Origin: a virus
Strand: one strand, 5' to 3'
IMG/VR virus record: IMGVR_UViG_3300015371_000109
Coordinates: 1-33,914 of that record
Length of the DNA stretch: 33,914 nt
In this document: in pieces, positions 1-33,914 of the stretch
How the letters are laid out: every line of letters begins with the position of its first letter
Position numbering within the stretch: position 1 is the first letter of the stretch
The notes under the pieces: generated by a model
Database searches by the model: none
What the model was told of the DNA's origin: nothing
What the model saw: only the letters and a program-made list of their open reading frames with translations
Program-made: the position numbers and the translations under genes

Positions 1-170
1 CAAACCTTTTCAGAAGCCTCTAGCAAAGGAAGTAGAAAACCTTCTCCCATACAAAGGCATCCGCCAATAGTAAAGAGAACTACGGAAGAAAATTTGACTT
101 CATTGTCGTCTGACTTAGAGGCCCTTTCAGCAAGAGCTTCTAAGACTTCAAGAAACTCTGATTTCGTCAT
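1..170 (-). CDS. Hypothetical protein, partial (C-terminus beyond window)
   Basis: This open frame starts with ATG at 170 and runs off the left edge after 56 codons, so the end is missing. Its ATG overlaps the TGA of the preceding minus-strand gene as ATGA, the coupling used throughout this cluster, which is the main reason to call it. The visible N-terminus is acidic and helical (MTKSEFLEVLEALAERASK), followed by a more hydrophobic stretch containing GGCLCMG and FLLPLLEA that could be a membrane or buried helix. I do not recognise a family. It is the most promoter-distal visible member of the leftward small-gene operon. Confidence 0.6.
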   Translation of the reverse strand, partial: MTKSEFLEVLEALAERASKSDDNEVKFSSVVLFTIGGCLCMGEGFLLPLLEASEKV

Positions 171-391
171 GATGTTGCATCCTTCAAATCAGAGATAAGT
201 TCTTCGAAGGTTTTGATTTCAGCTTGGAAGCGTTCGATGTAATCATCGGTAATATCCACCATGCCATTGCCATGATCATGTTCTATATATTCTGTAACTT
301 TAATGTCTTCTGACATTGCTTTTTCAAGAAATCCCTGCCTCGTAACAATGCATTTGCGACAGAAATTGATGAAATCGTCTAGAGTTTTCAT
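167..391 (-). CDS. Hypothetical acidic protein, 74 aa
   Basis: The protein begins MKTLDDFINFCRKC and is acidic and mostly helical, with a D/E-rich centre and no membrane segment. An in-frame ATG lies 12 bases further upstream, but I chose the ATG at 391 because GGAAGG sits 4 bases before it and because this ATG overlaps the TGA of the upstream gene as ATGA. It overlaps the next gene the same way at 167-170. There is no recognisable family; two cysteines lie near the N-terminus but without a zinc-binding pattern. It is likely an early or accessory phage gene expressed with its membrane-protein neighbours. Confidence 0.65.
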   Translation of the reverse strand: MKTLDDFINFCRKCIVTRQGFLEKAMSEDIKVTEYIEHDHGNGMVDITDDYIERFQAEIKTFEELISDLKDATS

Positions 392-576
392 AATGCCTTC
401 CATATCATAAAGGTGATTGACACCAACAAGACGATTAAGAAGAAGATATTGCGTTCATTTGTTCTCTTGATGCGTTCAGATTTTCTCTTTTCGAGAAGGA
501 AAGTTCTGAATTCCAATTCATTTATGTTTCTGATTTGCTTCTTAATCTGTTCTCTTTCGAATTCGTTATTTGACAT
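388..576 (-). CDS. Small single-pass membrane protein, 62 aa
   Basis: The protein starts MSNNEFEREQIKKQ, has a strongly charged amphipathic helix rich in K, R and E for about 40 residues, and then one hydrophobic segment (about residues 45-60: IFFLIVLLVSITFMIW) before a two-residue tail. This layout suggests a tail-anchored inner-membrane protein with a cytoplasmic basic coiled domain. ATG at 576 follows the TAA of the upstream gene by one base; a TTG 12 bases earlier is an alternative start. Function is unknown. Small membrane proteins in a phage cluster may be lysis, superinfection-exclusion or membrane-targeting factors, but nothing here decides between these. Confidence 0.6.
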   Translation of the reverse strand: MSNNEFEREQIKKQIRNINELEFRTFLLEKRKSERIKRTNERNIFFLIVLLVSITFMIWKAL

Positions 577-577
577 T

Positions 578-742
578 TTATGTAACAATAGTAATGAAAA
601 TTACTAGCATTCCAAAGAATAAACAAGTTGCTATAGGGGTAATATCGACATGGAGGTAGCCATCCCTTTCATAAAAAGAAATTACTTTGGCTTCTTCAAG
701 ACGTTCGATCATGCACGCTACGACAGGAGTAATATCAGCCAT
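578..742 (-). CDS. Small single-pass membrane protein, 54 aa
   Basis: The frame is open upstream, but the ATG at 742 is preferred because it lies two bases after the TGA of the 204-aa gene and has an AAGGATG-like ribosome site. The protein begins MADITPVVACMIERL, has a short charged segment (RLEEAKVISFYERDG) and ends with one hydrophobic segment, about residues 37-54 (TCLFFGMLVIFITIVT), as a C-terminal membrane anchor. It resembles its downstream neighbour in layout (soluble N-terminus, C-terminal anchor) but not in sequence. Function is unknown. Confidence 0.55.
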   Translation of the reverse strand: MADITPVVACMIERLEEAKVISFYERDGYLHVDITPIATCLFFGMLVIFITIVT

Positions 743-744
743 TG

Positions 745-1359
745 TCAAACATCCTTTATGACAGCTTCCTGTCCAACAGATGCACCAATCACATCTAATG
801 GCGGATGTGGCAAACCTTTCTTGCGGCGCTCGCGCAACCAACTAGAAAGAGTTTGAGGGTGAACACTTTCTTTTTGTCCAAAATCTAAATTGTATTCGTG
901 GGCAAATTTCAGCAGCGCAACAACTTCTTTCTGACTCCCTTTCGGGAATTTGAAAGAGATTTCTTGCTTGATTAGATTTGCACCGTCGCCCGTCGCACGC
1001 AAAGCCTCAAAAGCTTGCTCGCGCCGATGTGCGTCCCAACCTGCCGCAATGTTTGCGTAGCAGAAAGTTTTCAGGGAAATCTTTTTGTCGGGCAGATTTC
1101 CACCGCCACGAATTGTAATGTCCTTGATATTTGATTTTTCCATAAGCGCAGGAATGCGCTCATGCGTTAGGCGACGCAAATTTTCTTTTGCTTCGTTAAG
1201 GCGCTCAATAAGATATTGAATATCGAGTTCAAGGTCCGCTGCGTCTCGACAAGCCTTGGTGACTTCTCTGAGACTGTCAGCATTGACCTTTCTTGGGGAA
1301 AGAGCTTCTTCGGACTCTATTTCACGAAGATAAGCATCATCAAGGGTATTGTCTGCCAT
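745..1359 (-). CDS. Conserved phage coiled-coil protein, 204 aa
   Basis: This is the largest gene of the leftward cluster. Residues about 40-75 form a heptad-rich helix (LELDIQYLIERLNEAKENLRRL) followed by PALMEKSNIKDITI, then a mixed region, and near the C-terminus the motif KESVHPQTLSSWLRER with a basic stretch. The combination of coiled coil, an 'IPALMEK...' turn and a KESVHPQTL segment recurs in a family of phage proteins of unassigned role that I remember from other genomes, often near replication genes; I cannot give a firm family name. No catalytic motif is visible. The start at 1359 is preceded by AAAGG. A DNA- or protein-binding accessory role is plausible but inferred. Confidence 0.75.
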   Translation of the reverse strand: MADNTLDDAYLREIESEEALSPRKVNADSLREVTKACRDAADLELDIQYLIERLNEAKENLRRLTHERIPALMEKSNIKDITIRGGGNLPDKKISLKTFCYANIAAGWDAHRREQAFEALRATGDGANLIKQEISFKFPKGSQKEVVALLKFAHEYNLDFGQKESVHPQTLSSWLRERRKKGLPHPPLDVIGASVGQEAVIKDV

Positions 1360-1388
1360 AGCGGAAGAACCTTTCCGAAGTTGGCTAT

Positions 1389-1544
1389 TTAGGGGTTAGT
1401 TATGTATTGTCCAAGAACTATTATACTCACCCAAACAATAAGCCAGATGGATTGCGAAGAAAACAAAGGGAAGTCAGTAAGCTGCCATAGACCAACCCAG
1501 CCTATAGCTGATATTGCAATTCCTAACAGGAATTTTAAATTCAT
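1389..1544 (-). CDS. Two-pass small membrane protein, 51 aa
   Basis: This short gene starts with ATG at 1544, overlapping the TGA of the upstream gene as ATGA, and ends with TAA at 1389. It encodes two hydrophobic segments: residues about 4-20 (KFLLGIAISAIGWVGLW) and about 33-46 (SIWLIVWVSIIVLG), joined by a short polar loop (QLTDFPLFSSQ), with a polar C-terminus (QYITNP). Length and topology resemble small class II holins or other phage hairpin membrane proteins, but no endolysin lies beside it and there is no decisive motif. A membrane localisation is well supported; holin function is only a guess. Confidence 0.6.
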   Translation of the reverse strand: MNLKFLLGIAISAIGWVGLWQLTDFPLFSSQSIWLIVWVSIIVLGQYITNP

Positions 1545-1732
1545 GAAAGTGGCTCATCGTTCCCAACTATTTTGTGATTTATTCTTAATTCAACTAAAGG
1601 ACATGGTCCGCATTGCATCACAGGAACTCTTGACCCTAATATATGATATCCATCGATAAGAGGGAAATCAGGATCACAGAATTCTAGACTGCAAAGATTG
1701 ACTACATAATTTCCAAGGTCTAACTGCACCAT
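1541..1732 (-). CDS. Hypothetical protein, 63 aa
   Basis: The ATG at 1732 overlaps the end of the upstream 40-aa gene, and the stop overlaps the start of the two-pass membrane protein gene at 1541-1544, so the frame fits a translationally coupled chain. The product (MVQLDLGNYVVNLCSLEF...) has alternating hydrophobic residues typical of beta strands and a C-P-CPL cluster (MQCGPCPLVEL), with no membrane segment. Similar short beta proteins with a 'dig..ilGs..P.m.cgpCPL' pattern occur in phages without known function, from memory. No family is named with confidence. Confidence 0.55.
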   Translation of the reverse strand: MVQLDLGNYVVNLCSLEFCDPDFPLIDGYHILGSRVPVMQCGPCPLVELRINHKIVGNDEPLS

Positions 1733-1842
1733 CTGTAACCGTCCGGAACTTCTTCAAAGTGCGTCGGACCTTCTACAGGTGGCCATTCATCTGCCGGAGG
1801 CTGAATATGACCGTCCTCTTCAGTATCTTCCCAAGGAAGCAT
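1720..1842 (-). CDS. Small acidic protein, 40 aa
   Basis: ATG at 1842 is preceded by TAGGAGT with eight bases of spacing, a good ribosome site, and the frame ends with TAG overlapping the next gene by 13 bases. The product begins MLPWEDTEEDG and is very acidic and proline/tryptophan-rich (PPADEWPPVEG), ending DGYRWCS; it would be largely unstructured. It appears to be the first gene of the leftward operon, whose promoter must lie in the intergenic region to its right. Function is unknown. Confidence 0.5.
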   Translation of the reverse strand: MLPWEDTEEDGHIQPPADEWPPVEGPTHFEEVPDGYRWCS

Positions 1843-1940
1843 TTCAATTACTCCTATATTTTATATGGAGAGGCCTAGAGCATTAGAAAGCCCTCGTGAA
1901 ACCTTCCGTTGCTCTAAGTTCCCGGTCCATACTCACTAAG

Positions 1941-1955
1941 GACTCATATTGAGTC
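1941..1955. promoter_or_regulatory. 15-bp perfect palindrome, possible operator
   Basis: GACTCA-TAT-TGAGTC has two perfect 6-bp arms around a 3-bp centre. It lies 99 bp to the right of the first leftward gene, where the leftward promoter is expected, so a dimeric repressor or activator could bind here. No regulator gene is present in the window, and a second copy of the site was not seen, which keeps this tentative. Confidence 0.35.
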
Positions 1956-2061
1956 GCGTTCGGATGCAGCAACTCCAACCTTTTAGATTGGCGCAACATC
2001 TTAAATAGTACCCCAGGTAGCCGCCTAGCTCCTATCGAACGTGGCTCAACACCATATAATA

Positions 2062-2129
2062 GCGTGTTAGCGGAATGGTTCCCTCGGCCAAGTTAGGGCC
2101 GCAATGCAGCCCTGAAATCATTCCCACGC
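2062..2129. other. Bulged long stem, candidate structured RNA or origin element
   Basis: GCGTG (2062-2066) and GGAATGGTT (2072-2080) pair with AATCATTCC-CACGC (2116-2129), giving 14 base pairs (one G-T) with a single five-base bulge. Within the 35-base terminal region two smaller hairpins are possible and mutually exclusive: CGGCC (2085-2089) with GGCCG (2097-2101), or AGGGC (2095-2099) with GCCCT (2109-2113). The element does not match a tRNA and has no downstream T-run, so it is neither a tRNA nor a simple terminator. It could be a noncoding RNA, a switch-like leader or a replication-origin structure. Confidence 0.4.
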
Positions 2130-2264
2130 CCTGGCGAATTATAGACTAGGCACGCCGCCAAGATCATGCCCTAGCCCAGCCACCGTTGTACCCGGTTCAG
2201 TTTTGATTTCTAGTTGAAATCTCCCTTGACCCAGCCGGCGCCGCACCAATCAACCTAGCTCCCC

Positions 2265-2293
2265 TTGCACCCGGCCGCAAGCCCCATTATCAT
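2265..2293 (+). promoter_or_regulatory. Candidate sigma70-type promoter for the primase-helicase gene
   Basis: TTGCAC at 2265-2270 and TATCAT at 2288-2293 (five of six bases of the -10 consensus) are separated by 17 bp. Transcription would start near 2300, some 60 bp before the ATG at 2363, and would drive the rightward operon. The -35 match is weak, so confidence is low. Confidence 0.3.
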
Positions 2294-2362
2294 ATTTTTT
2301 CGCGATTTTTGGCGCTTCAAGCCTAAAATCAAAAAATCCAAGATTAAATAGGATTTTCCCAA

Positions 2363-4699
2363 ATGAACTCCGGCCACGAAAAAGACATCCCGCCATCATT
2401 GCTTGCTTACTTTAATAGAATTGGAGCGCATGTTCTCAATTTCAAAAGAGCAATGGTGAAGGAAGACAGAAACAAATACTACGTCGAAAAGGTAGTCCTT
2501 AAGGTTCTGCCAGACGGGACCATTGAAACCGAAGAAGAGCATAAGTCTTGGCTTCCTTTGAAGCATGAACAGGAAGCTATTAGGGTAGAATTCGTTGGGC
2601 GCGAATTCCCTATTTACAAAGAATCCACCGAAATCAACGCACTTGAACTTCGCCAAAGGCTTTTGCGCGAGCGCCCCGATTCGCAGGTCTACCTGTTTTA
2701 CAACCAAGAAACAGGTAACGTCAAGATGATCCAGCAGCGTTACGATGATGACGGCGGTGAAAGGCAATTCGTTCCTTACACTTATTGGTCGGATATGGAA
2801 TGGCGCAGAATGGAACCTGAGGGCGGATTGCCATTCTTTAAGCCGAAAATCGCGACCTGTCAAAGCATCATGATTCATGAAGGCGCTAAGGCAGCACAAG
2901 CCGCACAAAGAATTGTGGAGAAAGAAGAGAAAGATCACGTTTGGTATGAAGACCTAAAAGATTATGAACATTGGGGAATAATTGGCGGTGCAACCGCAAC
3001 CCATAGGACAGACTATAGCGAGCTTCATAGAAGAGGAGCCAAAGACGTTGTCTATGTTTGCGACAATGATTACCTAGGCAAGATTGCTCTCGAAAAGATT
3101 AGCTCGCATTACAGAAGAAGTATGAAGGGGATTTACTTTGATTCCCGTTGGCCTGAACATTGGGATATGGCCGATCCATTCCCAAATCATCCAGATTTGT
3201 GGAAAACTAGTGAAGAAACTGGTATAACGTATTATAGTGGCCCTAAATTAATGTACCTTGCGCGTCCAGCTACTTGGGCAACGCAAGTAATCGAAACAGG
3301 AAATCGCGGTCGTCCTTTAATCACCATTACAAAGGACTTTGGGGAGGAATGGATTCATTCTGTTGAGCCTGAAATTTACATCAATAAGCATCTCCCACAT
3401 GAGCAGTATTCTAAGGAAGGATTTAATAATCTTGTAAGGCCGTTTTCAGACGCGAAAGATACAGCAGAAAAGTTGCAAAGGCACAATTCAAGTAAGTCAA
3501 TTAAGCTCACGTATGATCCAACAAGAGAATCTGGCATCATTCACGGGCGAGATGTCAGGGGTAATCTTATGTTGAATACTTATGTGCCTTCACTTGTTGA
3601 GGCAATTCCTTACCAAAATGTTGAGGAAATCAAGCCTTGGTTAGATTTTCTCAAAATTCTCATTCCAAATGAAAGGGATCGTCACAATCTTAAAAAATGG
3701 ATTGCGACCTTGATATCGCGTCCTGACATTAGAATGACATTTGGCATCTTGTTGATCAGCGAAAGGATGGGTGTAGGAAAGGATACCCTTGGCGAGCGAA
3801 TCTTGGCTCCACTTGTCGGGGTAACAAACTGTTCTTTCCCGAACGAGTCGAATATTGTCGACTCAAGTTTTAATGACTGGGTCGGCAATAAAAGGCTAGC
3901 AGTGGTGCACGAGATTTACGCTGGGCATTCCTCGAAAGCTTATAATCGACTTAAGAGTTACATAACAGATACTCATATCGACATCAATAAGAAGTATATG
4001 AATTCTTACAAGGTCGAGAACTGGACTCATATGTTCGTTATGTCGAACAGTACCAACGCGCTTAAAGTGAGTGCGGGTGATCGGCGATGGTTCGTGCCTT
4101 TCGTTACTGAAAGAGTGCAACCATTCACATATTGGAACTTCTTTTTCGATTGGTTGGAAAAGCGCGGCGGGTTAGGGCGCATTCGCCATTGGTGCGATTT
4201 GCAAATGTTGCCCGGTGGCGTTGGATATTTCCAGCGTGGCGAAATTGCTCCTGATTCAGGCGCTAAAGATAATGTTGTCACTGAAGGATATTCGCCTGGA
4301 ATGCGAAAATTATACAATGCTGCAATAAACATCAAAGAAGATAATGCGGCAGGAAGGCTTGGAAAATATACAGGTAAAAATTATCCGACATTGATTGCCA
4401 TAACGGATAAACAGGCTCAAGAGTGTATTAAAAAGAATATGTATAATGGGCAAGAAGTAAAGTATTTGGAAAAGCCATCCACAATTAGAAAGGTCTTCGA
4501 AAAGGCTGGATGGGAAATTGGATGGGAACAAATGAACAATACGAGAAAATGGGGGAGTGTAAATTGTCGAGGACATAGGTTCATGATTATAGGACCGGAA
4601 GCAAAAAGTCTTGTGAATTCACAAGTTGGAGCAGTTGCGATGCTTGCGCCAGAACTTTTCGATTTATTGTCGTATCTGAAAGAAGAGGAGGGATTTTAA
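2363..4699 (+). CDS. Phage primase-helicase with superfamily 3 helicase domain
   Basis: A 778-aa replication protein expected to unwind, and probably prime, the phage origin. The C-terminal half is a superfamily 3 (P4/D5/DUF5906-like) helicase: Walker A ERMGVGKDT (about 467-475), Walker B-like LAVVHEI (512-518), sensor MFVMSN (557-562) and the arginine-containing GDRRWF (572-577). The middle has a Toprim-like pair, IHEGAKAA (171-178) and VYVCDNDYLG (230-239), resembling catalytic signatures of DnaG-type primases. I see no zinc-binding motif at the N-terminus. It follows the intergenic region and is the only replication enzyme here; no polymerase is in the window. Helicase assignment is strong; primase activity is inferred. 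Confidence 0.85.
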   Translation: MNSGHEKDIPPSLLAYFNRIGAHVLNFKRAMVKEDRNKYYVEKVVLKVLPDGTIETEEEHKSWLPLKHEQEAIRVEFVGREFPIYKESTEINALELRQRLLRERPDSQVYLFYNQETGNVKMIQQRYDDDGGERQFVPYTYWSDMEWRRMEPEGGLPFFKPKIATCQSIMIHEGAKAAQAAQRIVEKEEKDHVWYEDLKDYEHWGIIGGATATHRTDYSELHRRGAKDVVYVCDNDYLGKIALEKISSHYRRSMKGIYFDSRWPEHWDMADPFPNHPDLWKTSEETGITYYSGPKLMYLARPATWATQVIETGNRGRPLITITKDFGEEWIHSVEPEIYINKHLPHEQYSKEGFNNLVRPFSDAKDTAEKLQRHNSSKSIKLTYDPTRESGIIHGRDVRGNLMLNTYVPSLVEAIPYQNVEEIKPWLDFLKILIPNERDRHNLKKWIATLISRPDIRMTFGILLISERMGVGKDTLGERILAPLVGVTNCSFPNESNIVDSSFNDWVGNKRLAVVHEIYAGHSSKAYNRLKSYITDTHIDINKKYMNSYKVENWTHMFVMSNSTNALKVSAGDRRWFVPFVTERVQPFTYWNFFFDWLEKRGGLGRIRHWCDLQMLPGGVGYFQRGEIAPDSGAKDNVVTEGYSPGMRKLYNAAINIKEDNAAGRLGKYTGKNYPTLIAITDKQAQECIKKNMYNGQEVKYLEKPSTIRKVFEKAGWEIGWEQMNNTRKWGSVNCRGHRFMIIGPEAKSLVNSQVGAVAMLAPELFDLLSYLKEEEGF

Positions 4700-4729
4700 A
4701 TGGGTGGGCTTTGTGGTTACTCGCGTTTG

Positions 4730-4870
4730 GGTTGCAAAAACCTGGCACCATGCCGGTCAGTTCTCCCTTCTGTCATAATTTAAGGAGAGAGAGAGATAAG
4801 TAATGATTATGGGAGTTCCGGAAACTCACTGGCACGATGCCACTTTTTTGCAACCTCTCTTTTGAGGTTG
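4730..4870. repeat. Inverted-repeat and hairpin block after the primase-helicase gene
   Basis: The segment starting GGTTGCAAAAA at 4730 (to about 4763) recurs in inverted orientation, imperfectly, ending TTTTTGCAACC at 4855. Each arm itself contains a small hairpin (GGCA-CCA-TGCC on the left, TGGCA-CGA-TGCCA on the right). Immediately after, CAACCTC (4851-4857) and GAGGTTG (4864-4870) form another 7-bp hairpin. Between the arms lies a purine-rich AAGGAGAGAGAGAG ribosome-site-like run and a 20-codon frame (4803-4865). A further 27-codon frame at 4700-4783 has GGAGGG before its ATG. Both mini-frames may be leader peptides, but neither is supported by composition. Confidence 0.55.
4830..4849 (+). 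terminator. Probable rho-independent terminator
   Basis: TGGCA-CGA-TGCCA followed directly by C and six T residues (4844-4849) is a compact intrinsic terminator on the plus strand. It would end or attenuate transcripts from the primase-helicase gene. The stem is only five pairs, so partial readthrough into the downstream genes is likely. Confidence 0.5.
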
Positions 4871-4903
4871 TATCAACCCCCTCTTCCTTTGGAGGTAAGC
4901 AAA

Positions 4904-5146
4904 ATGAAAATGTGGACTTATAATTGTTCTGCATGCGATAACGAAACAACTGAGCCTTTTAGAAAATATCTTTCTATGTCTATGCGAAGAGAATTTTTGT
5001 GTGCAGACAGCGGAAGGATTTCTTTAAATTTATGTCAGAAATGTAAAGAGCTTTATGACAGATGTAGACTTAAGCCGACGAGATCACACAACTTGCCAAA
5101 AGCTAAACTTTCTCAATTTAAGGACCTTTTGAGACATGATTTGTAA
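4904..5146 (+). CDS. Small Cys-rich (zinc-ribbon-like) protein, 80 aa
   Basis: The frame extends further upstream, but the ATG at 4904 is preceded by GGAGG with spacing of eight bases, whereas the upstream part lies in the hairpin block. The product begins MKMWTYNCSACD and has CxxC pairs at residues 8/11 and 44/47, with additional cysteines at 33 and 54, suggesting one structural zinc site. The C-terminal third is basic. No catalytic residues are evident. Such small zinc proteins in phages are often DNA- or RNA-polymerase-binding factors, but no specific role is indicated. Confidence 0.65.
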   Translation: MKMWTYNCSACDNETTEPFRKYLSMSMRREFLCADSGRISLNLCQKCKELYDRCRLKPTRSHNLPKAKLSQFKDLLRHDL

Positions 5147-5278
5147 ATTCAACAAGTTTCCTTTTTGATGGATCGGGCCACTTGCCAGATGGCCAAAGCC
5201 TGTTATATGCTCTAGAGGCGTGGCAGAGGTTTTGCGTTGCCGCACCAACGGAATTCGGCTCAACGGGAGCAAAATATT

Positions 5279-5644
5279 ATGGTTGATATGTCGAATGTTC
5301 ATCCTGTCGTTCATGGTGAATTCGAGGATGATGAATGGCGCGCTGCTGTTTCTAAGAAAGCTCCGCAGCGCAATCGTCGCGAAGCACAGATTGTGCGTCG
5401 TGGTCCGCGTTCACATCCTTATTCTGATTCAACTGTTTATGTCGACAACAGCGTTCCAAACACTGTGCGATATTTTCAGGATGAAGATCATCACAAGGTT
5501 TACACGAAGAAGCATGAAGCCAAGGGGCCGCCCACGGCCGCCGCTCAACCGTCCCCTAAGCAGGCGGACATTGATACGGCCGGGAATGCTCAGGTGGCCG
5601 AGCGTATGGCCCAACAGACCGCTGGGCGGGCTAAGGGAGCCTGA
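5279..5644 (+). CDS. Hypothetical basic/disordered protein, 121 aa
   Basis: ATG at 5279 is preceded by GGGAG at good spacing; an in-frame TTG at 5237 is a less likely start. The product begins MVDMSNVHPVVHGEF and carries an arginine-rich patch (APQRNRREAQIVRRGPRS), then a tyrosine/histidine-rich middle, and a low-complexity alanine, glutamine and proline tail. The first half looks folded; the tail looks disordered. I do not recognise the family. Position just before the packaging genes suggests a DNA-binding or early-structural accessory role, which is inference only. Confidence 0.55.
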   Translation: MVDMSNVHPVVHGEFEDDEWRAAVSKKAPQRNRREAQIVRRGPRSHPYSDSTVYVDNSVPNTVRYFQDEDHHKVYTKKHEAKGPPTAAAQPSPKQADIDTAGNAQVAERMAQQTAGRAKGA

Positions 5645-5678
5645 TGGGCAGATGCCTGTCCTGAGGCTTCCTAGGGCA

Positions 5679-5763
5679 TTGTGGTGAGGGTCTTGGAGCC
5701 AGTGGCGTCGGCTGGCTCGGTTCCGGCTACCTGACCTTTGGTAACCTCTCGCTAGGACCACAA
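5679..5763 (+). other. Structured leader before a small ORF
   Basis: TTGTGGT (5679-5685) pairs with ACCACAA (5757-5763), which ends one base before the ATG at 5764. Inside are a perfect 7-bp hairpin, GAGCCAG (5696-5702) with CTGGCTC (5712-5718), and a second hairpin, GGCTACC with GGTAACC around 5725-5746 with one mismatch. The right side of the outer stem lies next to the AGGA ribosome site at 5754-5757, so folding could limit translation. No known riboswitch class is recognised, and there is no T-run for a terminator. Confidence 0.4.
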
Positions 5764-5892
5764 ATGCCTTTTCTTATGGTTGTTCTTGATATGGTTGCAG
5801 TTCTCTTGCCCGCACCCTCTAGGGCTGTAATTTATCAAGACAAGTCGGAAAGAGTTGCGATAAGAAATTATTGCGCTCTTTTCGATTGTTAG
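5764..5892 (+). CDS. Possible small protein, 42 aa
   Basis: ATG at 5764 follows AGGA with a seven-base spacer, and the frame stays open for 42 codons to TAG at 5890-5892. The product has a hydrophobic N-terminal stretch (MPFLMVVLDMVAVLLPAP) and a polar, charged C-terminal half. It could be a short membrane peptide or a leader for the terminase genes. Support is the ribosome site and position only; there is no family match and chance is possible. Confidence 0.35.
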   Translation: MPFLMVVLDMVAVLLPAPSRAVIYQDKSERVAIRNYCALFDC

Positions 5893-5913
5893 AATTATTT
5901 ACAGCGAACGCAA

Positions 5914-6402
5914 ATGAACCCAGTAGCACACGCAACAGGCGATACAACACAAGTTTTAAAGCGCCCAAGAGGGCGCCCTTTAGGCTCGCCAAATAAGGTT
6001 CAACAACTCGCAAGAGAGAATCTTACAGAAACATTCGATATAATTGGCGGAGTCCAAGGCTTAGTCAAATGGATCAATGCGAACGACAGAAATAAATACG
6101 CATTCTACGTCTACATTTATCCCAAGATTTTAGGCGTTCAAGGCGTTCAAAAGCCGCAAGGTCCTGTCGTTGCCAAGATCACCAATGTGATCGTTGATCC
6201 TCGCAACAATTACAAAGGAACGATTGAGGCTTCGGCAGTTGATGTGACGCCGAAACCTAGATATGATCCCCAAGACCACGAATATAGTGCAGTTAACAAT
6301 GGCACTCCTGAAGTAATCGAAGAAGTTCCGATTTATGAGCCCAAGCAAGTTGAGGTTCAAAAGCCTGCGGACTTTGAGATTGATGGGGAGATTCCACTGT
6401 AA
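5914..6402 (+). CDS. Putative terminase small subunit
   Basis: A 162-aa protein starting MNPVAHATGD. It has an AT-hook-like RPRGRPLGSPNK motif (about residues 17-28), then a helical stretch (ARENLTETFDIIGGVQGLVKWI) and YIYPKILGVQ, the pattern I know from small terminase-like proteins of the 'GRPKGS.NK' type, which bind phage DNA and recruit the large subunit to packaging sites. The C-terminal half is proline- and acid-rich and probably disordered. It sits directly before the large terminase region, and its TAA overlaps the next ATG as TAATG. No strong ribosome site precedes ATG 5914. The alternative is a general DNA-binding phage protein. Confidence 0.6.
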   Translation: MNPVAHATGDTTQVLKRPRGRPLGSPNKVQQLARENLTETFDIIGGVQGLVKWINANDRNKYAFYVYIYPKILGVQGVQKPQGPVVAKITNVIVDPRNNYKGTIEASAVDVTPKPRYDPQDHEYSAVNNGTPEVIEEVPIYEPKQVEVQKPADFEIDGEIPL

Positions 6403-6638
6403 TGCCAGCATTCATCGAGGTTACTTTCTTAGAAACCTTTGATAAAAAGGTTAGTGACGAATTCAACAGTACCTTTCTAATAAACGTCAATACAATTCGT
6501 GCTGTTCTACGTCATGGAGAGTTTACTTCGCTTAAGCTAGACAACGATAAAATCATTACAATAGATTTTCCTTATCTTGATTTCTTGAGTGTTCTTGAAA
6601 TAGTTTGCAGAAATGGTGGAGTTGGGTATACTTCATGA
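6402..6638 (+). CDS. Hypothetical small protein between terminase genes, 78 aa
   Basis: The gene is stitched in by overlaps on both sides: TAATG at 6400-6404 with the putative small terminase and ATGA at 6635-6638 with the large terminase. The product (MPAFIEVTFLETFD...) shows alternating beta-strand pattern with INVNTIRAVL and 'LDNDKIITIDFPYLDF', resembling a widespread type of short phage/bacterial protein of the form 'vNv..I..v....t.I.ld...i.v.e.y', also seen in FlbD-like proteins. No catalytic motif is present. Its position suggests a packaging-associated or simply co-translated accessory protein. Confidence 0.65.
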   Translation: MPAFIEVTFLETFDKKVSDEFNSTFLINVNTIRAVLRHGEFTSLKLDNDKIITIDFPYLDFLSVLEIVCRNGGVGYTS

Positions 6639-7918
6639 CTTTCGAAGGCCAAGATTCTACTGTTGATCCGGGCGTTCAGGCATTCATGTCTTTGCCTGGA
6701 ATGGATATTTTTGCACCAAAACAAGCCGAAATCTTCTTTGAGACGCCTCGCGTCTTTGCCCCTTTACTTCATCCCGGCAGGTATAAGGCCGCATGGGGCG
6801 GGCGTGGATCGGGCAAATCTCACTTCTTTGCAGAGCTATTGATTCGCAAATGCCTTGATGTTCCTGGCTTGCGTTGGGCTTGCGTTCGTGAAATTCAAAA
6901 GTCTCTTGAACAGTCTGCAATGCGTCTGATCAAAGACAAGATTGAGGCATATAATCTAGGCCATTTATTTCATGTGATGGATACTGAGATTCGCACCCCA
7001 GGTAATGGCGTTATCATCTTTCAGGGGATGCAGAATCACAACGCAAATTCTATTAAGTCTTTAGAGGGATACAATGGTTGTTGGGTTGAAGAAGCGCACT
7101 CGCTTAGTAAATCCTCGTGGAGTATACTTAGGCCCACGTTTCGAGAGGCTGGCTCAGAGATTTGGGCAACGTGGAACCCAACAAATCGCAATGATCCGGT
7201 TGATGAATTCTTCCGCGCTGGGGAGCTTCCACCGCGTGCCATTGTTGTCGAGGCAGAATGGTACGATAACCCGTGGTTTCCGGCTGAACTTGAAGAAGAG
7301 CGGGTTTACGATCAAAGACGTGACCCGGATCGTTACGCGCATGTATGGGGCGGAAAGTATTTGCAAGCGTCCCAAGCGCGCGTTTTCAGAAACTGGAAAG
7401 TCGAATACTTTGAAACGCCGAAAGGCGTTCGCTTTTTCTTTGGTGCGGATTGGGGCTATGCAGAAGACCCCACAGTATTAGTTCGTTGTTTTCTTGATGA
7501 GAAGAGGCGAAGACTTTATGTCGACAGAGAGGCATATCAACTTCATTGCGAACTTGATAAGATTACCAATCTTTTTGACAAGATTGACGGTGCACGCAAT
7601 TGGCCTATTAGGGCTGATAGCGCTCGACCTGATACTATTTCTTATGTGGCTAATCGTGGCTTCAATATTGTTGGTGCTGACAAAGGCCCTAGGTCTGTTG
7701 AAGACGGCATTGAGTTTCTGAAGTCATGGGATATTATCGTGCATCCGAGTTGTCAGCATACGGCGGATGAATTATCCTTCTATTCGTGGAAGGTTGAACC
7801 GAAGACTGAAGACATTTTGCCAATTCTTGAAGACAAACACAACCACGTTATCGACTCATTGCGCTATGCGCTTGAAGGCGCGCGCAAGGGCCAAAGCATG
7901 GCGGATTACATTGATTAA
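6635..7918 (+). CDS. terL: Terminase large subunit (ATPase and nuclease)
   Basis: This 427-aa protein powers DNA packaging into the prohead and cuts concatemers. Residue landmarks: Walker A GGRGSGKSH (55-63), Walker B CWVEEAHSL (149-157), the ATPase coupling motif near WATWNPTNRNDP (177-188), then a RNase H-like nuclease domain with FGADWGYAEDP (269-279; D272), RADSARPD (326-333) and DKHNHVIDSLRY (400-411). This matches Terminase_3/PBSX-type large subunits. ATG at 6635 is preferred over a TTG 30 bases upstream because of the ATGA overlap with the previous gene. Length is normal and all active-site residues appear intact. Confidence 0.95.
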   Translation: MTFEGQDSTVDPGVQAFMSLPGMDIFAPKQAEIFFETPRVFAPLLHPGRYKAAWGGRGSGKSHFFAELLIRKCLDVPGLRWACVREIQKSLEQSAMRLIKDKIEAYNLGHLFHVMDTEIRTPGNGVIIFQGMQNHNANSIKSLEGYNGCWVEEAHSLSKSSWSILRPTFREAGSEIWATWNPTNRNDPVDEFFRAGELPPRAIVVEAEWYDNPWFPAELEEERVYDQRRDPDRYAHVWGGKYLQASQARVFRNWKVEYFETPKGVRFFFGADWGYAEDPTVLVRCFLDEKRRRLYVDREAYQLHCELDKITNLFDKIDGARNWPIRADSARPDTISYVANRGFNIVGADKGPRSVEDGIEFLKSWDIIVHPSCQHTADELSFYSWKVEPKTEDILPILEDKHNHVIDSLRYALEGARKGQSMADYID

Positions 7919-8102
7919 GATCAGAGATACAACCGCTCTACTTGAGAAAGCTTATCAAGACGAGCAAAGAAAAACTATTGAAGAATTTCTAGACTTCTTT
8001 CTAGGCGAAAAGAAAGAAAACGAAAAAGATTGGCCCACCTTATCGCTTCTTGGTATTAGTAGAGAAGAACTCATAGACGAATTCTTCATGAATAGAAAGT
8101 AA
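7911..8102 (+). CDS. Hypothetical small acidic helical protein, 63 aa
   Basis: The frame is open from inside the terminase gene, but the protein-like part begins at a TTG at 7911 (MIKIRDTTALLEKAYQDEQ when read as start), eight bases before the terminase stop ends. The product is helical and acidic, with 'TIEEFLDFFLGEKKE' and 'GISREELIDEFF'. No family is recognised. The start is uncertain; the only in-frame methionine is near the end. It is followed after four bases by the portal gene, so it probably belongs to the same message. Confidence 0.5.
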   Translation: MIKIRDTTALLEKAYQDEQRKTIEEFLDFFLGEKKENEKDWPTLSLLGISREELIDEFFMNRK

Positions 8103-8106
8103 GCCA

Positions 8107-10407
8107 ATGTTCCATCCTGTAGAGTTTTTAATGAATGCGCGGGATGGTCTGAAGAATTTAGTTTCGAAGATCGGCCACCCAAGCAAAGACAAGGCTGCAA
8201 ATTGGGTTTGGGATTTTGCGCCCTTAACGGGGCCAGAATGCCTTGCAATGTACACAAGCGATTGGCTACCAAGAAAAATCGTTGATATTGTCCCTCAAGA
8301 TGCGACAAGAGAATGGAGGAAATGGCAAGCCAAAGATAAGCAAGCTGAAAAACTTTATGCTTTGGAAAAAGCATTAAAGGTTCGCTCAAAGATAATGCGA
8401 GCAATGCAGCTTGATCGTTTATTTGGCGGGTCAGCAATATTGATTGGAACAGGCGACAAGGATATAGAAGAACCATTAGATGTAACGAAGATAAAGCAAA
8501 ACGGGATTAAATATCTTAGAGTCTTTTCTCGTTATGATCTTCGTGCTGGTGATCTTGTTAACAACATTGAAGACGATGCATATGGCTTACCGCAATGGTA
8601 CGAATTGCTTCGTCAACGCGATGGCAAAGATGTCGGCTTAAAAATCCACAGAAGTCGCTTCGTATTCTTTATTTCAAATCCCTTGCCTACAGATTGGTTG
8701 ACATACAATGCTAATCCTGAAGTCAGTGGCAATAGCGTTTATGCTGCATACGATAGTCAAATTGGTTGGGGACAATCGATTTACGAGCCAATTCGCAAAG
8801 CATTGGTGAATGCTGGCGCTGTTGCAGAGAACGTTGCTGCATTGGTCGAAGAAGCGAAACTTGATATTATTCAAGTTCCGAACCTGATCAGCTACATGAA
8901 CAACGATGAAAGTCAAAGTAAGCTCATTTCTCGTTTTTCTTTGGCTTCGCTGCTCAAAGCCAACAATAACATGTTGCTCTTGGGCGGTGATGAAAAGTTT
9001 GACCGCAAGCAAATATCATTTGCGCAGCTTCCTGAGATCATGAATGCGAACCTCCAGATTGCTTCTGGTGCTGCTGACATTCCCATTGTTCGTTTACTTG
9101 GTCAGTCGCCTAGTGGTCTTAACGCTAGTGGCGATACTGATATGCGGATGCATTATGATAAGATCAAATCGCATCAGACGAATGATCTTAAGGAAGGTTG
9201 CTTGGTTGATCTAGATGAGGCGTTCATTCGCAGTGCATTGGGCGGCCGTCCAGAAGAAATCGACTATGAATTTGATTCGCTCTGGCAGATGTCTGAGCCT
9301 GAGCTTGCGGATGTTTCCTTAAAGAAGTCACAAGCTTTTATGCAGATTAACGGGCTTGGCTTGTTTGCTCCTGAAGAACTACGCCCAGCCGTTGCTGACG
9401 TTATTGTTGATGATGGGTTCTTGCCGACACTTGATCAACATCTTCTTTCTGAAGAAGAGGCAAATAACGTTCTTGAAGAGCAGCAAAAGCAACAACTTGA
9501 GCAGCAACAACAACTTTCTGGTCAAGGCAATAGCCCTAATCAAGGCAATAATCCTCCACAAAATCAGACGCCACAAGCTGATGAAGCATCAGATTGGATT
9601 GAATTCTTGGACGCAAATCCTGATATTGCTTATGACTCTTTCGAGGAAACTGCGCATCCGCGTGGTCCTGGCGGGCGTTGGTCTGATAAACCCGGCATGG
9701 GTAACAAGACCAAAACTTTGCCATGGTGGCAACGTGGTGAGAAGCCAGAACAACCAAAGCAAGCAGCCTCTAAGGAAGCAACGCCCGGAACTGGCGGACA
9801 AGGCGGCAAACCAAAATATGCTTTATCGCTTGAAATTTTGAATGAAGCGGCAAAGAACGCACTTCCAAAAGAGCACAAGGTTTATAAGGGTGGAGAGCCA
9901 GTAGAGACTAAAACAAAGATTGGAAAACAGGACACTGGTAAGCTTGCAGAGAAGCACGTTCTTAATTGGTTAAAAGAACAGGGTTTGCAAGATGCACAAC
10001 AATTGAATGCAAAGATATCCAATTATCCAGTTGATTTGTTCGCTGGCAACTTGCTTATTGAGGTTAAGGGCGGTCTTATTTCCAATAGTAAGAAAGCCCG
10101 CAGATGGCGTGCTTCTATTGGACAGCCTAGTAAAACAGAACAAGCCCATTTGGATACTCTTACTCCAGAAGAGAAGTTTGCGCATAATGCAGCAAAAGAT
10201 CAGGCCATTATGGATCGCAAACAAGCCGTTCTAGATGAGTATTCGCAGAAACTTAATCAACCTGTTAAAGGTGTTACGATTACAACGATTTTCCATCCTG
10301 ACGAAAAAACCTTCGACTTGCATGTGTTTGAAGGCTTTCATAAAGTAATCAATTGGGATTCAGAGGAGGCTAAAAATGCCTACCGAGGCACCTTTAAGCA
10401 CTCCTAA
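8107..10407 (+). CDS. DUF1073-type portal protein with C-terminal nuclease-like domain
   Basis: Residues about 1-450 form a DUF1073 (Phage_portal_3-type) portal, the dodecameric channel through which DNA enters the head: landmarks are YTSDWLPRKIVDIVPQDATREW (about 49-70), RLFGGSAILIG (104-114) and a 'PIVRLLGQSPSGLNASGD' segment (about 326-343). A glutamine-rich linker (455-490) follows, then a HPRGPGGRW motif (517-525). Residues about 570-766 are an extra domain: TGKLAEKHVLNWL (610-622), then PVDLF (641-645) and LLIEVKGG (649-656), giving D643, E652 and K654 in a PD-(D/E)xK-like arrangement. Related portal-family proteins are named after the anti-CBASS enzyme Acb1 because some carry that domain at their C-terminus; no HxT/HxS pairs typical of Acb1 are evident here. 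Portal call is strong; nuclease call is inferred. Confidence 0.85.
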   Translation: MFHPVEFLMNARDGLKNLVSKIGHPSKDKAANWVWDFAPLTGPECLAMYTSDWLPRKIVDIVPQDATREWRKWQAKDKQAEKLYALEKALKVRSKIMRAMQLDRLFGGSAILIGTGDKDIEEPLDVTKIKQNGIKYLRVFSRYDLRAGDLVNNIEDDAYGLPQWYELLRQRDGKDVGLKIHRSRFVFFISNPLPTDWLTYNANPEVSGNSVYAAYDSQIGWGQSIYEPIRKALVNAGAVAENVAALVEEAKLDIIQVPNLISYMNNDESQSKLISRFSLASLLKANNNMLLLGGDEKFDRKQISFAQLPEIMNANLQIASGAADIPIVRLLGQSPSGLNASGDTDMRMHYDKIKSHQTNDLKEGCLVDLDEAFIRSALGGRPEEIDYEFDSLWQMSEPELADVSLKKSQAFMQINGLGLFAPEELRPAVADVIVDDGFLPTLDQHLLSEEEANNVLEEQQKQQLEQQQQLSGQGNSPNQGNNPPQNQTPQADEASDWIEFLDANPDIAYDSFEETAHPRGPGGRWSDKPGMGNKTKTLPWWQRGEKPEQPKQAASKEATPGTGGQGGKPKYALSLEILNEAAKNALPKEHKVYKGGEPVETKTKIGKQDTGKLAEKHVLNWLKEQGLQDAQQLNAKISNYPVDLFAGNLLIEVKGGLISNSKKARRWRASIGQPSKTEQAHLDTLTPEEKFAHNAAKDQAIMDRKQAVLDEYSQKLNQPVKGVTITTIFHPDEKTFDLHVFEGFHKVINWDSEEAKNAYRGTFKHS

Positions 10408-10651
10408 GCCTATTAACCATGTTGATCTTCCGCCTGAAGTGCAGGCGGAAATTGATCAATATGAGAAAGACTTAAGAGCAGAATTAGACCAAGTTCTTGG
10501 CGTTGTTAGAAATGACCAAGGTGAGATTGTTGGTGCGCGCGATGGTTTGAAAGGAGGTCAGAGTTCTTCTAAAGACTCTGGTTTCTTTCAAGAAACAGAA
10601 CATCCGCGAGGTCCAGGCGGAAGATTCTTTCTGAATGCTAAAGAGATATAA
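10376..10651 (+). CDS. Small protein with HPRGPGGR motif, 91 aa
   Basis: ATG at 10376 lies inside the end of the portal gene and is preceded by GGAGG with six bases of spacing, a strong site. The product begins MPTEAPLSTPKPINHVDL, has an amphipathic acidic helix (PEVQAEIDQYEKDLRAELDQVL), and near the end contains ETEHPRGPGGRFF (residues about 73-85), nearly the same motif as residues 514-525 of the portal. Short 'HPR..GGRF' segments are common linkers in phage head proteins; here it may mark interaction with the same partner. Function unknown; it may be a portal- or nuclease-domain-associated small protein. Confidence 0.6.
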   Translation: MPTEAPLSTPKPINHVDLPPEVQAEIDQYEKDLRAELDQVLGVVRNDQGEIVGARDGLKGGQSSSKDSGFFQETEHPRGPGGRFFLNAKEI

Positions 10652-10656
10652 GACTA

Positions 10657-10857
10657 ATGCCCAAGTATTGTGAAGAATGTCATGGGCGAGGTTGGGTATG
10701 GGAACCAATTTATAGGAAAGTCGCCCCTAATTTTGTTCCTAAACAAGGACCAAATGAGCCGCTAGAACAAAGAGCTTATAAAAAAGTCTGTATGTCTTGT
10801 TTGCGAGCAATTGACAACAGTAAGAGAAAACCACATAAGGTAGAAATCAATGCCTAA
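10657..10857 (+). CDS. Zinc-ribbon protein, 66 aa
   Basis: Starts MPKYCEECHGRGW. Cysteine pairs at residues 5/8 and 45/48 form a clear four-cysteine zinc site; the first knuckle with its HGRGW sequence resembles a DnaJ-type CxxCxGxG repeat. The rest is basic and proline-rich, and the C-terminus is charged. The stop overlaps the start of the next gene by eight bases. No enzyme motif is visible. It begins an accessory block lying between the portal and the minor head gene. Confidence 0.65.
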   Translation: MPKYCEECHGRGWVWEPIYRKVAPNFVPKQGPNEPLEQRAYKKVCMSCLRAIDNSKRKPHKVEINA

Positions 10858-11653
10858 TTTCTTTGGATACTATGGAAACGGATACACTGGCCTTGGTGAT
10901 GTTACTGCTATCACCAAGTCTTATAGCAATCTTGTTTGGATCGATCCTGCACAGGAAACTGACCAAACTTTAAAGCAAAAATTTGAGAACGCGAAGGTTA
11001 ATCAACAGAAGGTAATTCTTGTTGTAACGACCTTTATGTTCAAGTACCCATCAACAGAATTACTTCCAGACGCTGCTCAAAAGTTTAAAGACCTTTACTC
11101 AAAGGTTATTCAATATAGCAATTTAATACTGGCTTTCTTCCTTTTTGATGAACCGTACAGAAATAACGACAAGAACATTCACCTTGACCCAAAGGTTGTT
11201 TCGTTAAACTTAGATGGTGCCCATGTAATCATTGAACAATATAGTGGCGGCAAAGCAACAATGATTAGTGGGGCAGGCAATGAATTCGATAAGTTTGGTT
11301 TGCCAAAGCTTGTTAACATTATTGGGATGTATCGCTATTCTTATAATACTTCTGGCTATCAATTAAGTTGGTCTTACATGAATCTTATCTTTAAGAAGAA
11401 ATCCGAACAGAAAGTCATTGCGATTGCTGATGCATTCGAATGGCCTGACAAACCTATTGATGAAAAGCGCATTATTAACTTTAACAACACTTGGAAATTC
11501 CTTATTAAATACTTCGGTAAAGACGTTATTGGCGTTTGCCCCTTTCTTTACCAGTCCAGTCCTATGGGACAGGGCGCTGACAAAATGCCGAATGTGCGCG
11601 AATATATGAAGAATTGGGCTGAAGGAATCTTAGGACTGCAAGGTGTTGCATGA
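10850..11653 (+). CDS. TIM-barrel glycoside-hydrolase-like protein
   Basis: This 267-aa protein starts MPNFFGYYGNGYTG and shows a repeating strand-helix pattern typical of a TIM barrel: NLVWID (27-32), VILVVTTFMF (55-64), LILAFFLFDEPY (92-103), VNIIGMY (155-161), VIAIADAFEW (189-198) and VIGVCPFLY (226-234). The strand ending in FDEP (E101) and the strand ending in ADAFEW are at places where glycosidases keep catalytic acids. No exact family is recognised and enzymatic activity is inferred. There is no signal peptide. A role in attacking host surface glycans, or decorating the virion, would fit its carbohydrate-binding-like neighbour. ATG follows within the end of the zinc-ribbon gene. Confidence 0.5.
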   Translation: MPNFFGYYGNGYTGLGDVTAITKSYSNLVWIDPAQETDQTLKQKFENAKVNQQKVILVVTTFMFKYPSTELLPDAAQKFKDLYSKVIQYSNLILAFFLFDEPYRNNDKNIHLDPKVVSLNLDGAHVIIEQYSGGKATMISGAGNEFDKFGLPKLVNIIGMYRYSYNTSGYQLSWSYMNLIFKKKSEQKVIAIADAFEWPDKPIDEKRIINFNNTWKFLIKYFGKDVIGVCPFLYQSSPMGQGADKMPNVREYMKNWAEGILGLQGVA

Positions 11654-11877
11654 ATAAAGCACAAACTGTACCGCATGCAGAAGACGAAGAAGCCAGGAAG
11701 TTTGATCCAAATGACTTCTTTCCCGGGACAATTTTATTGTGGCTCATGTATGCTGGCAGAGATAGATGGTTAATTGCAGACTGGAACGAAAAAGAACAAT
11801 ATTGGATGATAATTCCAGGCTGGGAGGAAGTAGACAAAAGATGGTTAACCTACTGGAAGCCACTATATAATGAATGA
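11650..11877 (+). CDS. Hypothetical tryptophan-rich protein, 75 aa
   Basis: ATG overlaps the preceding TGA as ATGA, and the gene's end overlaps the next start by eight bases. The product begins MNKAQTVPHAEDEEARK and then contains seven tryptophans in about 45 residues (for example RWLIADW, QYWMIIPGW, RWLTYW), with beta-strand-like alternation. This could be a small beta-sheet glycan-binding or protein-binding domain, but no family is known to me. Its position between a hydrolase-like and a carbohydrate-binding-like gene is the only context. Confidence 0.6.
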   Translation: MNKAQTVPHAEDEEARKFDPNDFFPGTILLWLMYAGRDRWLIADWNEKEQYWMIIPGWEEVDKRWLTYWKPLYNE

Positions 11878-13435
11878 TGACGATCAACCATCATTAGATC
11901 GATTACCGAGAGTAGTAATCGAGCAAATAGTAGAGTTGGGTTCAGCAAGAAAGCTGAAACCCTATGGCTTTGCCGACTTTTATTTGCTTGCTTGTCCTGA
12001 TGCTTTAGTTGATGTAAATGATCAGGTTGACTATCTTCCGCAAGGAGATAATTACGGACAATTCAATAAAGTAATACAGAAGAGGGTTTTCAATCATCAG
12101 GCTTTTCCTGGCGAAGTCGTAAGAGAACAATTTAAGCCTACAACATATCAGGAAGTTGTTTACGTTCCTGGCGTTGAACCTAACACAATTCATCCAGCCG
12201 TTGGATTATTTACTTTATCTGGAAGGGCTATTTCTCTTGTTAAGGCTGGCGGTCTTTCTCCAACAAAAACTTATGATTTTTCTTCAAGTCTTCCTTCTGG
12301 AATCACATTTACACGAGGAAGTTCTGCAACATATATTAATTCCTCTGGTGTCTTAACATCTGCTGCTAACGATGTCGCTAGAATAGATTATGACCCAACA
12401 ACTCTTGTTTCTAAGGGTCTTTTAATTGAAGAATCTAGAGCAAATCAAGTACTTCAAAGTAGCAATCTTAGTGTTTCTCCATGGAGTTCCTTTACTAATG
12501 GAGACGGAACGGTTGTTGTTACAGCAAATAACGCCGTTGCTCCTGATGGAACAAATACCGCAGTTAAGATAGATTTTAACAGAAGTAATAATACTAACTG
12601 GGCTGAATTTATTCAAAGTGGCATTGCTATACCAAATAATGGATCGACTCATTTTCAATCAATTTGGCTTAAAGCTGCTACGGGCGCTGATGTTGGTAAA
12701 GTTGTCAGTCTTAGTATGCATGATGGCTCTTTCAAAGGCGTCATTAACATAACTTTAACGGCCAATTGGGTTCGGTATTCAACAAGTGGTGTTCTAGCCA
12801 CAACTAGCCAATTCTTACTTGGATATTTTGGAACCGCAGGAACTCCTAACACTGGCGCTGTTTCTGTTCATGCTTGGGGAGCACAAATAGAGGCTGGCCC
12901 CTTTCTTACCTCTTATATACCGACAACAACTGGCGCTGTTACGCGAAGCGCGGATTCCGCTACAGTAACTGGTACGAACTTCTCTAGCTGGTATAATCAA
13001 TCTGCTGGAACATTTGTTATAAATGGAGATAGCCTTGGAATTCCTGGGGGATTTTTGAGTTATTTAACATCTGCTAACGATGGCACTGGGAATAATGTTG
13101 TTTCTCTTGGTCGCTATGGTCAACAATTAGGAACACCAGGCAATGTTTTAGCTCATATTGGAAATGCTAACGTCGATCAAGCACTTTTAAATGGTGGTGC
13201 TGTATCTAACAATGTACCATTTAAACAAGCCCTTGCTTATGCATTAAATGACTTCTCTATGGTTTTAAATGGTGGAACGCCAGTAACGGATGCATCGGGC
13301 ACTCCACCGACAGCGCCAGATAGATTAAGCATTGGTAATAGAGTTGGTGCTGATATATGGTGTGGGCACATTAAGAAAATAGACTTCTATAATACCCGTA
13401 GGACAAACAGCGAACTACAGGCACTTACAACATGA
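11870..13435 (+). CDS. Structural protein with carbohydrate-binding-like domains
   Basis: A 521-aa protein. Residues about 1-110 have no recognised domain. From about 130, 'TFTRGSSATYINSSGVLTS' and 'KGLLIEESRANQVLQSS' form the signature of a domain common in phage fibre, decoration and appendage proteins. About residues 195-350 look like a carbohydrate-binding (jelly-roll) module, and the rest looks like a concanavalin/LamG-like beta sandwich ending in DRLSIGNRVGADIWCG and IKKIDFYNTRRTNSELQ. It likely binds glycans on the virion surface, but it is encoded in the head region rather than with tail fibres. No signal peptide; start at 11870 follows by overlap. Confidence 0.65.
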   Translation: MNDDDQPSLDRLPRVVIEQIVELGSARKLKPYGFADFYLLACPDALVDVNDQVDYLPQGDNYGQFNKVIQKRVFNHQAFPGEVVREQFKPTTYQEVVYVPGVEPNTIHPAVGLFTLSGRAISLVKAGGLSPTKTYDFSSSLPSGITFTRGSSATYINSSGVLTSAANDVARIDYDPTTLVSKGLLIEESRANQVLQSSNLSVSPWSSFTNGDGTVVVTANNAVAPDGTNTAVKIDFNRSNNTNWAEFIQSGIAIPNNGSTHFQSIWLKAATGADVGKVVSLSMHDGSFKGVINITLTANWVRYSTSGVLATTSQFLLGYFGTAGTPNTGAVSVHAWGAQIEAGPFLTSYIPTTTGAVTRSADSATVTGTNFSSWYNQSAGTFVINGDSLGIPGGFLSYLTSANDGTGNNVVSLGRYGQQLGTPGNVLAHIGNANVDQALLNGGAVSNNVPFKQALAYALNDFSMVLNGGTPVTDASGTPPTAPDRLSIGNRVGADIWCGHIKKIDFYNTRRTNSELQALTT

Positions 13436-13908
13436 TTGATCTTATTCTTCGTTGCGAAACTAGAGCAAGGTGGCTAACCTTTGCTCAAAATCGCGGTATT
13501 ATTGTCATTACGAACAACGTTGAAGTAATTCAACCTGGATTTTCTGTTGATGAGGTTGGAAACGTCGTTCTAACTCCTGCCGTTTATGATAACACGGTTT
13601 TCCCTCCAGTATTGGTTACTCCAGAAACTCGCGATACTTGGTGGACTGTTCAAGTTCGTCTTAGCGGTGCACAAGAAGATAATGATGCAGATAGTGTTTA
13701 TACTGGCGAGGCAGGCGATACAAGTGGATTTAAGTTTGTTAAATCTAAAATCGTTGCCTTTATTCGCAATCAATCGACTCCAGTAACGTTGCGCGGAATG
13801 CGCGCTTATCAATTTGGTGCAGTTGGTTCTAGAATTCAACTAATTGATCCGAGAGATATTCACATGAATCCGCTTGGGCGTATTTGGGCTGGCGGAATGG
13901 AATATTAA
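13432..13908 (+). CDS. Hypothetical structural protein, 158 aa
   Basis: ATG overlaps the preceding TGA as ATGA. The protein starts MIDLILRCETRARWL and is predicted mostly beta by residue alternation. It has an aromatic WWTVQVRLSG segment and an acidic 'QEDNDADSVYTGEAGD' loop. No catalytic motif is apparent. The end, PLGRIWAGGMEY, overlaps the start of the minor head gene as TAATG. It completes the accessory group between portal and minor head genes and is probably a virion component or a chaperone for its upstream neighbour. Confidence 0.6.
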   Translation: MIDLILRCETRARWLTFAQNRGIIVITNNVEVIQPGFSVDEVGNVVLTPAVYDNTVFPPVLVTPETRDTWWTVQVRLSGAQEDNDADSVYTGEAGDTSGFKFVKSKIVAFIRNQSTPVTLRGMRAYQFGAVGSRIQLIDPRDIHMNPLGRIWAGGMEY

Positions 13909-14720
13909 TGCTCAATATTCGCACTGCCACAAAAGAACCGACAAAACTCATTGCTTTGCGTCCACCTAAATCGGTGGAACTTGCAATGGAGCAGATAATT
14001 TTATCTGTAGTAAAAGAGGCAAATAGCCTAATATTTGGAGCGGGTGAAGGACCATCTCATTTCTTAGAGATTAAGCGCAGTCTTACTCAAGACGGTCGGA
14101 TTCAAATCAAAGACTATACTTCCCCATTCGATTTGTTTATGGATGTTTTCAGGATGCATCTTGAGGCGGCCGTTGGTGCTGCCCAATCGAAATTTGCGCA
14201 AGTGATCACGAATGAAGAGCGAAGGCATAGGAGTCGTTTTGCAGCGGCCGTTAAGCTGCGATATGGCATTGATGTTGAATCATTGTTGTCAGGAACAGAA
14301 ACAAGAAAATTGATTGAGAATCAAGTAAGGAAGTCAGTTGCGCTCATTAGGGGACTGTCAGATGACATGGCAAAACAAGTCGAGTTCACAATCCTTGACG
14401 CAGCCCAACGAAGACAATCCAGAACTACGCTTTCCGAACGACTTAGAAAGACTATGCAGATTACAAGAAAGCGTGCACGTCTTATCGCAAAAGACCAAAC
14501 GGCGTCATTTAATGGCGCTCTTAATCAAGCAAGGCAAACCCAAATCGGAATAGATCGCTATATTTGGGAAACCATGCAAGATGAAAGAGTGCGTCACGAA
14601 CATGCCAAGCGCCATGGCAAAACTTTCTTTTGGTCGCAGCCTCCTGAAGATGGCCACCCTGGCGAGCCTATCAATTGCCGGTGCACTGCCATTCCCCTTG
14701 CCGTGCGATTAGGCCGATGA
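13908..14720 (+). CDS. Minor head protein, Mu gpF/SPP1 gp7 family
   Basis: A 270-aa head morphogenesis protein; relatives sit inside the prohead near the portal and help DNA packaging or ejection. The C-terminal third carries the family signature: TRKRARLIAKDQTASFNG, then IWETMQDERVRHEHAKRHG and HPGEPINCRCTAIPL near the end. The N-terminal two-thirds is helical. ATG at 13908 is chosen because it overlaps the previous TAA as TAATG; an upstream ATG at 13884 lies within the previous gene. Normally this gene directly follows the portal; here it is separated from the portal by about 3.5 kb of accessory genes. Confidence 0.85.
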   Translation: MLNIRTATKEPTKLIALRPPKSVELAMEQIILSVVKEANSLIFGAGEGPSHFLEIKRSLTQDGRIQIKDYTSPFDLFMDVFRMHLEAAVGAAQSKFAQVITNEERRHRSRFAAAVKLRYGIDVESLLSGTETRKLIENQVRKSVALIRGLSDDMAKQVEFTILDAAQRRQSRTTLSERLRKTMQITRKRARLIAKDQTASFNGALNQARQTQIGIDRYIWETMQDERVRHEHAKRHGKTFFWSQPPEDGHPGEPINCRCTAIPLAVRLGR

Positions 14721-14845
14721 ATTTCATTCACATGCCTTGCGGAACCAATTCGCTTGCGCTACATTCGTTTGTAGACGGGGCAAGAGGCAAGCCGAGGGAA
14801 CCGCGGTTAGGTACAGAAACGGATTTCATAAGTGCATACGTTTGA
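14717..14845 (+). CDS. Possible small coupled ORF, 42 aa
   Basis: ATG overlaps the minor head protein's TGA as ATGA, and the 42-codon frame ends with TGA at 14843-14845, overlapping the GTG start of the protease gene by 14 bases. The product (MNFIHMPCGTNSLALHSF...) is short, with a basic middle (GARGKPREPRLG). Support is mainly the coupling pattern; it fills what would otherwise be a 111-base gap. It may act only to bring ribosomes to the GTG start of the next gene. Confidence 0.35.
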   Translation: MNFIHMPCGTNSLALHSFVDGARGKPREPRLGTETDFISAYV

Positions 14846-16031
14846 CGGCCAGCCCGTCTTTTTCGAAGACGCCGCCATTGCGACGAAAAAGCGCACTCGC
14901 GAAGGGTTTCTCGTCGCTGAGGTTCGAGCCGCGCGAAGCGGCATTTACACGTATGCAGGCGCGGAAGTGGGCCGTCCAGAAATGGACAGGGTCCGCGTTT
15001 ATCGTCCGGAATCGACAGTCTTCGATAAGAAGACATTAGCATCATTCACATCATTAACAATCACGAATGATCATCCGCCTGAGATGGTCAATTCAAAAAA
15101 CTGGGCGAAATACGCCGCAGGAAATACTGGGGACGAAATCTTACGTGATGGCGAATATATACGAATACCCATCATCGTAAAAGACCAAAAAGCCATCGAT
15201 GAAGTTGAATCCGGGAAAGTAGGTCTTTCCTATGGATACACTTGCGATCTCGAATTTAGTCCGGGAGAAGTGAACGGTGAAAAGTATGACGCCGTTCAGA
15301 AATCCTTGACTGGAAATCATCTTGCAATTGTTCACGCTGGGCGTGCAGGCCCACAATGTAAAATTGGCGATTCAGGAGAAGATCAAATGCCCGATAATAT
15401 TCGTAAGATTCTTGTTGACGGTTTCGGTTTTGCAACTGTCACGGATGAATCTGAGCGAGCAATTCTTGCTCTTGCTGACAAGATCAAGAAACTAGAACAA
15501 AGCGTTCAAGATTCGAATACTGCATCCCTCAAGCTCGCGAATGATACGGGCAAGGAAATCTCGTCTCTTAAGGAGACGATTTCTGCTAAGGACGCAGAAC
15601 TTGGCAAGAAAGATGCCGAGATCAAGCTCCTGAAGGATAAGCAGGACGATACGACGCATTTCGAACAAGCCGTTGCAGATCGCATGGATGTTGTTTCTAG
15701 GGCTAAGAAGCTCGGGATCGATGATGCAGCGTGCAAGGGCAAAAAGAATTCTGAGATTGTGCGCCTTGCTGTCGAAAAGAAAATGGGTGACAAGGCCGTC
15801 AAGGATAAGTCGGATGATTACGTTCGTGCCTCTTTCGACATGTTGTCGGATAGTGGCGGCGTGAATACTGACGATCCTATTGCTGCCCATATGCGCGACT
15901 CCAAGCCGCATTATTCCACCTTTACCAATGATGCGGCTGATGGCCGCGAAGCTGCGCATAAGAAGATGCTGGATGATCTTTCTAACGCTTGGAAAGACCC
16001 GGCGCCCATTTCGAATGGCGTGCGCAACTAA
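14832..16031 (+). CDS. DUF2213 prohead protease fused to scaffold region
   Basis: A 399-aa protein. Residues about 1-180 match the DUF2213 phage family, generally taken as the prohead maturation protease: GFLVAEVRAARSGIYTY (25-41), VRVYRPE (54-60), TNDHPPE (78-84), KVGLSYGYTCDL (129-140) and SLTGNHLAIVHAGRAGP (158-174). Residues about 210-275 form a charged coiled coil, followed by a helical acidic tail, as expected for scaffold that templates capsid assembly. GTG at 14832 is the start because a TAA stop lies directly before it in frame and the conserved N-terminal region begins here. The gene lies directly before head decoration and capsid genes. Confidence 0.85.
   Translation: MHTFDGQPVFFEDAAIATKKRTREGFLVAEVRAARSGIYTYAGAEVGRPEMDRVRVYRPESTVFDKKTLASFTSLTITNDHPPEMVNSKNWAKYAAGNTGDEILRDGEYIRIPIIVKDQKAIDEVESGKVGLSYGYTCDLEFSPGEVNGEKYDAVQKSLTGNHLAIVHAGRAGPQCKIGDSGEDQMPDNIRKILVDGFGFATVTDESERAILALADKIKKLEQSVQDSNTASLKLANDTGKEISSLKETISAKDAELGKKDAEIKLLKDKQDDTTHFEQAVADRMDVVSRAKKLGIDDAACKGKKNSEIVRLAVEKKMGDKAVKDKSDDYVRASFDMLSDSGGVNTDDPIAAHMRDSKPHYSTFTNDAADGREAAHKKMLDDLSNAWKDPAPISNGVRN
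15387..16031 (+). CDS. Nested in-frame scaffold protein (internal start)
   Basis: Inside the protease-scaffold gene, ATG at 15387 (codon 186) is preceded by AGGAG at 15374-15378 with an eight-base spacer, a better ribosome site than that of the full-length GTG start. Translation here would give a 214-aa protein (MPDNIRKILVDGFG...) with just the coiled-coil/scaffold part. Nested protease and scaffold products are known for phage lambda (C and Nu3) and other phages. The internal start is visible; its use is inferred. Excess scaffold over protease would fit the better ribosome site. Confidence 0.5.
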   Translation: MPDNIRKILVDGFGFATVTDESERAILALADKIKKLEQSVQDSNTASLKLANDTGKEISSLKETISAKDAELGKKDAEIKLLKDKQDDTTHFEQAVADRMDVVSRAKKLGIDDAACKGKKNSEIVRLAVEKKMGDKAVKDKSDDYVRASFDMLSDSGGVNTDDPIAAHMRDSKPHYSTFTNDAADGREAAHKKMLDDLSNAWKDPAPISNGVRN

Positions 16032-16059
16032 ATCATTTCGAATATAGGGATTCTCAAAA

Positions 16060-16506
16060 ATGCCCGCAGTTCAAACTTCTTATGCTCAAACGATCCTTCC
16101 CGCTGTAGAGGGAATGATCGCGAATAGCGAACCGCACAACATCATTTCGCGTCAGCTTGAGTCTGCCGCTGGAATTGGGTTTGGTAAGGTTTGCGTCCAG
16201 GGTACTGCTGACGAACAGATTCGAGTTTCTGAAACTGTTCGTAAGTTTCGCGGCATTACTGTCATGTCGCACAATGCCAGTCGCGGTATCGCCGATTCCT
16301 ATGAACAATATGAGACCGTGCCAGTTCTTGAGCGCGGGACCATTTGGGTTATGGCATCGGTTGCTGTTGCTGTCGGCGATCCTGCCTACTATGTGCCGGC
16401 TACTGGCGTTATTACGAACGTTGCAACGTCGAATACTGCGATTCCTGATGGATCGTTTGATTCGTCTACCACTGGCGCCGGTCTTGCGATCCTTCGCATT
16501 GGCTAA
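16060..16506 (+). CDS. Head decoration/structural cement-like protein
   Basis: A 148-aa protein starting MPAVQTSYAQTILPAVEGMIAN. The order protease - small structural protein - capsid, together with the sequence pattern (GKVCVQGTADEQIRV, GTIWVMASVAVAVGDPAYYV, TGAGLAILRIG at the C-terminus), fits small beta-rich proteins that stabilise the capsid shell in DUF2184-type phages. The start follows AGGGATT. No enzymatic motif. It could be called a cement or minor capsid protein; the precise capsid site is not inferable. Confidence 0.7.
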   Translation: MPAVQTSYAQTILPAVEGMIANSEPHNIISRQLESAAGIGFGKVCVQGTADEQIRVSETVRKFRGITVMSHNASRGIADSYEQYETVPVLERGTIWVMASVAVAVGDPAYYVPATGVITNVATSNTAIPDGSFDSSTTGAGLAILRIG

Positions 16507-16533
16507 TGCTATTTGAATTAAAGGAAAGCTTCG

Positions 16534-17484
16534 ATGCCCATCATGCAATTACAGGATGCTCCGCAACGGGCGCTTTCGTTTCTGTTAAATCAGACGATGC
16601 GCATCGAACGCGAAGCTTATGCGGTTCGTTACCCTGATATCCAGTATCCACAGCTTGTTCCGGTTGACACTACTGGGCCGGCCTGGGTTAAGGGCGTAAC
16701 TTACTTTAGTTCCGACATGGTCGGCCGTGCGAAATGGTTTGCTGCCCGCGGTCAAGACGTTCCGCATGCGGAAGTCTTACGCGAGAAGTTCGAAACCGTT
16801 ATCGGCATGGGTGCGGTTGGTTACGATTACGACATTGAAGAGCTTGCCGTTGCTCAGATGCAGGGCGTTGATCTTCGTGCCGATAAGGCCGCTGCTGCCC
16901 GTCGCGCTTCGGAGGAGTTTATTGACAAGGTTGCCATTACTGGCGACACTACCAAGAACTACCTTGGACTTGTTAATCAGACTTCCGTTACGGCCGGTTC
17001 GGTTGCTGCAACTGGTACTGGCTCGACTACGACTTGGTCGACTAAGTCTGCTGATAATATCTTAGCGGATATTAACGCAGTTCTTACGTCTCAGTTCAAT
17101 ACTACGTATGGGGCTGAGATGGCGAATACGCTTCTCATTCCCTATTCTCGCCTTCTGTCAATCTCGACGATGCGTATTGATCAGTACAATACGCAGACTG
17201 TTCTTGATTGGATGGGGCAGAACAACATTTACACTCGCCAGACTGGCCAGCCCCTTACCATTCGTGGAATTTGGGGCTTAGATACTGCCGGTTCTGGCGG
17301 AACTGCTCGAATGGTTGCTTATCGGCGCTCGCCTGATGTTCTTGTTATGCAGATGCCGATGCCATTCCAGTTCTTGCCGCCCTGGCAGCAAGCGCCATTA
17401 CTTTTCGAGGTTCCTGGCATTATGCGTATTTCTGGTGTTGACGTTCGCCGTCCCCAGGCAATGCGCTATGGTGACGGAATCTAA
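16534..17484 (+). CDS. Major capsid protein, DUF2184 family
   Basis: A 316-aa capsid protein that forms the icosahedral shell. Signature regions of the DUF2184 family include a N-terminal 'YPDIQYPQLVPVDTTGPAWVK' stretch (about 30-50), GAVGYDYDIEELAVAQMQG (about 94-112), RRASEEFIDKVAITGD (about 123-138), IPYSRLLSISTMR, and the C-terminal LPPWQQAPLLFEVPGIMRISGVDVRRPQAMRYGDGI. ATG at 16534 has a good AAAGGAAAG ribosome site. Gene order after protease and cement protein supports the call. Confidence 0.92.
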   Translation: MPIMQLQDAPQRALSFLLNQTMRIEREAYAVRYPDIQYPQLVPVDTTGPAWVKGVTYFSSDMVGRAKWFAARGQDVPHAEVLREKFETVIGMGAVGYDYDIEELAVAQMQGVDLRADKAAAARRASEEFIDKVAITGDTTKNYLGLVNQTSVTAGSVAATGTGSTTTWSTKSADNILADINAVLTSQFNTTYGAEMANTLLIPYSRLLSISTMRIDQYNTQTVLDWMGQNNIYTRQTGQPLTIRGIWGLDTAGSGGTARMVAYRRSPDVLVMQMPMPFQFLPPWQQAPLLFEVPGIMRISGVDVRRPQAMRYGDGI

Positions 17485-17507
17485 ATAGTTAGATTTGGAG
17501 ACGAACA

Positions 17508-18119
17508 ATGGAACTTCGAAATAAGTCCCCTGGCGCTCGCATTGTTAATCGCGACACTGGGCGCAAGAATCAAGCTGGCGATAAGATTGGCGAGCCGGTT
17601 CTTGTAATGCCGGGCCAAGTCCTTAACGACTTTACGCCTGTTAATCCCGATGATCCTGTTTTCGTCGGGATGTGTGAAAGTGGTGATCTTGTTCTTGATG
17701 GCAAGCATGCTTCCAAGCAACTTGATGCCGAAGCAAAGCTCAACAAAGAACGTGAAGAGCTTGACAAGAAGTCTCGTGAACTTCAGCAGCAGTTCCATGA
17801 ACTTGCACGCCAGCGTGAAGAGTTGAAGCATCTTCGTAACCCGATGGATGTTTCGAATCGCGAAGCTGCAATGATCGCAGGAACCATTCCTGGCGTTGCT
17901 GATCCTTTACCGCCCGGTACTGACACCAAGGGCGGCAAGGAAAGCGAAGAGGCATTGCGACGCGCTGGACTTGATCCCAAGGAAGCACAAGGCGCAAATC
18001 CTGCCACTGGCGGGGCTGACAAGGCGCATCTTGACCAAAAGGCACAAGATGCACAGGCCCAGCAAGCCAAGGATGCCGCAGCTTCTAAGCAACCGCAGCA
18101 GCAACCGCCAAAGAAGTAA
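17508..18119 (+). CDS. Hypothetical post-capsid protein with coiled coil, 203 aa
   Basis: Starts MELRNKSPGARIVNRDTGRK and has a small beta-like N-terminal part (about 1-65: a 'PVLVMPGQVLNDFTPVN' segment), a long charged coiled coil (about 72-110, KLNKEREELDKKSRELQQQF), and a low-complexity alanine/glutamine/lysine tail ending QQQPPKK. It directly follows the capsid gene. Capsid-associated or head-completion roles are common there, but no named family is recognised. ATG has GGAG upstream. Confidence 0.7.
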   Translation: MELRNKSPGARIVNRDTGRKNQAGDKIGEPVLVMPGQVLNDFTPVNPDDPVFVGMCESGDLVLDGKHASKQLDAEAKLNKEREELDKKSRELQQQFHELARQREELKHLRNPMDVSNREAAMIAGTIPGVADPLPPGTDTKGGKESEEALRRAGLDPKEAQGANPATGGADKAHLDQKAQDAQAQQAKDAAASKQPQQQPPKK

Positions 18120-18545
18120 ATGCCGGATTACGTAGCTCCGGGAGTCGCTGACTTTCTAGACAGATTTCCGGAATTCCGGGATCAGGACGATTCAGTAATT
18201 GAATTAGTCCTGACAGATGCTAACACCCTCGTAACTTCAAACTGGATACCAAGTTTGCGAGTTATGGGGGTGTTGCTCTTGACTGCGCACATTCTCTACA
18301 TAGAGAATTTAATTGCGTACAAAACTTCAAAGGGCACTGGAATTACAGGAACGAAAAGTTCTGGTGTTGTGAAAAGCCAAAAAGTGGGGCCGCTTTCTGT
18401 TGATTATGCAGAAACTTCGAAACAATTTGGCGGATCAACAATTAATACCAATGTTGCTACTGCCGATCTAAGCTCTTCTCCATACGGTTTAAGGTTCTTG
18501 GAATTACTGCATTTAAGTGAACCGGCTGCAATTCTCGTTGTCTAA
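18120..18545 (+). CDS. DUF4054-type head-tail connector protein
   Basis: A 141-aa protein with the N-terminal 'FLDRFPEFRDQDDSVIELVLTDA' pattern and a central helix (LRVMGVLLLTAHILYIENLI) characteristic of DUF4054 proteins, which are believed to form the ring beneath the portal in head-to-tail joining. The C-terminal half is glycine/serine-rich and ends in a 'YGLRFLELLHL' helix. Start ATG immediately follows the previous stop. Position after capsid and before HK97 gp10-like gene is the usual one. Confidence 0.8.
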   Translation: MPDYVAPGVADFLDRFPEFRDQDDSVIELVLTDANTLVTSNWIPSLRVMGVLLLTAHILYIENLIAYKTSKGTGITGTKSSGVVKSQKVGPLSVDYAETSKQFGGSTINTNVATADLSSSPYGLRFLELLHLSEPAAILVV

Positions 18546-18914
18546 ATGTATGAATATCAAGCCAAATACATTAGGGTTGTCGATGGCGATACTGTTGATC
18601 TCGACATTGATCTTGGTTTAGATATTCATCATCAGATCAGAGTAAGGTTGTATGGGATAAATACTCCAGAACTTCATTCGCCTGATCCTGAAGAGCAAAA
18701 GAAGGCAAAAGAGGCCAAACGATATTTAGAATATTCTTTGCTAATTCTGCCGAATTTAAAAAGTAAAGACCTATTAGTTAGGACAAAGAAAGATAAAACA
18801 GAGAAATATGGCAGATATCTTGCTGAAATCTTTACAGATAATGATCCGGTTTCAGTTAATCAAAAACTGATAGACGCTGGCTTTGCTGTTCCTTACTTCG
18901 GAAAGAATGAATAA
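18546..18914 (+). CDS. Staphylococcal-nuclease-like (thermonuclease) protein
   Basis: A 122-aa SNase-fold protein: VVDGDTVDLDIDLG (11-24), RVRLYGINTPE (32-42) and EKYGRYLAEIF (86-96). Residues D20/D22, R34, E42 and R90 correspond by position to the metal- and phosphate-binding residues of the staphylococcal enzyme (compare its R35, E43 and R87), so it is probably active as a calcium-dependent nuclease. No signal peptide, so it would act in the cell or virion rather than be secreted. It is embedded in the head completion genes (the ATG directly follows the DUF4054 stop, and its stop overlaps the next start). A role in packaging, DNA degradation or defence is possible. Confidence 0.85.
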   Translation: MYEYQAKYIRVVDGDTVDLDIDLGLDIHHQIRVRLYGINTPELHSPDPEEQKKAKEAKRYLEYSLLILPNLKSKDLLVRTKKDKTEKYGRYLAEIFTDNDPVSVNQKLIDAGFAVPYFGKNE

Positions 18915-19381
18915 TGCCCGTCGATTTTGTTGTCACAAACAGAAAAGGCGACATGTTTAAGGCAGTTGAGGAAATCGGCGCATCTGAAGTTGTTGTTGGA
19001 TTTGAGAACAAGACCCATAAAAATAGTAATCTTCGCGTTGCTCAGATTGCATACATTATGGAAACCGGGAGTCCCGTTCGAAATATTCCGGCCCGTCCAT
19101 TCTTTTTTCCGGGACTTTTGAACGCAAGGCAAGAAATCAAATCTTTGTCAAAATATTACGGCGCTTTGGCCGCACTTGGAAATAGAGGCGCGGTTACTAA
19201 TGGGCTTGATGCTATAGGCCGAGCGGCTGTAAACTCTATCCGCCGTAAACTTTTGAGCGGTCCTTTTGCGCCTCTCGCGCCCGCAACAGTAAAGGCTAAA
19301 GGTCACGACATTCCCTTGATAGACACTGGCGAAATGTTGGAATCGATCACTTACCGCGTTCGCAGAAGTTCTAAGCGATAA
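18914..19381 (+). CDS. HK97 gp10/Mu gpG-like tail completion protein
   Basis: A 155-aa protein with the arrangement VAQIAYIMETGSPVRNIPARPFF (about 43-64), AIGRAAVNSIRRKLLSGPF (about 98-118) and TVKAKGHDIPLIDTGEMLESI (about 124-145). The 'ETG....IPARPF' and 'PLIDTGEM...I' motifs are typical of HK97 gp10/virion morphogenesis proteins that complete the head-tail junction. ATG overlaps the preceding stop as TAATG. Length is normal. Confidence 0.8.
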   Translation: MPVDFVVTNRKGDMFKAVEEIGASEVVVGFENKTHKNSNLRVAQIAYIMETGSPVRNIPARPFFFPGLLNARQEIKSLSKYYGALAALGNRGAVTNGLDAIGRAAVNSIRRKLLSGPFAPLAPATVKAKGHDIPLIDTGEMLESITYRVRRSSKR

Positions 19382-19387
19382 AATTCC

Positions 19388-19774
19388 ATGCCTGCGTTTG
19401 ATGCTTATCCGTTATTGAATAATCCTGACTTTAAGGTTCCTGGCGGTTTTACTGTTAGGAAATACACAATTACTGAAGATGAAAATGGCATCGGAGTTAA
19501 AACCTTTGAAGACGTTCATGCCGAGGGTGTAATCGTTCCTTCTGGTTCTTTAGGAATGGAACGAACGGCCGAAGAAGAAAGGCAAGGGTCAGGAATTACA
19601 GTGTACACTCAAACTCCAATTTCTACAGGCGATGCTTCAATTGATCAGCCGGCAGATGATATCGTCTGGAATAACCTTTTATGGCAAGTAGTCTCGCAAG
19701 ACGATTACTCGATTTGGGGTTTTAATGTAGCGGAAGCAATAATGCAGGACCCTGGAGGAAGGCCAGTTGCCTAA
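19388..19774 (+). CDS. Head-tail joining/neck protein, 128 aa
   Basis: Starts MPAFDAYPLLNNPDFKVPGGF. It has beta-rich residues and 'GVIVPSGSLGMERTAEEERQGSGITVYTQTPI', typical of small neck proteins that sit in this place in myoviruses (between the gp10-like protein and the neck terminator). No named domain is certain. It overlaps the following gene's TTG start by eight bases. Probably part of the neck ring. Confidence 0.6.
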   Translation: MPAFDAYPLLNNPDFKVPGGFTVRKYTITEDENGIGVKTFEDVHAEGVIVPSGSLGMERTAEEERQGSGITVYTQTPISTGDASIDQPADDIVWNNLLWQVVSQDDYSIWGFNVAEAIMQDPGGRPVA

Positions 19775-20399
19775 CACATCAGCATCAGGAGGTTTTTTAC
19801 TTCCTACAAACATACAACCTGCCTCAGATTTTGATATTGATCGGCAGTTGAATGTTTTTATTGCTGGTACGGCAGGCTTACCGGGTTCTTTAGTTCGTCC
19901 GCGTTGGCAACCGGAACCGCCAACGATACCTGCACCATCTGTAGACTGGATTGCATTCGGTAAGACTAAGGAAGAAAAACAACCGGGATCGCCATATATT
20001 CGTCATGTTCCAATAGATGAAAGCGATCCTAATGATGTTGGACAAGATAGGCTTTTTCATATTGGATACCTTCATTATTTAGTTTCTTTTTATGGACCGA
20101 ACTGCGAAAAGATCGCAGGCATAGTCTCTGATGGTCTAGACGTAAACCAGAATCACGAAGTTCTTGATCCATTAGGATTAAGATTACGTTACACTGGCGA
20201 TCAAATTCTTATACCAGAACAAGTCAATAAAGTCTGGTATAGGCGCGTAGACATGGAACTAATGTTCGAGCATACTTATGTGCGCGAATATGCAGTTCAA
20301 AACATCATCGAAGCTCTTGGCGAGATTCATACTCAACGGCCGCAGCCCGATGGGGAAATTGTGTCCGTTGATTGGGATACAGAAAGGATTATAAGATGA
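19767..20399 (+). CDS. Neck terminator-like protein, 210 aa
   Basis: TTG at 19767 is the start, supported by GGAGGAAGG just upstream; the first in-frame ATG would cut away most of the protein. The product contains 'FLLPTNIQPASDFDIDRQL', 'LVRPRWQPEPPTIPAPSVDWIAFG', a central YLHYLVSFYGPNCEKIAG and 'VWYRRVDMELMFEHTYVREYAVQNI', the pattern of the phage neck terminator family (LIC_12616-like/ gp12-like), which caps the tail tube. Position directly before the sheath gene agrees. Confidence 0.75.
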   Translation: MPNTSASGGFLLPTNIQPASDFDIDRQLNVFIAGTAGLPGSLVRPRWQPEPPTIPAPSVDWIAFGKTKEEKQPGSPYIRHVPIDESDPNDVGQDRLFHIGYLHYLVSFYGPNCEKIAGIVSDGLDVNQNHEVLDPLGLRLRYTGDQILIPEQVNKVWYRRVDMELMFEHTYVREYAVQNIIEALGEIHTQRPQPDGEIVSVDWDTERIIR

Positions 20400-21883
20400 A
20401 TCGAGGTTTATCCGTTTCGGGTGTTGTTTCTGTTGATGTAAACATCAGCCCGATTGCCGCAGGCTATCGTAACTTTGGTGTCGCTCTTGTTCTCGGTGAC
20501 AGCGACATTATTGACGTTGGCGAACGTGTCCGCTTCTATCGGACCTTAGACGAGGTTGCAGAAGAGTTTGGAACTTCTACTCCCGAATATAATGCTGCTG
20601 TTCTCTATTTCTCGCAATTACCTCGCCCCAATTCTCTTTATATTGGACGTTGGGCGCGTATCGACACCAAGGCAGTTCTTCATGGTGGCGTTTTAAATCC
20701 AACCGATCTCGATATGGCTACTTGGACCGCTATTACTAACGGTTCCATGTCCATTACTGTCGGTGGCGTTGTTAAGAACATTGCGTCTCTTAACTTCTCT
20801 TCGGATACGAACCTCAACCAAGTTGCTGCAAGAATTCAGGCCGCAACGACCGGCATCGAAGTTACTTGGGACGCTACTTATGATCGCTTCGATGTTAAGT
20901 CGGTTGCTACTGGCCCGACTAACGGTGTTCTGACTTATGCTTCTGCAACAGGTGCAGGAACAGACATTTCTTCGAAGATGCAGCTTCGCTCTGGTCAAGC
21001 AAATGCTCCGGTGAACGGAATGCTTGCCGAAACTGCTCTTGCTGCGACTCAGGCTTGTGCGTCTATGTCTTCGGAATGGTATGCAGTTGCTTTTGCTGCC
21101 TCTACTATGCCGACCGATAATGCGCTTGTTGATGTTTCTGCATACATTGAAGGAACTGAGCGTTCCCGTATGCATATCATCACTGCCCAGGCTTCGGCTT
21201 GCCTTGATCCGCTTAACTCTACTGATATCGGATCGCGCCTTAAGGCAATCCGCTATATGCGCAGCTTTGTGCAGTACAGCACTTACAATAAGTATGCTGC
21301 GCTTTCTGCCTTCGCGCGTGCTGCTACTGTCGACTTTGAGGCTAACAATACTACGTTGACCTTGAAGTTCAAGCAAGAACCGGGCGTGCAGATTGAAATC
21401 TTGACTGAAACTCAGGCAAGCATTCTGACGAGCAAGAACATCAACGTCTTTGTGCAGTATGACAACGATACGGCCATTCTGCAAGAAGGCGTTATGAGTA
21501 ATGGATACTTCTTTGACGAAGTCCATAACTCGGATTGGTTTGCCAATGCTCTGCAAGTGGACGTTTGGAATCTTCTTTATCAGTCCCAAACCAAGATTCC
21601 CCAGACCGATCCTGGCATTGCCATGATCACGACGGTTTGCGAGGCTACCTGCGAGCGCGCGGTCAATAACGGCATGTTGGCCCCTGGCGTTTGGGGAGGT
21701 GGCCCGGTGGGCTTGCTACGGCCCGGAATGACCCTTTCGCGAGGCTATTACGTTTTTGCTCCGCTTGTGGCGACGCAACCGGCTGCATTACGTGAACAGC
21801 GCATTGCGCCAACAATTCAAATTTGCGGCAAGTTTGCTGGTGCAGTGCACTTCGTGAACATCATCGTGAACTTGAACAGGTAA
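20396..21883 (+). CDS. Contractile tail sheath protein, DUF3383 family
   Basis: A 495-aa tail sheath subunit that contracts to drive the tube through the envelope. It shows the DUF3383 pattern: N-terminal 'SGVVSVDVNISPIAAGYRNFGVALVLG', 'YFSQLPRPNSLYIGRWA', a central variable insertion (about 110-230) and the C-terminal 'FKQEPGVQIEILTETQASILTSKNINVFVQYDNDTAIL'. ATG at 20396 overlaps the neck gene's TGA as ATGA and follows AAAGGAT; an ATG-less upstream extension is not needed. The gene defines the phage as a contractile-tail type. Confidence 0.9.
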   Translation: MNRGLSVSGVVSVDVNISPIAAGYRNFGVALVLGDSDIIDVGERVRFYRTLDEVAEEFGTSTPEYNAAVLYFSQLPRPNSLYIGRWARIDTKAVLHGGVLNPTDLDMATWTAITNGSMSITVGGVVKNIASLNFSSDTNLNQVAARIQAATTGIEVTWDATYDRFDVKSVATGPTNGVLTYASATGAGTDISSKMQLRSGQANAPVNGMLAETALAATQACASMSSEWYAVAFAASTMPTDNALVDVSAYIEGTERSRMHIITAQASACLDPLNSTDIGSRLKAIRYMRSFVQYSTYNKYAALSAFARAATVDFEANNTTLTLKFKQEPGVQIEILTETQASILTSKNINVFVQYDNDTAILQEGVMSNGYFFDEVHNSDWFANALQVDVWNLLYQSQTKIPQTDPGIAMITTVCEATCERAVNNGMLAPGVWGGGPVGLLRPGMTLSRGYYVFAPLVATQPAALREQRIAPTIQICGKFAGAVHFVNIIVNLNR

Positions 21884-22335
21884 TGGCAAGCTATTCTTTC
21901 GCTGATGTAATAGCAACTCTAGTGGCTCCCGCTGGCAACATAACGCTGGCGGGGGACTCAAGTGGTGCTGTTGCAGATGAGGGAATATCAATAGAAAAAG
22001 CCGAAGATAGAAACACCATGATGGTGGGATGTCAAGGCGAAATAATGCACTGTAAGCATGCGGCAGTAAATGGCGTCATTAGAATACGATTGCTTAAGAT
22101 AAGTCCCAATAATGGTAAGCTAATGAACCTCATGAATTCTTTAGACGGAGACATGTGGGGCACTGGCCAATTCTCTGTTCGTGATCGTGTTAAGGGTGAT
22201 GTTATTAGTGCTGCTGAAGTTGCATTTACTGGACCGCCTACCATTGTTTATGGAAAGCTTGGTGGCATACAGGAATGGACTTTTCATGCCGGCTTTATGA
22301 GTGCAATGCTCTATGCAGGCTCACCTATCAGGTAA
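21883..22335 (+). CDS. Tail tube protein, DUF3277 family (copy 1)
   Basis: A 150-aa tube subunit starting MASYSFADVIATLVAPAG; ATG overlaps the sheath stop as TAATG. The DUF3277 pattern includes ISIEKAEDRNTMMVG (about 35-49), 'GEIMHCKHAAVNGVIRIRLLK', a 'FSVRDRVKGDVISAAEVAFTGPP' strand and the C-terminal YGKLGGIQEWTFHAG. It forms stacked hexamer rings within the sheath. A second paralogue follows 20 bases downstream, sharing long identical segments, so this may be one of two alternating or specialised tube proteins. Confidence 0.85.
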   Translation: MASYSFADVIATLVAPAGNITLAGDSSGAVADEGISIEKAEDRNTMMVGCQGEIMHCKHAAVNGVIRIRLLKISPNNGKLMNLMNSLDGDMWGTGQFSVRDRVKGDVISAAEVAFTGPPTIVYGKLGGIQEWTFHAGFMSAMLYAGSPIR

Positions 22336-22354
22336 CGCTTAGGAGAAATCTAAA

Positions 22355-22813
22355 ATGGCAAGCTACAGCTTTAAAGATGTTGGCGCTTCTATCGCTGGCC
22401 CTGGCGGAAGCATCAACCTTGGTATGGGTTCCGGCGCTGCTGAAGAAGGTATTACTTTCGAGCGTACGGAAGATCATAATACTATGGTTACTGGCGCCGA
22501 TGGCGAAGTAATGCATTCCTTACACGTTTCTGACTCGGGCAGCATTCGTGTTAGGTTGTTGAAGACTTCGCCGATTAACGGCCAATTACTCAACATGTAT
22601 AAGGCGCAACGCGCATCTGCCTCGCAATGGGGACAGAATGTGATTTCCGTTCGCGACTTTGTTCGTGGCGATAAGATGGTTGCGAGCGTTGTAGCCTTCA
22701 CTGGACCGCCAAGTTTATCTTTTGGAAAGCTTGGTGCAATTCAGGAATGGTTATTTCATGCCGGTCACATTGATCCGACTCTTGATGCTGGCGTTCCTCC
22801 TCCGACTATTTAA
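22355..22813 (+). CDS. Tail tube protein, DUF3277 family (copy 2)
   Basis: A 152-aa paralogue of the preceding gene, starting MASYSFKDVGASIAGPGG, with a strong TTAGGAG ribosome site. The shared segments include MASYSF at the start, 'ERTEDHNTMVTG' versus 'EKAEDRNTMMVG', RVRLLKTSPINGQLL versus RIRLLKISPNNGKLM, VAFTGPP, and GKLGAIQEWLFHAG versus GKLGGIQEWTFHAG; I judge the two about half identical along their length by eye. The second copy ends PPPTI and looks slightly more standard. The better ribosome site suggests higher production. Confidence 0.85.
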   Translation: MASYSFKDVGASIAGPGGSINLGMGSGAAEEGITFERTEDHNTMVTGADGEVMHSLHVSDSGSIRVRLLKTSPINGQLLNMYKAQRASASQWGQNVISVRDFVRGDKMVASVVAFTGPPSLSFGKLGAIQEWLFHAGHIDPTLDAGVPPPTI

Positions 22814-22833
22814 CACTTGATTGAAACGCCAAT

Positions 22834-22854
22834 GAGCGCTAAAGTCTTTAGCTC
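22834..22854 (+). other. Intergenic hairpin between tail tube and chaperone
   Basis: GCTAAA (22838-22843), a three-base loop, and TTTAGC (22847-22852), with possible further pairing of GAG and CTC after bulged bases. There is no T-run, so it is probably not a simple terminator. It may reduce readthrough or protect the abundant tube mRNA's 3' end. Confidence 0.25.
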
Positions 22855-22880
22855 GACTTTGAGAACGGAGACTTGCGCTT

Positions 22881-23375
22881 ATGGCGATTCTTAAAATCAA
22901 TGATGCTGAATATAGGACTGATATTCTTGATCTTCGTGAGCAGTTGCATGTAGCGCGTCGATTGCATCCAATAGTTGGTGCAATCAAGGAATCGCTTATG
23001 CGCGGCTCCCTCTTCATGCTCAAGTTTGGGCAAAAAGAGGCCACTAATCAAGATAAGCCAGAAGAGGTTACGCTTAAATTCGAAGAATTCTTGAATGAGC
23101 TTGATGCAATCGAGCCATTTACTACAGCTTTAGGCAAAATGTCTGATGAAGATGCAGACTATATCATGAACAGATGTCTTGCCAAAGCTTACAGAATCAA
23201 CAGAAATCCAGCAACTGGTGAAATTGTTGGGTTGCATCCTGTTGTTGATGTGAATGGCAGAATGATGTACGATGATATCAAGCTTGATGTGGCCCTTCAA
23301 CTAGTGTGGAGCGTTGCGAGCGAATCGCTCGGAAATTTTACCTCCGTCAACCGCTTATTCCAACAGACTGGGTAG
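22881..23375 (+). CDS. Tail assembly chaperone (G-like, zero frame)
   Basis: A 164-aa protein starting MAILKINDAEYRTDILDL. Its place between tube and tape measure and the presence of a slippery site near the end match the lambda G/GT-type tail assembly chaperones, which coat the tape measure during tail assembly. Sequence contains 'LREQLHVARRLHPIVGAIKESLMRGSLFMLK' and ends VASESLGNFTSVNRLFQQTG when no frameshift occurs. The ribosome site GGAG lies about 15 bases before ATG. A second frame overlaps this end and gives the long form. Confidence 0.8.
   Translation: MAILKINDAEYRTDILDLREQLHVARRLHPIVGAIKESLMRGSLFMLKFGQKEATNQDKPEEVTLKFEEFLNELDAIEPFTTALGKMSDEDADYIMNRCLAKAYRINRNPATGEIVGLHPVVDVNGRMMYDDIKLDVALQLVWSVASESLGNFTSVNRLFQQTG
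23333..23339 (+). promoter_or_regulatory. -1 programmed ribosomal frameshift site (A AAT TTT)
   Basis: The seven bases A-AAT-TTT, in the zero frame of the chaperone gene (GGA AAT TTT ACC), fit the canonical X XXY YYZ slippery heptamer. A -1 slip moves ribosomes into the frame that is open to 23620. About four bases downstream CCGTCAAC (23344-23351) can pair with GTTGATGG (23387-23394), an eight-pair stem with one G-U that could act as the stimulator. Position at the end of the first chaperone frame is exactly as in lambda G/GT. Confidence 0.75.
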
Positions 23376-23620
23376 ACCAACAAGTTGTTGATGGTGAAGA
23401 TAGCGTTGGTTATACGCCTTTAACGACAACAACTAAAGAGGAATGGTTATTTAGACCTGTATTCGGCGGCTTGTGTTCTTATGAGGATGTTGTTTTCAAC
23501 AAATTTAATCTTGGACACATAGCCGAAATGAATGAGCTTCTAGAAATAAAAGGAGAGAATGACAGAAGACGAGAGGCCGCAATAAGAGCAGCCCAGGCAG
23601 CAGCCGAAGCGCGTTATTAA
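23339..23620 (+). CDS. Tail assembly chaperone, -1 frameshift extension (T-like)
   Basis: The -1 frame is open from 23306 to TAA at 23620 and overlaps the zero-frame gene's end. After a slip at 23333-23339 translation would read YLRQPLIPTDWVDQQ..., giving a fusion of about 245 residues. The extension has an acid-rich middle, 'EWLFRPVFGGLCSYEDVVFNKFNLGHIAEMNELLEIK' and ends in an alanine-rich helix. A separate start is not evident (only a GTG inside the upstream gene), so it is most likely made only as the fusion. Confidence 0.75.
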   Translation, partial: YLRQPLIPTDWVDQQVVDGEDSVGYTPLTTTTKEEWLFRPVFGGLCSYEDVVFNKFNLGHIAEMNELLEIKGENDRRREAAIRAAQAAAEARY

Positions 23621-23633
23621 AAGGATTAGGTTT

Positions 23634-26615
23634 TTGGCAGAGACGATTCAAGACTGGATTATTTCGCTAAAATACCAAGTCGATGAGCAAAGCGCGCGTC
23701 GGGTTGAAGATATCGCGCGCCGTCTTCGTGCTGGACAACAAGTAACCTCGCAAGAAATGCGAGAACTTGAAAAGGGGATGAAGGGTCTTGCAAGGACCCA
23801 TGAATCCTCTATGCGACAAATGTCGCAAAGCGCCCAACAACATGGGCAACGTTTTAGTACTGTAGTAAATCAAGTAATTCATCCCTCACTTACAAAAATT
23901 ACTGCTGCTCTTGGTGCTCTTAGTACAGCGGTTGGCGGTTTCAAAGCTTTTGAAGGCGTTGTTAAGAACTTACAACAAGTTGGCGATCTCTCTCGTGATC
24001 TTAACGTTACTGCGTTAAGCTTAAACGCGCTTGATAAATCTCTCCAAAATATTGGCGCAAATCGAGGAACGGCTGCCAGCCTAGTTACGACCCTTCAAGA
24101 TGCAGTTCAAAGGAACCGTGGAAATCTTGTTCTATTGCAAGGCATGGGCGTTACTGCCCGTGAAAATGCAGAAAGAGTTATTGAGCTTTCAAGATTTGTC
24201 AAGCGCGAAGCTGCTGCTAACCGCTTTGATATTGCTGTTCAAAGACTTGCCGAAATTGGCTATAGTGTTGCCGATGTTCGGCGATTACTTGCCTTAAGCG
24301 AGGAGGACTATAGAAGACAACAAGGAATAAGAAAAAGATGGAAGCAAGATTCTGCCGATGACATTAAAGCTGCCCAAGACCTTAGAAGGGAATGGGGCGA
24401 CTTAATGTCGAACATGGAAGGTGTTCAAGACGCCATCTTTGTTCCAATGATGAAAACAACCGCAAGGTTGGTTAAGGAAGTAAACGGTCTTATAGCAGGA
24501 CACGAAGGAGAAATTAGAGCTTTCTTTACGGCCATTACTGAGCCAATAGGTCAATGGGCCGAAGGCAAAGCACAAGATATGCTTGCCTATATGAGTAAAT
24601 TAACTGGTCCAGATGGAGCACAAGAACGTGCGGCTTGGGTTAAATGGTGGGATGATTCCAAAAATAGCATTAGTGGAGTTGCATCTGATCTAGGAACAAT
24701 TGTTCATGCATTAGCTGAAATTTTTAGATTTCTTGATCTTATCAAAGATGATCCTGTAGGACATGTTGTTACATCAGTTAAACAGTCAGTACAAGACAAA
24801 GCATCTGCTGCAACTGGCGGACTAATTCCTCCTTCAAAATATAAATCTGCTTCTGAAGAAATTCAATTTGATAAATATGCACAAATTGATGAAAATGAAA
24901 TGGCTCGCCGCAGAGGTGCGGCCGGAATGCCTCAAGTAAAGAGTACTTGGGAAAAAATTACCGATGCTCTTCGCAGAGATGAATTTCCTGGCAAGGAAAA
25001 GACTTGGTGGGGTAGGTTTACTGATAAATATCGCAGAGATGTTGTTGCGCCCGAAACTGCACCTGCACCGCCAACAGCACCAATAGAGAGTTATCAGGAT
25101 TGGAAAAACCGCCCAACAATGGGAGGCAAACAAGAACAAGCAAGACAACAGGAAGAAGAAACTAGAGCAACTAGAGACAATACAGAAGAAATTAAAAAGA
25201 ATACACAAGAATTACAAGAGCAACGCCGCAAGGGTTTCTTTGGGACTGCATGGGATCAAATCAAAAATCTTGTTGGAATGGGTGGCACTCAGACTGGCGA
25301 AAGTGGAGGCGGTGCGCCGGATATTAGTGGACGCGGAGGCGCCGGCGGTGCAGGCGGCTTTACTGCGCCTGAAACCGGCGCTGGCACTGTTGGCGGTAGA
25401 GTAGATCGCGGTGGATTTGAAAGTAATGCCCGCGGCGGTCGAGAGTTGGCCAAGGGAGCAGGTTCAGCAATTCTTGATGCAGTTTCTAGAGCAGAAGGAA
25501 CAAATCAAGGATACCAAGATTCTTTTGCACATCAACTCCTTAATAAAGGTGTTGATATTACCAAAATGAGTCTTGATGAAGTTATGCAAACGCAAGGTCA
25601 AATGAAAGGGTCTTCTGCAATTGGTCGTTATCAATTTATGAGAAAAACCCTTTCTGATCTAAGGTCGCAATTGGGTTTAACTGGTAAAGAAACATTTAAT
25701 CAAGAATTACAGGATCGTTTGGGGCGCGCTCTTTTGGAGCGACGAGGATATAGCGCTTGGCGCGCTGGCAAAATTACAGATCAACAATTTATGGGAAATT
25801 TAGCAAAAGAATGGGCTGGCGTAACAGATGCTTCCGGAAGAAGTGTTCATGCTGGCGTTGGATTGAATAGACAAACTGCTAGTACAGTTTCAGCAATGCA
25901 GGCAGCATTTGGGAAAGATAAGTCTGGATATAGCGGCCCCGTTTATCAAGACCCATCTGGTGGAGATGGTAGAGTTGTTCAAGGCGGAGATGGTGCAGTT
26001 AGAATTGATAGTAAAGGCGCTGATCCAAGAATTGCAGAAATTGTTGGTGCTGCGCAGAAATATTTGCCACCCGGATATAAAGTAGAGTCAACGTCTGGAT
26101 ATAGGGGAGGAACTAAACAGTCTTTCCATGGGCATGGAAAAGCCAATGATTTCCATATTGTTGATCCGCAAGGCAGAACTATTCTTAATAGGGGCGAAGA
26201 CCCTACTGGACTTTATGAAAAATTGGCGCGTGGTGCCTATACTGAGCAGCTTAAAAGGTATCCAGAACTAACCGGGAAATTTGCTTGGGGAGGAGCTTTT
26301 GGAACGCAACTCGGTGGAGGTGGCGTAAGAGATTTGATGCATTTTGATCTTGGTGGAGAGCGCGGGAGGTATCAACAATATAGATTGAGTAATCTTGGTC
26401 CATTAGAAGCAATGGACAAAGCAATGAACAATGCTCAGCCTATTGCTTCTCCTGGAAATGTTGCCAATGACAATTCGCGCTCTGTTACTCAAACCAATGA
26501 ATATAAAACTACTATTCATGCTCAAGATGCTAAAGACGCAGCAAGTATCTTCAAAGGAGCGGCTGAAAACATCAATCGTCTCAATATGAGCCAGATTAAG
26601 GGAGTTATCAGGTAA
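23634..26615 (+). CDS. Tape measure protein with lysozyme-like and peptidase-like domains
   Basis: A 993-aa protein that sets tail length. Start is TTG at 23634 with AAGGATTAGG upstream. Residues about 1-550 are helical and contain a charged, alanine/glutamine-rich tape-measure core (for example coiled segment about 496-535). Residues about 610-760 look like a GH104/phage-lysozyme domain: catalytic candidate E621 in VSRAEGTNQGY, then SAIGRYQFMRKTL (661-673), ELQDRLGRALLERRGYSAW (691-709) and LAKEWAGVTD (723-732). Residues about 790-910 look like an M15/VanY-like zinc peptidase: SGYRGG (821-826), FHGHGKANDFHI (831-842) and LMHFDLGG (901-908), with H834/D839 and H903 as candidate ligands. Both would cut peptidoglycan during DNA entry. 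A low-complexity glycine-rich linker lies at 555-600. Confidence 0.85.
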   Translation: MAETIQDWIISLKYQVDEQSARRVEDIARRLRAGQQVTSQEMRELEKGMKGLARTHESSMRQMSQSAQQHGQRFSTVVNQVIHPSLTKITAALGALSTAVGGFKAFEGVVKNLQQVGDLSRDLNVTALSLNALDKSLQNIGANRGTAASLVTTLQDAVQRNRGNLVLLQGMGVTARENAERVIELSRFVKREAAANRFDIAVQRLAEIGYSVADVRRLLALSEEDYRRQQGIRKRWKQDSADDIKAAQDLRREWGDLMSNMEGVQDAIFVPMMKTTARLVKEVNGLIAGHEGEIRAFFTAITEPIGQWAEGKAQDMLAYMSKLTGPDGAQERAAWVKWWDDSKNSISGVASDLGTIVHALAEIFRFLDLIKDDPVGHVVTSVKQSVQDKASAATGGLIPPSKYKSASEEIQFDKYAQIDENEMARRRGAAGMPQVKSTWEKITDALRRDEFPGKEKTWWGRFTDKYRRDVVAPETAPAPPTAPIESYQDWKNRPTMGGKQEQARQQEEETRATRDNTEEIKKNTQELQEQRRKGFFGTAWDQIKNLVGMGGTQTGESGGGAPDISGRGGAGGAGGFTAPETGAGTVGGRVDRGGFESNARGGRELAKGAGSAILDAVSRAEGTNQGYQDSFAHQLLNKGVDITKMSLDEVMQTQGQMKGSSAIGRYQFMRKTLSDLRSQLGLTGKETFNQELQDRLGRALLERRGYSAWRAGKITDQQFMGNLAKEWAGVTDASGRSVHAGVGLNRQTASTVSAMQAAFGKDKSGYSGPVYQDPSGGDGRVVQGGDGAVRIDSKGADPRIAEIVGAAQKYLPPGYKVESTSGYRGGTKQSFHGHGKANDFHIVDPQGRTILNRGEDPTGLYEKLARGAYTEQLKRYPELTGKFAWGGAFGTQLGGGGVRDLMHFDLGGERGRYQQYRLSNLGPLEAMDKAMNNAQPIASPGNVANDNSRSVTQTNEYKTTIHAQDAKDAASIFKGAAENINRLNMSQIKGVIR

Positions 26616-27316
26616 TGGCTGATACTTCTTTAATCACTTCTCCTGCGCCCCGCCCAGTAAATCTTACTACTGGCACGCCTTCTGCCGGTCCTGTTCCTGG
26701 CGGAAATATTGGTTCCGGTCCTGGCGATGGTGGCTATGCGCTGATTTACTTTAATCAGTCAAGAATTGGCACGCTTGTTCCTGATGTCGTGATTGAGGAG
26801 GTTTACGATGATCAGCTTCAGGTTACGGAACATCCTGTCGAGGATGGTGCTGCTGTATCTGATCATGCGTTTTTACGCGCAAAAACGGTAGATATGAAAA
26901 TTGGCTTTGCTGATTACAAGCAAAAGCAAATTGGTAGTTCCATAAGAGAATATGAATTCTTGCTGGCAATTCAAGCCAGACGCGATCCTATGGATATCAC
27001 TACCGGAAAGCGTATATATCGCAATATGCTTCCTATAGGCATTACTGTAACGAATGACCAAAGAACTAAGTGGGCAGTAATTGCAACGGTTCGTCTTAGA
27101 GAAGTGCGCATTTCTACGGCACGAAGCGTTAATACCGCAACGAATACTGCACAAAGGCAGTCAACTGCGCCGGCAACTAATATAGGACAACAGATATTGC
27201 AGAAGCTTACTGAAGTCAATGGACTTTTAGCCCAAGGCGTTCCTAGTAATCCTTCAGATGCAGCAAGTTCTGTTCTGCAAGGCTTAGGAGCTTTATTTGG
27301 AAGGATAACCGGATAA
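26615..27316 (+). CDS. Baseplate Dit-like/hub-proximal protein, 233 aa
   Basis: ATG overlaps the tape measure stop as TAATG. After a proline/glycine-rich N-terminus (about 1-40), the region 'VVIEEVYDDQLQVTEHPVEDGAAVSDHAFLRAKTVDMKIGFADY' (about 58-101) matches the N-terminal part of Dit-like phage tail proteins that connect tube and baseplate. A C-terminal alanine/asparagine-rich and helical stretch follows. The place directly after the tape measure supports the call. Confidence 0.7.
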   Translation: MADTSLITSPAPRPVNLTTGTPSAGPVPGGNIGSGPGDGGYALIYFNQSRIGTLVPDVVIEEVYDDQLQVTEHPVEDGAAVSDHAFLRAKTVDMKIGFADYKQKQIGSSIREYEFLLAIQARRDPMDITTGKRIYRNMLPIGITVTNDQRTKWAVIATVRLREVRISTARSVNTATNTAQRQSTAPATNIGQQILQKLTEVNGLLAQGVPSNPSDAASSVLQGLGALFGRITG

Positions 27317-27826
27317 ATGCCTTGGAAGATAGCATATGAGGTTCCGCTTCGTCCTACTCCCACTATTCAGAGTATGACGATACATAAGAAGACATTTCAA
27401 ATTCGCACACAATATAGAGATGCGGACGAAGCTGGATGGGTAATTGATTTTCATGATATTACCGAAGACCCCAATTTAGTTCTTTTTGAAGGCGCACCAC
27501 TAGTCACAGGGTTAGACTTGTTGTATCAATATAAATACCTTGGTTTTGACTTTGCAATGATTATGTTGTGTCAAAAAGGTAGATCAACTCCGACGTTTGA
27601 AAGTTTAGGCATTGAAGATAAATTGGTCATTGTTACTACTGTTACTGATTCTGAACTATTACTTTACGGTTTTGGTGCTGATCCTGTTAAGCCTGTAGGC
27701 TGGTTTTGGCCTGTTCCTACTCTTGTTCCGTTTAGCAAGCCTTGGGTTGTTTATGACGATAAGTGGAATGATCAGGGACAGTGGTATGATAATTCATACT
27801 GGGGAATAGGACAAGGAAGGCACTAA
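27317..27826 (+). CDS. Baseplate plug-like protein, DUF6983-type
   Basis: A 169-aa protein starting MPWKIAYEVPLRPTP. The pattern 'FQIRTQYRDADEAGWVIDFHD' (about 27-47), 'LVLFEGAPLVTGLDLLYQYKYLGF' (about 53-76) and 'PTFESLGIEDKLVIVT' (about 91-106) fits the short plug proteins of simple contractile baseplates, which close the tube until infection. C-terminal residues are tryptophan/tyrosine-rich. It lies between the Dit-like protein and the hub gene, where the plug sits in related phages. Confidence 0.7.
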   Translation: MPWKIAYEVPLRPTPTIQSMTIHKKTFQIRTQYRDADEAGWVIDFHDITEDPNLVLFEGAPLVTGLDLLYQYKYLGFDFAMIMLCQKGRSTPTFESLGIEDKLVIVTTVTDSELLLYGFGADPVKPVGWFWPVPTLVPFSKPWVVYDDKWNDQGQWYDNSYWGIGQGRH

Positions 27827-27827
27827 C

Positions 27828-28229
27828 ATGGCTCAACAAATATTGAACGACGGCGAGGCCGGAATAAATTTTAGAACATATCTTAATGATAAGTTTCGCC
27901 AGCTTTACGGTTTTTCGTCAGGCATTCAACAGCTTGCTGACGGAACAACCATTAATACAGACTGTACGCAATTTGCAAAAGCAAAGGTAATATTGCAAGG
28001 TAATCGTACACTTGCAAATCCAACAAATATGGTAATTGGCGTTGAATATACTTGGTACATTGTACAAGATAACGTTGGTTCAAGACTATTGACAGCTTAT
28101 GGCTCTTATTTTACTTGGATTGGCGGAACTGTTCCAGTTCTTTCTACTGCCGCAAATGCCGTTGATCGCATTAAGGGAGAATGGGATGGTCTTAAGCTTC
28201 GTTGTCGTTTCGAAAAGGGCTTTGCTTAA
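27828..28229 (+). CDS. Hypothetical baseplate-region protein, 133 aa
   Basis: Starts MAQQILNDGEAGINFRTYLNDKFRQLYG. Its second half (GNRTLANPTNMVIGVEYTWYIVQDNVGSRLLTAYGSYFTWIGG and onward) is a small beta domain of a type often found in phage fibre or appendage proteins. No named family is certain. It is inserted between the plug and hub genes; a baseplate appendage or adaptor role is plausible. Confidence 0.65.
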   Translation: MAQQILNDGEAGINFRTYLNDKFRQLYGFSSGIQQLADGTTINTDCTQFAKAKVILQGNRTLANPTNMVIGVEYTWYIVQDNVGSRLLTAYGSYFTWIGGTVPVLSTAANAVDRIKGEWDGLKLRCRFEKGFA

Positions 28230-28232
28230 AAA

Positions 28233-29306
28233 GTGGCCGATCAACATTGGATAAGGAAATGCCACGTTAGCGTTGCTGGCGTAAGCCTTGACTTGTCTAA
28301 TATGCATGTAGAGTTTCAAGTTAGGTTGATGGACCATCAGTATCCGGATTGGTGTTATATTAGAATGTTTAATCTTTCTAACGATACCTCTAACTCTATG
28401 TTCAAAAAGGGGGCAGGAGTCGAGTTGCAAGCCGGATATGAAAAAGGAAGTTTTGGCTTAATCTTTAGGGGAGTTGGCCAGCAACAACGACGAGGAAAGC
28501 TTCCTAACGGAGTTGATAAATATCATGACGTTGTTGCAACTGGTCCTAGGTCTGCATTTCAATACGGAACAGTGAATAAAACTCTCAACGAAGACTGGAC
28601 CTTAAAGGACGCTTGGGAAACTGCAACTCAAGTAATGCAACAACTTGGAGCCTCTATAGGTTTTGTCGATAAATTGCCAGAAACGAAATTCAAAAAGCCG
28701 ATTACGTTATATGGTATGGCCCGAGACGTTATGAATTGGGTTGCAAATACTGCTAACATGAGTTGGCATTATGATCATGAGGGAAAGATAAATCTTATTA
28801 AAAATGATGGTTTCATGCAAGGCGATACTATGGTGATCAATGCCGATACCGGTATGGTCGGATTACCTGAACAAACTTTGGATGGAATCAACGTTAAGAT
28901 TTTCTTGAATCCGAATGTTCGAAAGGGCCAGAAAGTAATGATCGATGAAAAGTCTATTCAAAGACTTCAATTCGGTCGCGGCGTTGAAGGCGCCAATGTA
29001 GGACTTTTTGGCGGATCGGGCTTTGGTGATCAACAGCTTTTTGATTTGAATGTCCCCCAAGTTCCTGGCACTCCACAAGTTGGAACTGCACCAAGAATAA
29101 CAACGGATAACATTTACAAAGTGATCAAAATAGATCACGACGGTAGTATGGAAGGCCAAGAATGGTATACTACCTTGATTTGTATTGCTCTTGACGAAAG
29201 CGGTCCTGCATCTGCTAAATTCGGTGGGGCTGGCGATGCTAATAGTGAACGAGGCACGCCCGAAAAGGATTCGCAACAACAAGGCGGTGGGGGAGGAGGA
29301 CAGTAA
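28233..29306 (+). CDS. Baseplate hub protein, gp27-like
   Basis: A 357-aa protein starting at GTG 28233 (MADQHWIRKCHVSVAGVSLDLSNMHVEFQVRLM...). 'CYIRMFNLSNDTSNSMFKKGAGVELQAGYEKGSFGLIFRG' (about 41-80) and 'AWETATQVMQQLG...' (about 128-140) match the hub family whose fold resembles T4 gp27 and Mu gpP and which holds the spike. The C-terminus is glycine-rich (GGGGGGQ). It precedes the spike gene, as expected for a functional pair. Confidence 0.8.
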   Translation: MADQHWIRKCHVSVAGVSLDLSNMHVEFQVRLMDHQYPDWCYIRMFNLSNDTSNSMFKKGAGVELQAGYEKGSFGLIFRGVGQQQRRGKLPNGVDKYHDVVATGPRSAFQYGTVNKTLNEDWTLKDAWETATQVMQQLGASIGFVDKLPETKFKKPITLYGMARDVMNWVANTANMSWHYDHEGKINLIKNDGFMQGDTMVINADTGMVGLPEQTLDGINVKIFLNPNVRKGQKVMIDEKSIQRLQFGRGVEGANVGLFGGSGFGDQQLFDLNVPQVPGTPQVGTAPRITTDNIYKVIKIDHDGSMEGQEWYTTLICIALDESGPASAKFGGAGDANSERGTPEKDSQQQGGGGGGQ

Positions 29307-30134
29307 ATGGCAGATGAAGGCGGCGATGAAGTTCTCGGCCGTGACGTTCGGGAAGTTCTAGATGACGAAAGGACAGTATTGGGCGCGCTTCAGGATGACT
29401 TGCAGGCGCGTATTCATACTGCTTATCCTATTGAATTCGTTGAGTTTGATAAGAAAAAGCAGGTTGCAGAAGTTAAAATACAGACTAAGGGAGTGAGGCG
29501 TAAGAAAGATGGCAGTGTTGAAAAGGTAGAAATCGAAAACATCAAGGGCGCCCCTGTTTATTTTCCCTCCGGCGGAAGGGAAAGCCAACAACAGCAACCC
29601 TCACAACAGCAAGCTGCAAATGGAAGCGGTGGCAGTAGCGGAGGAACAAGCGGAGGGGGCACACAAAAGAAAAAAGATGGCTATATGCTAACCTTTCCGA
29701 TTAAGAAAGGCGATCAGGGAATTGCAATCGTTGCTTCGCGCGGCTTTGACAAGTGGCACGAAGAAGACGGAATGCAAGATCAAGGCAGTAGTCGAATGCA
29801 TCATATCTCTGATATGATGATTCTTCCTGGCATGAAGTCTCGCCCGCGCGCGGAAGATGTCAAAGACGGCGTTGATGACAAGGGTCCGCAACTTCGCTCC
29901 GTTAATGGTGACCATAAATATGGAATGGACGAAAGCGAAGATGGCGGTCTGTACAGTAAAACAACCGAACACATTAAGAACGGTGCAGATAAAAACGTCG
30001 AGAATGAAGCCGGCAAAGATATGAGTTCCAAGGCTGGCGAGAACATGTCTCGCGAGACTGGAAAAGTTGAAAGTGCACAAGCTGGAAAGGCTATCGTTAA
30101 GAAAGCCCCGAAGATTTTGTTGAATTCAACATGA
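29307..30134 (+). CDS. Baseplate spike protein, Gp138_N/gpV-like
   Basis: A 275-aa protein of the central spike that pierces the outer membrane. Residues about 35-65 ('IHTAYPIEFVEFDKKKQVAEVKI') start the OB-fold; 'GAPVYFPSGG' (about 81-90), a glycine/serine-rich low-complexity insert (about 93-123), then 'MLTFPIKKGDQGIAIVASRGFDKW' and 'HISDMMILPGM' complete the Gp138 N-terminal type. The C-terminal half is rich in D, E, K and N with short repeats (for example TEHIKNGADKNVENEAGKD), probably the beta-helical spike shaft. ATG follows the hub stop directly. Confidence 0.85.
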   Translation: MADEGGDEVLGRDVREVLDDERTVLGALQDDLQARIHTAYPIEFVEFDKKKQVAEVKIQTKGVRRKKDGSVEKVEIENIKGAPVYFPSGGRESQQQQPSQQQAANGSGGSSGGTSGGGTQKKKDGYMLTFPIKKGDQGIAIVASRGFDKWHEEDGMQDQGSSRMHHISDMMILPGMKSRPRAEDVKDGVDDKGPQLRSVNGDHKYGMDESEDGGLYSKTTEHIKNGADKNVENEAGKDMSSKAGENMSRETGKVESAQAGKAIVKKAPKILLNST

Positions 30135-30328
30135 TAGAATTTCCTGCATATAAAAACAAAAATCATGAACGGAACGGTCTTTCATTTAGAAGCGGTCTGA
30201 AATGTATTGAATGCGGAAAACCTGCCGGAACAAAATGGTCAAAGTTTTGGTGCGTAGACTGTAATATTAGAAGAATGGATAGAATTGAGCAAGCCTTTGA
30301 GGGATTGAGAAAATCTTATGGCCTTTAA
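30131..30328 (+). CDS. Zinc-ribbon protein, 65 aa
   Basis: ATG overlaps the spike stop as ATGA, and the gene overlaps the next start by 11 bases. Cysteine pairs at residues 25/28 and 41/44 (KCIECGKP and WCVDC) form a four-cysteine zinc site; the C-terminus is a basic helix. No family is recognised. Being in the baseplate module it could be structural, but the small basic zinc protein layout is also typical of nucleic acid-binding accessory proteins. Confidence 0.65.
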   Translation: MIEFPAYKNKNHERNGLSFRSGLKCIECGKPAGTKWSKFWCVDCNIRRMDRIEQAFEGLRKSYGL

Positions 30329-31076
30329 CTTGATGTCAATGATGGGAATGTTTCGTCCGACTATGAAGTCGAACGATGTTATCATCAATAAATTGAAAGC
30401 TGCTAAGACTACGGAACCCGGCGGCATGGAAGATACCATGCAGAAGGTTCTTCAAGGCGGTTTGCAGCAAATGTTGCAAAATCCTTCCGGTGGAAGTGGA
30501 GGGAAAGCAAAACAGAACACGCAAGCTGCCGCTGGGCAGGCTTTAACAAAAAGTGAAATTACTGGAGGAACTACAGTTGCTGATTCCCTCCAAGGTTTGG
30601 CTGATTCTATTCAATCATTAATGGATCAAGCGGCAGAAATTGTTGGACTTGGTCTAGACGATACTGGACTTTTAACAACTTTGGGCTGGACACAATTTGC
30701 AGAGAATTTGCCGATTGACTCTCCATATCGTCCCGAAGTAATCTTGAAGCCTGCCAATGCAGATGCAGAGCTAGAGAGTATTGCTGCGCAAGTCCTAATT
30801 ATTTCTAATGATTATATCTTAGGTGCAATTGGAACGTCTGATGCCATATTTAGAATTACATTGATGAAACAAGAGCTTGACGACATAACCAATGCCAGTC
30901 AAAATGCTATTGCTGCGATTAGTGGTGCCATCACTTCCTTGACCACTGCCATTACTGCCGGTGCTTTGTATGCCGGCGGTATACCAGAATGGCAAGCGGT
31001 TATGGAGAAAGCCATAAAAGATGAAGTTAAACAAGATGTTATCTTGGGAAATCAGAACCTGTTGAGTACATCGTAA
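30318..31076 (+). CDS. Hypothetical baseplate-region protein, 252 aa
   Basis: Starts MAFNLMSMMGMFRPTMKSND with a glutamine-rich and low-complexity N-terminal third, then helical segments (VADSLQGLADSIQSLMDQAAEI) and an alanine/threonine-rich C-terminal helical hairpin (about 200-225). No named domain. The hydrophobic AISGAITSLTTAITAGALYAGG stretch might be a membrane-active or packed helix rather than a true transmembrane segment. It sits between the spike and gp25-like genes. Confidence 0.65.
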   Translation: MAFNLMSMMGMFRPTMKSNDVIINKLKAAKTTEPGGMEDTMQKVLQGGLQQMLQNPSGGSGGKAKQNTQAAAGQALTKSEITGGTTVADSLQGLADSIQSLMDQAAEIVGLGLDDTGLLTTLGWTQFAENLPIDSPYRPEVILKPANADAELESIAAQVLIISNDYILGAIGTSDAIFRITLMKQELDDITNASQNAIAAISGAITSLTTAITAGALYAGGIPEWQAVMEKAIKDEVKQDVILGNQNLLSTS

Positions 31077-31462
31077 TGAAATACAGAAAACTTCAGAAAA
31101 CCGGAATTGGTCGACTTGGCGGAGACATGGTCTTCGGCAAAGGCGATAAGAATACACATTTTAAAGATGTTCCGGAAGCTGTAGGACAGGCAGTATTAAC
31201 GAGACTAAAGTTAGAAGTTGGAGAGTGGTTTTTAAATCTCGATGATGGTATGGCCTGGAACACAAAAGTTCTAGGCAAATATACTGGTAACGTCAGAGAC
31301 ATAACCATTTCTCATCGAATTTTGGCTACTCCTGGCGTTAGCCAGCTTATTCAGTATTCTTCGAATTTGAATCGCGATACTCGCGGCTTTGATGTTAACG
31401 TTTTGATCGACACTATATACGGCGTTCAACCTGTTTTCATTCCAATGGTAACAGAGAAGTAA
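31076..31462 (+). CDS. Baseplate wedge protein, gp25/DUF2634-like
   Basis: A 128-aa protein. 'EAVGQAVLTRLKLEVGEWFLNLDDGMAW' (about 34-61) and 'LATPGVSQLIQYSSNLNRDTRGFDVNVLIDTIYG' (about 83-116) follow the pattern of T4 gp25/Mu gp46-type proteins that link sheath and baseplate and start sheath assembly. ATG at 31076 overlaps the preceding stop as TAATG. Confidence 0.8.
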   Translation: MKYRKLQKTGIGRLGGDMVFGKGDKNTHFKDVPEAVGQAVLTRLKLEVGEWFLNLDDGMAWNTKVLGKYTGNVRDITISHRILATPGVSQLIQYSSNLNRDTRGFDVNVLIDTIYGVQPVFIPMVTEK

Positions 31463-31463
31463 G

Positions 31464-32654
31464 ATGGCAGACTTCAATATTCCAAACATCCCGATGCCCG
31501 TCATTGATCAGTATGGGCTAACTTTGCCCATGCTAGATGATATTCATGGATGGCTAAGGGGAGTTTTCCAGTCTATTTATGGCACAGACATTTATATTGA
31601 GCCAGATAGCCAAGACGGCCAGCTTATTGGAGTTCTGGCAAAGTCGAAACATGATTATGTCTCTGTGATTAATGCAGTTTATCAATCTTTTTCGCCATCA
31701 ACCGCACAAGGCGTTGGACTTTCCAGGGTTGTGAAGATTAATGGAATTAGAAGGAATGCGTCTAGCAGGTCTCAAGTTGATTTGAGAATTGTTGGTATTC
31801 CTGGCACTATTATCGTAAACGGCATTGCGGAAGATGCTCTCGGTCAACAGTGGGCGCTGCCAACTCCAATAACAATTCCCCTTGTTGCTGAAATGATCGT
31901 TAGGGGAACCTGCACCGAGGATGGCGACAAACAAGCGCCAGCACATACAGTAACCAATATCAAAAATTCTGTTAAGGGCTGGCAGAGTGTTGATAATCCT
32001 GAGCCTGCTATTGTTGGCATGCCTGTCGAAACTGATGGGCAATTACGTGTTCGTCAGTCTCTTTCTACTGAAATTCCTAGTCGTTCCTTGCTTGAAGGAA
32101 TGATCGGCGCTGTTGCTTCCCTTCCGGGAGTCTTCAGGTATAGGGGATACGAGAACGAAGAATTCGGAACGAATGCCGATGGAATGCCTTCCCATTCTTT
32201 CACCATGGTTGTCGATGGTGGCGATCCTGTCGCTATTGCTGAAGTCATTCGGTTAAAGAAAGCTCCGGGAGTGGTTACCTATGGAACTACTAGTGAAATT
32301 GTGGTTGACGAGGCTGGAATTCCACATACAATTCAGTTTTCTCGTTCTCGGGATGTTCCAATTCGAGTCATTATTCCTGTTAGACCCAAAGGGGGCTACA
32401 CTACAACTATCGATTCTAAACTAAGGACTACTGTTTCGGATTGGGTTAATAACTTACATCCTGGCGATGACATTGTGCTTTCTCAACTTACTTCGAAGGC
32501 AACTTTGGATAATAATCCAGCTTTCGAAATTGAGAGGCCAGTTACACTTGGAAGGTTAATCGGCGGAACGCAAGTCGAAAGTGATTTGGTTATGGCGTTC
32601 GATGAACACGCTTCACTTACGCCAGACAATGTTTTGATAACTAGAGTCGTTTAA
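31464..32654 (+). CDS. Baseplate J-like wedge protein
   Basis: A 396-aa protein starting MADFNIPNIPMPVIDQYG. Landmarks of the J family (P2 gpJ/ Mu gp47): 'WLRGVFQSIYGTDIYIEPDSQDGQLIGVLA' (about 30-59), 'QSFSPSTAQGVGLSRVVKINGIRRN' (about 74-98), 'TDGQLRVRQSLSTEIPSRSLLEGMIGAVASLPGV' (about 190-223) and 'HPGDDIVLSQL' near the end. It forms the wedge ring around the hub. All expected segments are present. Confidence 0.9.
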   Translation: MADFNIPNIPMPVIDQYGLTLPMLDDIHGWLRGVFQSIYGTDIYIEPDSQDGQLIGVLAKSKHDYVSVINAVYQSFSPSTAQGVGLSRVVKINGIRRNASSRSQVDLRIVGIPGTIIVNGIAEDALGQQWALPTPITIPLVAEMIVRGTCTEDGDKQAPAHTVTNIKNSVKGWQSVDNPEPAIVGMPVETDGQLRVRQSLSTEIPSRSLLEGMIGAVASLPGVFRYRGYENEEFGTNADGMPSHSFTMVVDGGDPVAIAEVIRLKKAPGVVTYGTTSEIVVDEAGIPHTIQFSRSRDVPIRVIIPVRPKGGYTTTIDSKLRTTVSDWVNNLHPGDDIVLSQLTSKATLDNNPAFEIERPVTLGRLIGGTQVESDLVMAFDEHASLTPDNVLITRVV

Positions 32655-33409
32655 TGGCACTATACGAAACAGACGATTACCTAAAACTTCTTCCATCTTT
32701 TCATAGGTGGCAGCCGAAATTTCGCGCGACCGTAGAGGCTTTAGTAAGCTTCGATGTTGCAATGGCGAAATTTGTGGCAGACATGCCGCGTCAATTCGAT
32801 ATTGACGAAGCAATAGGAGTGCAATTAGACGTAGTTGGTCAATGGGTTGGCCGCGACAGAATGGTAAAAGTTCCTGTCGATAATCTTTGGTTTTCTTTTG
32901 GTGACGCACAAAAAGGTTTTGGTTTAGGCTACTGGAAGGGAATATTCGATCAAGACCTAGGCATCGTTGCTTTGGACGATGAATCATACAGGCAGCTTCT
33001 TTATGCCAAGATTATCGTAAATAATTGGGACGGGACGTTTGAAACAGCCCGCGATCTTCTAAATAGTTATTTCGGAACTTCATCGCCTGGAACAATCTTT
33101 TTAATTGATGATCACGGTGACGGGTCTGCAACCTATGCTATGGTTGGCAAAATCCCGTTGCCCCTTTACTTGGCCTTGTTTTCATGGGACTATCTGCCGC
33201 TTGAACCGGCAGGTATGAAGATATATTATAGGGTTGTCAGCGTCGACAACACGCCTATGTTTGGTTTCGGAGTGCAAAACTCCAAGGTCGCAGGCTGGGG
33301 AACAGGTTCATGGGGAACCGATCCCGTCAACGTTCTGTATAGACAAGCCTCGCGCGTTATGGATTTCAGCGATCCGCTATCAAGTGGCTTCATTGCGGCG
33401 GTAACATAA
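32654..33409 (+). CDS. DUF2612-type baseplate/fibre-attachment protein
   Basis: A 251-aa protein; ATG overlaps the J-gene stop as TAATG. 'FRATVEALVSFDVAMAKFVADMPRQFDIDEAIGVQLDVVGQWVGRDR' (about 23-69) and 'SYRQLLYAKIIVNNWDGTFETARDLLNSYFG' (about 111-141) match DUF2612, the functional partner of J that often connects baseplate and fibres (gpI-like role). Length and position are normal. Confidence 0.8.
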   Translation: MALYETDDYLKLLPSFHRWQPKFRATVEALVSFDVAMAKFVADMPRQFDIDEAIGVQLDVVGQWVGRDRMVKVPVDNLWFSFGDAQKGFGLGYWKGIFDQDLGIVALDDESYRQLLYAKIIVNNWDGTFETARDLLNSYFGTSSPGTIFLIDDHGDGSATYAMVGKIPLPLYLALFSWDYLPLEPAGMKIYYRVVSVDNTPMFGFGVQNSKVAGWGTGSWGTDPVNVLYRQASRVMDFSDPLSSGFIAAVT

Positions 33410-33914
33410 TGAGATTTAGGAACTTACTAGTATATTCCAGCTTTTTGGTAGCTTGGCTTACTGCCCAAGCTTTTGCCGATTGGACGCTTCCGACTCCTGG
33501 CGGTCCTGTTACGTGGGATGCATTCGTTACTGGTGCTGGAACTAAACAACTTCCTAAACAAGTTATTGCCGATTCTGTTGGCGCTCAATTAGGAACTGTA
33601 GGAAATCCCCTTTTTGCTAGATTTGCCGCTGGCGGAAACAACGTTTCCATTAGTTCAGCCGGCGCTATGGCTTTCAATATTACGCAATTAAATGGCGCCA
33701 CCATTAGCGGTGCAAATCCTTTATTTCTTAATACTATTATTGGCGGCGCTTCCTTAGCTTCCAATAACCCGCTTCCTGGGCAACTTTCGCAATCAAACGC
33801 CGTCTTATCAAATTCTAATCCCTTATCGTTTAGTCCGGTAGCAAGTGGTGCTGTTGTTGGCGGCTCGAATCCTCTTTATGTCACTCCTTCAAGCGAGCCA
33901 ATTACATTTAGCGC
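33409..33914 (+). CDS. Fibre-like protein with signal peptide and 17-residue repeats (partial)
   Basis: ATG overlaps the preceding stop as TAATG, with GGCGG upstream; 168 codons are visible and the frame runs off the right edge. The first 23 residues look like a Sec signal peptide: positively charged N-terminus (MRFRN), hydrophobic core (LLVYSSFLVAWL) and AFA-D cleavage site. From residue 66 on, N-P-L triplets recur at 66, 103, 120, 137 and 154; the last four are exactly 17 residues apart, giving a beta-rich repetitive region as in fibre shafts. A secretory signal is unusual for a phage tail protein. It could be a baseplate fibre or an envelope-targeted protein. Confidence 0.75.
   Translation, partial: MRFRNLLVYSSFLVAWLTAQAFADWTLPTPGGPVTWDAFVTGAGTKQLPKQVIADSVGAQLGTVGNPLFARFAAGGNNVSISSAGAMAFNITQLNGATISGANPLFLNTIIGGASLASNNPLPGQLSQSNAVLSNSNPLSFSPVASGAVVGGSNPLYVTPSSEPITFS

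Follow-up and report, generated by a model that had tools for sequence, protein, structure and literature searches.

The usual assumption is that phage tail fibres are synthesised and put together in the cytoplasm. The last open reading frame (ORF) of the virus record IMGVR_UViG_3300015371_000109 follows directly on baseplate genes and begins with a predicted Sec signal peptide, which raises the question of where its product goes. An earlier note had described the ORF as a tail fibre-like protein with a signal peptide and exact 17-residue repeats, and had proposed that the protein either is exported, for example for superinfection exclusion or receptor masking, or is anchored to the baseplate by its hydrophobic N-terminus. 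The window analyzed here is the entire IMG/VR record of 33,914 bases.

The phage fragment and its last gene

The window is a fragment of a contractile-tailed phage, with the gene order terminase, portal, major head protein, baseplate hub, J and DUF2612 on the plus strand. The best matches of the portal were in rhizobial phages, and the nearest DUF2612 matches in genomes included several in Bosea, Methylobacterium and other Rhizobiales-type contigs. The DUF2612 stop codon ends on the A with which the start ATG of the last ORF begins, and no stop codon occurs in this ORF through the end of the record, where the frame is still open. The overlap places the two genes in the same operon and makes coupled translation of the last ORF likely (Table 1).

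Some other genes of the window were recorded in passing. The protein encoded at 11870-13435, inside the head cluster with the portal gene on one side and the DUF2213 gene on the other, matched the 'tail protein' family phrog_5939 (E 1e-72) and is perhaps a head fibre. In the portal (8107-10407), Phage_portal_3 covers residues 44-411 of 766, leaving a long C-terminal part in which one stretch looks nuclease-like by eye. An SNase-type nuclease (PF00565) is encoded amid the head-tail genes at 18546-18914, and a 267-aa protein among the head genes (10850-11653) had no match in PHROGs or Pfam.

Table 1. Features at the 3' end of the window
Feature	Position	Strand	Basis or remark
Baseplate J-like gene	31464..32654	+	PF04865, phrog_6
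DUF2612 baseplate/tail gene, directly upstream of the last ORF	32654..33409	+	PF11041 E 4e-45; phrog_587
Possible ribosome site CGGCGG	33396-33401	+	by eye
TAATG overlap of DUF2612 stop and last-ORF start	33407..33411	+	direct reading
Last ORF, truncated orphan with 168 aa visible; proposed exported fibre-like protein	33409..33914	+	no family or homologue
Predicted Sec signal peptide, residues 1-23, cleavage between AFA and DW	33409..33477	+	score 4.19
First NPL (residue 66), out of register with the other four	33604..33612	+	
Degenerate 17-residue repeats, NPL 103/120/137/154	33700..33912	+	record ends inside

Searches with the last-ORF protein gave no credible relative. It matched none of the PHROGs and Pfam families, and no hydrolase domain was found in the visible part. 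No match at E <= 1 was obtained by tblastn against 50,697 phage records, and the best values were E 2 against plasmids (tblastn) and E 0.14 against PDB sequences, neither credible. A peptide-pattern scan of viral contigs matched 7 stretches and confirmed none. Matches in a search over 17 handles had E 0.08 or worse and appeared chance-like on reading. Among 385 alphaproteobacterial genomes there were 5 matches at E <= 0.01, none of them credible; the best of these (E 2e-4) overlapped a low-complexity frame and was rejected. A single-sequence AF2 model reached a mean pLDDT of only 36.7 and contained a low-confidence helix at residues 2-21.

The label 'tail fibre-like' given in the earlier note thus found no support from homology, neither in a PHROGs or Pfam family nor in a phage or viral-contig relative. 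What speaks for 'fibre-like' is the position after DUF2612 and the composition. The mature part begins DWTLPTPGG, consists of Gly, Ser, Thr, Asn and Ala to 53%, has 7 charged residues in 145 and contains no Cys in these 145 visible residues; such a composition would be compatible with a beta-rich fibre, which it does not prove. Like a tail fibre or spike gene the ORF lies directly after baseplate genes, and it lacks homology to known fibre families; as this homology was tested and not found, the protein is not classed as a tail fibre. The absence of a phage homologue, together with a record that ends within the ORF, might also be explained if the contig end were chimeric or carried a host gene foreign to the phage, but the TAATG overlap with the DUF2612 gene on the same strand makes this very improbable.

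Predicted signal peptide and repeats of the last ORF

The N-terminus of the protein, MRFRNLLVYSSFLVAWLTAQAFA followed by DWTL, is a predicted Sec/signal peptidase I signal peptide, with R2 and R4, an uncharged hydrophobic core (best 9-residue Kyte-Doolittle mean 2.19) and A-F-A ahead of D24. A hand-written rule was applied that looks for a net positive n-region, a core of nine uncharged residues with mean hydropathy >= 1.6, and small residues at -3 and -1; all of these features are present in the last ORF. It scored 4.19, compared with 2.98 for the second-best window ORF with 100 aa or more. As a control, the rule was run on 824 genes (200 aa or longer) from the region upstream of DUF2612 in related loci; their products are expected to be cytoplasmic or virion proteins, and one of them reached 4.0. 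The signal-peptide start proposed for this ORF was therefore borne out by the sequence rule. Since the visible ORF has no Cys, the signal is of the signal peptidase I type. A looser rule used earlier was discarded, as it produced start-codon artefacts (TTG or GTG upstream of MATNDFL..).

NPL triplets were found at residues 66, 103, 120, 137 and 154. The last four are spaced by exactly 17 residues, as claimed. In 100,000 shuffles of the mature sequence four NPL never occurred, and when five triplets were placed at random, four fell in exact progression in 102 of 100,000 trials. The self-identity of the protein at offset 17 was equalled in 10 of 5,000 shuffles. The four NPL at a 17-residue step are not due to chance and represent a degenerate protein repeat. 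The word 'exact' does not hold beyond the triplet: the 17-residue units have 4-6 of 17 residues in common, NPL included, the fifth NPL is off register, and Tandem Repeats Finder detected no tandem repeat in the DNA. In viral contigs, a scan for NPL at period 17 returned 46 stretches, 14 of them with three in-frame NPL, and none resembled the last ORF.

Genes following DUF2612 in related tail operons

Scans with single DUF2612 sequences gave no matches, while profile scans succeeded. With the DUF2612 and J profiles, 80 viral and 65 genome loci and then 80 J loci, partly overlapping, were gathered. DUF2612 was recognised by motif in 151 distinct loci, 150 of which have at least 200 bases beyond it. 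The next gene was an ordinary fibre (MxTNxFLPFAxGGGANV..) in 116 of these 150 loci by motif and in 29 of the remaining 34 by eye.

A signal-bearing ORF (>= 150 codons, score >= 3.4) directly after DUF2612 was found in none of the 123 loci that extend 2.5 kb or more downstream. In five loci (L004, L069, L070, L077 and L118, of which L004, L069 and L077 represent one lineage) a signal-bearing fibre-like ORF lies 1.3-2.3 kb beyond, after the ordinary fibre; the remaining signal-bearing downstream matches in the 123 loci were mostly lysis-type or membrane proteins by eye. Signal-bearing fibre-like genes were also present in L242 and L261, where the motif test had missed DUF2612, and L261 has two in succession. 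Such tandem genes, at 9836-11138 in L261, occur as well in L338, L347 and L356 downstream of a gene of the BcepC6B gp19 family. The signal-bearing ORFs of L004, L069, L070, L118 and L242 matched PHROGs tail-fibre families, and neither signal-bearing gene of L261 had a PHROGs match. In syntenic phages, the signal-bearing fibre-like genes are thus additional to the ordinary fibre and placed after it.

The last ORF, which sits right after DUF2612 in the slot that its relatives use for the ordinary fibre, could for this reason be the virion fibre itself. This is also what speaks for the proposal that its hydrophobic N-terminus stays on and ties the product, as a virion protein, to the baseplate, so that no export takes place. 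That proposal is improbable in view of the complete signal peptide, including a cleavage site, and of the phages described below, in which the cleavage site and the following Q-F are kept as the core varies and Cys pairs track the signal.

Signal-bearing fibres in isolated phages

The earlier note had considered a signal peptide on a phage structural protein unusual; this needs qualification, as such signals recur on other fibres. BcepC6B gp19 begins with the signal peptide MKKLIAILLAVPALALGA.., PBR31 gp35 with MKKLIALFSLFCTSAFGA.. and the BcepNY3 tail spike with MNMKKILSRVFACAIVLAAFSQFALG followed by QF.., and BgManors32 and its relatives have signal-bearing fibre proteins too. The signal was already noticed by annotators, since the records of Bcep781 gp49 and Bcep43 gp48 read 'possible tail fiber; possible signal peptide domain'. 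Signal-bearing fibre proteins are therefore of a known kind, and one that is barely discussed: in the part of the literature that our searches reached, no work discussing signal peptides on tail fibres and no virion proteomics of a signal-positive fibre was found, which for the former is not proof of absence.

In the Bcep781-like phages the signal-bearing gene is located among the tail genes and annotated as tail fibre. Bcep781 gp49, Bcep43 gp48, Bcep1 gp51 and BcepNY3 gp50 resemble the last ORF in having a signal peptide and in being encoded among tail genes, and in the Bcep781 pair gp50/gp49 the start overlaps the preceding stop, as in the last ORF. The mature part of this group starts QFxPGQxLTAxQLN..GGTLTGPL, carries other end domains and has no sequence similarity to the last-ORF protein, in which QFxPGQxLTAxxLN does not follow the cleavage site. 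In Bcep781, BcepNY3, BgManors32 and their relatives the sequence QFxPGQxLTAxQLN directly after an A or G at the cleavage site is kept, and the hydrophobic core diverges. Of 27 relatives of this N-module in viral contigs 24 were called signal-positive, in a sample biased by a query that included the signal region; the three uncalled loci were L388 (Bcep43, gene joined from two pieces), L380 and L389 (no frame found). This joining in the record of the signal-bearing Bcep43 gp48 gene (L291, 2988-5061) suggests a frameshift near the signal peptide.

The BcepC6B gp19 / PBR31 gp35 family (phrog_11393, 'tail fiber'), whose genes lie near tail and lysis genes, shares with the last ORF the signal peptide and a low-complexity, Gly/Ser/Ala/Thr/Asn-rich fibre-like body. 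It differs in having paired Cys and a TNF/C1q-like C-terminal domain, whereas the last ORF, cut at residue 168, has no Cys in its 145 visible mature residues and thus no such pair. The last-ORF protein is not homologous to the signal-positive fibre families.

In the JC1 virion proteomics study, gp57 and gp59 were absent from the reported virion proteins (PMC9144972). JC1 gp59 scored 3.62 by the signal rule, and BcepIL02 gp61 and gp62 scored 3.04 and 3.38, all three with a shared, weakly charged MALKLSNNAV-type head. Signal peptides on JC1 gp57 and gp59 and on the BcepIL02 fibres were judged not real, and the JC1 data are therefore uninformative for signal-bearing fibres.

Cysteines and fold in the BcepC6B gp19 family

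Relatives of BcepC6B gp19 were sought in viral contigs by patterns from the C-terminal half, not from the start. From the best 80 of 286 relatives, 49 of the 78 with a closed 5' end were signal-positive; the signal-negative members mostly had other, hydrophilic heads, such as MADTFRIIPYVVRSAGTDVPPEEVQ. Three members were left out before Cys were counted: L310 and L369, which lack a closed 5' end, and L323, which has 9 Cys and a misplaced start and whose signal was not called. After removal of duplicates 59 members remained, 44 signal-positive and 15 signal-negative.

At least two mature Cys were present in 42 of 44 signal-positive but only 2 of 15 signal-negative members (Fisher p 2.5e-9); with L323 retained, the latter count was 3 of 16. 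Within the homologous C-terminal domain only, the counts were 28/44 and 1/15 (Fisher p 1.7e-4). Both p-values are weakened by kinship among the members: the family tree is poorly supported, and independent pairs for signal versus Cys numbered 1-2 on supported branches and 7 on the best tree. Several Cys columns occurred together, namely 425/503 (in the same seven members), 423/523 (the same five), 378/391 (the same three) and 411, always with 517 (four); no co-occurring pair was found in signal-negative members, four of which have a lone Cys at column 517. Columns 427, 442, 487, 515 and 517, taken singly, showed no clean pairing. On the best tree, both columns of 425/503 change six times and both of 423/523 four times. 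A Cx15-17C motif (PSCSxxxSALxYTSGTGFxC; L292-L371 family, mature residues ~54-140) was shared by 33 of the 44 signal-positive members and by none of the 15 signal-negative ones.

Disulfide bonds form in the periplasm, not in the cytoplasm. Paired Cys columns are the trace expected of such bonds, and the Cys pairs linked to the signal thus suggest that these proteins are truly exported to a compartment with oxidising conditions.

The AF2 model computed for L361 from 42 sequences has a C-terminal domain (~228-343) with a pLDDT near 95 and the fold of a TNF/C1q-type jelly roll, with matches to the cyanophage A4 tail (Z 10.2), the A-1(L) short tail fibre binding domain (Z 9.3), the secreted chlamydial protein Pgp3 (Z 8.9) and the lectin BC2L-C (Z 8.8). 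Trimeric tips of this modelled type would be compatible with receptor or sugar binding; a shared fold shows no function.

Proposed destination of the last-ORF protein

The sequence comparisons show that signal-bearing fibre proteins recur among phages and bear marks of real export, which is well supported for the class. Most simply, its members would be binding proteins of the fibre type that are produced late in infection, exported and oxidised. Between the two fates proposed for the last ORF, export is favoured over the baseplate anchor, mainly on evidence from other phages: signals recur in different operons, the cleavage site and the Q-F are kept as the core varies, and Cys are paired. For the last ORF itself export is argued by analogy, as it shares with the class the compartment signal and the operon region, without homology or visible Cys.

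Translation of the last ORF would follow straight after the baseplate genes through the TAATG overlap and give late expression. Residues 1-23 would direct the protein to the host Sec pathway, signal peptidase I would cut after AFA, and a fibre-like beta-repeat protein would be freed to the periplasm or cell surface instead of the cytoplasm in which tails are assembled. There it would most likely bind the envelope structure recognised by the phage's own fibres, so that infected cells and debris would no longer trap or re-admit progeny. Our confidence is evenly divided on this reading, in which the last ORF encodes a fibre-like protein that is made late, leaves by Sec and acts at the envelope, where it might mask the phage receptor. 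Masking is preferred because syntenic phages have the signal-bearing gene besides their ordinary fibre and because the tip domain is common with signal-less fibres; with no homologue and no visible Cys, it is a hypothesis for this protein.

The chief rival is loading onto virions at lysis, in which the protein would be exported, oxidised and trimerised outside and then join virions as a fibre. It is strongest for Bcep781-type phages, since Bcep781 gp49 and BcepNY3 gp50 are encoded among tail genes, and it would agree with the position in a structural operon and with the tip domain common to signal-positive members and signal-negative fibres. We consider it unlikely for the last ORF, as the gene is additional to the ordinary fibre in syntenic phages; to our knowledge, no tailed phage finishes its tail outside the cytoplasm. 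An exported accessory gene is another candidate reading: Magia and PBR31 have acyltransferase, esterase or deacetylase genes after their fibre genes, and the last ORF could be a moron or adhesin that alters the surface of a lysogen, unrelated to phage adsorption. Coupling to the late baseplate operon tells against this; because of it the ORF is probably silent in a lysogen, and we regard an accessory role as rather improbable.

Receptor masking has parallels among phage lipoproteins. Llp of T5 and Cor of phi80 and N15 are small superinfection exclusion lipoproteins with a lipobox, encoded beside receptor-binding genes. They correspond to the role proposed here in being phage-encoded, exported and proposed to act on the receptor; the last-ORF protein differs in being larger, without Cys in its visible part, hence without the lipobox Cys, and of the signal peptidase I type. 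SAR and signal-peptide endolysins are phage proteins that exploit host Sec (PMC6116005). The last ORF is like them in its predicted use of Sec and unlike them in its beta-repeat composition and in having no hydrolase domain in the visible part.

A wider reading, which we offer tentatively and hold to be more doubtful than the one for the last ORF, is that a cleavable Sec signal ahead of a fibre-type copy arose in several phage lineages and that the exported, disulfide-bonded tip occupies the phage's own receptor. The tip would act late in infection or during lysogeny and block re-adsorption, and the last ORF would be an independent, Cys-free case in the fibre slot. If so, phages would have their own equivalent of the receptor interference exerted by endogenous retroviral envelope proteins. 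If the recurrent class, with its signal-linked Cys pairs, has functional export signals, 'tail fiber' as annotated in many phages from Burkholderia and other proteobacteria would designate proteins that may never enter the virion through assembly in the cytoplasm. This matters for predicting host range and for finding superinfection-exclusion factors.
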